A stretch of 64,000 bases of DNA from Saprospiraceae bacterium. Lineage in GTDB: Bacteria > Bacteroidota > Bacteroidia > Chitinophagales > Saprospiraceae. Numbering within the stretch: the stretch's first letter is position 1; each line of letters opens with the position of its first letter. Below the pieces are notes generated by a model. That model was not told the DNA's origin, ran no database searches, and saw only the letters and a list, made by a program, of their open reading frames with translations. The position numbers and the translations under genes were made by a program. The stretch is from the NCBI GenBank assembly GCA_018057925.1, contig JAGPCT010000012.1:1-64000 (forward strand). The letters run 5' to 3'. Positions 1 to 64,000 of this stretch are shown here, in pieces.

Positions 1-84
1 TCTTCCCATTCCGAACAGAGAAGTTAAGCCTTATTGCGCCGATGGTACTGCCCCAAGCGGGTGGGAGAGTAGGACGTTGCCGGA
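1..84 (+). rRNA. rrf: 5S ribosomal RNA, 3' part
   Basis: The window opens inside a 5S rRNA. The conserved stretch around GAACAGAGAAGTTAAGCC, the loop E/helix IV segment GCGCCGATGGTACTGC and the GGGAGAGTAGGACG run near the 3' end are all present in order. The 5' 30 or so bases lie before the window. A 16S-23S-5S operon probably precedes it. The exact 3' end (about base 84) is inferred from the family. Confidence 0.93.
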
Positions 85-93
85 TCAACATAA

Positions 94-130
94 TAGCCTT
101 GTAGTCGTAAGATTGCAAGGCTTTTTTGTT
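94..130 (+). terminator. Intrinsic terminator of the rRNA operon
   Basis: AGCCTTG (95-101) pairs with CAAGGCT (116-122) around a 14-base loop and is followed directly by a T-rich run. It lies about 10 bases after the 5S gene, where an rRNA operon terminator is expected. Confidence 0.85.
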
Positions 131-294
131 TTAACTCCAAAAAATCATTTATTTTGGGCTTTACACACTTTTTTAAACAGTATCATCTTTTAAACAGTAT
201 CATCCCTTTTCCCAATGACATGAAACCAAATGGACAAGAACTTTAAAATTTTGTTAAAGTTACATTATCGTGGTTTATTATACCTTTTTATACC

Positions 295-302
295 TATTTT
301 TG
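295..302 (+). promoter_or_regulatory. Putative -7 box upstream of the 333-782 gene
   Basis: TATTTTTG matches the Bacteroidota -7 element TAnnTTTG and sits 30 bases before the ATG at 333. No convincing -33 TTG is seen at the right distance. It lies downstream of an in-frame ATG at 270, so it argues for the start at 333. Confidence 0.4.
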
Positions 303-332
303 ATGTATATTTATAAAATTAAATCACTCAGC

Positions 333-782
333 ATGAAAACAATTGCACTTTTTTCATTTATCGTATTTTTTTCTTTTTCTACTGCTGCGCAGCAAGATGA
401 CATTAAACTAAAAATTGATTCACTCAATGCAGAAATTGAATTGTTGAGATCTGAATACTTGAGTAATAATGTCAAAACCACCGAACAATTAATCAAAGAT
501 TTACGAAAAAGCAGAAGCCGACATCTGGGAGGTGTTGCTTTAGGAAGTTTTATGTCAGGAATAGGAATAGGCTTATTGATTGCCAGCGCTAATGTAGAGG
601 ATGATTTTCTATCAGGTGTCGAAACTCGTTTCTATCAAGTCAATGGTATTGGATTGCTCATCCCAGGTAGTATAATTTTGATACATAATGCAAGTAGAAG
701 TAGTAAAGAAAAGCAAAAGCTGTTAGAATTACAAGGGATTAAAATTGCACCAAATTCTGTTGGGATGGTGATGAGATTTTGA
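333..782 (+). CDS. Small secreted or membrane protein, unknown function
   Basis: A 149-residue protein that I do not recognise. It starts with a clear signal sequence (Lys-Thr followed by a run of Ile, Leu and Phe, ending in AAQQ at about residue 20). A short heptad-like helical stretch rich in Leu, Glu and Lys follows at about residues 24-50. A glycine-rich hydrophobic segment (GSFMSGIGIGLLIAS) and a second one (GIGLLIPGSIILI) may form a membrane hairpin. The reading frame is open upstream to an ATG at 270, but the ATG at 333 gives a proper signal peptide and lies after the putative -7 box. It stands alone between the rRNA terminator and a minus-strand gene. Its pattern resembles the gene at 981-1553 (signal peptide, then two C-terminal hydrophobic segments), but I see no sequence identity. 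Confidence 0.7.
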   Translation: MKTIALFSFIVFFSFSTAAQQDDIKLKIDSLNAEIELLRSEYLSNNVKTTEQLIKDLRKSRSRHLGGVALGSFMSGIGIGLLIASANVEDDFLSGVETRFYQVNGIGLLIPGSIILIHNASRSSKEKQKLLELQGIKIAPNSVGMVMRF

Positions 783-823
783 TTCCGGTCATTTTTCGTT
801 TTTTATACTAAGAATACATAAGT

Positions 824-879
824 TTGACCATCTCATATTTTTAATCACTTTTAAGGATAAAAAGACTGGAGATGGTCAA
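824..879. repeat. Long-armed hairpin (same family as 31003-31105)
   Basis: TTGACCATCTC (824-834) is a perfect inverted copy of GAGATGGTCAA (869-879). The element begins with TTATACTAA (801-809), as does the hairpin at 31003-31105, and both have a TTGACCAT-type inner arm. It lies between convergent genes and could act as a terminator in both directions or be a decayed mobile element. Confidence 0.6.
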
Positions 880-980
880 TCATATGTTTTATTGGTATAT
901 ACCTTATACTTTAAAAAAAATATGTCCGAAAAGTTACAATTTTTTCTTGAATCCGTTATATTAATTTTGTTGCTTTTATG

Positions 981-1553
981 TTATTCAAGTTTCCAAGGTT
1001 TATTGTTATCTTTAAAATGATACTTTTTCTTAGTAGATGAAAGTAATAAAACAGTACCTAATCCTATTTGTATGCCACCAGCTTTCCAAATATTTGGTCG
1101 CGATTCTTTATGTACCCATAAGTTGTTTAAAACAGTAATTCCCCCGGTGAAGAGGAGGATAGTTCCAATGCCTAGAAGGTTTAAATTTGTTTTAGTGGTA
1201 TTTTTGTATTTTTTTAAGTAGGTAATATCACCTAAAGAGATGGTAATTGGATTTTTATAATCTGTGGATGAATATTCTAATTGGTTCCAATTTCCAATAT
1301 TTATATTGGTAGAAAGGTTATTAGCTAATAGATATAAAGAATCATTGGTTAGTTTAATAAATTTACCTTCAATTTGGTAACATTCTGGACAATTATTTAC
1401 TTTATTATCTCCTTTTTGTGAATAGATTTTTAAGACATTATTGGTACTGATAATTTTTGTCTTATTGCCATTACTTAATTTAGCTGTTTGAGAAAATGCA
1501 TTTATGGTAACAAACAAAAATGGAATAATTTTAATGATGCTTTTAGTTAACAT
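981..1553 (-). CDS. Signal-peptide protein with two C-terminal hydrophobic segments, unknown
   Basis: A 190-residue protein of unknown function. Residues 1-22 are a signal peptide ending in AFSQ. The middle part is polar and probably beta-rich, with a CPEC cysteine pair at about residues 55-58 and a NDSLYLL segment typical of Bacteroidota periplasmic proteins in which a small-molecule or PEGA-like beta domain precedes membrane segments. Two hydrophobic helices follow at about 124-140 (LLGIGTILLFTGGITVL) and 155-172. The C-terminus is basic. No neighbour on the same strand is close, so it is probably monocistronic. The function cannot be inferred from sequence. Confidence 0.72.
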   Translation of the reverse strand: MLTKSIIKIIPFLFVTINAFSQTAKLSNGNKTKIISTNNVLKIYSQKGDNKVNNCPECYQIEGKFIKLTNDSLYLLANNLSTNINIGNWNQLEYSSTDYKNPITISLGDITYLKKYKNTTKTNLNLLGIGTILLFTGGITVLNNLWVHKESRPNIWKAGGIQIGLGTVLLLSSTKKKYHFKDNNKPWKLE

Positions 1554-1675
1554 GATTTCTAATTTTAATTCTTAATATTAGGGTAATATTAATAAATTAT
1601 TTGGATATAATTATTATATGTCGGATATAAATAGGAATTGAGTTTGTTTGAATATATACCTTGTTGATATTATAG

Positions 1676-1830
1676 TTAAACCCAAATTGAGTAATCTAAG
1701 TTTTCAAGACCGAAGATTGCTTAATGTGAGGTTCATCCCGATGTGCAAATCGTTTAAATGATTTGATTCAACCAATGATTGCGAGTTGTAAATCGATTCT
1801 GTATTGGTCTAATGCGGAAGTTGAGTTAAA
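1676..1830. repeat. Family A dispersed palindromic element, copy 1
   Basis: Bounded by TTAAACCCAAATT on the left and a degenerate GGAAGTTGAGTTAAA on the right. The interior has the family A landmarks: CCCGATGT, AAATCGTTT, CCAATGATTGCGAG and GTAAATCGATT. Related copies are at 6878, 11575, 26560, 34528 and 57583. No ORF is present. Confidence 0.7.
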
Positions 1831-1865
1831 TGGAAGTAAATAATGGATTAGAAAAGATTTGAATA

Positions 1866-1912
1866 TTTTAACCCACATTCTACATTGGTCTAATGCTGAA
1901 TGTGGGTTAAAA
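1866..1912. repeat. Mini family A hairpin
   Basis: Two perfect 15-base arms (TTTTAACCCACATTC, 1866-1880, and its complement, 1898-1912) enclose 17 bases. The arms carry the AACCC-ATTC / GAAT-GGGTT ends of family A without its central part, so this looks like an internally deleted copy. It could also serve as a terminator. Confidence 0.65.
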
Positions 1913-1944
1913 GAACACCTTTTTTATTATCATAATTTACCAGT

Positions 1945-2082
1945 AATACCGATTGTATATTCGTAATAGTCCAATTGCATTGACCTAAACGACTATATCA
2001 TGGGCATTTTGATTTTAAAGAAATCCCGACTTTTCGGGAATACCAAAACATGTTGGACTAATTTATAAATCAATTTGGTATA
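1945..2082. repeat. Family B dispersed element, copy 1
   Basis: Left end ATACCGATTG, right end CAATTTGGTAT. The interior has GACCTAAACGACTAT and GCATTTTGATTTTA, shared wholly or partly with copies at 16636 and 39085, and a small CCCGACTTTTCGGG hairpin. There is no coding capacity. Confidence 0.65.
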
Positions 2083-2137
2083 ACACGTCCTAATGATAGG
2101 TGCTCTATGACTTAGCAAGGGTTTATTTTACAAAACC

Positions 2138-3073
2138 TTATTGATTTGGATTGTTATACAGGTTCAATTGATTGAGCGCCATCATATTTTTTATGGATTT
2201 TTCCATTCCTTCAACACTTCCGTCAATAAAGATGACATTTCCTTTGCCATTTTCAGCTATTTGTTTGATGGATTCGGTCCACATCGTAAATAGGATGACA
2301 GATGTGTCCAGATTTCCTTCTTTCATCTCTAACGAGGCTTGAGTCATACCTCTTGCTACTTCCTCCCGGAAGGAAGCTACTGCTTGTCCGCGCATTCTTG
2401 ATGCCTCACGTTCTGCTTCGGCAGCGATTTTAATGGCATTACCTTCAGCTTCGGCTGCTTTAGTTTTAGTAATAAGTAGGGCTTGACCTTCATTTTCGGC
2501 AGCAGCTTTGAGGTTGTTTGATGCCACGACTTTTGCCATTGAACGCATTACTTCTTCGTCAAAAGAAATATCATTGATCTGTAAGTCAATCAGATGATAT
2601 CCCCATTCTTCCAACATGGAATCAACGTTGTGCTTAACTACTTCGACAATTTCTCTTCTAAGAGAGAGAACTTCACTTTGTTTTTTTGTAGCTACATAGG
2701 CTCTGATATTGCCTTCTACGACACGAGAAAGTGTCTGCATGAAGCTCCTATCATCGATAAACTTGAATGCAACTGCCTTGATGGTTTCTTCACTATTGTT
2801 AAAAACTGCATATAATAGCATTGAAGTAAAGTGTACATTAGCTTGGTCAGCTGTGGTAGCATGAAATTCCAGTTCAACAGAACGATTTTGTATTGATATT
2901 ACCTTATATACTTGTTCTAAAAAAGGTATTTTAAAGTTTAATCCAGGCGTTAAAATTCTTTGGTATTTTCCAAACATGGTGATGACGGCGACAGTGCCTT
3001 GACGTACTGAAACAAGTCCTGAAAAAACAAATAATGCAGCCAGGACAAATAAAATAATCATTGTTATAGACAT
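2138..3073 (-). CDS. SPFH/stomatin-family membrane protein
   Basis: A 311-residue SPFH (stomatin, prohibitin, flotillin, HflK/C) protein. Residues 3-22 form one membrane anchor. The PHB domain follows at about 24-200, with the typical GLVSVRQGTVAVITMFGKY and LTPGLNFKIPF opening. An Ala/Glu/Lys-rich coiled coil covers about 185-235 and a short conserved tail ends in an Asn-rich C-terminus. Family members form large oligomeric rings or microdomains on membranes and often protect or regulate membrane proteins; the partner here is unknown. There is no NfeD-like gene beside it, so it is closer to the QmcA/stomatin type than to an nfed-linked slipin. It is 86 bases downstream of the flavin reductase gene on the same strand. 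Confidence 0.88.
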   Translation of the reverse strand: MSITMIILFVLAALFVFSGLVSVRQGTVAVITMFGKYQRILTPGLNFKIPFLEQVYKVISIQNRSVELEFHATTADQANVHFTSMLLYAVFNNSEETIKAVAFKFIDDRSFMQTLSRVVEGNIRAYVATKKQSEVLSLRREIVEVVKHNVDSMLEEWGYHLIDLQINDISFDEEVMRSMAKVVASNNLKAAAENEGQALLITKTKAAEAEGNAIKIAAEAEREASRMRGQAVASFREEVARGMTQASLEMKEGNLDTSVILFTMWTESIKQIAENGKGNVIFIDGSVEGMEKSIKNMMALNQLNLYNNPNQ

Positions 3074-3159
3074 AGTTCAAATGTTTTGTTTATCAATCAA
3101 CTGTTTTCAAGTCAGATAAAGTTCAAATTAAAGGTTTTATTTCAATGAGAAATATAAAA

Positions 3160-4041
3160 TTAAGGACGAATGGACAAAATCATTGCGATGAAAGCTTCTT
3201 TTTTAAGGTTTTCGATTAAAGCTTGATGAGCATAATTTTGGAGTAGGTTGGAGGCATCGGGTTGTGAGATGATTCTCTGAATGTCGTTACGGGTCATAAA
3301 TTGGGCAATATCTCCATCGGTCGGCAATTCTTCAAGACTAGCAAGTGCAGCAAGGTCATTGGCGGATAAAATATGGCTTTGTTTGAAGGCATCAGGTAGC
3401 CTGTCAAATCCGATGGGAGATGCATTATAAGGTTGAATAATAGTGTGAATAGCTTCTCCTGACGCACGTGAATAAAAGGCTCTACCCATTCTACCCATAA
3501 GGTCGATCTTTGTTGGGTCAATGCGTTGATTTTCATCCAGGATTGAAGGGTCAACATGAACCCTTACGACTTCGCAGATGACTAAGTTGCCCGCTCCACC
3601 TTTGTCGCCAAGTGGTAATATTTCTTTTACTTTACATTCTAAGTGTGCCAGACATTCCTTAACTCTTGGCGGGCGTACTATGTCAGAAGGGATGGGTGTT
3701 AAACCGGACTTGGTGAATTCGTCAACATCTTTCGGATAATCCACACTGCATAGAGTGACTTGTCGAATAATGTTGTGAGAGACGGCATTGATGACGCATT
3801 CGCCTGATGAAATGACATTGGCGAGTGTATCTTTGGTTGTGTTGTTGCCGACTCTACGATTGGCACTAAAAATAACTATTGGAGGATTGCTACTAAAACA
3901 GTTAAAAAAGCTAAAAGGGGCTAGGTTGTATATTCCTTCTTCGTCAATAGTTGAAACAAATGCTATTGGTCTTGGTGCAACAATGCCGAGCAATAACTGG
4001 TGGAGATCTTTTGTTTCAATTTCATTTGGATTAAAATACAT
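3160..4041 (-). CDS. Flavin reductase family protein (FMN-binding split barrel)
   Basis: A 293-residue protein of the DIM6/NTAB flavoprotein family. The N-terminal 190 residues form the FMN-binding split barrel; the motifs APRPIAFVST (about 22-31), YNLAPFSFFN and the NTTKDT flavin-phosphate region are clear. The last 100 residues are an extra helical segment found in some Bacteroidota members and have no evident catalytic motif. Relatives reduce FMN with NAD(P)H or bind flavin for other redox reactions; the physiological substrate cannot be told from sequence. The gene starts 2 bases after the folB stop codon, so the two are probably cotranscribed. Confidence 0.88.
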   Translation of the reverse strand: MYFNPNEIETKDLHQLLLGIVAPRPIAFVSTIDEEGIYNLAPFSFFNCFSSNPPIVIFSANRRVGNNTTKDTLANVISSGECVINAVSHNIIRQVTLCSVDYPKDVDEFTKSGLTPIPSDIVRPPRVKECLAHLECKVKEILPLGDKGGAGNLVICEVVRVHVDPSILDENQRIDPTKIDLMGRMGRAFYSRASGEAIHTIIQPYNASPIGFDRLPDAFKQSHILSANDLAALASLEELPTDGDIAQFMTRNDIQRIISQPDASNLLQNYAHQALIENLKKEAFIAMILSIRP

Positions 4042-4043
4042 CT

Positions 4044-4421
4044 TTAATTTTTTGATTGTTCAAAATAACCGGTTTCAATCTGTACGAGCGTATTTTGAAG
4101 TAATGGAAGGGTAGCTGGTCGCATCTTGGTAATTCGTAATTTAACGCCTTTTGACTGGGGAAATTGTTTAATAATATGTTGAATGATTTGTTGGGCACTG
4201 GTTTCAATCAAGTCACCACCTTTAGCGAAAACCTCTTTTGAAATGTTGACTAATGTACAATAATCAATGGTTTGGTCTATGTGGCTTACAACAACATTGT
4301 CCTCTATATCAAGGGCTACCTGGATATCGATAAGGAAGGTATTGCCTAATATTTTTTCTTCAGGGTAAAGACCGATAGTCGAATGTATGGTCAATTGTTC
4401 AAAACCAACAATTATTGTCAT
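4044..4421 (-). CDS. folB: Dihydroneopterin aldolase
   Basis: A 125-residue protein of normal FolB length. FolB cleaves 7,8-dihydroneopterin to 6-hydroxymethyl-7,8-dihydropterin and glycolaldehyde in folate synthesis. The catalytic/pterin-binding Glu of GLYPEEK (about residue 21), the DYCTL segment, the ETSAQQI helix start and the Lys of ITKMRPA near residue 100 are all present. The frame is open to an upstream ATG at 4448, but the ATG at 4421 gives the usual N-terminus (MTIIVGFEQLTIHSTIG). The gene is divergent from plsC and is followed 2 bases later by a flavin reductase. No other folate genes are in the window. Confidence 0.9.
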   Translation of the reverse strand: MTIIVGFEQLTIHSTIGLYPEEKILGNTFLIDIQVALDIEDNVVVSHIDQTIDYCTLVNISKEVFAKGGDLIETSAQQIIQHIIKQFPQSKGVKLRITKMRPATLPLLQNTLVQIETGYFEQSKN

Positions 4422-4513
4422 GTATGAAAATTTCCGGAAAATTATCATTTTAATTGTATTAAACCCATTTTCAAAATAAAATAAATTATAATTGCAGAGA
4501 AAAAGTAAAAATA

Positions 4514-5323
4514 TTGTTATCCATATTTAAAAAATTCTTACATAATTTGATGGCCGTTGTACGAATAGTACTGTGCATCATCAGTTTACTGTTATGTGTG
4601 CCTTTGATGCATTTGGAAAGTCTGATATTCGGATATACTGCAGAGAGAGGGTTTAAGTATCGTCGAATGTTCACCTTGTTTTATATATGGATATTAAACA
4701 TAAGTATAAAGAAAGAAGGTTTTTCTGAAGGTGAGAATATGTTGTTTGTGTGTAATCATAGAATGATGATTGATCCGATAGTTGTGTTGCAATATTGCAA
4801 TGGATACATAGTAAGTAAAGCAGAGGTGGCAAGTTATCCGCTTCTAGGGAGTGGAGCAAAGCATACAGGAGTGATATTTGTACAGCGAGATCAGCGTGAT
4901 TCAAGGGCTGCAATAAAGGAAGAAATAGGCAGGTTGTTAAAAGAGGGTGAAAGTGTTGTGATATTCCCGGAGGGGACAGTAAATACAAAGACTTTGACGG
5001 CTGAATTTTCTAAAGGTTCTTTTGAAGAAGCAGCTAAATGGGGATGTAATGTGGTGCCTGTGGCGCTTGATTACAGAGATACGGGGGTTTATTGGCACAC
5101 CAATATCTCATTAATCAGACATTTTCTAAACGTATTTAAACGATGGAAACTGGAGACAAGGATATGTTTTGGACCTCCAATTAAAGGCGACAATGGGGTA
5201 GAGATAATGGAGAAATGTAAAGCATTTATAGATTTAAAGCTTACGGAAATGCATCACGATTGGAAGGCTGAAACTCAAAAAGGTTATTCAGAGAGTTCAG
5301 AGATATCCATATCTTCTAAATAG
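4514..5323 (+). CDS. plsC: 1-acyl-sn-glycerol-3-phosphate acyltransferase family protein
   Basis: A 269-residue PlsC-like acyltransferase that transfers an acyl chain to lysophosphatidate or a related lysolipid at the inner membrane. An N-terminal hydrophobic helix (about 15-35) precedes the catalytic domain. The HX4D box is seen as NHRMMID (about residue 81), the substrate-binding block as FPEGTVN (about 153), and the fourth block as VVPVALDY. The frame begins at TTG 4514; an in-frame ATG at 4550 would also keep the membrane helix, so the start is not settled. A -7-like TATAATTG lies shortly upstream. The last 40 bases overlap the 3' end of the convergent rmuC gene. It may be a specialised paralogue rather than the only PlsC. 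Confidence 0.85.
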   Translation: MLSIFKKFLHNLMAVVRIVLCIISLLLCVPLMHLESLIFGYTAERGFKYRRMFTLFYIWILNISIKKEGFSEGENMLFVCNHRMMIDPIVVLQYCNGYIVSKAEVASYPLLGSGAKHTGVIFVQRDQRDSRAAIKEEIGRLLKEGESVVIFPEGTVNTKTLTAEFSKGSFEEAAKWGCNVVPVALDYRDTGVYWHTNISLIRHFLNVFKRWKLETRICFGPPIKGDNGVEIMEKCKAFIDLKLTEMHHDWKAETQKGYSESSEISISSK

Positions 5324-6699
5324 TCATCGGGCAATGACTTTTTTGTATTTAGTCCCAATTTTTTAAGTTTTTCAACCTGCGAAATCAGATTACCTTTGCC
5401 TTTTTTCAATTTTCCGAAGGCTGCTTCATAAGTATTGGTTGTCTTGAGTAATTGGTCACCGATGGACTCCATGTCGTATAAAAATCCTACGAATTTGTCA
5501 TATAAGGCGCTCCCTTGTGCAGCTATTGCCAAAGAATTTCTGCTTTGCAGCTCTCTTTTCCAAATATCGGAAATCATTTTTAAGGCTGCTATGAGGTTGG
5601 TTGGGCTTATTAACACGATTCTTTTTTTATAGGCATAATTCCAAAGCTCTTGGTCGCTGTGCATAACGGCGATAAAGGCAGGTTCTATGGGAATGAACAT
5701 CATCACAAAGTCTGGTGTGTTTTGTAAGGATTCGTAATTTTTGCTACTGAGGTTATCGATGTGTGATTTGACAGAATGATAATGGGCATTGAGATGTACA
5801 TTGCGCATATCATCATCATTTTCATTGACATATTTTTCATAAGCGACAAGGGAAACCTTAGAATCGATGATTATCTGCCGGTTATCCGGATATTTGACGA
5901 TGACGTCTGGTTGTTTACGTGCGCCTACCTCATCCGTAAAGGTTTGTTGAACAAAGTATTCTCTGTTTTTTTCCAATCCTGAATGTTGCAAAATGCTTTC
6001 CAAAATCATTTCTCCCCAATTGCCTTGAGTTTTGGCTTGTCCTTTCAAGGCATTGGTAAGGTTGTTGGCATCTTTAGAAATTTGATTATTCAGCTGGACG
6101 AGTTCTTTGATTTTGGATTCGAGGGTAAATCGTTCTTTGGATTCTCTGTCGTAAGTATCCTCGACTTTTTTCTTAAATTCTGAAATATTCTCTTTTAGTG
6201 GATTTAAAATTTGTTCCAATTTCTCTTGGTTAGTAAGGGTGAATTTGTGCGTTTTTTCTTCCAGAATTTTATTAGCTAATGCTTCAAATTCTAGTAATGA
6301 TTGCTTTCTAGTGGCTTCGATTTCATCTTTTTGAGTCAATAATTTATCATGGAGTGTATCAATTTTGTTTTGGAGAGAATTAATTTCAATCAATTGTCGA
6401 TGGATGGTGTTGCTTTGTTCCTGATTTTCGTCCTTTAAATTGAAATTTAGTTTGTTTTCATTTTGTAAATCAGAAACTACGGTTTCGTATTTGGTTGATA
6501 TTTGTGCTAATTGAATCGAAAGATTTTGAGCTTCGCTTTCTAATGTATGGAATTGATTCTGTAAGGTGGACAGTTGGTTTTGGAGATCTTTTTCTTTGGA
6601 TGATGCGTAAGACATAGCGTTTTTAAAATAAAGCGCCGTGAGAGCAATCCCAATAATAAAGGAAATGCTCGGGATAATGAAAAAGTATGTTGATTCCAT
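5284..6699 (-). CDS. rmuC: DNA recombination protein RmuC
   Basis: A 471-residue RmuC-family protein. Residues 6-24 are an N-terminal membrane anchor. A long coiled coil of Gln/Glu/Lys-rich heptads covers about 30-215. The RmuC nuclease-like domain follows at about 215-440, with the family blocks QGNWGEMILESIL, KQPDVIVKYP, IIIDSKVSL and VMMFIPIEPAF. Family knowledge: RmuC limits inversions at short inverted repeats in E. coli and belongs to the PD-(D/E)XK-like fold; its detailed biochemistry is still open. Its 3' end overlaps plsC tail-to-tail by 40 bases. The presence of RmuC is notable in a genome with many inverted-repeat elements, but that link is only inference. Confidence 0.93.
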   Translation of the reverse strand: MESTYFFIIPSISFIIGIALTALYFKNAMSYASSKEKDLQNQLSTLQNQFHTLESEAQNLSIQLAQISTKYETVVSDLQNENKLNFNLKDENQEQSNTIHRQLIEINSLQNKIDTLHDKLLTQKDEIEATRKQSLLEFEALANKILEEKTHKFTLTNQEKLEQILNPLKENISEFKKKVEDTYDRESKERFTLESKIKELVQLNNQISKDANNLTNALKGQAKTQGNWGEMILESILQHSGLEKNREYFVQQTFTDEVGARKQPDVIVKYPDNRQIIIDSKVSLVAYEKYVNENDDDMRNVHLNAHYHSVKSHIDNLSSKNYESLQNTPDFVMMFIPIEPAFIAVMHSDQELWNYAYKKRIVLISPTNLIAALKMISDIWKRELQSRNSLAIAAQGSALYDKFVGFLYDMESIGDQLLKTTNTYEAAFGKLKKGKGNLISQVEKLKKLGLNTKKSLPDDYLEDMDISELSE

Positions 6700-6877
6700 T
6701 TAACAAGATAATGTATATTTCAATAATTTGACAAAAATAGTTAGCACTGCGTGTAAAATAAATATATTTTTTTGTTTATATGAATGTTTGAGCCAAGTTG
6801 GTAGAATATATTCTTGCCATTTATGTGATTGGTTTATCATCAAGAAGGATTGTAATACATAACTGATTGACATCATT

Positions 6878-7021
6878 TATCCCAATTCAGCAGTAAAGTT
6901 TTTGGCCAACCGTTGAGTACTGATTATGAGTGTTAAACCCGATGTACGAATAATTTCTTTAAACCATTGATTGCGAGTCGTAAATAGATTCGATATTTGT
7001 CAAATATGAAATTTGGGTTTA
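6878..7021. repeat. Family A dispersed palindromic element, copy 2
   Basis: It runs from TTATCCCAATTCAG to GAAATTTGGGTTTA and contains CCCGATGTACGAAT and the core CCATTGATTGCGAGTCGTAAAT. It lies between the divergent rmuC and lnt genes. An in-frame TTG at 7013 that would extend lnt falls inside this right end, so the extension is unlikely to be coding. Confidence 0.72.
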
Positions 7022-7096
7022 TATAAAATAATGACAAGCATGTACAACGTATTTAGATTTTTCCTCATTTTTGATAATCTAAATTGCAAGAAGCAG

Positions 7097-8827
7097 ATGA
7101 AGTTTACCAAAGGCATTTTGTTGATAATCAGTTTGGTTTGTTTGATAGCAACGTCCTGGTATATGATGACTCATCCCTTATGGTCTTATGTTCCACTATT
7201 CAATTATTTGGGAATATGGGGTTTGATGTTATGGCTTTTTAGGAAGATTTTAATGAGTGATGAAGCTGGCAGGAAGAGGTTGAAATTGGCTTTGATATCA
7301 GGGGTTATATTTTCAGTCAGTTTTCCGCCAAGTCCTTTGTTTGTAGGACTTTTAGTGGGATTTGTTCCAATGATGATGTTGGAGAGGGATATTGCTTTAA
7401 CCTATAAAAAAGCGGCACCGGGAAGACTATTTGGATATTTATTTTTTGGATTCTGGCTTTGGAATATTTTATCAACATTTTGGGTTGCTAATACTGCTTT
7501 TTTTGCAGGAATGATAGCAAATATTGTCAATTCGATTTTGATGACCTTACCTTGGTTGTTTTTTCACATATTAACGGCGAAACATAAGTGGAATGGCAAG
7601 TATATCATTTTGGCTGCCGGATGGATATTGTTTGAATACTTGCATTCTAATTGGGATATAAGTTGGCCATGGCTGACCCTTGGAAATGGGATGGCTACGT
7701 GTTATCCATTGATTCAGTGGTATGAATTTACAGGATATTTTGGAGGATCAGTATGGATATGGGCGATTAATATATGCTTGGGTCTGGCTATGATTAATAT
7801 GGCGCAAAATAAAAAGTTACTCTATACAGGATTGCTGATATTTGCAATACCCTCCTTGTTGTCGTTGGTGTTGTATTGGACTTATAAGGAGAAGGGAGAA
7901 TTGATTAAAGTAGCTGCTGTGCAGCCAAATTTTGAGCCACATTATCAGAAGTTTAGCGTGCCTGAGCCACAGCAGGCGCTCAAAATATATGAAATGACGT
8001 TGAGTCATGTTGATTCGGCTACTAAGCTTATAGTTATGCCGGAAACTGTCTTAGATCCCATAAATATGGACGATATATACGGAGATAATCCCGGGTTGGC
8101 ATTAATTCGCAAAAGTTTGGAAAAGGCGCCTAATGCTGTTATACTTGCTGGAGTAGGTGGTTATCATGTCTTTAATTCTGATCCGGGGAGAGAAACAGTT
8201 CGAAATAATGGTGGCACATATTATGAACTATACAATGCCGCCATATTGATGAAGGCGGGTGTTGATACGGTTCAGGAGTATCACAAGTCAAAATTTGTGC
8301 CTGGAGCAGAGCTTTTCCCTTTCAAAAAAGTACTGCCATTTTTGCGTCCATTGGTAAAGAAGTTGGGCGGAACGTATGAAGGTTTTGCTCCGCAGACAAA
8401 GCCATCTAATTTTACATTTGATGGGAGAAAGCAAGTCGCACCGATAATATGTTATGAAAGTATTTATGGTGGTTGGGTTGCAGGATATGTCGATCAGGGA
8501 GCCGGGCTATTAGCCATCATAACCAATGACGGCTGGTGGGATAATACTCCAGGGCATTTGCAGCATTTGGCATTTGCAAGGTTGAGGGCGATAGAAAATA
8601 GGAAAGACGTGGTACGATCAGCCAATACAGGCACATCTTGTTTTATAAATCAACGTGGAGATATCAGGATGGAGACGGGATATGAGGAGGATGCTGTCAT
8701 CAGTGATAATTTACATTATTATGAGGGGACGACATTTTATAGTAGAAATGGTGATTATATAATTTTATTGGTAGGAATAGCAATGATGTTATCTTTGGGT
8801 ATTAATTTTCTGCAAAAAAAAGATTAA
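7097..8827 (+). CDS. lnt: Apolipoprotein N-acyltransferase
   Basis: A 576-residue inner-membrane enzyme that adds the third acyl chain to the N-terminal Cys of lipoproteins. About seven hydrophobic segments fill residues 5-255 and another lies at the C-terminus (about 550-570). The periplasmic carbon-nitrogen hydrolase domain lies between them, with the catalytic triad visible as Glu316 (MPETVLDP), Lys397 (YHKSKFVPG) and Cys452 (IICYESIYGG). The frame extends to TTG 7013 but that part lies within a repeat element and lacks family similarity, so the ATG at 7097 is chosen. It is slightly longer than the E. coli enzyme (512 residues). The window encodes several predicted lipoproteins that would be its substrates. 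Confidence 0.92.
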   Translation: MKFTKGILLIISLVCLIATSWYMMTHPLWSYVPLFNYLGIWGLMLWLFRKILMSDEAGRKRLKLALISGVIFSVSFPPSPLFVGLLVGFVPMMMLERDIALTYKKAAPGRLFGYLFFGFWLWNILSTFWVANTAFFAGMIANIVNSILMTLPWLFFHILTAKHKWNGKYIILAAGWILFEYLHSNWDISWPWLTLGNGMATCYPLIQWYEFTGYFGGSVWIWAINICLGLAMINMAQNKKLLYTGLLIFAIPSLLSLVLYWTYKEKGELIKVAAVQPNFEPHYQKFSVPEPQQALKIYEMTLSHVDSATKLIVMPETVLDPINMDDIYGDNPGLALIRKSLEKAPNAVILAGVGGYHVFNSDPGRETVRNNGGTYYELYNAAILMKAGVDTVQEYHKSKFVPGAELFPFKKVLPFLRPLVKKLGGTYEGFAPQTKPSNFTFDGRKQVAPIICYESIYGGWVAGYVDQGAGLLAIITNDGWWDNTPGHLQHLAFARLRAIENRKDVVRSANTGTSCFINQRGDIRMETGYEEDAVISDNLHYYEGTTFYSRNGDYIILLVGIAMMLSLGINFLQKKD

Positions 8828-8841
8828 GAAAAAACAAAATT

Positions 8842-8869
8842 TTGTTTACATTAAAAATCTATACCTTTG
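8842..8869 (+). promoter_or_regulatory. Promoter of prs
   Basis: TTG (8842-8844), 17 bases, then TACCTTTG (8862-8869) matches the Bacteroidota housekeeping promoter. Transcription should begin near 8876. The -7 box covers the upstream in-frame TTG codon at 8867, so that TTG cannot be the start of the protein made from this promoter. Confidence 0.65.
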
Positions 8870-8905
8870 AGTAGCGAAATCGAAACACATCCAAATTCGG
8901 AAAAT

Positions 8906-9835
8906 ATGGTTGAAGTAAAGCTTTTTTCATGTGCTGCATCAGAATATTTAGCTGAGCGTATCAGTGATTATTACGGTCAGGCGTTATGTGACCGTAAAAT
9001 TAGCAGATTCTCGGATGGAGAAATGCAGACAGTAATTAATGAATCTGTGCGAGGGGCGTATGTTTTTTTTATACAATCGAGTTTTCCGCCCTCTGACAAT
9101 TTGTTTGAATTGCTTTTATTTATAGATGCTGCTAAGCGGGCATCGGCGGGATATATCACCGCTGTTATCCCTTATTTTGGTTATGCCAGGCAAGACCGTA
9201 AAGATAAGCCACGTGTGCCGATTTCAGCAAAGTTGATAGCCAATTTGTTGCAAGCTGCTGGCGCCAATAGAATAATGACAATGGATCTTCATGCGGAGCA
9301 AATCCAGGGATTCTTTGATATTCCGGTCGATCACTTAAAGTCAGAAGCGATATTTATGCCTTATTTGCAGTCACTTGATTTGACAGATGTTAAGTTTGCA
9401 TCTCCGGATGTGGGTGGTGTGAAAAGAGCAAGGGTCTATGCCAAGCATTTTAAAAAGGATTTGGTGATATGCGATAAATACCGTGAGAAAGCCAATGAAG
9501 TAGCCGGTATGACGGTAATTGGAGATGTTCAAGGCGCAGATGTAGTCTTGGTGGATGACTTGGTTGATACAGCGGGGACACTATGTAAGGCTGCTGATGC
9601 TTTGCTTGAAAAAGGCGCAAAGAGCGTAAGGGCGATATGTACGCATCCTGTTCTTTCCGGAAAAGCTTATGAGAATATTGAACAATCAAGTTTGCTAGAA
9701 ATAATAGTTACCGACACCATTCCTTTAAAGCAAAAGTCTTCAAAGATTAAGGTTCTTTCTACCAGTAAATTATTTGCCAGGGCAATTAGAAATACCCATG
9801 AACATAGGTCAATTTCGGCTTTGTTCTTTGAGTAA
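8906..9835 (+). CDS. prs: Ribose-phosphate pyrophosphokinase (PRPP synthetase)
   Basis: A 309-residue class I PRPP synthetase that transfers pyrophosphate from ATP to ribose 5-phosphate, feeding purine, pyrimidine, His, Trp and NAD synthesis. Recognisable blocks are the N-terminal VEVKLFSCAAS, RFSDGEMQTVINESVRG, the ATP-binding YFGYARQDRKDKPR flexible segment, the metal-binding MDLHAEQIQGFFDIPVDHL, and the PRPP loop VDDLVDTAGT (about residues 212-221). The ATG at 8906 gives the normal family length and N-terminus and lies 37 bases after the -7 box, so I reject the longer TTG start at 8867. It is probably monocistronic. Confidence 0.95.
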   Translation: MVEVKLFSCAASEYLAERISDYYGQALCDRKISRFSDGEMQTVINESVRGAYVFFIQSSFPPSDNLFELLLFIDAAKRASAGYITAVIPYFGYARQDRKDKPRVPISAKLIANLLQAAGANRIMTMDLHAEQIQGFFDIPVDHLKSEAIFMPYLQSLDLTDVKFASPDVGGVKRARVYAKHFKKDLVICDKYREKANEVAGMTVIGDVQGADVVLVDDLVDTAGTLCKAADALLEKGAKSVRAICTHPVLSGKAYENIEQSSLLEIIVTDTIPLKQKSSKIKVLSTSKLFARAIRNTHEHRSISALFFE

Positions 9836-10143
9836 GTCAGTTAGTTATCGTTATTAACATTATTCTCATCATTTAATGTTATTTTTGTTTTCGGTAGGTT
9901 TTTGATGAAATTCCAATAAGTTGTGGTGTTTTAATATAGATGGCTATATGTTTGGATTGATTAGGTGCTTTAGAGGATTGGTGCAATTTTTGTAAGATTT
10001 TTGAGGAAAGAAGAGCATGAATTAAACCCAAATTCAGTTTTTGAAAATAAGGATTCGATAAATGATGTATTAGCTTCAATAGAAGTTTTGGAAAATCACT
10101 ATTTCAGCATTCGGATTGATATTTTAACTATAAGAATTTGATT
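9836..10143. other. Gap between prs and the esterase; possible decayed family A element
   Basis: No plausible gene. A TTAAACCCAAATTCAG stretch at 10022 looks like the left end of a family A element, and ATTTCAGCATTCGG near 10100 could be a worn right part, but the core is not recognisable, so this is only a weak candidate. Confidence 0.35.
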
Positions 10144-11553
10144 ATGAAAAAGATACGAATTTTTGTTTCATTCTTTGTTGTCATGTTTTGTTCGCAGACA
10201 GCATTTGTACAACCTTTTTTGACACCTATTTATGAAATTAATAGAATAGATGATGTCGAATACGGACGGGATACCAATTTTTCCGGACGTGAGCAACCAT
10301 TATTGCTCAATATAGCCTATCCGATCAATGATACAGTACCTGAGTGTGGTCGTCCATTGATGATAATAGTGCATGGTGGGGCATTTATAACGGGGAGCAA
10401 GCAGGATGGTTCTGTTAACTTTTGGATGGAGGACTTTGCGAAAAAAGGCTATGTCGCAGCATCCATCGAATATAGGCTCGGAATGTTTCATCCTAAATTT
10501 TTTAACGGATGTAATTTGGCCAACTATGAGTGTGGAAGTATGGCAGACACAAGTGAGTGGCATAGAGCATTACATAGAGGCATACAGGATGTGAGGGGAG
10601 CTATCCGTTATTTAATCACTCAAAAAGAGACTTATCAGATTAATCCGGATAATGTTTTTATGATAGGAGAGAGTGCAGGTGGGTTTATCGTAATGGGCGT
10701 TGCCTATGATGACGAAGGTGACCCGGTGGATCCGTCTGTATTAGCTGTAGCTCCGGTGGCTCGGCCTCATAAGAAGTATGATAATGCATGTCGGGCGAGG
10801 TACAGCTATCCTATAGACTCAATGCTGCTGGAACGACCGGATTTAGGATCGGCTTTTGGTATTTTGAATCCGGAAGGGCAAGATTATAAAGTTAGGGGTG
10901 TAGCATCTATTTATGGTGGTATTATGAAGGATATGTTTTTTGACCAAGGCGATGTGGAATTACCTGTATTATATGTGTATGCTCAACCCAATGATTTGAT
11001 AGTCCCATTTAATAAAGGATACATTCTTGGTGGGTACTCGTCTTGTGCAGTAAATTCAGCGGGGTGCCCTTGGGCGTATGGAGATCCGTATGCTTTTGGA
11101 AATTTAGGAGTCGTTAAAATGTTGGATGCTAAAAAGCAACAAGGATTGACGGTTCCTGAGTACAAAGCAGAATTTACCGATAATCATGCAGATTGCCTCA
11201 CTCAAGTCCTTTTTCCCCAGACTGCCGGACATGCCATTGATAATTTTACTTTTCGGACAAAAAATATAACTGAATTTTTTTACACAAAACTTAATACCGA
11301 ATGTGCCAATAGCAATGTATTAAAATGGAGTGAAAAATCTTATTTAGCTATACCCAACCCTGCAATTAATACAATAACGGTAAAAACAAAAGATAATGCC
11401 GGTCTAAATATTATTGTCAAAGATCAATTGGGCACTATTCGTATGAAGGCACAAAGCTTTCCGGTAGGAATAGAAACATTACTTCCGGGAATATATTATA
11501 TCTCTTTTTATGAAAATAATCTGATTCATGTGGTGAAGTTTAGCAAAATATAA
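10144..11553 (+). CDS. Secreted carboxylesterase (alpha/beta hydrolase) with T9SS sorting domain
   Basis: A 469-residue exported hydrolase. Residues 1-25 are a signal peptide. The alpha/beta-hydrolase domain (about 45-370) has the oxyanion-hole HGGAF motif, the IEYRLG segment, the nucleophile elbow GESAGG and a late AGHAIDNF that probably carries the catalytic His. These place it in the carboxylesterase type B/BD-FAE-like group that acts on ester bonds of polysaccharides or lipids; the substrate is unknown. The last 75 residues (from about IPNPAINTITV) are a type A T9SS C-terminal domain, with the usual PNP start and a beta-rich end (VVKFSKI). The ATG at 10144 is preferred over TTG 10138. A PorP/PorE-like pair follows after a family A repeat. 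Confidence 0.86.
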   Translation: MKKIRIFVSFFVVMFCSQTAFVQPFLTPIYEINRIDDVEYGRDTNFSGREQPLLLNIAYPINDTVPECGRPLMIIVHGGAFITGSKQDGSVNFWMEDFAKKGYVAASIEYRLGMFHPKFFNGCNLANYECGSMADTSEWHRALHRGIQDVRGAIRYLITQKETYQINPDNVFMIGESAGGFIVMGVAYDDEGDPVDPSVLAVAPVARPHKKYDNACRARYSYPIDSMLLERPDLGSAFGILNPEGQDYKVRGVASIYGGIMKDMFFDQGDVELPVLYVYAQPNDLIVPFNKGYILGGYSSCAVNSAGCPWAYGDPYAFGNLGVVKMLDAKKQQGLTVPEYKAEFTDNHADCLTQVLFPQTAGHAIDNFTFRTKNITEFFYTKLNTECANSNVLKWSEKSYLAIPNPAINTITVKTKDNAGLNIIVKDQLGTIRMKAQSFPVGIETLLPGIYYISFYENNLIHVVKFSKI

Positions 11554-11574
11554 GAAATACGATATGTGATTAAT

Positions 11575-11727
11575 TGAACCCAAATTCCGCATTTGACAAT
11601 TGCGGAATCGATTTACGACTAGTAATCAATGGTTTATAGAAACCATTGAAACGATTTGTACATCAGGATTAACCCTAATAATCAACATTATGCGGTTTTA
11701 AAAACCTTTATTGCTGAATTCGAATTG
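11575..11727. repeat. Family A dispersed palindromic element, copy 3 (inverted)
   Basis: The element is in the opposite orientation to copies 1, 2 and 5: GAACCCAAATTCCGC on the left, then AATCGATTTACGACTAG, CAATGGTTT, AACCATTGAAACGATT, GTACATCAGG and a right end GAATTCGAATTG. It fills most of the gap between the esterase and the PorP-like gene. Confidence 0.72.
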
Positions 11728-11896
11728 AACAATTATTTGCATTTTTATGGAAGTGTCTAAATAAATATATGGTTAAATATAGTGGTTTTGATATGCCTTA
11801 GGATATAGGTTGTTGTAATATATTGAAAATAATTTGTGACCTTACAAAAAAGTTTCTACTTTTATCCGAATAAACCGTTATCACAAAAAATCGTGT

Positions 11897-12895
11897 ATGA
11901 CTTTTAAATATTTACTTACTATAGGTTGTATCCTGGCGTTACAATCCTTGATTATGGCTCAAGATGTACATTTTACAAGGTTTTATGATGCACCAACTAC
12001 AATCAGTCCGGCAAAGACAGGTGATTATCTGGGGACATTCAGAGCTGGGGCTATCATGAGAGATCAGAATTATAACCTATCTCACATCTATTTGACGCCT
12101 GCCGGTTATATCGATGCGCCATTAATTAGAGGCTTTAGAGCCAATCATTGGGTTGGAGTAGGATTAACCTTTTTAATGGATCAAGCGGGGGCGGCAGGAT
12201 TGAGGACAGGCGCATTTACCGGGTCAGCAGCCTACCATATTGGATTTAACAAGAAAACAAGCTCGTATCTTTCCATAGGATTGTCCTATTCATTGGCAGC
12301 CAGATCGGTTGTTGATAAAGATAAAGCAATATTTTATGATGGCTTGATCAACTCGATACCATCTGCCGATCTGGAGAATATCAATGACGAGAAGGTTAAT
12401 TACGGATATTATAGTGCAGGATTGCAATATACCGGAGGCTTGAATAATGGCGGTCAATTCAAAGCCGGAGTAGCTATGATGTATCTCAATCGTCCACGCA
12501 ATGGAGTTATCAAATCAGCCGGACTGCGCATGCCTTTGCGTACGAATGCTTATATAACCACGGATATTCCGGTAGCAGACAGAATTGATATATTGCCGGC
12601 AGTATATTATGCCACAATGGCAAAGCAGAATGATATTGCTATGCAAATGCAGGCTGGATTTAGAATCAATCCATCAAAAGGGCAGCGACTTATTGGAGGC
12701 TTGGGTTATAGATTTGGTGATGCTATCCAGATATTATTGGGAATGGATATTAAAAATACGCGAATCGGTCTTGCTTATGACTTGACAATGAATGAAATTA
12801 AACCAACCGGAGCATTCGAATTGTCTGTGAGTCACATATTTATGATTTATAAAAAACCAAAGGATAACCCAATTATTCTTTGTCCAAGAATTTAA
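11897..12895 (+). CDS. Type IX secretion system membrane protein, PorP/SprF family
   Basis: A 332-residue outer-membrane beta-barrel protein. A signal peptide ends at about residue 21 (LIMAQDVHFTRF); the QDVHFTRFYDAPTTISPAKTG opening is the PorP/SprF signature. Alternating aromatic strands and a terminal strand ending in SHIFMIYK fit a barrel of this family. PorP/SprF proteins anchor T9SS-exported proteins at the surface or are part of the gliding/secretion apparatus. Genomes of this group carry many paralogues, so I do not assign it to the core apparatus. The stop is 11 bases before the ATG of a PorE-like gene, the standard partner, so the two form an operon. Confidence 0.9.
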   Translation: MTFKYLLTIGCILALQSLIMAQDVHFTRFYDAPTTISPAKTGDYLGTFRAGAIMRDQNYNLSHIYLTPAGYIDAPLIRGFRANHWVGVGLTFLMDQAGAAGLRTGAFTGSAAYHIGFNKKTSSYLSIGLSYSLAARSVVDKDKAIFYDGLINSIPSADLENINDEKVNYGYYSAGLQYTGGLNNGGQFKAGVAMMYLNRPRNGVIKSAGLRMPLRTNAYITTDIPVADRIDILPAVYYATMAKQNDIAMQMQAGFRINPSKGQRLIGGLGYRFGDAIQILLGMDIKNTRIGLAYDLTMNEIKPTGAFELSVSHIFMIYKKPKDNPIILCPRI

Positions 12896-12906
12896 GAAAA
12901 TATTAT

Positions 12907-14922
12907 ATGAAAATATTGAATGCGATTTTAGCGTTGTTGCTGGTTATGTTGTCTGGCAGTGTATTTGCTCAGCCACTTACGAGTATCCCATTTCAGGCAC
13001 ACATTGAGAAGGCAGAGGAATATGCTGAGACGAATAACTTGGCAAGTCAATTGGATCAATTGGAGGAGGCCTACAAGAAGAATCGGGATAAATCCATGTT
13101 GCCTTTAATGGCTGAATTAAATTATAAGTTGAGAGATTATGGCAAAGCCGAAAATCTTTATAAGCGAATAGTCGATTCCGATAAAAAGGGGACTAATATC
13201 GAAGCGTTATATATGTATGGCAAGATGTTGAAACTCAATGGAAAATATGCTGAAGCCGCTGAAGTATTCAGAAAGATAAAAGATGGAGATAATGATACAT
13301 ACGCTAATTTATCTATCCTTGAGTTAAAAGGTATTTTATTGGCTGTGAGCAGTGATAGTACAAATGTAACGGTTTCATCTGCCGGACCTAAGGTAAATAC
13401 AAAGAGTGGTGAATATTCTCCTTTTTTAATGGAAAATGAGTTGTATTTCACATCGTCCGCTTTGGAATCCGGAGCTGAACCGGGCAAAGATTATGGAGTG
13501 AAGTTGCTCAGATCTCAAAAAGATAAAGATGGAGGCTGGGGAAAATCTACCGAAGCTGATGCCCTTATTACAGCATCTAGTCCGGCTATTGGCAATGTCG
13601 CCTTTTCGGTAAGAGATCAGACCATGTTTTTGACGAAGGTGACTTTTCATGGAGAAGAGTTGAAGACTTCAAGAGTTTATTATAGCATACGAGAAGGAAA
13701 TGCCTGGACGGATCCGGCAATTGTTCAGGGTTTACCTGATTCATTCATAGTAAAGAATCCGATGCCGGGAGAGCTGTATGGTAGGGATGTGCTTTTCTTT
13801 TCTACAGATGCACCAGGCGGTAAGGGTGGATTTGATATATTTTATGCGACAAAGATCTCAACCGGAGTCTATGATTCACCTGTTAACCTTGGATCTATGG
13901 TCAATACAGCAGGCAATGAAATTACGCCATTCTATCGGGATGGTAAGTTGATTTTCGCGACAGACGGTTTGCCTTCATTTGGGGGATATGACTTATATTC
14001 GACGGAGTGGAACGGCACCTCATGGTCCACACCTGTGAATATGGGGCCGGGCTATAATTCTTCAGCTGATGATATGTATTATATGGTCGATGACGAAGGA
14101 TATGAAGGGCTTTTGGTATCTAACCGAGTTGGGACAACATCATTACGTGGCAAGACTTGTTGTGACGACATCTTCACATTTTCAATTGCAAAGCCGGTGG
14201 TCAGTCTCGATATTTACGTATTGGATGAGAACAAACCATTACGTCAAGGAGAAGTAACCATAATGGAACAGTTTAAACCTGAGACAAAGTTGACCGAAGG
14301 AAAGGATGATAATTACAATTTTGCATACGATCTGGATATCAACAAAGGATACTTTGTGAAGGTGACAAGAATAGGATATTTCCCGGATTCAGCATATATC
14401 AAGACCCTTGATATTAAAGCGGATACAATCGTTACATTAAAAATTAATTTGAAACCTAAGCCGGAGATTGAAGTAGTAAGTATTAATCAGGCGATACGAT
14501 TAAATAACATCTATTACAACTACAATGATGCCAAGATTTTAAAGGCAGCAAGACCGGATTTAGATTATTTGTATGAATTGATGCAGCAATATCCGGATAT
14601 GGTGATAGAGCTATCATCCCATACTGACGCAAGGGGCAATGATGAGTTTAACCAAAAGTTATCACAGCGTCGTGCTGATTCCGCTAAAAAGTATTTGGTT
14701 GATAAAGGTGTGCCTGATGAAAGAATCAAAGCAGTCGGCTATGGTGAAACACAGCTTCTCAACAAATGTGGAAATGATGTGAAATGTACGGAAGAAGAAC
14801 ATCAACTAAATAGAAGGACAGAATTTAAAATTATAGCAGGACCTACTAATATTGAGATTAAGAAGCAGATTACAAAAGAAAGGGGCAAGGTAATTGAAAC
14901 CAAAACGATTAAAGGCAAGTAA
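12907..14922 (+). CDS. PorE-like OmpA family protein (TPR, PD40 propeller, CRD, OmpA)
   Basis: A 671-residue envelope protein with the four-part order known from PorE. There is a signal peptide (to about residue 21, SVFAQ), TPR helices (about 30-130), PD40/WD40-like propeller blades (about 150-430, with repeats such as DIFYATK and LYSTEWNG), a carboxypeptidase-regulatory-like beta domain (about 430-510) and a C-terminal OmpA peptidoglycan-binding domain (about 530-640: SSHTDARGNDEFNQKLSQRRA). The OmpA part should grip the cell wall while the rest works with the PorP/SprF partner encoded 11 bases upstream. The frame is open to TTG 12880 within the porP-like gene; the ATG at 12907 gives a proper signal peptide. 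There is no lipobox, unlike the paralogue at 29010. Confidence 0.9.
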   Translation: MKILNAILALLLVMLSGSVFAQPLTSIPFQAHIEKAEEYAETNNLASQLDQLEEAYKKNRDKSMLPLMAELNYKLRDYGKAENLYKRIVDSDKKGTNIEALYMYGKMLKLNGKYAEAAEVFRKIKDGDNDTYANLSILELKGILLAVSSDSTNVTVSSAGPKVNTKSGEYSPFLMENELYFTSSALESGAEPGKDYGVKLLRSQKDKDGGWGKSTEADALITASSPAIGNVAFSVRDQTMFLTKVTFHGEELKTSRVYYSIREGNAWTDPAIVQGLPDSFIVKNPMPGELYGRDVLFFSTDAPGGKGGFDIFYATKISTGVYDSPVNLGSMVNTAGNEITPFYRDGKLIFATDGLPSFGGYDLYSTEWNGTSWSTPVNMGPGYNSSADDMYYMVDDEGYEGLLVSNRVGTTSLRGKTCCDDIFTFSIAKPVVSLDIYVLDENKPLRQGEVTIMEQFKPETKLTEGKDDNYNFAYDLDINKGYFVKVTRIGYFPDSAYIKTLDIKADTIVTLKINLKPKPEIEVVSINQAIRLNNIYYNYNDAKILKAARPDLDYLYELMQQYPDMVIELSSHTDARGNDEFNQKLSQRRADSAKKYLVDKGVPDERIKAVGYGETQLLNKCGNDVKCTEEEHQLNRRTEFKIIAGPTNIEIKKQITKERGKVIETKTIKGK

Positions 14923-14946
14923 ACCCCTTATTTGAGTAACAGTGCT

Positions 14947-15930
14947 ATGAAAAGAAGGAACTTTATTCGAAATACAAGTCTTATGTTGGGGACTACGAGT
15001 GGGTTAGACCTAACTGTTTTTGACCGGGAAGGGTCGATACAAGGGAAGCCCATTGTTATTTCCACATGGAATTTTGGATACGAAGCGAATAAAGCTGCAT
15101 GGCAGGTATTGTCAACGAAGGGCAATGCATTGGATGCTGTCGAGAAAGGTGTAATGGTGGCAGAATCTGACCTGAACAATACATCTGTAGGAAGAGGTGG
15201 CAATCCTGATAGAGATGGTATCGTAACACTTGATGCATGTATTATGAATCAGTTAGGACAAGCAGGGTCTGTTGCAGCAATTGAGAATATTGAACATCCG
15301 ATTAGCGTAGCCCGAATGGTGATGGAAAAAACGCCTCATGTGATGTTAGCCGGGAATGGTGCAAAGCAATTTGCATTGGAAAATGGATTTGAATCAATTG
15401 ACTTATTGACGGACAAGAGCAAAGCCAATTATCAAGAATGGCTAAAACATTCACAATATAAGCCGATTATAAATATTGAAAATCACGATACAATTGGTAT
15501 GTTGGCTTTGGACAGTCATGGTAACTTGTCCGGGGCATGTACTACAAGTGGATTAGCATTTAAGATGCACGGCAGGGTAGGAGACTCGCCGATAATTGGT
15601 GCAGGGCTTTATGTTGATAATAAATATGGGGCTGCCGTATGCACCGGCATAGGAGAGCTCGTCATGAGGAATCTTTCTTCGTTTTTGGCAGTGGAGGTGA
15701 TGCGTAATGGGAAGTCTCCGCAAAAAGCCTGTGAGGTGGCAATACAGCGAATTATAGAAAAGACTCCTGATGTTAGTAATGTTCAAGTTGGGATTTTAGC
15801 AATTAATAAAAAAGGAGAAATTGGCGCTTATGCTATCCAAAAAGGATTTTCATACGCTGTCCATACCGAAGCAATTGAAAAAGTATTTAATTCAGAATAC
15901 AAGGTCGATGCCACTCTAAAGAGAAAGTAG
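14947..15930 (+). CDS. N(4)-(beta-N-acetylglucosaminyl)-L-asparaginase (glycosylasparaginase)
   Basis: A 327-residue Ntn hydrolase of the glycosylasparaginase family, which splits the GlcNAc-Asn bond of degraded N-glycoproteins. The autocleavage site is HDTIGML, with Thr182 as the future N-terminal nucleophile of the beta chain. Substrate-binding segments HGRVGDSPIIGAGLYVD and CTGIGELVMR follow the human enzyme closely. The N-terminus has RRNFI, a twin-arginine-type motif, before a short apolar stretch, so export by Tat is likely. The ATG at 14947 starts just before this motif; an upstream in-frame TTG (14932) adds only five residues. It lies 24 bases after the PorE-like gene and 14 bases before a LuxR regulator, so it may belong to the same transcript. 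Confidence 0.91.
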   Translation: MKRRNFIRNTSLMLGTTSGLDLTVFDREGSIQGKPIVISTWNFGYEANKAAWQVLSTKGNALDAVEKGVMVAESDLNNTSVGRGGNPDRDGIVTLDACIMNQLGQAGSVAAIENIEHPISVARMVMEKTPHVMLAGNGAKQFALENGFESIDLLTDKSKANYQEWLKHSQYKPIINIENHDTIGMLALDSHGNLSGACTTSGLAFKMHGRVGDSPIIGAGLYVDNKYGAAVCTGIGELVMRNLSSFLAVEVMRNGKSPQKACEVAIQRIIEKTPDVSNVQVGILAINKKGEIGAYAIQKGFSYAVHTEAIEKVFNSEYKVDATLKRK

Positions 15931-15944
15931 AAAAATTTTTTCAC

Positions 15945-16601
15945 ATGGACAAGGGCTATTATGTCATAATAGAAAGCAGTGAAATTTTTACTTCCGGAAT
16001 TATAGAAATAGTAAAGTCGGGATTGAGTCAAAAGTCCAATTTTTTTTCGATCCATTATAGGAAGGATTTGAATATGCCTCATCCAATAGAATGTATTATT
16101 GTGGGGAATGGACTTGGTGTTGAAATGTCCTTGTTAGATTTGTTGGTGTATATAAAATCGCTCAAACTTGCTATACCGGTTATCTGTATTCCTGAGATGA
16201 TTACTTCAAAGATGGCTAAACAACTATTCACGGAGAAATTGCTAGATGGTATTTTGCATCGGGATTGTACCAGAGATGAATTAATCGAAGGTATTGCTGC
16301 TGTGAGAAATGGCAAAGTTCATATAGGCCGCCAAATTAATTTACATCAGACAGATGAACAAAGTGTTAAAGCCAACAAGAAAAATGACCCTTTTTATCTA
16401 ATACAGACATTGACACATCAGGAACGACAGATAATGGAGTACGTCATTGAAGGTAAATCTTCAAACGATATCTCTCAGATATTATTCAGGTCTATCCATA
16501 CAATAAAGACTCATCGTCGAAATCTATTAAACAAATTGGGAGTAACCAATACCATTGAACTGATAACCTATTTGGATTCGATTGAATTTGGGAAAAATTG
16601 A
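15945..16601 (+). CDS. LuxR/NarL-type regulator with degenerate receiver domain
   Basis: A 218-residue protein. The C-terminal 60 residues are a clear LuxR-type helix-turn-helix (LTHQERQIMEYVIEGKSSND and IKTHRRNLLNKLGV). The N-terminal 125 residues have the length and strand/helix pattern of a response-regulator receiver, but the acidic pair of strand 1 is reduced to ESSE, the phospho-acceptor Asp after strand 3 is absent (CIIVGNGLG) and the strand-5 Lys is Arg (ILHRDC). It is therefore unlikely to be phosphorylated in the usual way and may respond by binding or expression level. It follows the asparaginase gene by 14 bases. Targets are unknown. Confidence 0.86.
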   Translation: MDKGYYVIIESSEIFTSGIIEIVKSGLSQKSNFFSIHYRKDLNMPHPIECIIVGNGLGVEMSLLDLLVYIKSLKLAIPVICIPEMITSKMAKQLFTEKLLDGILHRDCTRDELIEGIAAVRNGKVHIGRQINLHQTDEQSVKANKKNDPFYLIQTLTHQERQIMEYVIEGKSSNDISQILFRSIHTIKTHRRNLLNKLGVTNTIELITYLDSIEFGKN

Positions 16602-16635
16602 AAATGAGACTTTTTTTCTTTCGATTTTGCATCTT

Positions 16636-16760
16636 AATACTGATTGGATATTGATAATTGTCCAATTAAATTGTTCTTAACGACTATCATCATGATAGCT
16701 ATCGGGAGCATTTTGATTTTAGGGAAAGTTGGACAGATTGATAAAAATCAATTTGGGTTC
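16636..16760. repeat. Family B dispersed element, copy 2
   Basis: Left end AATACTGATTGGATATTG and right end AAAATCAATTTGGG; the interior has AACGACTATCATCATGATAG, GCATTTTGATTTTAGG and GAAAGTTGGA, shared with copies at 1945 and 39085. It lies between convergent genes. Confidence 0.65.
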
Positions 16761-16770
16761 AATTGATTCC

Positions 16771-16797
16771 AAAAAAAAGCTCCACATAAAGTGGAGC
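16771..16797 (-). terminator. Intrinsic terminator of the SBBP protein gene
   Basis: GCTCCAC (16779-16785) pairs with GTGGAGC (16791-16797) and eight A bases precede it on the plus strand, giving a U run after the hairpin on the minus-strand transcript. It lies 26 bases after the stop of the gene at 16823-19195. Confidence 0.85.
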
Positions 16798-16822
16798 GAA
16801 AAGGTGTTTTTATAAGATGGAT

Positions 16823-19195
16823 TTAGATTTTAATAAACTTTGCGATATATTCTTTTTGATTGGATTTTATTCTAAGCAAATAATTTCCTGACAATAGGTC
16901 GTTGACGAGAATTTTTTCTGGTGTCATCTCTCCACGTTTTACGACAAATCCATCCATGTTCATTATGGTAAATTCACTTCCTTTTTCAATCTTTAAATCC
17001 AACAGTGATATGTAATCCGATACAGGATTGGGATAAATACCAATTTCATTTATTTGAGGATTCTTATAAAGTTCTAATTTATCCGGATATTGAAATTTCA
17101 TCAAAAACATATCAGTAATTCCGCCTCCATATTCAGTTTGAAATACATTGCCTATACTTAGGTTAACGGAACTTGTTTCTCCGGCCAATATGAGTGATTG
17201 ATCATCATTCTGTATGATTATAAATGCCCTATCATTACCTTTCTTTCCAAAATAGGAACCATACAATTTTTTTCCTTCCTGGTTATAAATTGAAACAACT
17301 GCATCAAATGGACCTCCTCCATAGGTTGTTTGAAAGCCATCTGATGTACTTATTTGTTCTACACTGCCGGTAGTCATACCCGATGTATAAATGTGACCAT
17401 ATTTGTCTGTTTGTAAGCCAAACATATATTCGTTTTCAAATCCCCCAATATAGGTGCCCCATAATTGTTTACCTGTTTCATCAAACTTCACTAAGAAACC
17501 ATCATCTTGACCTCCAATTGAAGGCTGATCTGTACCGAAAGTGGCAATTTTTGCATTACTGGAGGTAGTTCCTACACAATAAATAGAACCAATATTATCT
17601 GTTATTAGATTGTTTATTTCATCATATCCATTTTGTCCAAAGTATGTGCCCCATACCCTTTGACCCGAGCTAGTCATTTTGGCAAGGAATCCGTCATTGC
17701 CGTTTCCTTTTGATACTTGATGTGAACCATTCGTTGCTATTCTGGAAGTGCTTTCTGTTCCTCCTCCAAAATATACAAATTCTTTTTCTGTTTGGGGCTG
17801 GGTAGGGTATTCCAAATTTGAACCACCATAATATGTTCCCCAAATACGATGCCCGGAAGTATCAAATTTAATAAGGCAGACATCAATATCACCACCTAAA
17901 ATTTCCTGATGAGCATCTACTGTTGCTATATTTTTTTGACTTGAAGTTATTGAACTAACATATATAGAATTGTCTTCAGAAACAGTAATATACGCAATCA
18001 CGAAATCCTGAATAGACGGCCAAGTACCATCCAAGCTATTTCCGCCATAAAATGTTGACCAAAGGAGCTGTCCATCATTAGAAAATTTGGCAAGGACAAT
18101 ATCAGACTGACCACCTCCATATTGAGTTTGGAAAGCACTATCGGTCGCTATGCCGGATGTACTATTGGTCGCGCCGGTGACATAAAGAAAGCCACTTTTG
18201 TCAACAGCTATTCCACTTAAGCCGTCAGTACCGTTTCCTCCAAAGTACGTAGCCCATATTCTTTGTCCGGAAGAATCCATGCATACAAGGATTCCATCCA
18301 TTGTACCTCCCTTATATTCCGGTGAGTGGCTTCCCGGTGACGCTATTCCGGAACTGCTTTCTGTACTTCCTACTAAATACATGTATCCGTTAGGTCCATT
18401 GATAATTGAAGACATCGTTTCAACTTTTGCTCCACCATAATATGTACACCAGGATATTTCAGGGTCAATAACAAATGATCCGGATGGTTTATCCACCAAA
18501 AATGAAACGATTCCATCATTCAGTTGAAATTGACTGGATATTTCTGCTTTAGACTTTAATTCATAAGTAAATGGATTGCCTTCTGTCAAAGTGCCAAGAG
18601 GGAAACTAATAGAAAGTTTTCCATCTTCACAAATATGGATACCTTCTGCCCCAATGTATTTTATTTTAATCTTTTCGACATCAGCATGCGGTTGTACAAT
18701 AAAGTCATATTTAATCCTTCCATCCACAGAATAAATTTTCCAATCGATTCCCTGATAAATATTTTTAATTAAAATGGTTGTAAAGGATCTTGCTCTTCTT
18801 CTTTCTGACAGTGAAGATGTATATACGTTTTCATAGTAGCTTTGTTCTTCCAACGGGATAATTTCTTTGGAATAGTTTGCGTCAATAAGCTTCATCTCTA
18901 TGGCATATTGGCGAGTCTTTGATGGTCTATACTGGCGACCTTTCATTGGAAGGAGTTTCATTTCAGAAGTTACATCTATTTCTTTTTGGTCAAAGAAATT
19001 ATAGCAAATGGCATCCGATTTGATGTCAATCCTCATGTTTCCGGCTTGAAGCGTGTATAATACATCTTTAACAATGGTTCCGTTGGAATATTTAATTCTA
19101 CCTATGTTTTCGACGAAAGCAGGTGTGTTGGCATCATTTCCCAAGACGTTGGATTGGAGGAAAATTACAATCATTAAAAGTAATAAGTTTCTCAT
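16823..19195 (-). CDS. Secreted SBBP-repeat beta-propeller protein with T9SS sorting domain
   Basis: A 790-residue exported protein. Residues 1-19 are a signal peptide. The next 230 residues resemble the N-terminal domain common in Bacteroidota SBBP proteins (opening FVENIGRIKYSNG). About seven SBBP repeats fill roughly 250-690; each has the pattern WxTYxGGxxxD, then YVTGxTxSxxGIAT, then a Gly-rich YGGGxxDxxLxKF. They should fold as a beta-propeller. The last 75 residues (IGIYPNPVSDYISLL to IAKFIKI) are a type A T9SS C-terminal domain. The protein is probably displayed on or released from the surface; ligand and role are unknown. The gene is monocistronic with its own terminator. Confidence 0.9.
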   Translation of the reverse strand: MRNLLLLMIVIFLQSNVLGNDANTPAFVENIGRIKYSNGTIVKDVLYTLQAGNMRIDIKSDAICYNFFDQKEIDVTSEMKLLPMKGRQYRPSKTRQYAIEMKLIDANYSKEIIPLEEQSYYENVYTSSLSERRRARSFTTILIKNIYQGIDWKIYSVDGRIKYDFIVQPHADVEKIKIKYIGAEGIHICEDGKLSISFPLGTLTEGNPFTYELKSKAEISSQFQLNDGIVSFLVDKPSGSFVIDPEISWCTYYGGAKVETMSSIINGPNGYMYLVGSTESSSGIASPGSHSPEYKGGTMDGILVCMDSSGQRIWATYFGGNGTDGLSGIAVDKSGFLYVTGATNSTSGIATDSAFQTQYGGGQSDIVLAKFSNDGQLLWSTFYGGNSLDGTWPSIQDFVIAYITVSEDNSIYVSSITSSQKNIATVDAHQEILGGDIDVCLIKFDTSGHRIWGTYYGGSNLEYPTQPQTEKEFVYFGGGTESTSRIATNGSHQVSKGNGNDGFLAKMTSSGQRVWGTYFGQNGYDEINNLITDNIGSIYCVGTTSSNAKIATFGTDQPSIGGQDDGFLVKFDETGKQLWGTYIGGFENEYMFGLQTDKYGHIYTSGMTTGSVEQISTSDGFQTTYGGGPFDAVVSIYNQEGKKLYGSYFGKKGNDRAFIIIQNDDQSLILAGETSSVNLSIGNVFQTEYGGGITDMFLMKFQYPDKLELYKNPQINEIGIYPNPVSDYISLLDLKIEKGSEFTIMNMDGFVVKRGEMTPEKILVNDLLSGNYLLRIKSNQKEYIAKFIKI

Positions 19196-19350
19196 GGTTT
19201 TAAATTTGAATGGAAGAATATTATTAGAAAAATTGAATTATACGCAGTTATTGTGTATTCAATTAATTAATATCAAACCATGTGAAATCTTAACAACAAC
19301 AGAGGAAGATAATGTAAAAAAAATAGGTTAACTGTATAAATTTCATCCGT

Positions 19351-19465
19351 TGAACCTAAATTCAGTATTAGTAAGCGCTGAATAGATATATGAGTCCTAC
19401 ATCTGGGTGTCCCTTATAATCAGCACTTTACGGTTTGGTGTAATCAAGAATACTGAATATGGGAT
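19351..19465. repeat. Probable worn family A element
   Basis: TGAACCTAAATTCAGTATTA at the left and TACTGAATATGGGATG at the right are inverted relatives of each other and of the family A ends. The middle keeps GAGTCCTACATCTGGGTGT and ATAATCAGCACTTTACGG, weakly like the family A interior. The rest of the gap 19196-19656 has no other clear feature apart from the rny terminator. Confidence 0.45.
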
Positions 19466-19484
19466 GAACGAAAGTTAGCTTTTT

Positions 19485-19549
19485 AAAAAAGAATAAAAAA
19501 ATCCACTTTAAAGGCAAAAGGTTTAAATCGTATTGACTTTAAAGTGGAT
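19485..19549 (-). terminator. Intrinsic terminator downstream of rny
   Basis: ATCCACTTTAAAG (19501-19513) is a perfect inverted copy of CTTTAAAGTGGAT (19537-19549). The A-rich run at 19485-19500 becomes a U tract on the minus-strand transcript. It lies about 110 bases after the rny stop codon. Confidence 0.75.
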
Positions 19550-19656
19550 GTAGGATTAAAATCAAGTTAAGGTTAGTCAATGATGATTTGGACTAAAATT
19601 AACATTGTTTTATTTAGAAAAATACATCGCCGATTTTCTAAAAGGTCGTTCAATCA

Positions 19657-21318
19657 TTAACGTGCGAAGTTGGTTGCTCGTTTTTCTCTGATGACGGTCA
19701 CTTTTATTTGTCCCGGATATTGCATTTCTGCTTGAATCTTTTGTGAAATCATAAAGGACAGGTCATCTACATATTGGTCGCTGACTTTTTCACTTTCAAC
19801 GATAACGCGTAATTCACGGCCTGCCTGCATTGCGAAAGCTTTTTGTACGCCTTCATAAGACATAGCCAATTCTTCTAATTCACCTATTCGCTTCATATAG
19901 CTTTCGAGTATTTCCCGACGAGCACCCGGACGAGCGCCGGATATAGCATCACAAGCCTGAATAATAGGGGAGATGATATTGTCCATTTCGATTTCGTCGT
20001 GGTGGGCGCCGATAGCATTGATAACGTCTTTAGATTCGCCATGTTTTTCGGCAATTTTCATGCCTAAGATAGCATGAGACAATTCACTTTCTTCTTCGGC
20101 GACTTTTCCTATATCGTGTAATAAACCGGCGCGTTTTGCGAGTTTGATTTGTTTGGTATTGAGTCCTAGTTCACTAGACATGATAGAGCATAGATTACTT
20201 GTTTCAATGGAGTGTTTCAAGAGATTTTGACCATAGGAAGAGCGGAATCTCATACGTCCGACCATTTTTATGAGGTAAGGATCCAATCCATGGATATCAA
20301 GATCAATGACTGTTCTTTCACCTATTTCGATGATTTGTTCTTCGATTTGTTTTTTAGTTTTAGCCACGACTTCTTCGATGCGTGCCGGGTGGATACGACC
20401 GTCGGTCACTAGTTTTTTGAGTGAGAGGCGGGCTATTTCTCTACGAATAGGGTCGAAGCTTGAAATAACGATGGCTTCTGGGGTATCATCTACGACTATT
20501 TCGACGCCTGTTGCGGCTTCGATAGCGCGAATATTGCGACCTTCTCGACCGATGATTTGACCTTTGATATCATCTGATTCCAGATTAAAGACCGTAACGG
20601 TATTTTCAATCGTAATTTCTGCACCCATTCGTTGGATAGACTGGATGATAATTTTGCGGGCTTCTTTATTTGCGGTCTGTTTTGCTTGTTCGATGGTTTC
20701 TTTGATGAGAGACATAGCATCGTTTTCCGCTTTAGCAGTCATGGCTTGAACAAGTTGTTCTTTGGCTTCTTGCTGGCTTAGTTTCGAGATGCTCTCAAGC
20801 TGTTTGATATGGGCATCGTGAGCTGTTTCAAGTTCTTCTTTCCTACGAGCAACAATTTTAAGTTGGGTATCTAAGTTTTCACGAATTGCTTTGATTTCGC
20901 CTTCTCGTGATTCGACGCTTTCTTTTTGTTGTTTCAGGTTATTTAGGGATTGTTTCAGGTCGGTTTCCTTTTTTACAACATCAATTTCCCGTTCTTTGAG
21001 CTTGGAATAGAATTTATCTTTTTCAGTTTCAAACTGAGATTTCAGTCTTTCGAAATTTTCCTTGGCTTCTGAGATTTTTTGTTGTTTTCTTTTTTCATTT
21101 TCCCTTTCGGCCTTGCTAATAATTTTTTCAGCGGCTATTTCTGCTTCATCGGTCAATCTTTTTGCGGTAAGTCGAGCTTCTTGAATTTGGAGATCTGCTT
21201 TGGCGTTCATCTCGTCAATTTGTCCTTGGGCTTTGCGCTTTAAGAAGACATTTGATACAACAAACCCAATAATTGCACTTACAATTATCGCTCCAATAGA
21301 TAATATACTAACATCCAT
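19657..21318 (-). CDS. rny: Ribonuclease Y
   Basis: A 553-residue membrane-anchored endoribonuclease that starts decay of many mRNAs. Residues 5-24 are the membrane segment. A long Glu/Lys-rich coiled coil covers about 30-200, the KH domain about 240-310 ([20 protein letters not shown]) and the HD domain about 360-460, with the catalytic LLHDIGKV motif. The family C-terminal domain follows ([23 protein letters not shown]). Length and order are normal. It is the last gene of the block pheT - coiled coil - zapA - rny, 96 bases after zapA. Confidence 0.95.
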
Positions 21319-21414
21319 AACATTGAATTTGAAAGATTAAAGAATGCATAGATTACAATAATCTTTGGTTTATAATGAAATAAAGAGTTAGGATGGTGTG
21401 GGTATAGAAAGGAT

Positions 21415-21705
21415 TTATTTGAGTAAATTGTCCAGATAACTATCTACTTCATTCAATTTTTGCATTAATTTAGCATCACTCATTGACTTTTCAGCTTGAT
21501 ATCTTTCTATGGCATAAGAAAGAATTGCCATAGCTATCCAGTCTTGTTTTTCCCTATTGGGATACGCTTCTTGATATTCTCTGATCCGTTTGTTGACCTC
21601 GTCAGCTATAGCCATAATGACTTCGTCTTCACCTTCTTTAATCTTCAAAGGATAGCCTCTGCCGGCGATTATCACAGAAATCTGTTTATTTTCTTCGGCT
21701 GCCAT
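21415..21705 (-). CDS. zapA: Cell division protein ZapA
   Basis: A 96-residue ZapA-type protein, which binds FtsZ and bundles its filaments at midcell. The N-terminal beta part (KQISVIIAGRGYPLKIKEGE) and the long C-terminal coiled coil with KQDWIAMAILSYAIE are typical. It starts 3 bases after the stop of the upstream coiled-coil gene. FtsZ itself is encoded about 35 kb away in this window (55843-57258). Confidence 0.88.
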   Translation of the reverse strand: MAAEENKQISVIIAGRGYPLKIKEGEDEVIMAIADEVNKRIREYQEAYPNREKQDWIAMAILSYAIERYQAEKSMSDAKLMQKLNEVDSYLDNLLK

Positions 21706-21708
21706 TTG

Positions 21709-22008
21709 TTATAGGTTTGCTAAAATTTCTATACAAGTTTCAATCTCCTTAATATACTGATCTATCTTTTTCTTTACTGCTTCAGTATCTTGCACGCTTG
21801 CATGAACTTCAATCAGCTCTTTGCTTGTTTCAGATAGACTTTGCCCCACTATTTCCAACTCTGCTTTATGTTTTCCGGCGCTTTGCTTAAGGTGGATATT
21901 CTCCTCCATCAGCATAGCGTTTTCTTTTTTTATTATTTCATACTTTTGCACAAGGGTCTTGAGCTTTGTATCAATCGATTCCAATCTTTCCCCAAATGTT
22001 GATATCAT
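21709..22008 (-). CDS. Small coiled-coil protein next to zapA
   Basis: A 99-residue protein that is almost entirely predicted alpha-helix with heptad spacing (residues 5-60 and 65-99) and no membrane segment. I do not recognise a named family. Small coiled-coil proteins directly upstream of zapA are usual in Bacteroidota, and its position 3 bases from zapA makes a division role likely. It is ZapB-like in general character, but I see no sequence match that would justify that name. Confidence 0.75.
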   Translation of the reverse strand: MISTFGERLESIDTKLKTLVQKYEIIKKENAMLMEENIHLKQSAGKHKAELEIVGQSLSETSKELIEVHASVQDTEAVKKKIDQYIKEIETCIEILANL

Positions 22009-22105
22009 TGTTCCCTATGAAAAATATAATTTGTTTTAATTGAAAGTTTAACCTTTAGTCGATTAAATATTTTTTAAAACAGTTAATAATTGACAAATTT
22101 ACTAT

Positions 22106-24544
22106 TTATTTTCTAATTATTGCGTTTACTTTTTCTTGAAGTGTCGTCATTATTTTTTGCATTAATCCATCAATCGTCTTATCGTCGAATGTTTTTTCCT
22201 GATTGATAAAATAAATGGCTATACTCAAGCTGCTTTTGCCTTCACCAAGTTGAGTATCATCTGTATATACATCAAATAGTTTAATGGCTGATACATAAGG
22301 ACTTGCCGACTTCTGTATCCATGTTTTTATTTGATCAAACAAAACATTGTTTTCTATAACGACGGCTAAATCCCTTCTAACAACCGGGAATTTGCTAAAT
22401 TCTTTGAAAGTTGTCGGCTTTTGATTCAAAGTGGATGTGACTTCATCCCAATAAATATGTGCAAATGGCATATCTCCTTTTATACCTGCTCTTTTCATTA
22501 TTGGTTTTTGGATATTTCCTATTACTGCCAACACCTTGGAGCCCAAGGTCAACTCTATGGCGTCACTAAACCGAATATCTTCGGATTGTTTTTCCTGAAA
22601 TTTCAGTATCCCAAGTCGATTGAAAAGGTGGATAACCGTGGACTTCAAGTAAAATGGACTGATTTTCTCGTTGGAAGAAGTAAGCCAAGATTCATCCCAC
22701 AAGTTGCCTATCCCAAATAATGAAATGAAGTTATTTTCGATATAGCTGCCATTTGATTTATTGTAAACGGTACCATATTCAAACATCTTGAAACTATGTT
22801 GCTGTCGTGACTGGTTGTACAAAACAATTTCAAGGGCAGTTGACAGTGGGTCTGGACGCATCAAATCTAATTGTACATTGGATGTGTTGTTGATGCGAAC
22901 ACCTTCAAAGTCGTTGTTACCCGTTACTTTGGCCCATTGTGTGCTGTTGATGATGGACAAGCCCATGGCTTCACTATATCCGGCATCGGCCAGATATTGA
23001 AGGCCGGTCTGGCGGGCTTCTGCGACTTCATTGCGAATTTTTTCCGGCATAGAAAAGGCGAACTTACCGGTTTCTTCGATGTTATTGAGTCCGTAAATAC
23101 GTACAATTTCCTCAATGATATCGGCTTGTCGAGTGACATCTGTCTTATAAGTTGGGACAGTAATTATCCAATTGTCAGCATCTATTTCTTCAATTTTCAT
23201 CATCAAAGCATTCAAGGTATTCTTGATTTCTTCATGACTCAGGTTTTTACCGATGTGTTCGCGCACTTTGGGTAAAGAAATATTTACCATAGCCGGTGGA
23301 ATTTTTCCCGGATATTGGTCAATAGGAGCAAAAGTATCCACAGCTCCTCCATATTGTGAAATCAACCAGGCTGCTCGCAATAAGCCTTCCAAACATTGAT
23401 TCGGATCAATACCTTTTTCAAAATGGAGGGCTGATTCTGTCCTTAAATTATGGCGTAATGATGATCGTCTGATGGAAGTCGCACTAAACCAAGCGGATTC
23501 AAGGAAAATATTTTTTGTTTCTGAAGTGACTCCCGAGCCAAGACCGCCATAGACACCTGCAATACACAGGGGTTGGTCATTGCCGTCACATATCATTAAG
23601 TCTTCATCACTCAACTTAATTTCTTTGTTGTCCAACGTTATGAATGGAGTGTCTTTAGCTACATTTTTTATTTTAATGTGGTTGGAAGCAATTTTATCTG
23701 CATCAAAGGCATGAAGCGGTTGACCCAATTCAAACATCACGTAATTGGTTATGTCCACGATGTTATTGACAGGTCTTTGACCGATGGCTTCTAATCTTTT
23801 AATAATCCATTCGGGCGAGGGCATAACTTGAATATTGCGTAGAAGGATTCCGGTATATCGCTTGCAAGATTGGGTATTTTCAATGGAGATTTTAAAATCG
23901 GAAGGTTTAAGAGACTGGGTATCTAATAGCCGGATTGGCTGTAAAGGTGATTGATACCCGTTGTGTAAATGGAGAGCTGCCCATAGGTCGCGCGCTGTAC
24001 CATAGTGTGAGTTGGCGTCAGCCCTATTGGGAGTTAAGCCTATTTCTATGACTTCGTCTGAAGTAATTTGAAAGAATTCTGAGGCCGGCATGCCTATTTC
24101 GGCATCTGCCGGTAAAATCATAATACCTTCGTGACTTTCTCCTATGCCGAGTTCATCCTCAGCACAAATCATACCTTGAGACAATTCACCTCTGACTTTA
24201 GATTCTTTTATGGTAAAGGATTTGCCCTCAGAGTCATACAATACCGTACCAATAGTCGCTACCAAGACTTTCTGTCCTGCGGCAACATTTGGCGCTCCAC
24301 ATACAATAGATAAAGGGCTTTGTCCTCCCACATCCACTGTAGTGAGAGATAGCCTATCGGCATTGGGATGTTGAGATTTGGTTAATATGTGACCTATAAC
24401 AACGCCTTTCAGCCCACCTTTTATGGATTCTACAGTGTGGACCCCTTCCACCTCTAAGCCTACGTCTGTCAGCCTTTCGGAGATTTCTTCTGTGGAGAAT
24501 TCGTGGGGCAATATTTCTTTTAGCCAGTTATGTGATATCTTCAT
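22106..24544 (-). CDS. pheT: Phenylalanine-tRNA ligase beta subunit
   Basis: An 812-residue subunit of the (alpha-beta)2 Phe-tRNA synthetase. The domains are in the usual order: N-terminal tRNA-binding OB fold (about 40-150, GHILTKSQHPNADRLSLTTV), B3/B4 editing region (about 210-390, with VNNIVDITNYVMFELGQPLH), B5 domain (about 400-475), the synthetase-like core, and the C-terminal anticodon-binding FDX-ACB domain (about 720-812, FPVVRRDLAVVIE). Length is normal. pheS is not adjacent; it lies outside the window. A TAnnTTTG box precedes it. A 97-base gap separates it from the coiled-coil gene. Confidence 0.95.
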   Translation of the reverse strand: MKISHNWLKEILPHEFSTEEISERLTDVGLEVEGVHTVESIKGGLKGVVIGHILTKSQHPNADRLSLTTVDVGGQSPLSIVCGAPNVAAGQKVLVATIGTVLYDSEGKSFTIKESKVRGELSQGMICAEDELGIGESHEGIMILPADAEIGMPASEFFQITSDEVIEIGLTPNRADANSHYGTARDLWAALHLHNGYQSPLQPIRLLDTQSLKPSDFKISIENTQSCKRYTGILLRNIQVMPSPEWIIKRLEAIGQRPVNNIVDITNYVMFELGQPLHAFDADKIASNHIKIKNVAKDTPFITLDNKEIKLSDEDLMICDGNDQPLCIAGVYGGLGSGVTSETKNIFLESAWFSATSIRRSSLRHNLRTESALHFEKGIDPNQCLEGLLRAAWLISQYGGAVDTFAPIDQYPGKIPPAMVNISLPKVREHIGKNLSHEEIKNTLNALMMKIEEIDADNWIITVPTYKTDVTRQADIIEEIVRIYGLNNIEETGKFAFSMPEKIRNEVAEARQTGLQYLADAGYSEAMGLSIINSTQWAKVTGNNDFEGVRINNTSNVQLDLMRPDPLSTALEIVLYNQSRQQHSFKMFEYGTVYNKSNGSYIENNFISLFGIGNLWDESWLTSSNEKISPFYLKSTVIHLFNRLGILKFQEKQSEDIRFSDAIELTLGSKVLAVIGNIQKPIMKRAGIKGDMPFAHIYWDEVTSTLNQKPTTFKEFSKFPVVRRDLAVVIENNVLFDQIKTWIQKSASPYVSAIKLFDVYTDDTQLGEGKSSLSIAIYFINQEKTFDDKTIDGLMQKIMTTLQEKVNAIIRK

Positions 24545-24561
24545 GCTTATAAAAAATTGGT

Positions 24562-24569
24562 CAAATATA
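24562..24569 (-). promoter_or_regulatory. Putative -7 box of the pheT block
   Basis: On the minus strand TATATTTG matches TAnnTTTG and ends 17 bases before the pheT ATG. No good TTG -33 element is found upstream, so support is moderate. Confidence 0.45.
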
Positions 24570-24806
24570 AGATAAAGTTACTACACGAAATTAAATTTTG
24601 TGTTGACGAGTAGATGAATGAAGGGTGCTCGGTTTATTTCTTGGCGAAATTCGATATGCTTGGAAATATATTATTTGATACACAATGCGATTGGTTAATT
24701 GAAGGAAATGAATTCTGATAAAAGGTTAAATAGTTTAGAATAATGGTAAAATGGCGATCTTTTCAATTCTTACATTGAAACGATAACAAAATTTTAACGT
24801 ACAATA

Positions 24807-24839
24807 TTTGGAAAATAGATGTACATACATGTATATTTG
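24807..24839 (+). promoter_or_regulatory. Promoter of marR with operator in the spacer
   Basis: TTTG (24807-24810), 21 bases, TATATTTG (24832-24839) is a near-consensus Bacteroidota promoter. The operator ATGTACATACATGTAT occupies 24819-24834, inside the spacer and the first bases of the -7 box, where a bound repressor would block RNA polymerase. Confidence 0.78.
24819..24834 (+). promoter_or_regulatory. MarR operator, upstream site
   Basis: ATGTACATACATGTAT, made of two overlapping palindromes (ATGTACAT and ATACATGTAT). The exact reverse complement occurs at 25312-25327 before the yceI-like gene. I find no third copy in the window. Confidence 0.75.
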
Positions 24840-24843
24840 CACT

Positions 24844-25296
24844 GTGAAATTAGAAGAAGCAATAAAGACAAAGAAATTTAGAAATGGGTGTCAGAAGGCA
24901 GCATTGAATATTCTTTATACAGCTTGGTGGTATAGATCACATATTAATAATGTGTTGAAGCCTTATGGTTTGACACCTGAACAGTACAATGTGCTTCGGA
25001 TATTAAAGGGTAGTTATCCTGGAATGATGTGTGTGAAGGATATTTCTTCAAGGATGATTGAAAAGAGTTCGAATGTCCCTCGGATAATTGATAGACTGGA
25101 AATCAAAAAGTTAATTCGGCGAAATAGGGGTGAAGATGATGGTCGTCAGACGATGATTGAACTTACCAAAGCGGGTATGGCTGTGTTGGTTGAGGCGAGT
25201 AAAGAAATGAATCAATGCGATGATCAACTCATTGGGTTGACTGAAACGGAGGCAGAACAACTCAATGTTATACTGGAAAAATTGAGGAATAGTTAA
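24844..25296 (+). CDS. MarR-family transcriptional regulator
   Basis: A 150-residue winged-helix regulator of the MarR family. The dimerisation helices are at the two ends, the helix-turn-helix lies at about 45-80 (TPEQYNVLRILKG, MCVKDISSRMIEKSSNVPRI) and the wing is at about 85-100 (RRNRGEDDGRQTMIELT). I choose the GTG at 24844 because the protein then opens VKLEEAIKTKKFRN, like its Bacteroidota relatives, and because the -7 box ends at 24839; the longer TTG start at 24808 would lie in the promoter. The transcript would be leaderless or nearly so. A YceI gene follows 77 bases downstream with a copy of the same operator, so this is probably an autorepressor controlling both genes. The inducer is unknown. 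Confidence 0.9.
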   Translation: MKLEEAIKTKKFRNGCQKAALNILYTAWWYRSHINNVLKPYGLTPEQYNVLRILKGSYPGMMCVKDISSRMIEKSSNVPRIIDRLEIKKLIRRNRGEDDGRQTMIELTKAGMAVLVEASKEMNQCDDQLIGLTETEAEQLNVILEKLRNS

Positions 25297-25311
25297 AAAA
25301 AATTTAAATAA

Positions 25312-25327
25312 ATACATGTATGTACAT
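25312..25327 (+). promoter_or_regulatory. MarR operator, site before yceI
   Basis: ATACATGTATGTACAT is identical, in inverted orientation, to the site in the marR promoter. It lies 47 bases before the ATG of the YceI gene and only 15 bases after the marR stop. A weak TAATATTT follows, so a separate promoter is possible. Confidence 0.72.
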
Positions 25328-25373
25328 GTAAAATAATATTTCAAAAAATTAATAAATAAAAAAAAGTTTAAAA

Positions 25374-25898
25374 ATGGCGAATTACAAAATTGATGCAGCA
25401 CACAGTGAGATTAAGTTTCAGGTTAGACACATGATGATTACAAATGTAACCGGTAACTTTTTACAATTTGATGCGACGATGGAAAGCGAAAAGTCTGATT
25501 TTAGTGATGCTAAGATTCAGTTTGAGGCGGATGTCAATAGTATTACGACAAATCAAGAGCAACGTGACAATCACTTGAAGAGTGTTGATTTCTTTGATGC
25601 GGCGAATCATCCGAAGTTGACTTTTGCTTCGACTAAAATTGAAAGTAAAGGAAGTAATGAGTTTTCACTTTATGGTGATATAACGATGCGCGGTGTTACA
25701 AAGCCGGTAGTTCTTAATGTTGAATATGGTGGAACGGCTACGGATGGTTACGGACAGGTGAAGTCTGGTTTTGAAATTTCCGGTAAAGTTAATAGAAAGG
25801 ATTTTGGATTAAATTGGAGTTCATTGACAGAAGCAGGTGGATTGGTAGTGAGTGATGATGTGAAATTAGTGTTGCAAGTTCAGATGATCAAGCAATAA
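25374..25898 (+). CDS. YceI family protein
   Basis: A 174-residue YceI-type lipocalin-like protein. The full domain is present: opening YKIDAAHSEIKFQVRHMMITN, then VTGNF, the NHLKSVDFFDAANHPKLTFAST core and the closing SGKVNRKDFGLNW. Family members bind polyisoprenoids or other amphiphiles and are often induced by stress; several are periplasmic. This one has no signal peptide and would stay in the cytoplasm unless exported another way. It sits downstream of marR with its own operator copy and ends in a strong terminator, so the two form a self-contained regulated unit. Confidence 0.92.
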   Translation: MANYKIDAAHSEIKFQVRHMMITNVTGNFLQFDATMESEKSDFSDAKIQFEADVNSITTNQEQRDNHLKSVDFFDAANHPKLTFASTKIESKGSNEFSLYGDITMRGVTKPVVLNVEYGGTATDGYGQVKSGFEISGKVNRKDFGLNWSSLTEAGGLVVSDDVKLVLQVQMIKQ

Positions 25899-25914
25899 CG
25901 GAGTATTCCAAATA

Positions 25915-25951
25915 AAAAGGGTGATATTGTTTAAATGTCACCCTTTTTTTT
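25915..25951 (+). terminator. Intrinsic terminator of the marR-yceI unit
   Basis: AAAAGGGTGA pairs with TCACCCTTTT around a 13-base loop, followed by eight T bases. It begins 17 bases after the yceI stop codon. Confidence 0.9.
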
Positions 25952-26249
25952 GTGTTAGGTGGAGAAAATTTTGGTTAACTTTTCCTACATTATGTATAAG
26001 ACAAATACTGAATTGATATACAACTTGGAATACCGATTGAATAAATGTAATATCTAAAGGTACAAGTATATACATTTTTATCACAACAGCATTTTAATTT
26101 TAAAGAAAGAAGATAAACTCTTTGGAAGGAATGACTTCATTATTTGGTTTTCCCACATTAAAGGAGTTATACGAAAAAGAAATATTTGCTAGACGGATTA
26201 CTTTTCGTAAAATTGTAGAAACTAAAGAATTTAGATTAATACATTTATT
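25952..26249. other. Non-coding gap with half of a hairpin element
   Basis: No gene is seen. GGAAGGAATGACTTCATT (26124-26141) and the following bases match the left arm of the hairpin at 37616-37679, but the right arm is missing here. AATACCGATTGAATAA near 26034 resembles one end of family B without the rest. The region looks like layered remnants of repeat elements. Confidence 0.5.
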
Positions 26250-26559
26250 GTAATTATTCTGATATATTGTTTGTAAAAATCTTTCATACTTTTTTAGACG
26301 AGCTTAATCCAAGTCCATTTTTTATCAAAATAAACCCGAAGGGTTGTCATCATTATAGAATAGATTCAATAACAGAAAGGGGAACCCGGAATGGGTTAAA
26401 TGATTATTCCATCTATTCGTCCCAGTTTTTTTGAACAGATATATTTTTTCTTGGTTTGTAATAATGTCATCCCTTCGGGATTTTGAAAATATTATGCTTC
26501 GTTTTCTATAAAAATATCATCCCTTCGGGATTATGCTGTCCAGAATGTTCATCCTTGTT
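26250..26559. repeat. Family C repeat, copy 1 (about 310 bp)
   Basis: Nearly the same sequence occurs at 37910-38219, with scattered substitutions and a few single-base indels. Landmarks are AACCCGAAGGGTTGTCAT, GGAACCCGGAATGGGT, then two copies of ATCATCCCTTCGGGAT-like sequence about 45 bases apart, in inverted orientation to the first. CCCGAAGGG/CCCTTCGGG units resemble REP/BIME palindromes. No ORF. It runs straight into a family A element. Confidence 0.78.
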
Positions 26560-26656
26560 CAACTCGAATTCAACTGTAAAGGTTTTTAAAACCGTATAGT
26601 GCTGATTACGAGCCGAAAATCGATTCCGTAATTGTTTAATACGGAATTTGGGTTAA
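26560..26656. repeat. Family A element, copy 4 (internally shortened)
   Basis: Left end AACTCGAATTC, right end GGAATTTGGGTTAAAT. It keeps AAAACCGTATAGTGCTGATTACGAG and AAATCGATTCCGTA, but the central CCCGATGTACGAATCG part seen in other copies is missing. Confidence 0.68.
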
Positions 26657-26671
26657 ATAAGACAGAGGTAA

Positions 26672-26704
26672 TAAAAAAAGCTATTCCGATGACCGGAATA
26701 GCTT
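26672..26704 (-). terminator. Intrinsic terminator of groES-groEL
   Basis: AGCTATTCCG (26679-26688) pairs with CGGAATAGCT (26694-26703) around five bases. Seven A bases before it on the plus strand form the U tract on the minus-strand RNA. It lies 28 bases past the groEL stop. Confidence 0.9.
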
Positions 26705-26731
26705 TTACAAAATATTTTAATGAAAGTTGTA

Positions 26732-28381
<1,650 letters not shown>

Positions 28382-28409
28382 TTAGTTTGTTAAAATTGAA
28401 TAATAAGAA

Positions 28410-28673
28410 TTATAATACAACGAGAATATCATCTTCTCTCATGATGAGATAATCTTCACCTTCATAATTCATTTCCTGACCGGCATATTTGCCATAAAGA
28501 ACGATATCACCTGCTTGAACAGTCATCAAGTTGCCGTCTTTGCCGGGACCCACTGCTATTACTTCACCTTTAAGGGGCTTTTCTTTCGCTGTATCAGGAA
28601 TGATGATGCCACCTTTCGTCTTTTCTTCTGCACGAGCTGGTTTTATGACCACTCTGTCGTTAATTGGTTTCAT
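28410..28673 (-). CDS. groES: Co-chaperonin GroES
   Basis: An 87-residue cap of the GroEL chamber. The opening [17 protein letters not shown], the mobile loop [10 protein letters not shown] and the [11 protein letters not shown] segment are typical. The frame is open to 28793, but only the ATG at 28673 gives the normal GroES N-terminus; the 40 upstream codons overlap the promoter region. A sigma-54-type promoter element lies about 50 bases upstream (28722-28737). No CIRCE element is visible. Confidence 0.95.
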
Positions 28674-28721
28674 TAATGTATAAATTTTATGGTTTATAAA
28701 TTTTAATTCTCGCTTTCTGTA

Positions 28722-28737
28722 AGCATAAACTGTGCCA
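28722..28737 (-). promoter_or_regulatory. Sigma-54-like -24/-12 promoter of groESL
   Basis: On the minus strand TGGCACAGTTTATGCT has the invariant GG (28736-28735) and GC (28724-28723) separated by exactly 10 bases, matching TGGCAC-N5-TTGCT except for one base. The expected RNA start is near 28711, 38 bases before the groES ATG. Upstream (28745-28795) there are repeated TGACA/TGGACA words on the plus strand that could bind an activator. No TAnnTTTG box is seen here. Confidence 0.55.
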
Positions 28738-29009
28738 TATTCGGTTTGATGACAGTTTTTCACTTTAGAGTGGACAAAGTGGCAGATTGACACAGTTTTT
28801 TTAATAATCGTAATATAAAAGGGACATTTTTTTTCATTTTAAATAGGTTTATTTCGATTTGAATAGAGTGAAGGATGATAATTTATTCGATTTCGATATG
28901 AAGGGCGTTTCATTTAAAGTCAAATGTCTATCTTAGTGGTTGATTGGGATGAATGAAAAGGAAAGGGCACAACAGATGTCTTTACTTTGCGTTATTTCTA
29001 TTAAGGTTT

Positions 29010-30989
29010 ATGAATTTTATGGGTAAACAAATAACTTTCATTGTAGCGTGTATTGCTTTCTTGTATTCCTGCAATCAAACGGCGCGGATAAAAACCGGTG
29101 AAGATGCCTTTGATGTAGGTCAATACGCTGTGGCTGTTCAATATTTGGAAAAAGAATATAATGATGCCACCACTGAAGGCATTCGCTCCGATAAGGCTTT
29201 TCTCATGGGACAAGCGTATGAAAAGATGAATGACCCGGACAAAGCTCTACAATGGTATAGAATGAGTGTCAAGGGTGTCAATTCTCCCAATAAATTAATT
29301 TATCTGGCCTATGCATTGAAAAATACGGGTCGGTATCAGGAAGCCCTCAATGTATTTGATGCATTGGCAAAGCAGTTAAATGATCCGAATCGTTTTCAAA
29401 GTGAGGTTGTATCTCTACATAACGCCAATCAATGGGAGATAGATGCACCGACAAATCCTTTTAAATTACAGTTGAGCCCTTTTAACTCCGAATATTCTGA
29501 TTATTCGCCAGTAATAAGGAGTGATGGTAAAATAATATTTTCATCGGACAGAAAGGACAGTGAGGATGCTGCCAACTATAAGTGGACTGGCAATGGATAT
29601 AGCAATCTTTTTGTTGCGGATTCCAATTTATCTCCGGTAACACTCTTGCCGGGTGTTGTGAATACAGAAGACAATGAAGGCTCCTTAGTGTATTCACCGG
29701 ATGGGAGAAAAATGGTTTTTTGTAAATGCTTTGATCGGATCGGTACGGATTTAATGTGCAAATTGATGCAGTCCGTTAAGATAGGAGAAACATGGGCAGA
29801 TCCGGAAGTAATGACCTTTGTATCAGATACATTGAACTATCTGGGTCCGGCTTTTAGTGATGACGGTAAGGTTTTGTTTTTTGCCATGGAGGATCCCCAA
29901 TATAATACTGGATTTGACCTCTATTATTCTCAATTGAAAGGTGAAGTATGGCAAGCACCTGTGCGATTGCCTGCTATTATCAATTCTGAATACAATGAAA
30001 AGTATGCCACCATTGATAAAGATACACTCTATTTCTCTTCGGATCGACCGGCAGGAATGGGAGGTTTGGATATTTATAAGACTTATGTAAATCGTGATGG
30101 TTGGACGCCACCTAATAATATGAAAGCGCCAATCAATTCTCCTTATGATGACTTTGGAATGGTATTTGATCCCGGGTTTATTTCAAAGGATAATGTCTTG
30201 GCAAAAGGTTTTCTTTCGTCCAATAGAAAGGGTGGGGTGGGTCAAGATGATATTTATCATTTTACAAAGATTCAGACTATTACGCCTAAGCCCGAGTTTG
30301 ATACAACAGCTATTGCCGATAAAAGTATCCTTGTAAAGTTGATAGTTTATGTGAGAGGATTTAATGTGAAGGATGGGAAAATGTCTAATAGTTCGGTAGA
30401 ATTAGCGAGTCCAACGGTTACTGTGAGCAGCATGGGAAAAGATTCTGTTCTGGTCGGTGATAAGTATGGTAAGGTTACGACACTTTTGAAAGTCAGGGAC
30501 AATCTAACGATTACTGCATCAAAAGATGGATACCTGACGTCTTCTAAGACAATTAATCAGGATGTGATAAGAATTGATAGCTCATTGCGTATTCAGGAGT
30601 TTTCAATGATTTTAAACCTATATCCTGTTTTATATGATCAAGAAATTGTTATTAAGGATATATACTACGACTTAGACAAATATGAGATTCGAAAAGATGC
30701 TGTCGGGTCATTGGATGAATTGCTTTCGATTTTGAAGCTCAACCCGTCTTTTAAAATAAAAATCAACTCACATACCGATTGTCGCGGTAGCAACGCATAC
30801 AACTTGACTTTGTCCGGCAAGCGGGCTCAATCTGTCGTCAATTACCTGACCTCCAATGGCATCAGTCGGAATCGTCTTTCTTTTCAGGGTTACGGCGAAA
30901 CAAGACCTATCGCCACATGCTTGTGTGAAAAATGTAGTGAAGAAGAACATCAGTTAAATAGGAGGACGACTTTTCAATTGGTGCGATAA
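29010..30989 (+). CDS. PorE-like OmpA family lipoprotein
   Basis: A 659-residue paralogue of the protein at 12907-14922. It begins with a lipoprotein signal ending in the lipobox LYSC, so it should be anchored in the outer membrane. TPR helices follow (about 25-130: AVAVQYLEKEYNDAT, ALQWYRMSV), then PD40-type blades (about 150-420: DLYYSQLKGE, YFSSDRPAGMGGLDIYK), a carboxypeptidase-regulatory-like segment (about 440-530) and an OmpA domain (about 545-655: NSHTDCRGSNAYNLTLSGKRA). This is the exact order described for PorE, a T9SS component that links the apparatus to peptidoglycan. No PorP gene is adjacent, and the lipobox makes this a better candidate for true PorE than the 12907 gene. The frame is open to ATG 28953; ATG 29010 or 29019 gives a normal signal peptide. 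Confidence 0.88.
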   Translation: MNFMGKQITFIVACIAFLYSCNQTARIKTGEDAFDVGQYAVAVQYLEKEYNDATTEGIRSDKAFLMGQAYEKMNDPDKALQWYRMSVKGVNSPNKLIYLAYALKNTGRYQEALNVFDALAKQLNDPNRFQSEVVSLHNANQWEIDAPTNPFKLQLSPFNSEYSDYSPVIRSDGKIIFSSDRKDSEDAANYKWTGNGYSNLFVADSNLSPVTLLPGVVNTEDNEGSLVYSPDGRKMVFCKCFDRIGTDLMCKLMQSVKIGETWADPEVMTFVSDTLNYLGPAFSDDGKVLFFAMEDPQYNTGFDLYYSQLKGEVWQAPVRLPAIINSEYNEKYATIDKDTLYFSSDRPAGMGGLDIYKTYVNRDGWTPPNNMKAPINSPYDDFGMVFDPGFISKDNVLAKGFLSSNRKGGVGQDDIYHFTKIQTITPKPEFDTTAIADKSILVKLIVYVRGFNVKDGKMSNSSVELASPTVTVSSMGKDSVLVGDKYGKVTTLLKVRDNLTITASKDGYLTSSKTINQDVIRIDSSLRIQEFSMILNLYPVLYDQEIVIKDIYYDLDKYEIRKDAVGSLDELLSILKLNPSFKIKINSHTDCRGSNAYNLTLSGKRAQSVVNYLTSNGISRNRLSFQGYGETRPIATCLCEKCSEEEHQLNRRTTFQLVR

Positions 30990-31002
30990 TAGGTAGGTTA
31001 TT

Positions 31003-31105
31003 ATACTAATTGGAAAATAAATTGACCATTTAATATCCTTGTTTACCCCAACACCCCTATAGGGGACAAGAATAGTAAATGGTCAATTTCAAGTCATTTT
31101 AGTAT
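31003..31105. repeat. Nested long-armed hairpin element
   Basis: Outer arms ATACTAA / TTAGTAT, inner arms AAATTGACCATTTA (31019-31032) / TAAATGGTCAATTT (31076-31089), and a CCCCTATAGGGG palindrome near the centre. The outer and inner arms match the element near 800-890. It starts 14 bases after a stop codon and may terminate the PorE-like transcript. Confidence 0.65.
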
Positions 31106-31154
31106 ATTTTGAATCTAATTATTCAGCAAGCTACATTTTTTATAATTTTGCTTT

Positions 31155-34100
31155 GTGGAAGTGAAAGATGAAATTTTAGCAAGGTTTGGAAAACACAATG
31201 AATCCTGGCCTCACGATACGGAAAGACGCAATTATTTTTTAGATGGATTAAGCGGAAGTTCTATGCTGTTTTATATAGCATCTTCCTTTAAATGCAATCC
31301 GATGTCCATCCTTTATGTTGCCGATGATAAGGACAAAGCAGCCTATAGTTATGATACATTGATGACTTTACTAGGGGGAGACATCATGTTACTGACTGAT
31401 TCCTTTCGGCGTCCCGGGAATTTTGTAGAAATCAATACAGCCAATGTGCTGAGGCGTTCTGAGGTGGCTTCCACTTTAGTCAATGGGAGTAAGCCAAATA
31501 TTATAGTTGCTTATCCTGAGTCGATTTTTGAGATGGTGGTTAATCCGGTGGAGTTAGACAAGGATAAGATCACGGTCAAGGTAGGTGAAAAATTTGATAG
31601 GGACTTTGTCATTGAGATACTGATAGAATATGGGTTTGAGCGGGTTGATTTCGTATATGAACCGGGACAATTTTCATTGAGGGGAGCGATAGTGGATATT
31701 TTTTCTTTTGGAAATGGTCAACCTTATCGGATTGAGATGGATGATGACAAAGTCGAAAGTATTAGAATCTTTGATCCTGAAACGCAGCTATCCATCAAGA
31801 ATGTAGATTTTTTAAATATATTGCCCAATGCCAATACCAAGTTTGAAGCCATAGATAGAATACCTCTATTTGAAATACTTAAAGAGGATTGTCAAATTGT
31901 ATTGGAAGATAGAGGATTTATTACGGAGCGGATGGCAATTCTCTATGAGAAGGCGGAGGAAATAATACAGAGTATATCCATGGTGGAGCAGCCTGAATCT
32001 CAAAAATTTTTCAAGGATCGTTCCTTTATAAGTCCGGAGATGTGGGAGAAAAGCCTTAATAAGTATCCTGTTTTTCACCTTACAAAACCGGATGGCCGGA
32101 TTAAATGCCAGACATTGAATTTTGAGACTAAGCCTCATCCTGTAATCAGCAAACAATTTAAACTTTTAGTGACTCACTTAGAGAAAAATGAGCAAGAGGG
32201 TATTGAAACATGGTTTTTTAGTGAAAATGCTCGCCAAATCAAGCGTTTAGAATCTATTTTGACCGATCTCGGTGCTAAAAATACATTCCAGCCTGTTATC
32301 GGGTCGATACACGAAGGTTTTTTAGATACAAAGAGTAAGATTGAGATTCTGACAGATCATCAAATATTTCAAAGATACCATCAGTACAGCTTAAAATCGG
32401 GTTACACACGAGATCAAGCTGTTACTTTAAGGATGTTGAAAGAGTTGCAACCGGGCGACTATGTAACGCATATCGATCACGGGGTGGGTAAGTTTTCAGG
32501 GTTGGAAACCATAGAGATTGGCGGTGTAAAACAAGAGTCGGTCCGCATCATTTACCGCAATAATGATATGTTGTATGTGAGTATCAATTCATTGCATAAG
32601 TTGTCCAAATATATGGGCAAGGAAGGCGAACCTCCCATGATTAATAAATTGGGTTCAGATACCTGGAAGAACCTTAAACAAAAGACGAAAAGCAAGGTCA
32701 AGGACATTGCTAAGGGATTGATAAATCTGTATGCTAAGCGACGTGCGAGTGAGGGTATTGCCTTTTCTCCTGATGGATATTTGCAGGTGGAGTTGGAGGC
32801 ATCCTTTTTATATGAAGATACACCGGATCAGTATAAATCTACTATTGACGTCAAAGAGGATATGGAAAAGCCTTATCCTATGGATCGACTGATATGTGGC
32901 GATGTGGGTTTTGGAAAGACCGAAGTGGCTATCAGAGCTGCATTTAAGGCTATCAATGATGGTTATCAGGTGGCTATATTGGTTCCAACAACGATACTTG
33001 CTCTACAGCATTATCACACTTTTGATGCGAGATTGAAGGATTTTGGTGTTGAAGTTGACTATCTCAACCGTTTTAAGACGACGAAAGAAAAGAAAGAGGT
33101 GTATGAAGGTCTTCAATCCGGTAAGATTGATTTAGTTATAGGTACACATGCTTTGTTGAATAAAGATGTCCATTTTAAAAACCTTGGCTTGCTTGTTATT
33201 GATGAGGAGCAGAAATTTGGTGTGCAGGCCAAAGAGAAGATCCGTTCTATGAAAGTCAATGTAGATACACTTACTTTGACGGCGACGCCTATACCGCGGA
33301 CGTTGCAGTTTTCATTGATGGCAGCCCGTGATCTGTCCGTAATAAGGACACCTCCACCCAATCGTCAACCTATTTATACGGAAATCAGACTATTTGAACA
33401 ACGGTCAATACGAGAAGCAATAGAAAATGAATTGGGACGGGGCGGACAGGTGTTTTTTGTACACGATAGGGTAAAGAATTTAGGGGAAATAGGGGAGTTG
33501 ATTGCCGGACTTGTGCCGGATGCGTCAGTTGCTATAGCCCATGGGCAGATGGATAGCAAGATACTTGAAGCCACCTTAGTGGATTTTATTGAGGGTAAAT
33601 TCGATGTATTGGTATCAACCAATATTATTGAGACCGGATTGGATATTCCCAATGCCAATACCATGATTATCAATAATGCGCACCATTATGGATTGAGTGA
33701 TCTGCATCAGTTGCGAGGTAGAGTAGGGCGCTCCAATAAGAAGGCTTATTGTTATTTGATTTCACCACCTATGTCAACCTTAACTCCAGAGGCTAAGAAG
33801 AGATTGAAGACTATCGTCGAATTTTCAGAATTGGGAAGTGGATTTGAGATAGCGATGCGTGACTTAGATATTAGAGGTAGTGGCAACTTGCTTGGAGGTG
33901 AACAAAGCGGATTTATATCGGAGATGGGTTATGATGCATTTCAGCGTGTATTGGAGGAAGCGATACAAGAACTCAAGGAAGATGAATTCAAAGAGGTATT
34001 TAAGAATGAGATTGATAAGAAAAAGATCTTTGTTAAAGATGTAACGATAGAGACGGATAGTGAGATGTTGATTCCCAACTATTATGTTTCCTCTACCTCA

Positions 34101-34499
34101 GAACGACTTTCATTGTACCACGAGATGGATGCTATAGAAGATGAGGATACGCTGCAAAAGTTTCTAACGGATTTGTCGGATCGATTCGGGCCTTATCCGG
34201 ATGCGGTGGAGGAATTGGCAGATGGGCTGCGGATGAGATGGTTATTGCGTATCCTTGGATTTGAGAGAGCAGTTATAAAGAATGGATCTCTAAATGCTTA
34301 TTTTCCTTCCAATCCACAGTCGCCATACTATGAGTCAGAGACATTTCTGTCTTTGTTTCAGTACCTTGGTGTTATGAAAGACCCAAAGGTGACGGTACAG
34401 AAGACCTTAAAAAACTTAGTGCTTAGGGTGAAAGGAATCAAAAATATTCAATCTGCCATGCAGTTTTTTGAAAGCCTTACCAGTACGATATCTTCTTGA
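31155..34499 (+). CDS. mfd: Transcription-repair coupling factor
   Basis: A 1114-residue Mfd protein that pushes stalled RNA polymerase off DNA and recruits UvrA. The domains are in order: UvrB-like N-terminal region (about 1-300), the RNA-polymerase-interacting CarD-like domain (about 430-500, GDYVTHIDHGVGKFSG), the translocase with Walker A GDVGFGKTE (about 580), the DEEQKFG box, TLTATPIPRTLQ, the second RecA domain with QLRGRVGRS, and the C-terminal TRCF domain (about 960-1060). Length is normal. The start GTG at 31155 lies only 5 bases after a TAATTTTG box (31143-31150), so a leaderless start or the GTG at 31161 is also possible. Confidence 0.95.
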   Translation: MEVKDEILARFGKHNESWPHDTERRNYFLDGLSGSSMLFYIASSFKCNPMSILYVADDKDKAAYSYDTLMTLLGGDIMLLTDSFRRPGNFVEINTANVLRRSEVASTLVNGSKPNIIVAYPESIFEMVVNPVELDKDKITVKVGEKFDRDFVIEILIEYGFERVDFVYEPGQFSLRGAIVDIFSFGNGQPYRIEMDDDKVESIRIFDPETQLSIKNVDFLNILPNANTKFEAIDRIPLFEILKEDCQIVLEDRGFITERMAILYEKAEEIIQSISMVEQPESQKFFKDRSFISPEMWEKSLNKYPVFHLTKPDGRIKCQTLNFETKPHPVISKQFKLLVTHLEKNEQEGIETWFFSENARQIKRLESILTDLGAKNTFQPVIGSIHEGFLDTKSKIEILTDHQIFQRYHQYSLKSGYTRDQAVTLRMLKELQPGDYVTHIDHGVGKFSGLETIEIGGVKQESVRIIYRNNDMLYVSINSLHKLSKYMGKEGEPPMINKLGSDTWKNLKQKTKSKVKDIAKGLINLYAKRRASEGIAFSPDGYLQVELEASFLYEDTPDQYKSTIDVKEDMEKPYPMDRLICGDVGFGKTEVAIRAAFKAINDGYQVAILVPTTILALQHYHTFDARLKDFGVEVDYLNRFKTTKEKKEVYEGLQSGKIDLVIGTHALLNKDVHFKNLGLLVIDEEQKFGVQAKEKIRSMKVNVDTLTLTATPIPRTLQFSLMAARDLSVIRTPPPNRQPIYTEIRLFEQRSIREAIENELGRGGQVFFVHDRVKNLGEIGELIAGLVPDASVAIAHGQMDSKILEATLVDFIEGKFDVLVSTNIIETGLDIPNANTMIINNAHHYGLSDLHQLRGRVGRSNKKAYCYLISPPMSTLTPEAKKRLKTIVEFSELGSGFEIAMRDLDIRGSGNLLGGEQSGFISEMGYDAFQRVLEEAIQELKEDEFKEVFKNEIDKKKIFVKDVTIETDSEMLIPNYYVSSTSERLSLYHEMDAIEDEDTLQKFLTDLSDRFGPYPDAVEELADGLRMRWLLRILGFERAVIKNGSLNAYFPSNPQSPYYESETFLSLFQYLGVMKDPKVTVQKTLKNLVLRVKGIKNIQSAMQFFESLTSTISS

Positions 34500-34527
34500 T
34501 TGAGTTATTGCAAAATGTCTTCTTCTA

Positions 34528-34682
34528 TAAACCCGAATTCCACAATATAGGTTTTGAAAAACCGTATAGTGCGGATTATGAGGGTTATCCCGATGTACGA
34601 ATCGTTTCAATGGTTTCTGAAAACCATTGATTACGAGTCGTAAATCGATTTCGTATTTGTATAATGCGGAATTTAGGATAAT
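34528..34682. repeat. Family A dispersed palindromic element, copy 5
   Basis: The most complete copy: ATAAACCCGAATTCC, then AAAACCGTATAGTGCGGATTA, GGGTTATCCCGATGTACGAA, TCGTTTCAATGGTTT, AAACCATTGATTACGAG, TCGTAAATCGATT and a right end TGCGGAATTTAGGATAAT. It lies between the convergent mfd and glutaminyl cyclase genes. Confidence 0.75.
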
Positions 34683-34694
34683 CATGAAGGCAGG

Positions 34695-35537
34695 TTATTG
34701 ATTGGCATCTTTATTTTCGATTAACTCTAATCTGTATATACTTGGCCAAAGCTTTCCGGTGACATAAAGCTTGTTGGAAATAGAGTCATAGGCTATACCA
34801 TTAGCGACTTCACTATGCTGGAAAGTATTATTTGCTTCATTTTTAAGGCTGGATAAGTCCATTTTACCAACGACTTTGCCGGTGTTTGGGTCAATTTTTA
34901 TGACATCGGTGGTTGTCCATATATTGGCAAAAATATACCCTTTTACCCATTCCAATTCATTGACATTAAGCACGCTGATGCCGTCTTCAGTGACTCGGAC
35001 AGTTTTTACAACCTTCATATCGGGCGGAAGTAAGAAAGAAAGTTGGTCAGTGCCATCGCTCATGATGGCGTGTTTTCCGTCAGTAGTCATTCCCCATCCT
35101 TCAATGCTGGGATAGCTGAATTCTCCCAATTTTTTAAAAGATTTGACGTCATAAATAAACCCTTTTTGGTTTTTATAGGTAAGTTGGTATAACTTGTCTT
35201 GAATGACGACAATACCTTCTCCAAAATATTTAGATTTGTCTAATTTTATTTTCTCTTCGGATTTACCAGATTCCATATTAACAGTGGCGACGACGGATTC
35301 GAGAGAAGGAATTTCCTCCGGACTGCCTGTGCTTTCTAAAAATTGTCCATTATAAACCAAAAGCCCTTCGGTAAAAAATGATGTATTGTGCGGAATGATG
35401 CCTGTGACCCTATAGTCTAACCTCGGTATGTTAGATACCGGAGCTTCAGTGGTTTCACTTGCCGTCGTTGGATCATTTTTACAAGAAAAAAGGACAAAAC
35501 ATAGAATGCTTGCAAAAAAATATATCTTTTTACTCAT
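34695..35537 (-). CDS. Glutaminyl-peptide cyclotransferase, lipoprotein
   Basis: A 280-residue protein of the plant-type (five-blade propeller) glutamine cyclotransferase family, which converts N-terminal Gln of peptides to pyroglutamate. A lipoprotein signal ends at the lipobox LFSC (Cys at about 19). Family blocks are FFTEGLLVYNGQFLESTG (about 56-73), NELEWVKGYIFANIWTTTDV (about 190-209) and NGIAYDSISNKLYVTGKLWP near the C-terminus. This fits known biology: many signal-peptidase-cleaved Bacteroidota proteins begin with Gln, which the periplasmic cyclase blocks. The gene is 42 bases after the GWxTD gene on the same strand. Confidence 0.92.
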   Translation of the reverse strand: MSKKIYFFASILCFVLFSCKNDPTTASETTEAPVSNIPRLDYRVTGIIPHNTSFFTEGLLVYNGQFLESTGSPEEIPSLESVVATVNMESGKSEEKIKLDKSKYFGEGIVVIQDKLYQLTYKNQKGFIYDVKSFKKLGEFSYPSIEGWGMTTDGKHAIMSDGTDQLSFLLPPDMKVVKTVRVTEDGISVLNVNELEWVKGYIFANIWTTTDVIKIDPNTGKVVGKMDLSSLKNEANNTFQHSEVANGIAYDSISNKLYVTGKLWPSIYRLELIENKDANQ

Positions 35538-35579
35538 GGAATGTAAATTAAACGGTAAAGGTAAGTTAAGTTTTTTGAA

Positions 35580-37040
35580 TTAAAGGTCTTGCAACCATTC
35601 TTCGGCGTGTCTATTGAAGCCGGAAGGCACTTCATATTTGTCCGGAGGCAGGTTGTCGGGATTGCGAGCTACGGTTTTGTACAATTCTTTTTTCCAATTG
35701 GGATTTCGGACTTCGCCACGCGCATTGGATTGTAGAAGGCGATAATCCATGCCATCCAAAAAAGGGTTGTAAAATAAAAACTTGACATTGGATTGAGCAA
35801 GCTTGGGAATGTCATAGTATAGCCATACTTCATAAGGAGCGCTTGATGGGTCATCATTGACTGTAATCATGTCGCTTGGCTTGCCATATTTCATAAAGAT
35901 AAGGCCTCGGTCACTTTCAAAGCCGTACCCAAAGCCGGTTTTGTATTTTTTATCTACAGCTTTGGCTACCTCCATGTATTGTTTGTAATAATCTTCCGGG
36001 AAGACGGTTGACTTTTCTTTAAAGAAATTATACAGAAAATTGCTTTTACTGATTTTATTATCTTCTTTAAGAAGACGATTGAGGAGTTCTACATCAGAAT
36101 TTTTGACATTCATAGCTATAGCGCGAAGGGTGTAATTGATTTCATCCAAATTCATTTTTCCGATAAAAGATACTTCCACCTCGTCGGCAAATTTTGAAGA
36201 AAGTAAGGCTTCGTCCCTGACCGGATTGCTTTTGGTGAAAAAGTAAGCAGTGCTATCTATTGCTTTTCTGTCCTTATCATTGAGGAATACTTGTATTTTG
36301 TATTGACCTGATTCAAAATAGGTAGCATCAAACCATGTGAAAATATTATCTATAAAGGCACTTTTCCTTTTTATGGTCGTCCTACCAATTAATTTTTCGG
36401 CACTATTTCCGGCTAATTTAAAGATTTTAACGGTATAGTTTGTTACCTCTTGTTGAAGAAGGTTGGTTTGATAGCTTTCCAAATAAATGCCAAATCTGTT
36501 GAGGCTCGCATTGACATAAGAAAATGGAATCAAGCCATAAAAAAGGTTGTTTTTGGACACCGATGGGTCAAGATTGGTACTGGTATCCGCTACCAACACT
36601 AAATTAGAAATAAAAGGACTTTTGGGAGCGTCTTTTACATTAACTTCTACAGCACTTTTATATACATTAGTAGTGTCACCCAGATCGACAAAGGTAAAAT
36701 TGAGGTTGTATTTACCGGGTTGAAGTCCATATCTTTTGAGTGCTATGAAATCCTTATTTTCCTTTCTGAGCCCACTCTCAATGATGAAGTGATCGAATTT
36801 AATGATTTGGTCATTTTGCATAAAAAGTAAGGTGACTTTAACCTTATTTTCAAATAAACTATCATTTTGGGCTTCCTTAATCCGGCTCAATGATGAAGCC
36901 ACATTATGGAAATATACTTCTATATATGGTTGCAAATCAGGTTGGACTGAATAATACTGGGATATGATGACACTTACATCCAATGCTTTAACGGATATGG
37001 AAAGCAAACAAAACAAAAGAATATAAAAATACCTTGCCAT
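35580..37040 (-). CDS. GWxTD domain-containing protein
   Basis: A 486-residue exported protein. Residues 1-19 are a signal peptide. The middle has beta-rich Ig-like domains (about 20-260). The C-terminal third matches the GWxTD domain: FGYGFESDRGLIFMKYGKPS (the W of the name is F here), then PYEVWLYYDIPK and VKFLFYNPF. The family is common in Bacteroidota and Acidobacteriota and has no established function. It lies between a small lipoprotein gene (23 bases upstream) and the glutaminyl cyclase gene, so the three are likely one transcript. Confidence 0.86.
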   Translation of the reverse strand: MARYFYILLFCLLSISVKALDVSVIISQYYSVQPDLQPYIEVYFHNVASSLSRIKEAQNDSLFENKVKVTLLFMQNDQIIKFDHFIIESGLRKENKDFIALKRYGLQPGKYNLNFTFVDLGDTTNVYKSAVEVNVKDAPKSPFISNLVLVADTSTNLDPSVSKNNLFYGLIPFSYVNASLNRFGIYLESYQTNLLQQEVTNYTVKIFKLAGNSAEKLIGRTTIKRKSAFIDNIFTWFDATYFESGQYKIQVFLNDKDRKAIDSTAYFFTKSNPVRDEALLSSKFADEVEVSFIGKMNLDEINYTLRAIAMNVKNSDVELLNRLLKEDNKISKSNFLYNFFKEKSTVFPEDYYKQYMEVAKAVDKKYKTGFGYGFESDRGLIFMKYGKPSDMITVNDDPSSAPYEVWLYYDIPKLAQSNVKFLFYNPFLDGMDYRLLQSNARGEVRNPNWKKELYKTVARNPDNLPPDKYEVPSGFNRHAEEWLQDL

Positions 37041-37063
37041 TTTAAATGTCTTTATCGTAAGAT

Positions 37064-37480
37064 TTATTGAATTAATTCTTGATTTTCAATAGAGTCGGCA
37101 TCCAATGGGTCATGTATTAATTTATGGAACTTAAATCCAAATGTCGTATTTTGAATATTGCTAAGCAGTCTTAATGTACTGTCGTTGAGCGAAATGATCT
37201 GATACTTCATGGTATCCTCTAAAATGTGGATAATCTGTTGATCCTGAATTGAAAAATCAGATTCGGCAGTATCGCCTAATAAATTAGTAATCACTTTTTT
37301 CTCGTCAAAGGTATAAAAGAGACCGTCTAAAGACTCGGTATTTTCACCATTCCTTGATGCAGAATCAAGCACCCATGTGCCTTGGATATCAGTAATATCA
37401 ATTGGTTGAACAGATTCTATGCCCTGACAAGAGAGGAAGAAAAGTACAAAGATTATAATAAAGCCATTAAACTTGAACAT
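37064..37480 (-). CDS. Small lipocalin-like lipoprotein
   Basis: A 138-residue protein with a lipoprotein signal (hydrophobic run, lipobox FLSC, Cys at about 18). The rest resembles the short lipocalin-like domains frequent in Bacteroidota: ITDIQGTWVLDSASRNG near residue 28, then alternating strands and IISLNDSTLRLL near the end. Ligand and role are unknown. It is first in a three-gene minus-strand block; a TATATTTG box lies 25 bases upstream. Confidence 0.78.
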   Translation of the reverse strand: MFKFNGFIIIFVLFFLSCQGIESVQPIDITDIQGTWVLDSASRNGENTESLDGLFYTFDEKKVITNLLGDTAESDFSIQDQQIIHILEDTMKYQIISLNDSTLRLLSNIQNTTFGFKFHKLIHDPLDADSIENQELIQ

Positions 37481-37504
37481 GGGACATTCAATTTATTACA
37501 ATGG

Positions 37505-37512
37505 CAAATATA
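37505..37512 (-). promoter_or_regulatory. Putative -7 box of the lipoprotein-GWxTD-cyclase block
   Basis: On the minus strand TATATTTG matches TAnnTTTG; the predicted RNA start is about 18 bases before the ATG at 37480. No clear -33 TTG. Confidence 0.45.
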
Positions 37513-37615
37513 ATGATTCTTGAGGAAGTAAAATGTGTGTATAACATATTTCCCTTTCATTTTTTATTCCTCTCAAAATTTGACTCTTTAATTGATATTT
37601 AAACTTTTTGGAAGG

Positions 37616-37679
37616 AATGACTTCATTATTTGGTTCTCCCTCTTAAGGGGAGATAGAAGGGTAAAATAATGAAGTCATT
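37616..37679. repeat. Long-armed hairpin element
   Basis: AATGACTTCATTATTT (37616-37631) is a perfect inverted copy of AAATAATGAAGTCATT (37664-37679). The 32-base interior contains CTCCCTCTTAAGGGGAG, a second palindrome. The left arm and flank recur at 26124-26146 without the right arm. Confidence 0.68.
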
Positions 37680-37746
37680 ATGGAAATTTGTTATACACAC
37701 ATTGTAATTATCATCTATTTAATACAATTGTTAAAAGCTTATGTTT

Positions 37747-38273
37747 AAACCCGAATTCATATTAGAGGTACAATAGTTTCTTTAAGAAATATATTGCTAA
37801 CAGTTTGTTGTGTTGAAATTCAAATAGTCACGAATCAATATATTTCCAAATATATAATAATCTACTTGTTTCGATTTGGCTTGATGTAATTTAGCCTCTT
37901 GCAATTATTATAATTATTCAGCTATATTGTTTGTAAAAATTTTTCATACTTTATTGGACGAGCTAAATCCAACCCCATTTTTTATCAATATAAACCCGAA
38001 GGGTTGTCATTATTATAGAATAGAGTCAATAGCAGAAAGAGGAACCCAGAATGGGTGAAATGATGATTTCATCTATTCGTTCCAGTTTTTTGAGCAGATA
38101 TATTTTTTCTTGGTTTGTAATAATGTCATCCCTTTGGGATTTTGAAAATATTATACTACGTTTTCTATAAAAATATCATCCCTTCGGGATTATGCTGCCC
38201 CGCATGTTCATCCTTGTTCAACCCGAATTCCTCTTAAAGGCAATATTTTTGCCTCTAATATGAATTTGGGTTT
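37747..38273. repeat. Composite element bounded by 22-bp inverted repeats
   Basis: AAACCCGAATTCATATTAGAGG-type sequence at 37747-37768 is repeated in inverted orientation at 38252-38273 with one mismatch. The ends belong to family A. Inside lie about 140 bases of AT-rich unique sequence, family C copy 2 and a mini family A hairpin (38220-38273). No transposase or other ORF is present, so if mobile it would be non-autonomous. Confidence 0.6.
37910..38219. repeat. Family C repeat, copy 2
   Basis: Aligns over its full length with 26250-26559. It keeps AAACCCGAAGGGTTGTCAT, the TCATCCCTTTGGGATTTTG and TCATCCCTTCGGGATTATG pair, and the same junction (TTCATCCTTGTTCAAC) into a family A end. Confidence 0.78.
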
Positions 38274-38296
38274 AAAAATATTGAGGAATAATAGAC

Positions 38297-38324
38297 TTGA
38301 ATAGTGGCTATTGCCTTATCTTTG
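38297..38324 (+). promoter_or_regulatory. Promoter of the 38354 esterase gene
   Basis: TTG (38297-38299), 17 bases, TATCTTTG (38317-38324); the ATG follows 29 bases after the -7 box. Confidence 0.6.
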
Positions 38325-38353
38325 GGCAACAATCTGAAAAAATATAAAATAAA

Positions 38354-39085
38354 ATGAATAGAGAATTGCATGCTTGGCATAGCCCATCGCTTAATAAAAC
38401 AATGGAAATAGCTGTTTACGGTCATTTTGGTACGCCATTATTGCTGGTGCCTACAGCTGCGGCAGATTATTTAGAATATGAACGCTTCCTTCTAATCGAT
38501 ATGATAAAGCCACTCATAGAAAGTGGTAAATTTAAAGTATTTTCAATCAATAGCATAAATTCAGAAAGTTGGTTGAATAACAAAATGCATCCTCGACACA
38601 AATCCATCCGCCATGTACAATTCAATAATTATGTTTATAATGAAGTAGTGCCTTTTATTAAGAGCCAGACTTCTGAAGATTCTAATATCATTGTTTCCGG
38701 TGCGTCTCTTGGAGCACTTCACAGTGCCAATCTTTATTTCAAGAGACCAGACTTGATCTCAGGAGTAATTGCAATGAGTGGCGATTATGATTTAACTTCA
38801 TATACCGATGGATATTACGATGATGACGTATATTTCAATAGCCCTATGGCTTATATGCCGGGACTCAATGATGAAGCTTACTTGCGTCGTATGCGTAATA
38901 ATCCACACATTCATATATTGACCGGAAGTGGTAACTATGAGACACCTGATGCTTCACGAAAATTTGCCGCTGTACTTGAATCTAAAGGTATAAAAGTAGA
39001 TTTAGATGTATGGGGTTTTGATATGCATCACGACTGGCCTACATGGAGAGCAATGTTGCCTTATGTGCTGAAAACCAAGTTTTAA
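38354..39085 (+). CDS. Esterase family alpha/beta hydrolase
   Basis: A 243-residue cytoplasmic protein (no signal peptide) of the putative-esterase (esterase D-like) group. The nucleophile elbow is GASLGA (Ser at about residue 117), the acid probably lies in the HILTGSGNYE region and the His in HHDWPTW near the C-terminus. The opening RELHAWHSPSLNKTMEIAVYG is typical of this Bacteroidota branch. The substrate is unknown. It has its own promoter and no same-strand partner closer than 180 bases. Confidence 0.85.
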   Translation: MNRELHAWHSPSLNKTMEIAVYGHFGTPLLLVPTAAADYLEYERFLLIDMIKPLIESGKFKVFSINSINSESWLNNKMHPRHKSIRHVQFNNYVYNEVVPFIKSQTSEDSNIIVSGASLGALHSANLYFKRPDLISGVIAMSGDYDLTSYTDGYYDDDVYFNSPMAYMPGLNDEAYLRRMRNNPHIHILTGSGNYETPDASRKFAAVLESKGIKVDLDVWGFDMHHDWPTWRAMLPYVLKTKF

Positions 39086-39180
39086 AACCGATTGGATATT
39101 CGTTTTAGCTTAATGGCATTGACCTAAACGACTATCATTTTTAAGGAAAGTTGGATTGATTGATAAATCAATTTATTATA
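39085..39180. repeat. Family B dispersed element, copy 3
   Basis: Left end AAAACCGATTGGATATTCG, right end GATAAATCAATTTATTATA, with the shared GCATTGACCTAAACGACTAT and AAGGAAAGTTGGATTGAT. It lacks the GCATTTTGATTTT part found in the other two copies. Confidence 0.62.
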
Positions 39181-39264
39181 AAATATTCTTTGTCAAGATA
39201 AGTTCTAATAATTCAGGTCTTCGGATCAAGACATTAGTTTGTCTTTAAATTCTTGTGTGGATAT

Positions 39265-39816
39265 ATGAAAAATATTGTTATATGTGTTCCCTTTCTATTT
39301 CTATTGATCACAGGATGTGGGCGGGAAAAGCATCCTGTCCAAGCTAAGGAAGAGTCGAAAGATGCTGTAAAATCGGAAAATGAACTTGTTGTAGATACTT
39401 TTAAATCTACTGCGATGATGTTTCCAGAGTATTCGACTTTTGAGAAGGATGAGCTGGGCTATGACCCATGTGAATTACTCACGATGAAGGCAGTTACGCA
39501 GACGTGTAAGCCGACTTCTACTGTCAGCATTTACAACAAGAGGCAAGATCCCGAGAAAGTATGTATTTATTCTTGGGATGGGACAGATGGTCAACTATGC
39601 CAAGTCAAGTTTACAATTTTGGCATATAGTCTGCCACACGAAAAATTAGCGTCCTTGCTAAGCCCTGATAAAGATGGTATCATTCAGCATTCGGATTATG
39701 GGGTGCGTTGGATTGATGATAATAAGATTATGTCGGTCTCGTACACAGGTGAATTGATTAAAAAAGTAAATATTCTGGATGTGAAACGTCATGTCAAATT
39801 TCAAAAAAATCAATGA
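39265..39816 (+). CDS. Predicted lipoprotein, unknown function
   Basis: A 183-residue protein. Residues 1-17 form a lipoprotein signal ending in the lipobox ITGC. A charged linker (about 20-45) precedes a compact domain with four Cys residues (in YDPCELL, TQTCKP, KVCIYSW and GQLCQV) that may form two disulfides. The DPCELLT opening followed by a cysteine-bearing strand recalls actinobacterial DUF3558-type lipoproteins, but this is only a pattern resemblance. The ATG at 39265 is preferred over GTG/TTG-type starts at 39253. No close neighbours on the strand. Confidence 0.7.
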   Translation: MKNIVICVPFLFLLITGCGREKHPVQAKEESKDAVKSENELVVDTFKSTAMMFPEYSTFEKDELGYDPCELLTMKAVTQTCKPTSTVSIYNKRQDPEKVCIYSWDGTDGQLCQVKFTILAYSLPHEKLASLLSPDKDGIIQHSDYGVRWIDDNKIMSVSYTGELIKKVNILDVKRHVKFQKNQ

Positions 39817-40012
39817 CCTTTGGTAACATTATTATACAACCGATGAAAAAAGCAACAAGCTCTGACACCCACATTCCACATTAGAGAAATACGCACTTTT
39901 TGATTTGTGTTACTAATTCCTTCTTTATACCATTCATCTCAAATATAGCGAAAATGTATAAAGAATTATTGCTCACGTGTGTATAATATGGATATTCAAT
40001 CGGCTTTAAAGG

Positions 40013-40999
40013 TCAATTCGATACTAGAGTTAAATCGGCCAATGCAATAGCTGCTGCTGCCTCCAGGATGACCGGAACCCGCAATGCAATACATAGGTCA
40101 TGCCGGCCTTTATAAGAGAATGTTTCCATAAGGTTTGTTGCCATATTGAAGGATCTCTGTTGGTGTGGAGTAGAAGAAGTTGGTTTTACTGCTACTCTAA
40201 ACACGATATCATTACCATTAGATATGCCTCCATTGATTCCGCCGGCATGGTTTGTTTGTGTTTTGCCTGAGGAATTGATGATTGGATCGTTGTGTTCGGA
40301 ACCTTTCATTCGGGCTGCTTTAAATCCGGCACCAAATTCGATTCCTTTTATTGCTGGAATGGCAAAAATGATGTGTGCAATGGCAGATTCCACGGAGTCA
40401 AAGAATGGTTCGCCTACACCGGCAGGTATTCCGGAAATACAGCATTCGACGATTCCACCGATGGAGTCTTTAGCGTGTATAGCGAATTCAAGACCTTTTT
40501 CAATATCCGGGAAACCGCCTACTTCAATTATGTCAGTTTGGAAAATGATATCTTTAGTCAATCTTGTATTTAATACCTTCTTTGCAATCACCCCGGCAGC
40601 TACAAGGCCTACGGTAAGTCGGCCGGAGAAATGTCCGCCGCCTCTATAATCTTCAAATCCTTTAAATTTAGCATTTGCGGTAAAATCCGCATGACCGGGG
40701 CGAGGTATATCTCTTTGTTTGTCATAGACCTCAGGGCGTTTATTGTTGTTTTCAAAGCGAATCATTATTGGTGCACCCGTGGTGAATCCGTTAAATACGC
40801 CTGATGTAATGATGGGTGCGTCTTCTTCAATGCGAGGAGTTGTTCCTTTGGCTCCCGGCTTTCGCCTTTTAAGGTCTTCAATAAAACAGGATTCTGATAA
40901 GCCGATGCCGGGCGGGCAACCATCTATGATGATGCCTACTTCAGTGCCATGAGATTCACCGTATATCATTACTTTGAAAAATCTGCCGAATTGATTCAT
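40013..40999 (-). CDS. aroC: Chorismate synthase
   Basis: A 328-residue FMN-dependent enzyme that converts EPSP to chorismate, the last step of the shikimate pathway. Conserved blocks are MIYGESHGTEVGIIIDGCPPG (split over about residues 12-32), RRKPGAKGTTPRIEEDA, FTANAKFKGFEDYRGGGHFSGR region, and HQQRSFNM near the C-terminus (about 285). It is somewhat shorter than the usual 350-365 residues because the C-terminal tail ends soon after ALADLTL. Other aro genes are not in the window. Confidence 0.94.
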   Translation of the reverse strand: MNQFGRFFKVMIYGESHGTEVGIIIDGCPPGIGLSESCFIEDLKRRKPGAKGTTPRIEEDAPIITSGVFNGFTTGAPIMIRFENNNKRPEVYDKQRDIPRPGHADFTANAKFKGFEDYRGGGHFSGRLTVGLVAAGVIAKKVLNTRLTKDIIFQTDIIEVGGFPDIEKGLEFAIHAKDSIGGIVECCISGIPAGVGEPFFDSVESAIAHIIFAIPAIKGIEFGAGFKAARMKGSEHNDPIINSSGKTQTNHAGGINGGISNGNDIVFRVAVKPTSSTPHQQRSFNMATNLMETFSYKGRHDLCIALRVPVILEAAAAIALADLTLVSN

Positions 41000-41467
41000 G
41001 ATGCAAATATGGTGAAAAAATATGGCATTTTGACCAATGCTCCTCTATCGAGCATACCGTTTTTACTTCATATTCATAGTTATGATATGTCAGTCAATGA
41101 AATGAATTTTCGCCCATTAGAACGAATAGGATAGGTTGAGGCTGGTCAAATAAAAGTTGATACGCAAAATCATAATTCCCGGCTGAAATAAGGTATAGAT
41201 AGTCCCGAATTCTGCGTAAAATAAGGTGTATTTGTTAAAATGGATTAAAGTTTATGTATTTTCACCCACTTTTTACCACTGATTATGATGTTAAATTTGA
41301 GTTACGTGGTAAATATATATAATGCTTAGTATATTGTTTTACACATATTTTAATATAGATATAATTTAAATATGTTAATATGTCACTATTTTGATTATAA
41401 AGATATCTTATTTTGGTTATAAACATATATAAAAAACAATAATCTTTAGTTTATTAAGAAAATATTT
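41000..41467. other. Non-coding gap before the dcw cluster
   Basis: No gene is supported; short ORFs here lack signal peptides or family motifs. The second half (about 41270-41460) is very A+T-rich and could be a curved or UP-element-like region upstream of the mraZ promoter. The first 30 bases contain a CATATTTGC on the minus strand that may be the aroC -7 box. Confidence 0.5.
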
Positions 41468-41492
41468 TGGGAAAAAGTGGAAAAATATGGGA
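41468..41492 (+). promoter_or_regulatory. Putative MraZ-binding boxes
   Basis: Three direct repeats TGGGA (41468-41472), TGGAA (41478-41482) and TGGGA (41488-41492) with exactly 5 bases between them. TGGG-type repeats with 5-base spacers upstream of mraZ are the known MraZ operator in E. coli. They lie just upstream of the -7 box at 41501, covering the -33 region, as expected for autorepression of the operon. Confidence 0.75.
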
Positions 41493-41500
41493 GTGTCATC

Positions 41501-41508
41501 TATTTTTG
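41501..41508 (+). promoter_or_regulatory. -7 box of the mraZ/dcw promoter
   Basis: TATTTTTG matches TAnnTTTG; the expected start of RNA is near 41515, giving a leader of about 34 bases. The -33 region has no clear TTG and is occupied by the MraZ boxes. Confidence 0.55.
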
Positions 41509-41548
41509 ACTCATCAAGAACAGTAAATGTTTTGAAAAGACCTAATTA

Positions 41549-42022
41549 ATGCAACTGCTATACGGAGAATATGAATGTAGCGTTGATGACAAAGGGCGGC
41601 TTAAGTTGCCTTCTGCTCTTCTTCGCAATGTCGGGGGAAACCCGCCGTATAAGTTTTTTGTCAACCGGGGCTTTGAGAAATGTTTGATGTTGTATCCCGA
41701 GAAAGTTTGGGAGAAAATTGTTGACAAGGTTAATGGCTTAAATTCATTTGTTACTGAAGAGCGTAACTTTATCCGTTATTTTTTTAGAGGTTTGAGAGAT
41801 GTTGCTACAGATTCAGCTGAGCGTATTCTTCTTCCAAAACCATTGCTTGAATTTGCGGGTATTCAGAAAGAAGTTGTGTTATTTGGTTACATGGACAGGG
41901 TGGAGATTTGGGATAAGGCTGCCTATTATGAATGGGCTGACGAGGTGCCTGCGCATTTTGCGGCAATGTCAGATCGTTTGTTGGGGAATAAGACTATATC
42001 CGGTAACTCAGCGGAAGAGTGA
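41549..42022 (+). CDS. mraZ: Transcriptional regulator MraZ
   Basis: A 157-residue protein with two MraZ/AbrB-type swapped-hairpin domains: the first with GEYECSVDDKGRLKLPSALL (about 5-25), the second with DVATDSAERILLPKPLLEFAG (about 85-105). MraZ forms ring-shaped oligomers and represses the dcw operon by binding direct repeats upstream of its own gene; those boxes are visible at 41468-41492. It is the first gene of the cluster, and its stop codon overlaps the rsmH start (TGATG arrangement). Confidence 0.95.
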   Translation: MQLLYGEYECSVDDKGRLKLPSALLRNVGGNPPYKFFVNRGFEKCLMLYPEKVWEKIVDKVNGLNSFVTEERNFIRYFFRGLRDVATDSAERILLPKPLLEFAGIQKEVVLFGYMDRVEIWDKAAYYEWADEVPAHFAAMSDRLLGNKTISGNSAEE

Positions 42023-42927
42023 TGAATGGATATCATCTGCCGGTATTGCTCACCGAAACCATTGAGGCTTTAGATATTAAGCCTGATGGTACATATATCG
42101 ATGTGACATTTGGTGGGGGTGGACATAGTCGTAAGATATTGGAAAAGCTTGGGTCGAAAGGACGACTCTTTGTCATGGATCAAGATCTGGATACGATTCA
42201 GAATATTCCGAATGACGAAAGAGTAACTTTTATCCATAGTAATTTCAGATATCTTAAGCGGATGTTACGGGTAGAGAAGGTTTTTGAGGTGGATGGCATT
42301 TTGGCAGATATTGGAGTTTCTTCGCACCAATTTGACTCAAGCAGTCGGGGATTTTCCTTTAGGTTTGAGGGCGCATTGGACATGAGGATGAATAGAGAGT
42401 TGGAGAAGACGGCTGCGGATATTATCATGATTTATGAGGAAGATGCGTTGGTGGAGATGTTTTCAACAATGGGCGAGGTAAGGAATAGCAAGACATTAGC
42501 GAGATTGATTGTTGAGAATCGGAGGAAAAGTAAAATTAGGACTATCGAAGAATTTGTCCATCTGATTCAGCCGGCAATAATGGGAAGCAAACCAAAATAT
42601 CTGGCACAGGTATTTCAGGCGCTTCGGATTGAAGTCAACGATGAATTGAAGGCATTGGAAGATCTTTTATATGATGCGTATGAGGTGTTGAAGCCTGGTG
42701 GAATTGTTGCAGTGATAACCTTTCATAGTTTGGAAGATAGAATTGTAAAAAACTTTTTCAAAACCGGAAACCCGGTTGGGTCAATAGATCAGGACGATTA
42801 TGGAAAGATTTTCAGACCATTTAAAGTTATCAACAAAAAGCCGATTGAACCCGGTTTTGATGAAATAAAAACGAACAATAGAGCACGGAGTGCTAAGTTG
42901 CGAGTAGCGAAGAGAAGCGGGGAGTAA
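42022..42927 (+). CDS. rsmH: 16S rRNA (cytosine(1402)-N(4))-methyltransferase
   Basis: A 301-residue SAM-dependent methyltransferase that modifies C1402 in the 16S rRNA decoding site. Family motifs are HLPVLLTETIEAL at the N-terminus, the SAM loop VTFGGGGHSRKIL, GILADIGVSSHQFD, RGFSFRFEGALDMRMN, EVNDELKALE and the closing NNRARSAKLRVAKR. The ATG at 42022 overlaps the mraZ stop; the GTG immediately before is less likely. Confidence 0.96.
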   Translation: MNGYHLPVLLTETIEALDIKPDGTYIDVTFGGGGHSRKILEKLGSKGRLFVMDQDLDTIQNIPNDERVTFIHSNFRYLKRMLRVEKVFEVDGILADIGVSSHQFDSSSRGFSFRFEGALDMRMNRELEKTAADIIMIYEEDALVEMFSTMGEVRNSKTLARLIVENRRKSKIRTIEEFVHLIQPAIMGSKPKYLAQVFQALRIEVNDELKALEDLLYDAYEVLKPGGIVAVITFHSLEDRIVKNFFKTGNPVGSIDQDDYGKIFRPFKVINKKPIEPGFDEIKTNNRARSAKLRVAKRSGE

Positions 42928-43046
42928 TCTCCAAATGAGGCGTCACAAAGTAAGTGGCAGAAAGGACTAAGAAAACAACTATTTATATTTCTGTATTCGG
43001 TCAAACGCATGCAGGAGGGATTAAGGTCTCAAAATTAGAACTACAA

Positions 43047-43364
43047 ATGAAAAAATTACGTAAAAACAACCAAAACTGGCTCGACGATTTTGGTCTGGAC
43101 ATGTTGAAAAGGAATACTCCTTTCATCTGTTTCCTCGGCTTACTGGGCATTTTCTACATTGCCAACACGCATAGTGCGGAGAAAAAAGTAAGCAAAATCA
43201 TAGCACTTAAGAGTGAAAATAGAGAATTGAATTGGGAATATCTCAATTTAAAAAGCGAACTCGTGCAGAATAGCATGCTTTCTACTCTTGAGACTAAATT
43301 GGCTGATCAGGAGATCGGCTTGAGAGGACAACAACCTGTTCAGATTATCGTAAAAAGCCGGTAA
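43047..43364 (+). CDS. ftsL: FtsL-like cell division protein
   Basis: A 105-residue bitopic protein with a basic cytoplasmic start (KKLRKNNQNWLDDFG), one membrane helix (about 28-46, ICFLGLLGIFYIA) and a periplasmic coiled coil (about 50-90). Size, topology and place between rsmH and the division transpeptidase identify it as FtsL, which joins FtsQ and recruits FtsW-FtsI. The frame is open upstream to GTG 42954, which would add 31 residues; I prefer the ATG but the longer form is possible since Bacteroidota FtsL proteins often have an N-terminal extension. Its stop overlaps the next start by one base (TAATG). Confidence 0.85.
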   Translation: MKKLRKNNQNWLDDFGLDMLKRNTPFICFLGLLGIFYIANTHSAEKKVSKIIALKSENRELNWEYLNLKSELVQNSMLSTLETKLADQEIGLRGQQPVQIIVKSR

Positions 43365-45535
43365 TGAAACCTTCTGTTGACAACAAATCCGAACTATTAA
43401 GGAATGCCAATATTGTTATGTTGGTGTTTAGTGCACTGGCCTTGATTATTATAGGTCAGGTGGTTCGTATTGCTGTTGTCAAAGGTGATCACTATAGGGA
43501 ACTTGGTAAAGAACTTAGAGTAAAAGCTATAGATATTGAAGCCGATCGGGGGAAGATTATTGGCGATAATGGCGAATTGTTGGCTACTTCCATGCCATTC
43601 TATGATGTTTATTTTGACCCAATGGCTTCAAGCCAGTATGTCAAGGAAATGAAAGAAAAAGACTCTCGTTTTATGAAGAGGGAGGGCGATATTTTTGCAA
43701 AGAATATTGACTCACTATCCTGGTACATTTCGAAAGTCCTTATGCCCAATTTAAGCCCTAATGAGGTTAAGCAATGGATAATATCTAAACGTAAACAGAA
43801 AGAGCGTTATCTGTGCTTAGCTAAAGGGATATCCTATAACAAAATGAAGCAGGTTGAAAATTTTCCTCTATTCAGAATGGGAAGAGGCAAATCAGGCATC
43901 ATTTTTGACATGAAGTATAAGCGAGTAAGGCCTTATGGGGATTTGGCATTAAGAACCATCGGTTACAATAGAGATAATTCACAATCTATCGGCTTGGAAT
44001 CAGCATACGATAGTGAACTAAGAGGAGAGGTCGGAAAGAGAATGGTTCAATTTGTGTCAAAGACCAAGTACGTTCCAATCAATGATCTGACAGAAATTGA
44101 ACCAAGGAACGGTAATGATGTGATGACGACGATCAATGTTCAAATCCAGGATGTTGCTCAGGAAGCGCTGCAAAAAGCTTTGGAGTATCATGATGCTGAT
44201 TACGGAACGGCGATAGTTATGGAGGTAAAGACTGGCGCTGTCAAGGCTATAACCAATTTGAAGAAAGAGGGAGACTTGTATTCCGAAGCATACAATTATG
44301 GCGTCGGATTGAGTGTTGAGCCCGGTTCGACATTTAAGTTAGCCTCTGTTATGGCTATTTTAGAAAGTGGTAAGATGTCTTTGGAGAAAGAAATAGATGT
44401 CAATTTTGGTAAAGCAGTAATATGTGGACGTGAGATGAAAGATTCTGAAACACATGGCCACGACAAGTTGACCCTTCGGCAATCATTTGAACTTTCTTCC
44501 AATATCGGTATAAGTAAGGCGGTAGTTGATGTATTTGGCCAGTCACGTGCGGGAGTATTCCAATTTGTTGATTATGTCAAGCATTTTCATTTAGATAAGA
44601 TGACCGGCATTGATATTCCGGGAGAGGCGAAGCCATTGATAAAAACGCCATATAATTTGAAGCAGCTATGGAGTAGAACGTCTTTGCCTTGGATGGCACA
44701 TGGTTATGAAACACAGCTAACTCCGCTTCAAATGCTGACTTTTTATAATGCTGTGGCCAATAATGGTAAAATGATGCGACCAAGATTAGTGAGTGGGATT
44801 TGGTCTCATGGAACTCAAGTGAAAAATTTCCCACCGGAAGTTTTGGTGGAAAGTATTGCTAAGCCATCCACAATCCGCCAAGCTCGTGGTCTGCTGGAAG
44901 GTGTCGTTATCAATGGAACAGCCAAAAAGTATAAAACCGAATTATATTCATTTGCCGGTAAAACGGGAACAGCAAGTCTTGATTATGGTGGAGTGAAAAG
45001 AGGCAGATACAGAGCTTCTTTCATAGGGTATTTCCCTGCCGATGATCCGATTTATTCAGTATGTGTCATGATTACTGAACCGAAAGTGCATGGATATCAT
45101 GGTGCAGAGGTGGCATTGCCGGTATTTAAGTCAATAGCAGATAAGATATTGTCATTTGATCCCAAGTTTTTCAAAGTGTATTCTCCTGACAATAGTGTTA
45201 CTGCATTCTCCAATCTGTTGCCTTCCGGAGAAAAAGGTATAGGCAGCGATTATTTGAGTGTATTCAACCGTCTGGGGGTACCGGTATATTTGAAAGGTAA
45301 AACAAATGATTTTGTGATTACGGATAGAGGTGAATCCGAGGTTAGATTGCTTCCCATTTCCCAACCGGCTAATAAGGTGCCGGATGTCAAAGGGATGGGC
45401 TTGAAAGATGCTGTATATGCCCTTGAAACGTATGGCTTGAAAGTTGAAGTAGAAGGCTATGGCAGAGTAGCCCAACAAGATATACCCCCCGGAGCTGATG
45501 TAACGGGGCAGACAGTTATGATTAAATTGAAGTAG
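43364..45535 (+). CDS. ftsI: Division transpeptidase (PBP2x/FtsI type) with PASTA domain
   Basis: A 723-residue class B penicillin-binding protein that cross-links septal peptidoglycan. One membrane helix (about 15-35), the dimerisation/pedestal domain (about 55-240) and the transpeptidase domain (about 250-610) are followed by a linker and one PASTA domain at the C-terminus (about 665-723, KVPDVKGMGLKDAVYALETY). Active-site motifs are STFK (in EPGSTFKLAS), SSN (in ELSSNIGISK) and KTG (in FAGKTGTA). The PASTA repeat makes it like Gram-positive SpoVD/PBP2x, as is normal in Bacteroidota. It is 7 bases upstream of murE. Confidence 0.95.
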   Translation: MKPSVDNKSELLRNANIVMLVFSALALIIIGQVVRIAVVKGDHYRELGKELRVKAIDIEADRGKIIGDNGELLATSMPFYDVYFDPMASSQYVKEMKEKDSRFMKREGDIFAKNIDSLSWYISKVLMPNLSPNEVKQWIISKRKQKERYLCLAKGISYNKMKQVENFPLFRMGRGKSGIIFDMKYKRVRPYGDLALRTIGYNRDNSQSIGLESAYDSELRGEVGKRMVQFVSKTKYVPINDLTEIEPRNGNDVMTTINVQIQDVAQEALQKALEYHDADYGTAIVMEVKTGAVKAITNLKKEGDLYSEAYNYGVGLSVEPGSTFKLASVMAILESGKMSLEKEIDVNFGKAVICGREMKDSETHGHDKLTLRQSFELSSNIGISKAVVDVFGQSRAGVFQFVDYVKHFHLDKMTGIDIPGEAKPLIKTPYNLKQLWSRTSLPWMAHGYETQLTPLQMLTFYNAVANNGKMMRPRLVSGIWSHGTQVKNFPPEVLVESIAKPSTIRQARGLLEGVVINGTAKKYKTELYSFAGKTGTASLDYGGVKRGRYRASFIGYFPADDPIYSVCVMITEPKVHGYHGAEVALPVFKSIADKILSFDPKFFKVYSPDNSVTAFSNLLPSGEKGIGSDYLSVFNRLGVPVYLKGKTNDFVITDRGESEVRLLPISQPANKVPDVKGMGLKDAVYALETYGLKVEVEGYGRVAQQDIPPGADVTGQTVMIKLK

Positions 45536-45542
45536 AAGAAGA

Positions 45543-46991
45543 ATGGAATTAAATAAATTGTTGAATCTGGCCGGACTAAAAATGTCTGACAATCGGGGAA
45601 ATGCTGAAATAAGCGGCATCGCCATCGATAGTCGTGCGGCTATTCAAGGGAGTTTGTTTGTTGCCATTCAAGGAAATGAGGTAGATGGTCATCGATTTAT
45701 ACAAAGTGCCATCGACAAAGGTGCAGTGGCTGTTGTATGTGAAAATGAAGTTGAAATCAATGGAGATGTTGAATTAATAATTGTTCCTGACAGTCATGAG
45801 GCGGCAGGTAAATTGGCTTCTGCATTTTATGGATTTCCGTCCGAAAAGCTTCAACTGGTAGGCGTCACGGGTACCAATGGAAAGACTACTACAGTGACTT
45901 TATTGTATCAGTTGATGATGGAAATGGGAAAGAAATCCGGCTTGATTTCCACGGTAGAGAATAGAATAGGTGACAAGGTTTTAGCATCTACGCATACTAC
46001 ACCGGATCCGATTAGTTTGAATGCATTACTAAAGGATATGGTTGATTCCGGTTGTCAATATGCCTTCATGGAAGTGAGCTCACATGCGGCGCATCAAAAA
46101 CGGATTAGTGGGTTGAAGTTTGCAGGAGCGGTATTTACCAATATTTCTCACGACCATTTGGATTACCACAAGACATTTGACGAATATATCGCTGCCAAGA
46201 AGTCATTTTTTGACGGTTTAGCAAAAGGAAGCTTTGCACTGAGCAATATAGATGACAAGCGAGGTGAAGTTATGCTACAGAACACTCCGGCTGACAAGTA
46301 TTATTACAGTTTGAGGAGAAGTGCTGATTTCAAAGGTAAGATTTTTGAAAATACCTTAGAGGGTTTGGCTATGGAGCTTGACGGCGTACATGTTCACCTT
46401 AGGTTAATCGGAGAATTCAATGCTTACAATGCATTGTGTGTTTATGCGGTAGGCAGGTTGCTGGGTTACGATAAAGAAGATGTATTGACTCAGTTGAGCG
46501 CAGTGCCGGGAGCGATAGGTCGATTTGAGACCATCAGAGATGTAGAGCGAGATGTACTATTTATAGTGGATTATGCACACACTCCGGATGCACTCGAAAA
46601 GGTATTGAATACTATTCACGATATGAAGAAGGATGCCGGAGTAATTACAGTTGTTGGGTGTGGCGGTCATCGTGATAAAGAAAAAAGGCCTGTAATGGGT
46701 GCTTTGGCGGCGAAACTAAGCAGAGAAGCAATATTTACAGATGACAATCCAAGGGATGAAAGCCCGGAAGACATTACTGGTGCAATGGTGGCGGGATTAA
46801 CTATTGATGATAAGGCCAAAGTATTAATAATCAATGATAGAGTGCAGGCTATTCGCACAGCAGCAAAGTTGGCTCAAAGAGGAGATATCATATTGGTGGC
46901 GGGAAAGGGTCACGAGACCTATCAACTCGTCAAAGATAAAGTGTTGGAAATGGATGATCGAAAGATCATAAAAGATATAATAGGTAAATAA
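45543..46991 (+). CDS. murE: UDP-MurNAc-L-Ala-D-Glu--meso-diaminopimelate ligase
   Basis: A 482-residue Mur ligase that adds the third amino acid of the peptidoglycan stem. The three Mur domains are present, with the ATP loop GVTGTNGKTTTVTL (about 103-116), EVSSHAAHQKR, the carbamylated-Lys region and the C-terminal DDNPRDESPEDI. The DNPR motif is characteristic of enzymes specific for meso-diaminopimelate. The stop codon overlaps the ATG of a 43-codon ORF (TAATG), then comes an unusually long gap before mraY. Confidence 0.95.
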   Translation: MELNKLLNLAGLKMSDNRGNAEISGIAIDSRAAIQGSLFVAIQGNEVDGHRFIQSAIDKGAVAVVCENEVEINGDVELIIVPDSHEAAGKLASAFYGFPSEKLQLVGVTGTNGKTTTVTLLYQLMMEMGKKSGLISTVENRIGDKVLASTHTTPDPISLNALLKDMVDSGCQYAFMEVSSHAAHQKRISGLKFAGAVFTNISHDHLDYHKTFDEYIAAKKSFFDGLAKGSFALSNIDDKRGEVMLQNTPADKYYYSLRRSADFKGKIFENTLEGLAMELDGVHVHLRLIGEFNAYNALCVYAVGRLLGYDKEDVLTQLSAVPGAIGRFETIRDVERDVLFIVDYAHTPDALEKVLNTIHDMKKDAGVITVVGCGGHRDKEKRPVMGALAAKLSREAIFTDDNPRDESPEDITGAMVAGLTIDDKAKVLIINDRVQAIRTAAKLAQRGDIILVAGKGHETYQLVKDKVLEMDDRKIIKDIIGK

Positions 46992-47122
46992 TGATTTACC
47001 GGAAAGAAGTAGGTTCTATTTTTAAAAAGGTTGGAATGAACAGGGAAGGCAGATTAGATTCTGGCTGTCACATCGGTTCTAGTGCCATCACAGGCTATTT
47101 GCCCCCTGTTCTCCTTTTTTGA
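46991..47122 (+). CDS. Possible 43-residue micropeptide between murE and mraY
   Basis: An ATG that overlaps the murE stop codon (TAATG, the same arrangement as ftsL-ftsI) opens a 43-codon frame ending at TGA 47120-47122. The peptide starts with a basic segment (MIYRKEVGSIFKKVG), has one Cys and ends in the apolar run YLPPVLLF. I know no such family. The second half of the frame coincides with a long hairpin, so the conserved object may be RNA rather than protein, and the overlap may be chance. Confidence 0.3.
   Translation: MIYRKEVGSIFKKVGMNREGRLDSGCHIGSSAITGYLPPVLLF
47038..47120 (+). other. Hairpin with U-run in the murE-mraY gap
   Basis: GAACAGGG (47038-47045) pairs perfectly with CCCTGTTC (47104-47111), GGCA just inside pairs with TGCC, and a run of six T bases follows at 47115-47120. 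The enclosed 50 bases can form further short stems. The shape is like an attenuator or a small structured RNA at the only sizeable break in the dcw operon. Confidence 0.5.
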
Positions 47123-47219
47123 TTGAATCAACAATTAGTAATCTTAAAATCAACCGCCAAGAAACCTAATAGAATGTATCTGAAAAGGTGCATCCTCATA
47201 ATATGTTATAGAAAGCATT

Positions 47220-48479
47220 ATGTTGTATTATTTATTTGAATACTTATATAAAGATCTGAATATATCCGGTACGGGTGTATTTCGCTTTATTACTTTCCGC
47301 GCAGGATTGGCAATAGTGCTTTCATTGCTTATTTCTATAGTCTTTGGTAAAAAAATCATCCAGAATCTTCGCAACCGGCAAATCGGTGAAACCGTCCGTG
47401 ATTTAGGGCTTCAAGGTCAAAAGGAAAAAGAAGGAACTCCTACTATGGGAGGAATCATCATTGTCTTAGCCATTGTTATTCCTTGTCTTTTAGTAGCTCG
47501 CTTAGACAATGTCTATATCATTTTGATGCTTATCTCGACACTGTGGTTGGCATTGATTGGCTATATTGATGACTATATCAAGGTGGTAAAGAAAGATAAA
47601 GAAGGTCTGAAAGGTATCTTTAAAATAATAGGTCAGGTTGGATTGGGATTGTTTGTTGCCATTACAATGTTAGTGAGCAATGATGTCGTGATACGGATGA
47701 CTCCCGAGGAGGCTTCTCTGGGTAATTACAAGATAGTAAAGACGGTGATGGTCGAAGATCCGAATGTAGAAGGTAAAGTAGAGCAATTGGTATATGCCAA
47801 AGCCGCCATAACCAATGTTCCGTTCTTCAAAAATAATCAACTTGATTACGGTAAAATATTGGATGTATTTTCTTCAAATAGCCAAACTTTACTTTGGATT
47901 GTATTCGTACTTTCTGTAGTCTTTATCATTACTGCCGTGAGCAATGCTGCAAATATAACAGATGGTATTGACGGCTTGGCAACAGGTGTGTCGGCGACAA
48001 TAGGTGCTGTTTTGGCGGTTTTTGCTTATTTGAGTGGTAACTCGATATTTGCCGATTATCTCAATATTTTCTTTATTCCCAATAGTAGTGAATTGGTGAT
48101 ATTTAGCGCATGTTTTATTGGTGCATGTACAGGATTTCTTTGGCATAATTCTTATCCTGCAAGAGTATTTATGGGAGATACAGGAAGCCTTACTTTAGGC
48201 GGAATTATTGCTGTTTTAGCGATCGTATTGAGAAAGGAATTATTGCTGCCATTGTTGTGTGGGATATTTGTTGTAGAAAATTTATCTGTCATTATACAGC
48301 GATATTATTTCAAATATACCAAGAAAAAATACGGTGAGGGGCGAAGGGTGTTTCTAATGTCTCCTATCCACCACCATTTTCAAAAGCAAGGTTATCATGA
48401 AGCTAAAATAGTTACCCGATTTTGGATTGTGTCCATCATCTTAGCTGTAATGACCATATTAACCCTTAAAGTGAGATAA
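47220..48479 (+). CDS. mraY: Phospho-N-acetylmuramoyl-pentapeptide-transferase
   Basis: A 419-residue polytopic enzyme that makes lipid I from UDP-MurNAc-pentapeptide and undecaprenyl phosphate. About ten membrane helices; signature residues are in [11 protein letters not shown], the catalytic Asp pair of [24 protein letters not shown] and the HHHFQKQGY loop near the C-terminus. It is longer than E. coli MraY (360) because of an insert of about 50 residues after the fourth helix (about 155-215), which is usual in Bacteroidota. murF, which often precedes mraY in other phyla, is absent here. Confidence 0.95.
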
Positions 48480-48482
48480 ATT

Positions 48483-49790
48483 ATGAAAGTAGTCATTATA
48501 GGAGCAAAAGAAAGTGGAGTAGGAGCAGCATTGCTGTGCCTGCGTATGAAATATGAGGTTTTGGTCAGCGATTCCGGAGCCATTGTTAATCCATTCAGAA
48601 GGGATCTGGAACGCTCCAATATTCCTTTTGAGGAAAATGGACATTCCGGGAATTTTGCAGAAAGGTTTGATTTAATGGTGTTGAGCCCCGGCGTCCCGGC
48701 AACTATTGCCGTTGTGCAGGAATTTATCCAATCAGGTAAGGAAGTTATTTCGGAGATAGAATTCGCATGGCGTCACATTGGCAATGGTAAAGTGATAGGC
48801 ATTACGGGCACCAATGGCAAGACAACATTGTCTTCTTTGATTTATCACGTCTTAGAAGAGATGGATGCCGACGTTACACTGGTTGGTAATATTGGATTCA
48901 GCTTCGCTAAAATGATTTCAACTGCCCTTTCCGAATATTATGTATGTGAACTCAGTAGTTTTCAATTAGAAACCATAGTTACCTTTCGGCCTCATGTTGC
49001 TATCATAACCAATATTACGCCCGACCATCTTGATCGCTATGATCATAGTATGGAAAAATATGCGGCTGCTAAGTTTAGGATTACAGAAAATCAAACCGAA
49101 AATGATCTACTGATATTAAATGGCGATGATGTAGAATCAAAGGCCTATTTCAAGGATAAATCCACATTGGCTGCGGTGAAATATGTGACACACGATCGAA
49201 TTTCAGATACATCGTACACAAGTGTTTCGGGCAAAATATATGATTTGAGTCAAAGCCAGTTGAGAGGCAAACACAATCAAAGAAATATGGCTCAAGCTAT
49301 AGAGGCTCTTGAGTTTATTGGCATCAAGCCGTATAAAATCATGGAGAATATATCAAGCTTTAAAGGATTGTCACATAGAATGGAGTATGTAGCAACAGTC
49401 AATGGAGTTGATTTTATCAATGATAGCAAGGCTACCAATGTGGACTCCGTGTGGTATGCGTTAGATGCTATGACTCAGCCGGTGGTTTGGATTGCCGGTG
49501 GTACGGATAAAGGAAATGATTACGAGGCTATCATGCCTTTGGTGAAAAATAAAGTAAAACATTTGGTATGTCTGGGAATAGATAATGCCAAATTGAGACA
49601 TTCCTTTGGCGGGATGGTTAAAGGGATAGAAGAAGCTTCTTCTGCGGAGGAGGCTGTAAACAAGGCGTTGCAAGCAGCATCAAAAGGAGATGTAGTGTTG
49701 CTGTCGCCTGCTTGCGCAAGTTTCGACCTGTTCAAAAATTACGAGGATAGGGGCGAAAAGTATAAGAAGGCTATTAAGAAACTATTATAA
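48483..49790 (+). CDS. murD: UDP-N-acetylmuramoylalanine--D-glutamate ligase
   Basis: A 435-residue Mur ligase adding D-Glu to UDP-MurNAc-L-Ala. The N-terminal UDP-binding domain (GAKESGVGAALL) is followed by the ATP loop GITGTNGKTTLSSL (about 101-114), ELSSFQLE, the NITPDHLDRY block, HNQRNMAQAIEAL and the C-terminal FINDSKATN and LLSPACASFDLFKNYEDRG. Length is normal. It starts 3 bases after the mraY stop. Confidence 0.96.
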   Translation: MKVVIIGAKESGVGAALLCLRMKYEVLVSDSGAIVNPFRRDLERSNIPFEENGHSGNFAERFDLMVLSPGVPATIAVVQEFIQSGKEVISEIEFAWRHIGNGKVIGITGTNGKTTLSSLIYHVLEEMDADVTLVGNIGFSFAKMISTALSEYYVCELSSFQLETIVTFRPHVAIITNITPDHLDRYDHSMEKYAAAKFRITENQTENDLLILNGDDVESKAYFKDKSTLAAVKYVTHDRISDTSYTSVSGKIYDLSQSQLRGKHNQRNMAQAIEALEFIGIKPYKIMENISSFKGLSHRMEYVATVNGVDFINDSKATNVDSVWYALDAMTQPVVWIAGGTDKGNDYEAIMPLVKNKVKHLVCLGIDNAKLRHSFGGMVKGIEEASSAEEAVNKALQAASKGDVVLLSPACASFDLFKNYEDRGEKYKKAIKKLL

Positions 49791-49858
49791 ACAAATTTTG
49801 GGCTGAAGATTAAGGTTAGGTATTAAAAATTGGTCTTTAAGAAAACTACAACTACAAC

Positions 49859-51040
49859 ATGAAGGCAAAAGAATGGTTAAGTGCGAATTTTAAAGGAGAT
49901 CCGATCCTTTGGATTGCGTTGATTTTACTCGCTCTTGGCAGCTTACTTGCAGTTTATAGTACCACCGGAGGTTATTCACAAATAGGAAAGAGTCATCAAG
50001 ACAATAGTGAATACTTCCTTTTTAAGCAGCTTGTTTTCCTAATAGTAGGAGTGGGGCTTGCCTATATTAGCCATAGGGTTAATTATAGGAAGTATTCGAC
50101 CATCGCATTGCCGTTTTTGCTCATTTCATTATTGCTTTTAGTTTTGGTTCTATTTTTTGGAAATGAAATTAATGGAGCAAGGCGATGGTTGACCGTTCCG
50201 TTGGTCGGTCTGTCTATTCAACCCGTTGATATTGCCAAGATGGCTTTGATGATTTATTTGGCTAAGGTAATCAGCGGTTCGCAGACTATGATTAAGCAGG
50301 ATATCGGTATTTTTTGGATGTTGATTATTCCTACCTTAGTTGCATGTTTATTCGTTTTGCCCAATAATTTAAGTAATGCCGGCCTTCTGTTTGGGACTGC
50401 TCTTATTGTGATGTTTATAGGTCGCATACCATTGAGGTATATTCTATATATCATGGGAGCCGGGCTGGTTATGTTTATGATTGTCTTTCTTATAGGATAT
50501 AAATTGGGAGAGGGGACTCGAGCACACACATGGGCTAATAGAATTACCGCATTTGTCGATGGTGGAGAATCTTTCCAGAATCAACAAGCGCGTATTGCCA
50601 TAGCCAATGGAGGTGTTTTTGGTGCAGGTCCCGGCAATAGTACTCAACGAAATTTTGTACCTTATTCTCATGCGGATTTTATTTATTCTATTATCTGTGA
50701 GGAATTTGGGTTGTTTGGAGCCATAGGCATTATGGCCATTTATCTGCTTGTTCTCTATCGGGTCATACGCATTGTAAAACGTTCACCAAAGACTTTTGGC
50801 GCAATGCTCGCCGTTGGTCTCTGCGTCAATATCGTGATACAGGCGTATGCCAATATTATGGTAAATGTTGGGCTCATACCGGATACAGGCGTCGCATTGC
50901 CTATCATTTCATTAGGAGGAACGAGTTTGATTTTTACCTGTATTTCCTTTGGAATTATTCTCAGCGTGAGTCGATATATAGAGACTAGAGAAGATGTTAT
51001 AAGTGCCATTAAAGTCAAACCGGAGGTAGCTGTCGAATGA
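49859..51040 (+). CDS. ftsW: SEDS peptidoglycan polymerase FtsW
   Basis: A 393-residue SEDS-family membrane protein, the septal glycan polymerase that works with the FtsI-type protein encoded upstream. About ten hydrophobic helices are visible. Family marks include NGARRWL after the third helix region, QPVDIAKMALMIYLA, the large periplasmic loop with GPGNSTQRNFVPYSHADFIYS (split, about 260-280), and PLISLGGTS-type motif seen as LPIISLGGTSLI near the C-terminus. A 68-base gap precedes it; the stop overlaps murG by 4 bases (ATGA). Confidence 0.94.
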   Translation: MKAKEWLSANFKGDPILWIALILLALGSLLAVYSTTGGYSQIGKSHQDNSEYFLFKQLVFLIVGVGLAYISHRVNYRKYSTIALPFLLISLLLLVLVLFFGNEINGARRWLTVPLVGLSIQPVDIAKMALMIYLAKVISGSQTMIKQDIGIFWMLIIPTLVACLFVLPNNLSNAGLLFGTALIVMFIGRIPLRYILYIMGAGLVMFMIVFLIGYKLGEGTRAHTWANRITAFVDGGESFQNQQARIAIANGGVFGAGPGNSTQRNFVPYSHADFIYSIICEEFGLFGAIGIMAIYLLVLYRVIRIVKRSPKTFGAMLAVGLCVNIVIQAYANIMVNVGLIPDTGVALPIISLGGTSLIFTCISFGIILSVSRYIETREDVISAIKVKPEVAVE

Positions 51041-52149
51041 TGAAAAAGAAAATTATCATAAGCGGAGGAGGCACAGGCGGCCATATATTCCCGGCGATTG
51101 CGATTGCCGATGCTCTCAAAGCGGCTTTAGAGCATGTGGAGATTCTTTTTATTGGTGCAGAAGGTAAGATGGAAATGGAGCGGGTTCCCAAAGCAGGCTA
51201 TTCTATAATTGGATTGCCAGTGGCAGGTTTACATAGAAAATTAACATTAAAAAATCTTCTTTTCCCATTTAAGCTTTTAAATAGCCTGATAAAGGCAAGA
51301 AAAATAGTAAATGGTTTCAAACCGGACGCTGCCGTTGGAGTAGGCGGTTATGCGAGTGGGCCTGTATTGAAGATCGCCAACTCTAAAGGTATTCCGACAG
51401 TTTTACAAGAGCAAAATAGCTATCCCGGAATAACCAATAAACTTCTTTCAAAAAAAGCGTCTTCCGTGTGTGTAGCTTATGAAGGGATGGATCGGTTTTT
51501 TCCGAAAGAAAAAGTTGTTTTGACCGGTAATCCGGTGCGCCGGGATATCCAACACCTGCAAAGTAAAAGAACAGAAGGATATCAGTTTTATAAATTGAAT
51601 CCGGATAAAAAAACTATTCTGGTTTTGGGCGGTAGCCTCGGCTCAAAGACCTTGAATGAAGCGATGTCAAGTGCACATTTATTTATTAGCAAAGCAGATA
51701 ACGTACAATGGATATGGCAAAGTGGCAGCTATTATAAAGAGCAATATAAAAATGATTCGGTGGCTTTGCTTCCTCAGGTAGTAAACCTATCTTTCATTGA
51801 AAGAATGGATTTGGCTTATGCTTGTGCAGACTTGGTTATTGGTCGTGCCGGTGCCCTTACTATCTCAGAAATATGCGTTGCCGGTCTTCCTTCGATTTTG
51901 GTGCCCTCACCCAATGTTGCGGAAGATCATCAGACAAAAAATGCGATGGCAATGGTTGATCAGGGCGCTGCCAAGTTAATCCCCGATCATGAAGCCAAAG
52001 ATAGCCTTATTGTTGAAAGTCTCCTGCTAGCTCAAGATACAGTGACATTGAATCGGCTCGCATTCAATGCGCTTCGGTTGGCTCGACCTGATGCAGCAAA
52101 GGATATCGCACAAGTAATTATTAATCTAATTAACAAGGAAATGTCATGA
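51037..52149 (+). CDS. murG: Lipid II synthase MurG (N-acetylglucosaminyltransferase)
   Basis: A 370-residue GT28 glycosyltransferase that adds GlcNAc to lipid I at the inner face of the membrane. The N-terminal G loop GGGTGGHIFPAIAIADAL, AVGVGGYASGPVLK, LQEQNSYPGITNKLL, LVLGGSLGSKTLN and the UDP-GlcNAc-binding GRAGALTISEI followed by EDHQTKNA are all present. It overlaps ftsW at the start and murC at the end by 4 bases each, so translation is coupled. Confidence 0.96.
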   Translation: MMKKKIIISGGGTGGHIFPAIAIADALKAALEHVEILFIGAEGKMEMERVPKAGYSIIGLPVAGLHRKLTLKNLLFPFKLLNSLIKARKIVNGFKPDAAVGVGGYASGPVLKIANSKGIPTVLQEQNSYPGITNKLLSKKASSVCVAYEGMDRFFPKEKVVLTGNPVRRDIQHLQSKRTEGYQFYKLNPDKKTILVLGGSLGSKTLNEAMSSAHLFISKADNVQWIWQSGSYYKEQYKNDSVALLPQVVNLSFIERMDLAYACADLVIGRAGALTISEICVAGLPSILVPSPNVAEDHQTKNAMAMVDQGAAKLIPDHEAKDSLIVESLLLAQDTVTLNRLAFNALRLARPDAAKDIAQVIINLINKEMS

Positions 52150-53516
52150 CAGATATGAAAGGATTGAAAAGGGTATTTTTCCTTGGCATTGGAGGTATAG
52201 GAATGAGCGCTTTGGCAAGATACTTCCACAAACGTGGTGTCATCATTTCAGGATACGACAGGGTAGAGACCCCATTAACCCGAAAACTTGTCGAAGAAGG
52301 TATGGTTATTTCATATCAAGATGAAGTAGGTAATATAGAAAGACCGGATCTCGTCATCTATACACCCGCTGTTCCTTCAAGCTCTACTTTGAGAAAATAT
52401 TTTGCAGATAGCAAAGTTCCTATGTTGAAGCGCTCTCAGGTGCTTGGAAACATAAGCGATTCCGAAAGAACCATTGCTATTGCCGGAACACATGGAAAGA
52501 CAACGACTACTGCGATGACTACACATATTTTATATCGTTGTGGAATTAAAGTGACCGGATTTGTCGGGGGAATTATGACCAACTATGATTCCAACTATAT
52601 TGACGATGGTTCGGATTATGTAGTGGTCGAAGCAGATGAGTTTGACCATTCTTTTCTTACTTTGACTCCCTATATTGGTGTTGTATTGAGCATGGATCCT
52701 GATCATCTGGATATCTATGGCGATATATCTGAAGTGAAGAAAGGCTTTAAAGACTTTATTAATAAAACTATTCCGGGCGGAACAATATATATTCAACAAA
52801 CTGCTGTCGAAAATTATTCCAGAGAAGAATGGGATTTGCTACTTAGAACATACAATGTCTTGACTTTCGGGTCTGAGAGTTCCGATATTTTTGCAGATAA
52901 TATTAGGTATATCAATGATGGAAAGATACTTTTTGACTTTCATTACAAAACCCAATTATTTAAAGATGTGGTATCCCACATGCCCGGTAATCACAACGTT
53001 TCCAATGCAACAATTGCGATGTCGATAGCCTTACAAATTGGCTTGTCTTTTGAACAAATAAAGGATGCATTAGAAGAGTTTTCAGGTATAAAACGCAGAT
53101 TTGAGTACATCATTCACAATGACCAATGTGTGTTTATTGATGATTATGCTCATCATCCGGAAGAATTGCGCAATGCGATACACACAGCCAAGAAGCTCTA
53201 TCCCGGTGAGAAGGTGATGGGTATATTTCAACCACACTTATATACAAGGACAAGGGATTTTGCAGATGGTTTTGCTGAAGTATTGGATGAATTGGACTAT
53301 CCGGTTCTTTTGGATATCTATCCGGCACGAGAGTTACCTATTGAAAATGTAAATAGCTCTTTGATTTTAAATAAGATGAAAAATCCCAACAAACTATTGA
53401 TTCAAAAGGACGAAGTATGTGATTGTGTTACTAAAATAAAGCCTAAAGTCCTAATTACAATGGGTGCAGGTGACATTGATATGCTTGTTCCAAAACTAAA
53501 AACTTGTTTATCATGA
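52146..53516 (+). CDS. murC: UDP-N-acetylmuramate--L-alanine ligase
   Basis: A 456-residue Mur ligase adding L-Ala to UDP-MurNAc. It has the N-terminal FLGIGGIGMSALARY loop, the ATP loop AIAGTHGKTTTTAM (about 111-124), the VVEADEFDHSFL block, SMDPDHLDIYGD, MPGNHNVSNA and IDDYAHHPEEL followed by IFQPHLYTRT. Length is normal. murB and ddl, sometimes next in other phyla, are not here; ftsQ follows with a 4-base overlap. Confidence 0.96.
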   Translation: MTDMKGLKRVFFLGIGGIGMSALARYFHKRGVIISGYDRVETPLTRKLVEEGMVISYQDEVGNIERPDLVIYTPAVPSSSTLRKYFADSKVPMLKRSQVLGNISDSERTIAIAGTHGKTTTTAMTTHILYRCGIKVTGFVGGIMTNYDSNYIDDGSDYVVVEADEFDHSFLTLTPYIGVVLSMDPDHLDIYGDISEVKKGFKDFINKTIPGGTIYIQQTAVENYSREEWDLLLRTYNVLTFGSESSDIFADNIRYINDGKILFDFHYKTQLFKDVVSHMPGNHNVSNATIAMSIALQIGLSFEQIKDALEEFSGIKRRFEYIIHNDQCVFIDDYAHHPEELRNAIHTAKKLYPGEKVMGIFQPHLYTRTRDFADGFAEVLDELDYPVLLDIYPARELPIENVNSSLILNKMKNPNKLLIQKDEVCDCVTKIKPKVLITMGAGDIDMLVPKLKTCLS

Positions 53517-54310
53517 AGCAAAAGATAATAAATAGGGGTGCGAAAGGATTGGGTCTGATTTTGTTTGCCCTATCTGTGTTTGGACTTGTTAGTGCTACAG
53601 AATCGGAAAGTTCGGGTAAAGTTGAAAAAGTGCTTGTTGATATCAAGCCATTGGAGGGTGAGGTATGGCTTGTGACCAATGAAGATGTCGCCAGGCTTTT
53701 ATATAAAAATTACAAATCAAAATTAAAAAATCAGTCGATTGTCAACCTTGACTTAATTCAAATTGAAAAGGTAATAGAGAAGAGTGAATTTGTCAAAGAC
53801 GCCCAAGTGTATATTGATGCAAGAAACAATCTTAAAATAAGGATTGAGCAGAAGACACCTATTTTAAGGGTATTTCTGCCTAATCAAACAAGTTTCTTTA
53901 TTACGGATCAGGGTGGTAAAATCTCTGTTCCTCAAAGATCCTCTCTTAGATTACCTGTGTTGACCGGATATCTTCCTGAGTATAGTAAAAAGTCAATAAG
54001 AGATTCCTCCAATATCTACTTCAAAGCATATCATATCATGCTGGCTGCTCGTAACAATCCATTTATCAATGGGCTTACAGAGCAATTGATAGCTGACGAA
54101 AAAAAAGATATAAGTATTATTCCCAATTTGGGCAATCATAAAATTATCCTGGGTGATGCTCAGGATATTGAGAATAAATTTACCAGATTAGAAATCTTTT
54201 ATAAAAAGGCAATGCCTTCAGAAGGGTGGAATTTGTACAAAGAAATTAATCTGAAGTTTAAAGATCAAGTAATCGCTAAAAAGGCAGAACAAATTCCGAT
54301 TAAAAGCTAA
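53513..54310 (+). CDS. ftsQ: Cell division protein FtsQ/DivIB
   Basis: A 265-residue bitopic division protein. A short cytoplasmic basic start is followed by one membrane helix (about 10-28, GLGLILFALSVFGLVSA). A weakly conserved POTRA-like part (about 60-115: IEKVIEKSEFVKDAQVYID, LKIRIEQKTPILRVF) and a beta-rich C-terminal part follow. Identity rests on topology, the POTRA pattern and position between murC and ftsA. The ATG at 53513 overlaps the murC stop (ATGA), as at the preceding junctions, so I prefer it to the TTG at 53504. Confidence 0.9.
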   Translation: MKQKIINRGAKGLGLILFALSVFGLVSATESESSGKVEKVLVDIKPLEGEVWLVTNEDVARLLYKNYKSKLKNQSIVNLDLIQIEKVIEKSEFVKDAQVYIDARNNLKIRIEQKTPILRVFLPNQTSFFITDQGGKISVPQRSSLRLPVLTGYLPEYSKKSIRDSSNIYFKAYHIMLAARNNPFINGLTEQLIADEKKDISIIPNLGNHKIILGDAQDIENKFTRLEIFYKKAMPSEGWNLYKEINLKFKDQVIAKKAEQIPIKS

Positions 54311-54346
54311 ACCATTTTTTTTAACTAATATAGAAATCTTATTTTT

Positions 54347-55777
54347 ATGGACAGTACTTTCACAAACAAAAATCCGATAGTCGTCTCTGTGGATATAGGG
54401 ACAACTAAGGTGTGCGCCATGGCAGGTCGAAGAGACCTCTTTGGCAAAATGGAAATTCTTGCCACCGCAAAAGTTGAATCAGATGGCGTCCTACGAGGTG
54501 TCGTAAGCAACATTGAAAAAACGGTGCGCGCCATTTCAGATGCAGTACGTATCATTGAACAAAAGCTGAAGATGACCGTACGCACCGTTCATGTTGGAAT
54601 TGCCGGACAACACATCAAAAGCGTTCAGCACAAAGGTTCTCGACTTAGAGATAATGCCGATGTTGAAATTTCTAAAGAAGATATTCAACAACTTGTTAGA
54701 GACATGTATAAGTTGGTGTTGCCACCCGGTGATAAAATTCTACATGTTTTTCCACAGGAATATAACGTAGATAATGAATTGGGGATTGTTGATCCCATTG
54801 GTATGAGTGGGGTTCGCCTGGAGGCTAATTTTCACATCATTACCGGTCAAATAACAGCTTCCAATAACATTAATCGCTGTATCGAAAAGGTTGGCTTGAA
54901 ACTGGCTGATATGACGCTCGAGCCAATCGCTTCTGCATCTTCTGTACTCAGTGATGAAGAAAAGGAGGCCGGCATAGCATTAATTGATATAGGAGGTGGA
55001 ACTACTGATTTATGTATTTATTACGATGGAATCGTACGGCACACAGCAGTTATCCCATTTGGTGGAAATGCTGTGACTCGCGATATAAAGGAAGGATGCA
55101 ATGTGATGCTAAATCAAGCAGAAAAGTTGAAAACTAAGTTTGGTTATGCACTGTCAGATGAGGTCTATGATGATAAAATTATTACTATTCCCGGATTAAA
55201 AGGTCGAGAGAACAAGGAAATAAGCCAAAGAAACCTAGCTTTGATTATTCAGTCAAGAATGGAAGAAATATTGGATTATGTCATGTGGGAAATCCAACGG
55301 TCCGGGTATGAAAGAAAGCTTACAGGTGGGCTTGTTCTGACAGGTGGCGGCTCTTTGTTAAACGGAATGGATAAGTTGGCTGCATTGCATAGTGGCTATG
55401 AAACCAGAATGGGACTTCCAATAGAATATCTTTCTCATGGTTATCATGAAAATATATCTAGTCCTATATTCTCTACAGCGCTTGGATTGTTGCACATGGC
55501 ATGTCAAATAGCCACAGAAAATGAGGTGGAAGACAAAGCTCCTGTGGGACGTGATACCAGTGCCATTGAAATGGAAGTTGTCGGAATGTCGGGAAGAGCC
55601 GATGGATTAAAAACATCTGTGAATACAGGTGGGCAGGGTAATCTGACCGAAAATCAAGACGATCCAGTGTCTCTAAATGACGAAGAACATCATTCTAAAC
55701 CGAGTTGGACTCAAAGGTTTTTTGACAAAGTTAAGCAAACTTTGGGCAATGACTGGGATGATGATGATTTGAAGTAA
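54347..55777 (+). CDS. ftsA: Cell division protein FtsA
   Basis: A 476-residue actin-like protein that tethers FtsZ to the membrane. The phosphate-1 loop VDIGTTKVCAMAG (about 15-27), the SHS2-type 1C domain, the phosphate-2 loop LIDIGGGTTDLCIY (about 208-221) and the adenosine motif LTGGGSLLNGM (about 327) are clear. A longer variable region follows (about 385-450), and the C-terminal helix (WTQRFFDKVKQTL) is the likely amphipathic membrane-targeting sequence. It is 36 bases after ftsQ and 65 bases before ftsZ. Confidence 0.96.
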   Translation: MDSTFTNKNPIVVSVDIGTTKVCAMAGRRDLFGKMEILATAKVESDGVLRGVVSNIEKTVRAISDAVRIIEQKLKMTVRTVHVGIAGQHIKSVQHKGSRLRDNADVEISKEDIQQLVRDMYKLVLPPGDKILHVFPQEYNVDNELGIVDPIGMSGVRLEANFHIITGQITASNNINRCIEKVGLKLADMTLEPIASASSVLSDEEKEAGIALIDIGGGTTDLCIYYDGIVRHTAVIPFGGNAVTRDIKEGCNVMLNQAEKLKTKFGYALSDEVYDDKIITIPGLKGRENKEISQRNLALIIQSRMEEILDYVMWEIQRSGYERKLTGGLVLTGGGSLLNGMDKLAALHSGYETRMGLPIEYLSHGYHENISSPIFSTALGLLHMACQIATENEVEDKAPVGRDTSAIEMEVVGMSGRADGLKTSVNTGGQGNLTENQDDPVSLNDEEHHSKPSWTQRFFDKVKQTLGNDWDDDDLK

Positions 55778-55842
55778 CCTCCCCATAAACAGTTCAATAT
55801 ATCACGAAACCTTTTACTATAATATTCAAAAATTAAGATAAA

Positions 55843-57258
55843 ATGCCAATGTTAGAATTTGACCTTCCCAAAGCAGATCAATCCATCATTAAAGTGGTTG
55901 GAGTAGGTGGTGGCGGCAGCAATGCGGTCAATCACATGTACACACAGGGAATCGTTGGAGTCGATTTCGCAGTTTGTAACACCGATAATCAGGCTCTTGC
56001 AAGTAGCCCTATTCCTACTAAGATACAGTTGGGTCCCGGCTTGACTGAAGGACGAGGTGCCGGCTCCAAGCCAGAAGTAGGTAAACACGCATGCTTAGAG
56101 TCTATTGAAGATGTTCAATTGTTTCTTGCCAAGCATACCAAGATGTTGTTTATTACTGCCGGAATGGGCGGTGGAACAGGTACCGGAGCAGCGCCAATTA
56201 TTGCTAAGACAGCCAAAGAAATGGGTATCTTGACGGTTGCTATTGTTACCCTTCCATTTACTTTTGAAGGGAAGCAGCGACATCGTTATGCCCAAGAAGG
56301 GCTTGAAGAATTGAAACGCAATGTGGATTCGATCATCATCATTTCTAATGATAAATTGAGAGAAATTCATGGAAATCTCGCGTTTTCTGAAGCTTTTGCG
56401 CAAGCTGATAATATCCTGACGACAGCCGCAAAAGGTATTGCCGAAATTATTACGATAGCAGGCTATGTCAATGTTGACTTCGAAGATGTAAATACAGTCA
56501 TGAGAGATAGCGGTGTTGCCATCATGGGTTCTGCTCAGGCTGAAGGCGAGGATCGCGCAAGACGTGCTGTTGATATGGCTCTCAATAGCCCATTGCTTGA
56601 AGATAATAATATCATGGGAGCACAGAATGTATTGCTCAATATAACCTCTTCGAGCAAACGTGAAACAACCATGGATGAAATATCAGAGATAACGGCTTTT
56701 GTACAGCAAGAAGTTGGCCTGGATACCAATATTATTTGGGGTAACTGCCTGGACGATGAATTAGGTGATAAGCTTAGTGTAACGGTTATCGCCAGTGGCT
56801 ATGAACGACATGCACGTAACATCGATCAACGCCCTGCAAGGAAAACCGTTTCTTTGGATGACGAAAGGAATTTGAACCCCAATAAATTCACGGTAGATGA
56901 CTTCATGAGTTCCAACAATGAGGTAACTCAACGAAATATTCAAGATACAGCCGATAAATACATACAGACTCATACTTCTGAGCCTTATATGGAAGAGGAT
57001 AGTGAAGAATCTTTCAAAAAAATAAGAGCTCGTGAGATGATGAAGGTAGAATTGAGGAAAAATGCTTCTCGTGTTAAACTGAATAATACACATACCATTA
57101 TGGAGTTGGAAAATACTCCGGCCTATGTTCGTAGAAGAGTAGTGCTTGAAGAGGTTCCTCATTCGTCGGAAAGAAATTACAATCATTTCACGTTCAATTC
57201 TGATGATGAAATAGTGATGCGCAATGATAGCCCTTTTCTAAGGGATATCGCCGATTGA
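55843..57258 (+). CDS. ftsZ: Cell division protein FtsZ
   Basis: A 471-residue tubulin-like GTPase that forms the Z ring. [13 protein letters not shown] near the start, the tubulin signature [12 protein letters not shown] (about 107-118), [11 protein letters not shown] and the T7-loop region are present. After the globular core (about 330) comes a long linker and a C-terminal section typical of Bacteroidota, with [12 protein letters not shown] and a final SPFLRDIAD that corresponds to the conserved C-terminal peptide of the phylum. It is the last gene of the dcw operon; a terminator is found about 260 bases later. Confidence 0.97.
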
Positions 57259-57344
57259 TGTAAGCAAAAAAGAATACAATAATTGCCCAAATTTATTTTG
57301 TTAAAACAAGATATGGGAGTGCTATGTCCAAGTATCCCATTGAG

Positions 57345-57446
57345 TTACCTTTTTGATTCGACGGATTGCTAAAGAGCTTAAATCCATCTCGAATAAATGA
57401 GTACGCTGTCGTTTTAAATACAAGGCTTGAGCTCTCAAAAAGGTAA
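57345..57446 (+). other. Inverted repeat in the ftsZ 3' region
   Basis: TTACCTTTTTGA (57345-57356) is repeated in perfect inverted orientation as TCAAAAAGGTAA (57435-57446), enclosing 78 bases. It lies between the ftsZ stop and the terminator at 57521, so it would be in the 3' untranslated part of the operon. No ORF of note. It may be a structured RNA or a repeat remnant. Confidence 0.4.
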
Positions 57447-57520
57447 AAAAGATTATAGTCACAATGTATTCTGGCTTAATCTTATAAGATCGTATTTTAT
57501 TAGTTAGGTTTATTGTTCAA

Positions 57521-57555
57521 AAAGCAACTCTCTCCGGGTTGCTTTTTATTTTTAA
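57521..57555 (+). terminator. Terminator of the dcw operon
   Basis: AAAGCAAC (57521-57528) pairs with GTTGCTTT (57538-57545) and is followed by TTATTTTT. It is the first strong intrinsic terminator seen after ftsZ. Confidence 0.82.
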
Positions 57556-57582
57556 TAAATGGGTTGTAATTGCAACAAATCA

Positions 57583-57726
57583 CCATTCTGCATTTGGCAA
57601 ATGCAGAATCTATTTGCGACTCATATCTATGGTATCATAAAGCCATTGAAACGATCACTTGATCAGGACACAACTCCTCATAGTCAGTAATCTTCATCCC
57701 TGGAATACCTCGATTTCTGAATTCGA
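57583..57726. repeat. Family A element, copy 6 (inverted, diverged)
   Basis: CATTCTGCATTTGGCAAATG, GAATCTATTTGCGACTCAT, GCCATTGAAACGATC, TTGATCAGGAC and a right end TGAATTCGATTTT follow the order of copy 3 at 11575. It lies between the dcw terminator and the terminator of the convergent surface-protein gene. Confidence 0.62.
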
Positions 57727-57728
57727 TT

Positions 57729-57756
57729 TTAAAAAAAAGAGGTAGCTGAAGCTACC
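57729..57756 (-). terminator. Intrinsic terminator of the surface-protein gene
   Basis: GGTAGC (57741-57746) pairs with GCTACC (57751-57756) around TGAA; the A run at 57729-57738 gives the U tract on the minus strand. It lies 32 bases past the stop codon. Confidence 0.85.
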
Positions 57757-57787
57757 CCTTAATAATTTAATATATTCTTACTCAGAA

Positions 57788-60700
57788 TTATTTAACCTTG
57801 ACAAAGATTCCTTTGAAAGCATCTTTAACAACATCTGGTTGAGACCATAGGACATTGTATGCTCCTACAGACAAAGACTCGATGTTAATCTGACCATTGC
57901 TTGATGTCGCATTTTTGATAATTACATTTCCTTTCATATCAATAATAGAATACATAATTGCAGATTCCGCATGACGTTGAAGGGTAATTACACTGTTAGC
58001 AGGGTTAGGATAGATATGCCCTTCTATCAACTTAGTACTTGTAATTTCAATGGTTCCTTCTTTTCCTCCTTTAGGTCCAAGTACCTGAACATTGACAAAT
58101 AACGTATATTGACAGCCTCCTTCATTAGAAATGATTACGGTATAAGTACCGGTATGACTACTATTTACATTATAGATCAACGGATTTTGATCGGTAGAGT
58201 GGAAGCCATTTGGTCCGGTCCACAGGTATTGAGTTCCGCCATTTGCACTGAGCTGGAGATTATTACCTGTAGTAATTGGATTAGGATTTGCTGATGCACT
58301 ACCATTGATATTACCATATACGTTGATTGTAACAGATGCACTGGATTGACATCCGGTAGGTCCATTTCCAATAACTGTATAAAGTCCACTCATGTAAGTC
58401 GGAATATAGTATATGATAGGATTTTGGTTTGAGGAAGCATAGCCATAAGGTCCAGTCCATGCATAGCTTACTGCGCCACTTGAATGCAGATAAGCTGTGC
58501 TGCCTTCACACAGTGTATTGTCGTCAACCGTTGCAGTAACAACCGGTGGATTGACAATATTAACAGTGGTTGATGCTGATGCAGTGCATCCATTGAGAGC
58601 TGTAACGACAACGGTATAAACGCCACTATTGGCTGCTGTTGCATTCGGAATCACAGGATCCTTCAATGTGCTGGAAAATCCTGCCGGACCAGTCCATGCA
58701 TAGGTGCCGGCTCCGGTTGCATGCAATTTAAGAGTCTTGCCTGTACATGCTGTGTTGGCTTCGTGACTTGCAGTAGCTACAGGTGGATAAATTACCTTAA
58801 GATCCGTCTGAAGTCTTACAGAACAACCATTAGAATTCGAAATGACAACATAATATATGCCGCTTTGAAGATGCGAAGTGATATTTAAAATTGGGTTTTG
58901 TTGTGTACTTGTGAAACCATTTGGCCCTGACCATAAGTAACTATTTCCTCCCGAAGCAGTGAAAAATGCTTGGTTCCCTACACATACTGGTGAAGGGGAA
59001 ACACTTGCAGCTCCATTAGGTGTCTGATTGACCACTAATGTTACAGTTGCTGTTGCCGTACAACCTTCTGCATTGGTGACTGTTACCGTATATACGCCTG
59101 CGTGGCTTGTTTGGACATTGCCAATATATGGATCTTGTTCTGTGCTGGTAAATCCACCAGGTCCTGACCAAGAATAAGAAGTGCCGCCAGTTGCTTTAAA
59201 TCTAACGTTTTTGCCGGAACATGTAGGGTTAGGCCCCGCTTCAGCATACGCTATAGGCAATGCATTGACAGTAACATCAACGGTAGCTGTAGCTGTGCAT
59301 CCACTTGCATTGGTTACAGTGACAGTGTATGTCCCGGTCATAGCGGTGGTAGCATTTGTACGAACAGGATTTTGTAAAGAGCTTGTCCAACCACCCGGTC
59401 CTGACCATGAATAAGAAGTTCCTCCTGATGAACTTAAGTTGATACTTTGCCCAGCACATAAAGTTGAAGGTGTAGCAGCTGCAGTAGCAACCGGAAGCCC
59501 ACTTACTGTAATTGTTGTTGATGCATTGCCAGGGCATGGGCCTCCTGTTATTGTTACAGAATAAGTTGTCGTCATAGCAGGAGATACAGTTATTGAAGAA
59601 GTTGTTGCTCCTGTGCTCCATAAATAGCTTGTTGCTCCACTTGGAACAGAAAGTGTGGCACTTGCACCGATGCAAATTACTCCATTATTGGCCGTGCCTG
59701 AAGATTCTGTAACTGTAATTGAAGGCACACATGAAGCACAACTTGTACAAGATACTTGTGATGTGTGGCATGCAACATCTGTGCCACATGAGGAGTTTGT
59801 ATTTATATGAGAATACAATGGGCCTGATACGGTACATGTTACGCTAACCGGTGATGGTCCTGAGCCCAAAACTGTTCCACCTGGCGTGCCTTGTCTAATT
59901 GTAATGAAATTACCCGCTCCTCCTGTTGAAGTGAATTGATAAGTTGTGCCGGCAACACAATTGTTTACAGTTCCATATTCACCGGCATAAGTACAACTTG
60001 AAATTGTCACAGGAGTGGCTGTAATGGGCGCAGTCACAGTACCAAATGCAGACGTATTATTACAAGCCGGTGGAGGTGCTAAAGCAACAGTCCTTGTGTG
60101 ACACACGTTATCTGTACCACAACTGGAGTTGGTGTTCACGTGAATATAAAGTGAACCTGAAACAGTACAAGTTACAGTAATAGGAGAATTACCGGCTCCC
60201 AATACGGTGCCACCCGGTGTTCCTTGGCGGATGGTGATATAGTTGCCTGCTCCACCTGTGGAAGTAAATACATAGGCACTACCGGCGACACAGTTGTTGA
60301 CCGTAGAATATTCTCCTGCATAACCACAGGTAGTAATCGTAATAGGTGTTGGGGTTGTAGGAGCATTTGCTGTTCCAAATGAGGAGGAGTTGGTACAAGC
60401 CGGTGGAGGCGCTAATGCCACGGTTTCTGTGTGGCATGATGATTCAGTCCCGCAACTTGAGTTGGTATTCAGGTGCATATACAGTGGACCTGAAACAGTG
60501 CATGTTACAGTAATCGGTGAATTTCCTGAACCTAAAACGGTGCCTCCCGGTGTTCCTTGACGTATGGTAATATAATTACCGGTTCCACCTGTTGCTGTAA
60601 ATAAATAGCTGCTACCAGCAACACAGTTATTAACAGTGGAGTATTCACCCGGAAAGGCACAGGTTGTAATAGTGACCGGTGTCGGTGTAAGAGGTGCTGT

Positions 60701-61141
60701 GGCGCTACCATAAGATGAAGTGTTGTTACAGGCCGGTGGTGGAGCTAAGGCTACTGTTTCAACATGGCATGTGCTTTCTGTTCCACAACTTGCATTGGTA
60801 TTCAGGTGCAAGTAAAGTGGTCCAGATGCTGTACATGTAACAGTAATAGGGGAGAAGCCATATCCTAACACTGTTCCACTCGGTGTGCCTTGATGTATGG
60901 TAATATAATTGCCCGTTCCACCTGTTGCGGTAAAAACATAGCTGCTTCCTGCGACACAGCCATTGATTGTTGAATATTCACCCGGAAAGGCACAGGTTGT
61001 AATAGTTACCGGAGTCTGTGTAAGAGGGGCTGTTGCAGAGCCATACGATGAAGTATTAGTACATTGACCATAAGTAAATTGTATCTGTATGAATATTATC
61101 AATATTGCTAAAACAGACGTAAATGTAAATTTTGTTTTCAT
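57788..61141 (-). CDS. Large repeat-built surface protein with Ig-like domains and T9SS sorting domain
   Basis: A 1117-residue exported protein. A signal peptide ends at about residue 25. Residues about 26-465 are four tandem copies of a 109-residue Cys-rich unit with the landmarks GEYSTVNNCVAGS, GNYITIRQGTPGGTVLG and SCGTESSCH. A short Cys cluster (CTSCASC) and one Ig-like domain (about 470-555) lead to six or seven tandem Ig/PKD-like units of about 80 residues, each with the pattern CxGxxxxLxxxGGTSYxWxGPxGF and YTVTVTNxxGCTATA. The last 75 residues (GHIYPNPANSVITLQ to GIFVKVK) are a type A T9SS C-terminal domain. It is probably an adhesin or matrix protein. The DNA repeats of the first region are similar enough to recombine, so copy number may vary. 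Confidence 0.9.
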   Translation of the reverse strand: MKTKFTFTSVLAILIIFIQIQFTYGQCTNTSSYGSATAPLTQTPVTITTCAFPGEYSTINGCVAGSSYVFTATGGTGNYITIHQGTPSGTVLGYGFSPITVTCTASGPLYLHLNTNASCGTESTCHVETVALAPPPACNNTSSYGSATAPLTPTPVTITTCAFPGEYSTVNNCVAGSSYLFTATGGTGNYITIRQGTPGGTVLGSGNSPITVTCTVSGPLYMHLNTNSSCGTESSCHTETVALAPPPACTNSSSFGTANAPTTPTPITITTCGYAGEYSTVNNCVAGSAYVFTSTGGAGNYITIRQGTPGGTVLGAGNSPITVTCTVSGSLYIHVNTNSSCGTDNVCHTRTVALAPPPACNNTSAFGTVTAPITATPVTISSCTYAGEYGTVNNCVAGTTYQFTSTGGAGNFITIRQGTPGGTVLGSGPSPVSVTCTVSGPLYSHINTNSSCGTDVACHTSQVSCTSCASCVPSITVTESSGTANNGVICIGASATLSVPSGATSYLWSTGATTSSITVSPAMTTTYSVTITGGPCPGNASTTITVSGLPVATAAATPSTLCAGQSINLSSSGGTSYSWSGPGGWTSSLQNPVRTNATTAMTGTYTVTVTNASGCTATATVDVTVNALPIAYAEAGPNPTCSGKNVRFKATGGTSYSWSGPGGFTSTEQDPYIGNVQTSHAGVYTVTVTNAEGCTATATVTLVVNQTPNGAASVSPSPVCVGNQAFFTASGGNSYLWSGPNGFTSTQQNPILNITSHLQSGIYYVVISNSNGCSVRLQTDLKVIYPPVATASHEANTACTGKTLKLHATGAGTYAWTGPAGFSSTLKDPVIPNATAANSGVYTVVVTALNGCTASASTTVNIVNPPVVTATVDDNTLCEGSTAYLHSSGAVSYAWTGPYGYASSNQNPIIYYIPTYMSGLYTVIGNGPTGCQSSASVTINVYGNINGSASANPNPITTGNNLQLSANGGTQYLWTGPNGFHSTDQNPLIYNVNSSHTGTYTVIISNEGGCQYTLFVNVQVLGPKGGKEGTIEITSTKLIEGHIYPNPANSVITLQRHAESAIMYSIIDMKGNVIIKNATSSNGQINIESLSVGAYNVLWSQPDVVKDAFKGIFVKVK

Positions 61142-61599
61142 TTAATGAATTTTTGAAAGAGTTTATTTAATTATTAAGTGACCGCAGTGTTGTATTATCA
61201 TAAATTGAAATAATAAAAGGTATCAGTTTATTATCATAGGCATTGTGTTGTGTTAATTTGTATTAAGTGAGTTGGCAAAGCTAATCATATTATTTAAATT
61301 GTATAAAAATAAAAGTAAAAAAAATAAAAAATTAACGATATTTTTTTTAAATAATTAATATTTTGGGATAAACTGTAAAATTAAAATTATGTTATGAATG
61401 AGCAATATTTTTTAATTAATTGTTAAATATTGAAAATAAATTACTTATATATAATAATAATAGCCCCTATTTCATTTTTCGACTTTTAGGTAAGTGGATA
61501 AGATTTTTAATTAATTCTTCAAAAAATTAATTTTAAAAAATAAATTTAGTTGTGATTGTTATGGAGACACTAAAGTGATATTTAATATTTAATATTGCT
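61142..61599. other. A+T-rich intergenic region between divergent surface-protein genes
   Basis: No gene or repeat family is recognised. The middle (about 61270-61560) is extremely A+T-rich. On the minus strand TACCTTTT (61222-61215) may be part of a promoter for the 57788-61141 gene. Confidence 0.5.
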
Positions 61600-61631
61600 T
61601 TTGATATTTTTCCCACAATTGAATACCTTTG
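61600..61631 (+). promoter_or_regulatory. Promoter of the M60 peptidase gene
   Basis: TTTG (61600-61603), 20 bases, TACCTTTG (61624-61631): a full Bacteroidota consensus promoter. The RNA should start near 61638, about 11 bases before the ATG. Confidence 0.75.
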
Positions 61632-61648
61632 GTTTTAATTTGTCTGTT

Positions 61649-64000
61649 ATGAACAAGGTATTTTTTACGTCAGTTTTTTGTTTCACATTTTTATTTATTA
61701 GTTATAGTCAGCATTTGATGCCGGTGTATTATGCTACTTCCAGTCAAAGGTCACAAGGAGGGCAAGAAATCGAAAATGCATTTGATGGAAATGATGCGAC
61801 AGATTATCATACGTACTGGTATGGAGTAGGCATACCGGATACCCTCACCTTTTATTTTCCTTCTATTGTGCCCGGAGTAAATGCACTGGAATATACGCCT
61901 CGACAGGAAGGATATAATGGAATTTGGTCATTGGTAGAATTTCAATATTCTTTGCGTTCCGTGCCGGATAGCTTTTTAAAATATAGTATTGATGATGTTA
62001 TTTGGGCCGTAGATCATCAGAAGAAAAGCATTTCCCTTGATTCAACTATACATAATATATATGCCTTCAGGATTATTGTGAAGGAAGCGTATGAGAATTT
62101 TTCTAGTTGCGCCGAGTTGCGCTTTTGGAATGATGAGCCATTGTTGAGTGATGGGAGCAAAGATTGCGATATTGTCATGGAGGGCGTTCCTGATGGTAAG
62201 GATATTCGACTTGGTGTTGATGTTGATGCTTCTTCTGCCTCATCATATCAAGTGTTTGAGAATATTGGCAATAGTGTAGATGGTGATTTCTCAACTTTGT
62301 ACCATTCGAGTTATGATGGCGGACCGGACGAGTTTCCCATTGAGTTGATATATCATTTTAATGCGAATACGTCTATGGATTATTTTATTTATTATCCACG
62401 GAATGATGGTAATAATAATGGTAATTTTGGAAAAACTCAAATATTTTATAATACAACTTCCAATCCGGATTATGTTCATCTTATTGACCATGACTTTAGT
62501 TTGAGTGGACTGCCAGCTAAGGTCTCTTTCCCTACAATAACAGATGTCAATAACTTGAAAATCGTTATAAACAATGGGGCAAATGACTTTGCCAGTTGCG
62601 CCGAAATAGAATTTTATTCTAACAATCAGGCGGGCAATAGTGTTTATTTGGATATTTTCAAAAATGAATTATACGCAGAACTATTGCCAAGTGTTACTCA
62701 AAGTCAGATTGATACCATCACTTCCCCATTTTTCCGCACTTTGGCTCAATGTATTTTTAATCAAAACTATAATCAAAGCCTTCGAGTAAGAGATTTTCAT
62801 GCTTTTGAGTCTATACAGCATTTGGGGGCTCGATTGAAAACATCAGCTTACGATAGTTTTGAAAATGCTACCGGAATTGCTTTTGATAAGGGTCAAACAG
62901 CTATAATAGCGATGGACGGCATAGGTGACCAGTCTGTTTACCTGAGAGTGCGAAACTGGGCTAATGAAGCGTCGCAAGCCGATCATCTTTATTTTTTGAA
63001 AGATGGATTAAACAATATTGTGATGAAAGATTCAGGTCTTGCTTATATTTCTTTTTATTCTGATACACCTGAGACTGCTCGGGCTGTGAAATCTAATATT
63101 ATGACAGGTAAGTGCAATGGGTATTTTGATCCGGCTATCCACAGCAATGATGACTGGACCAGCATCATGACAAATCAGGCCTATCCTAAAGTTGATATTA
63201 TTGGGAAATATGCACATTTGGTCTATGATAAATCGGCTTTGCGTTTCAATTCTCCTTTTGATGGGTTTCATTTAATTGAGATGTATGATTCCATCGTCAA
63301 CTGGCAAAAGATTCAGATGGGATTGTATAAGTACGGTTACAAGTATAACAATCATATTTTAGCTATTTGTGAGACCGGAGGCGGCTATTATGCCGGTGGC
63401 GAAGGCGTACATTTTGATTGGACCTGGGGAGCTGAAAGTATTGCCAATCCTAACAAGTTGGGTCTTTGGGGTATTGCTCACGAATTTGGTCATGTCAACC
63501 AGATTCGTCCGGGTTTAAGGTGGATAGGCACCGTAGAGGTAACAAATAATATCTATTCTTTATGGGCAGATTACAATCTTAACAAAGAGAATAAGCGTTT
63601 TACCAGGTTGGAAGAAGAAGCATTTGCCAATGGTAATGGTACTCAATCATGGTCTGGCAATCGATTCAACCTAACTATTGATTCAACCTATATCCATGGC
63701 AAGGCTCTTCAGGACGTGCGATATGATTATCCATTCAGGGTATTGATTCCCTTTTGGCAACTTGAATTATATTATCAACTCGCCGGAGCCTGCCGCAATG
63801 CACCGTTGTTGACTTATGAAGAAAATCCGCCATCGGTAGGAGTGGATTATGCGCATTGGTATGGTTATGTTGCAGAAAAAGCCCGCACTCTAACGCGACC
63901 GGATATGTCTAATGGAGAGCTATTGCTCAACTTTGTAAAATATACTTGTGAAGCTGTCCAGGAAGATCTTACAGATTTTTTCATCAATACAGGCTTTCTG
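61649..64000 (+). CDS. Secreted M60 (enhancin/mucinase-type) zinc metallopeptidase, 5' part
   Basis: The frame is open from ATG 61649 to the end of the window (784 codons) and continues beyond it. Residues 1-21 are a signal peptide (LLFISYSQ-like end). Two discoidin-like (F5/8 type C) regions lie at about 25-175 (EIENAFDGNDATDYHT) and 190-330 (VDGDFSTLYHS), probably for carbohydrate binding. The M60 domain follows from about 335, with YFLKDGLNNI-type segments, GLAYISFYSDTPETARAV and the zinc site HEFGH at residues 611-615 with the third ligand Glu630 in GTVEVTNN, fitting HEXXHX(8,28)E. Relatives such as Bacteroides BT4244 cleave O-glycosylated mucin-like proteins. The 3' end, perhaps with a T9SS sorting domain, is outside the window. 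Confidence 0.88.
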   Translation, partial: MNKVFFTSVFCFTFLFISYSQHLMPVYYATSSQRSQGGQEIENAFDGNDATDYHTYWYGVGIPDTLTFYFPSIVPGVNALEYTPRQEGYNGIWSLVEFQYSLRSVPDSFLKYSIDDVIWAVDHQKKSISLDSTIHNIYAFRIIVKEAYENFSSCAELRFWNDEPLLSDGSKDCDIVMEGVPDGKDIRLGVDVDASSASSYQVFENIGNSVDGDFSTLYHSSYDGGPDEFPIELIYHFNANTSMDYFIYYPRNDGNNNGNFGKTQIFYNTTSNPDYVHLIDHDFSLSGLPAKVSFPTITDVNNLKIVINNGANDFASCAEIEFYSNNQAGNSVYLDIFKNELYAELLPSVTQSQIDTITSPFFRTLAQCIFNQNYNQSLRVRDFHAFESIQHLGARLKTSAYDSFENATGIAFDKGQTAIIAMDGIGDQSVYLRVRNWANEASQADHLYFLKDGLNNIVMKDSGLAYISFYSDTPETARAVKSNIMTGKCNGYFDPAIHSNDDWTSIMTNQAYPKVDIIGKYAHLVYDKSALRFNSPFDGFHLIEMYDSIVNWQKIQMGLYKYGYKYNNHILAICETGGGYYAGGEGVHFDWTWGAESIANPNKLGLWGIAHEFGHVNQIRPGLRWIGTVEVTNNIYSLWADYNLNKENKRFTRLEEEAFANGNGTQSWSGNRFNLTIDSTYIHGKALQDVRYDYPFRVLIPFWQLELYYQLAGACRNAPLLTYEENPPSVGVDYAHWYGYVAEKARTLTRPDMSNGELLLNFVKYTCEAVQEDLTDFFINTGFL

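Follow-up and report, generated by a model that had tools for sequence, protein, structure and literature searches.

The gap between murE and mraY in the dcw operon almost certainly holds a conserved structured RNA element, judging from the comparison of related genomes. The element consists of a near-invariant leader of 25 to 27 nt, followed by a hairpin that is conserved in structure and variable in sequence, and then by a run of U residues. Its homology, its structure (through covariation), its fixed location and its terminator shape are all shown by comparative evidence. Its function, unlike its existence, is not near certain. The reading that we favor, to which we would give nearly an even chance, is that the element acts in cis as a mid-operon intrinsic terminator read out by a leader-recognizing factor, that is, as an attenuator splitting the dcw operon.

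The murE-mraY gap in the window

The window, a stretch of 64,000 nucleotides from a Saprospiraceae bacterium, contains murE at 45543..46991 (plus strand; NCBIfam TIGR01085 and NF001126, both above cut-off) and mraY at 47220..48479 (plus strand; TIGR00445, above cut-off). The 228 nt between them (46992-47219) form the widest gap within the dcw cluster among the listed open reading frames, and the runner-up (49791-49858) measures 68 nt; an earlier note on this DNA had called it the only large gap of the operon. The cluster also has mraZ, rsmH, a penicillin-binding protein, murD, an FtsW-like protein, murG, murC, and ftsZ. A TATTTTTG box at 41501-41508, upstream of mraZ (41549), is a plausible candidate for a sigma-A type promoter serving the whole operon. 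The absence of murF from the cluster is accounted for by an 824-aa frame with a Mur ligase domain on another contig (L005:1165-3549, on G000:C85; read as 795 aa at the locus level), which by eye looks like a MurF-alanine racemase (MurF-Alr) fusion. A 5S rRNA at 1-85 is cut by the window start.

The whole element was matched at 47010..47118 on the plus strand (24.5 bits; E = 0.0049 over the 64 kb, against 2.4 for the second-ranked match) by R1, a covariance model built from 16 sequences that were picked for sharing one form of the 3' arm. The match begins with the 5' leader (47010..47034), which reads TAGGTTCTATTTTTAAAAAGGTTGG in the window and TAGGTTCTATTATCATTCTCAGGTTGG in the family. The outer stem pairs a 5' arm at 47038..47045 (GAACAGGG) with a 3' arm at 47104..47111 (CCCTGTTC) through the eight perfect pairs that the earlier note had described, and in the predicted fold it is lengthened by an inner stem of GGCAGAT (47048..47054) and ATTTGCC (47097..47103). 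Six T residues at 47115..47120 form the U-run, which has five in each of two congeners. A second small hairpin of the form (A/G)TGTA TCTGAAAAG. T.CA(T/C) lies at 47174..47193, about 27 nt before mraY and on the same strand; it is kept in all three congeners with TCTGAAAAG as its loop, and one of its closing pairs changes from A-U to G-C among them.

The earlier note had also placed a 43-codon frame in the gap, overlapping the murE stop by TAATG and ending at the U-run. These coordinates (46991..47122, plus strand) hold: the frame begins within TAATG and closes with a TGA (47120-47122) that shares its first base with the final U of the run. Such frames are common, with 91 open reading frames of at least 40 aa in 18 kb, so this one alone is not beyond chance. 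The same is true of the fold of 47030-47122, which has a z score of -1.89 and was equaled in stability by 8 of 200 shuffles. The case that the window element is real therefore comes from its relatives rather than from the frame or the fold of the window alone. ARAGORN found no tRNA or tmRNA, a repeat search within the genome matched only the locus itself well, and Rfam 15 at the gathering score returned only the 5S rRNA for the window. Searching 12 loci against Rfam at E values up to 5 or 10 gave no credible match on the element, and the family leader and hairpin had none even at an E of 10.

Conservation and distribution of the element

Two genomes of the same genus (G001 and G002) keep the gap, with DNA identities of 74% and 78%, and keep the stem as well. 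The earlier note had named the opposite outcome, unrelated gaps with neither frame nor stem, together with unchanged RNA coverage, as the one that would count against it. The stem reads GAACAGG/CCTGTTC in the window and GGACGGG/CCCGTCC and GAGCAGG/CCTGCTC in the congeners, which amounts to three compensatory changes among the three congeners with no break in the first seven pairs; the eighth pair is lost. TAGGTTCTATTTTTAAA and GGTTGGAATG are identical in all three, and 5 to 6 U follow the stem. R1 scored 18 bits on G001 and found nothing on G002 up to an E of 5, which makes the window genus a divergent branch, joined to the family through the window copy and G001. Its homology with the rest of the family is carried by the shared position, TAGGTTCTATT, AGGTTGG, the stem, and the U-run.

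In carriers from other genera of the family, the gap contains the leader followed by TTTTAACAG, a long hairpin whose loop is often AAAG or AACG, and then U. At an E of 0.01 or less, R1 matched 107 of 298 family genomes in 43 of 112 genera. Among 395 genomes of the class it matched two, both known members of Saprospiraceae, and none outside that family. A 20-nt core pattern, allowing up to two mismatches, was found in 111 of the 298 family genomes, against 6 places for a reversed-pattern control. Most carriers are named as Saprospiraceae, the cultured Portibacter lacus and P. marinus among them. When 37 family genomes were sampled regardless of the motif, 17 had the element as scored by a motif or model match (G002 by homology to the window only), with gaps of 103-409 nt and a median of 155. 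The other 20 had no motif or model match and a median gap of 71 nt, several being under 25; two of these non-carriers (L035 and L039) look by eye like diverged copies. Because about half of the sampled family genomes lack a match, the element seems dispensable over evolution. Outside the family, 17 of 19 murE-mraY gaps measured 49 nt or less. In G023 and G024 the gap contains an unrelated open reading frame of 154 and 161 aa, respectively, instead of the element (L210:644-1108 and L209:523-1008), and some genera (loci L078, L079, L080, L125-L129, and L136) have gaps of 470-1150 nt with further uncharacterized sequence around the element.

Covariation across the family shows the structure. An alignment of 112 copies, 110 of them distinct, has changes on both sides of 13 of the 14 stem pairs, in 174 cells, and 95.4% of cells were paired compared with 86.7% in shuffles, none of 500 shuffles doing as well by any measure; these figures lean upward because the copies were aligned to the model and are related to one another. 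(For one intermediate alignment, folds with a late start or odd length were dropped beforehand.) Sliding the partners by 1-3 columns reduced pairing to 30-46%. A MAFFT alignment of the 16 seed sequences agrees, no shuffle out of 500 equaling it on four of the five measures. Leader consensus columns are 92-100% identical in the 112 copies, and many stem columns only 45-80%. G-U pairing recurs in the stem (for example, 25 cases of U-G at one pair and 11 of G-U at another), and this favors RNA over a DNA palindrome. The hairpin also has the shape of an intrinsic terminator: of 109 family elements, 94 have four or more U in the 8 nt that follow the stem, a count made on minimum-energy folds that still include some wrong hairpins (e.g., L105 copy 0, L150, and L151) after copies with N, copies with under 100 nt, and identical copies were dropped. 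The terminator-shaped hairpin that the earlier note had seen in this gap is borne out and appears to be kept by selection across genera.

The element also keeps a fixed place in the genome. Every opened core-pattern place with no mismatch or one lay beside murE and/or mraY. Thirteen places with two mismatches fell elsewhere, near the level of the reversed-pattern control (6); another two-mismatch place, G113:C121, was left out of those opened. A scan of named GTDB genomes gave at least 116 stretches, 80 of them shown as loci. Here 85 of the matches listed were classed, and 69 of them were in loci with murE or mraY, namely, 68 with a 9-nt spacer plus L242, which belongs to the window genus; the remaining 16 of the matches listed had other spacer lengths and none was in a murE or mraY locus. 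Of 12 further model hits that were opened, 11 adjoin murE and/or mraY, the exception being the weak hit L344 (E = 0.0039). We take the 13 two-mismatch places and L344 as chance rather than as elements away from murE-mraY. With one locus per genome, the element is not a dispersed riboswitch. In 56 of 98 genomes no more than 15 nt separate the murE stop from the beginning of the leader, and in 7 the UAG of the leader is itself the murE stop, but the distance reaches 614 nt in others, so coupling to murE termination is no general rule.

Attenuation as the favored reading

In 34 of 100 loci, mraY begins within 30 nt of the end of the hairpin, and no promoter is apparent. TAnnTTTG, the consensus of the Bacteroidota -7 box (PMC7366714, PMC9723704), occurred after the hairpin in 3 of 45 long gaps compared with 7.1 in shuffles and in 0 of 53 short gaps compared with 1.3 (gaps with N were dropped, which kept 98 of 100), nor was it enriched before the element. 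We therefore rejected a promoter inside or after the element. Given the closeness of the hairpin to mraY and the lack of promoter enrichment, transcription of mraY-ftsZ probably passes the hairpin, and a terminator-shaped hairpin that must be passed suggests an attenuator or a partial terminator. Because the hairpin varies in sequence and the leader does not, the specific information probably resides in the leader. An invariant leader cannot keep pairing with variable arms, which argues against a switch made of RNA only and for a factor that binds the leader. Single-sequence folds of 19 gaps gave the hairpin plus weak local pairs only, with no conserved anti-terminator fold found.

Under the favored attenuator reading, the dcw operon would be transcribed from a promoter before mraZ, and RNA polymerase would terminate in part at the element, so that one 5' transcript would stop just past murE. 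A factor, either protein or RNA, that recognizes the leader would change the read-through, and the read-through would set the supply of mraY-murD-ftsW-murG-murC-ftsQ-ftsA-ftsZ relative to mraZ-murE. The decision would be expected to come from leader binding and not from two alternative folds. The earlier note had proposed an attenuator setting the ratio of murE to mraY-ftsZ; the hairpin is placed where it could do so, but the micro-ORF coupling that went with the proposal did not hold up. A wider formulation, which we regard as possible and put forward tentatively, is a Saprospiraceae RNA family with a leader of about 27 nt that is read by a dedicated factor and either gates mraY-ftsZ or releases a cell wall sRNA, in tandem in some lineages.

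The ribosome-mediated attenuators of trp and his place a terminator hairpin ahead of the genes they regulate. The element has the terminator hairpin in common with them, but it lies mid-operon, and neither a leader peptide nor a competing anti-terminator fold was seen. The 3'-PT regions of Flavobacterium psychrophilum are described as partial, leaky intrinsic terminators (PMC9723704) and are likewise from Bacteroidota; as presented there, however, they are classes drawn from a transcriptome rather than a single conserved family of RNAs that share an invariant leader. The mraW RNA motif of Actinomycetales, a candidate structured RNA among 104 motifs in the report that lists it (PMC2864571), is linked to a dcw gene like the element but differs in phylum and, by its name, in gene. 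We found no description of a murE-mraY element in the literature searched, and the main texts of the two Bacteroides thetaiotaomicron transcriptome papers searched do not name mraY or murE. The element seems to be a previously unlisted RNA, confined to murE-mraY of Saprospiraceae and without an Rfam match.

Most of what is known about the balance between peptidoglycan-precursor enzymes and division proteins within the dcw operon comes from E. coli and B. subtilis, and few regulatory RNAs are known in Bacteroidota. The element may decide how much of the cell division operon gets transcribed, and under the wider formulation above it would be a previously unseen control point, with the upstream half of the dcw cluster on one side and the genes for lipid precursors and division on the other. 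It offers a concrete, small, and deletable candidate for control at one fixed point of dcw in a large environmental family, and the cultured Portibacter species make it testable.

Alternative readings

The element could instead be an intra-operonic or 3'-UTR-derived sRNA of about 100 nt that acts in trans, with the leader as its pairing seed and the hairpin as its terminator, released through early termination after murE and processing. We consider this doubtful, although the anatomy fits exactly, with a long conserved single-stranded 5' part and a 3' terminator. SroC, which comes from within the gltIJKL operon of Salmonella and E. coli, is made in a like manner: transcription stops early, at a Rho-independent terminator behind the first gene (PMC9438474). 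SroC belongs to another phylum and operon and is described as an Hfq-dependent sponge of GcvB after RNase E cleavage, whereas the element is known from sequence and has tandem copies. Closer in phylogeny are six intra-operonic sRNAs of B. thetaiotaomicron that end at a terminator or a processing site (PMC7366714); they too lie between operon genes, but they were defined by RNA-seq. The same report indicates no obvious Hfq or ProQ homologue there, which may call for longer seeds. Against an sRNA, the element was never seen away from murE-mraY, though sRNA genes can move, and no conserved extended complement to the leader was found. Exact 13-nt complements of the leader outside the element, in 35 genomes, numbered 8 (reversed control, 8) and 7 (control, 2), with no place widely shared by contig position; shorter seeds would escape such a search. 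The lack of a general excess of 13-nt complements weakens the sRNA reading. Within murE-mraY loci, 9-nt complements numbered 21 compared with 43 in the control.

Tandem copies bear on several of the readings. In two genera (g141 and g75), among 100 chosen loci that are nearly all known carriers, the gap contains 2 to 5 or more head-to-tail copies, some of them partly under assembly N, and each copy has its own leader, hairpin, and U-run; the final copy in L105 stops roughly 18 nt short of mraY. Such arrays, directly ahead of an essential gene, are hard to square with strong serial terminators. For an sRNA they would look like an increase in dosage, and they would be easier to tolerate if the element served processing or stability, with the hairpin shielding the 3' end of the murE mRNA once it has been cleaved or blocking decay of the mraY half and the leader serving as a cleavage or binding site. 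A mid-operon hairpin with read-through into mraY would suit that role also. We nevertheless find it unlikely, since the U-run, needless for a plain protective stem, is kept in so many elements, and 27 invariant nucleotides are long for a nuclease site.

The direct repeats, together with a leader that is invariant at the DNA level, might suggest a DNA site for binding or recombination, or a cruciform. This is very improbable in view of the common G-U pairs, the orientation fixed relative to murE-mraY, and the U-run after the stem. Two further comparisons, with the boxA and attC motifs, were dropped. A nut/boxA-like reading of UUUUAACA beside the hairpin was rejected because it is not kept in the window genus and other members, and an integron attC-like site, raised by the tandem repeats, was rejected because the copies preserve the U-run but not the R-box letters.

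A micro-ORF that couples attenuation to translation, or a gene for a small peptide, is more improbable still, even though the window's frame overlaps the murE stop. Both the start and the frame are gone in the two congeners: they have TAAAG or similar where the window has TAATG, and the frame is interrupted by a stop in G002 and by a shift in G001. Among the 109 elements, an ATG-started frame is open from the leader to the end of the hairpin in 0, 4, and 7 for the three frames, at most 11 in all and divided between two frames. The 43-aa peptide has no Pfam match. The comparison of murE-mraY gaps in relatives that the earlier note had proposed yielded covarying stems and no frame kept with codon-type substitutions. 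We rejected the leader peptide and judge the 43-codon frame to be a chance frame without a role in the element.

That the gap is the remnant of a lost gene, either murF, as also raised earlier, or a GxxExxY nuclease-like gene, is scarcely credible despite the resemblance of 47003-47066 to a PF13366 gene from another family (77% over 64 nt; E = 5.9e-4 per genome, with 100 genomes searched), because 43 genera keep the element and its stem varies through compensatory changes, as a decaying gene would not, and because a MurF-Alr-like frame exists on another contig. The matching PF13366 gene (L048:1476-1862; GxxExxY type, PD-(D/E)XK) is flanked by direct repeats of the type GCAGATNACGCAGATAANCGCAGAGA.
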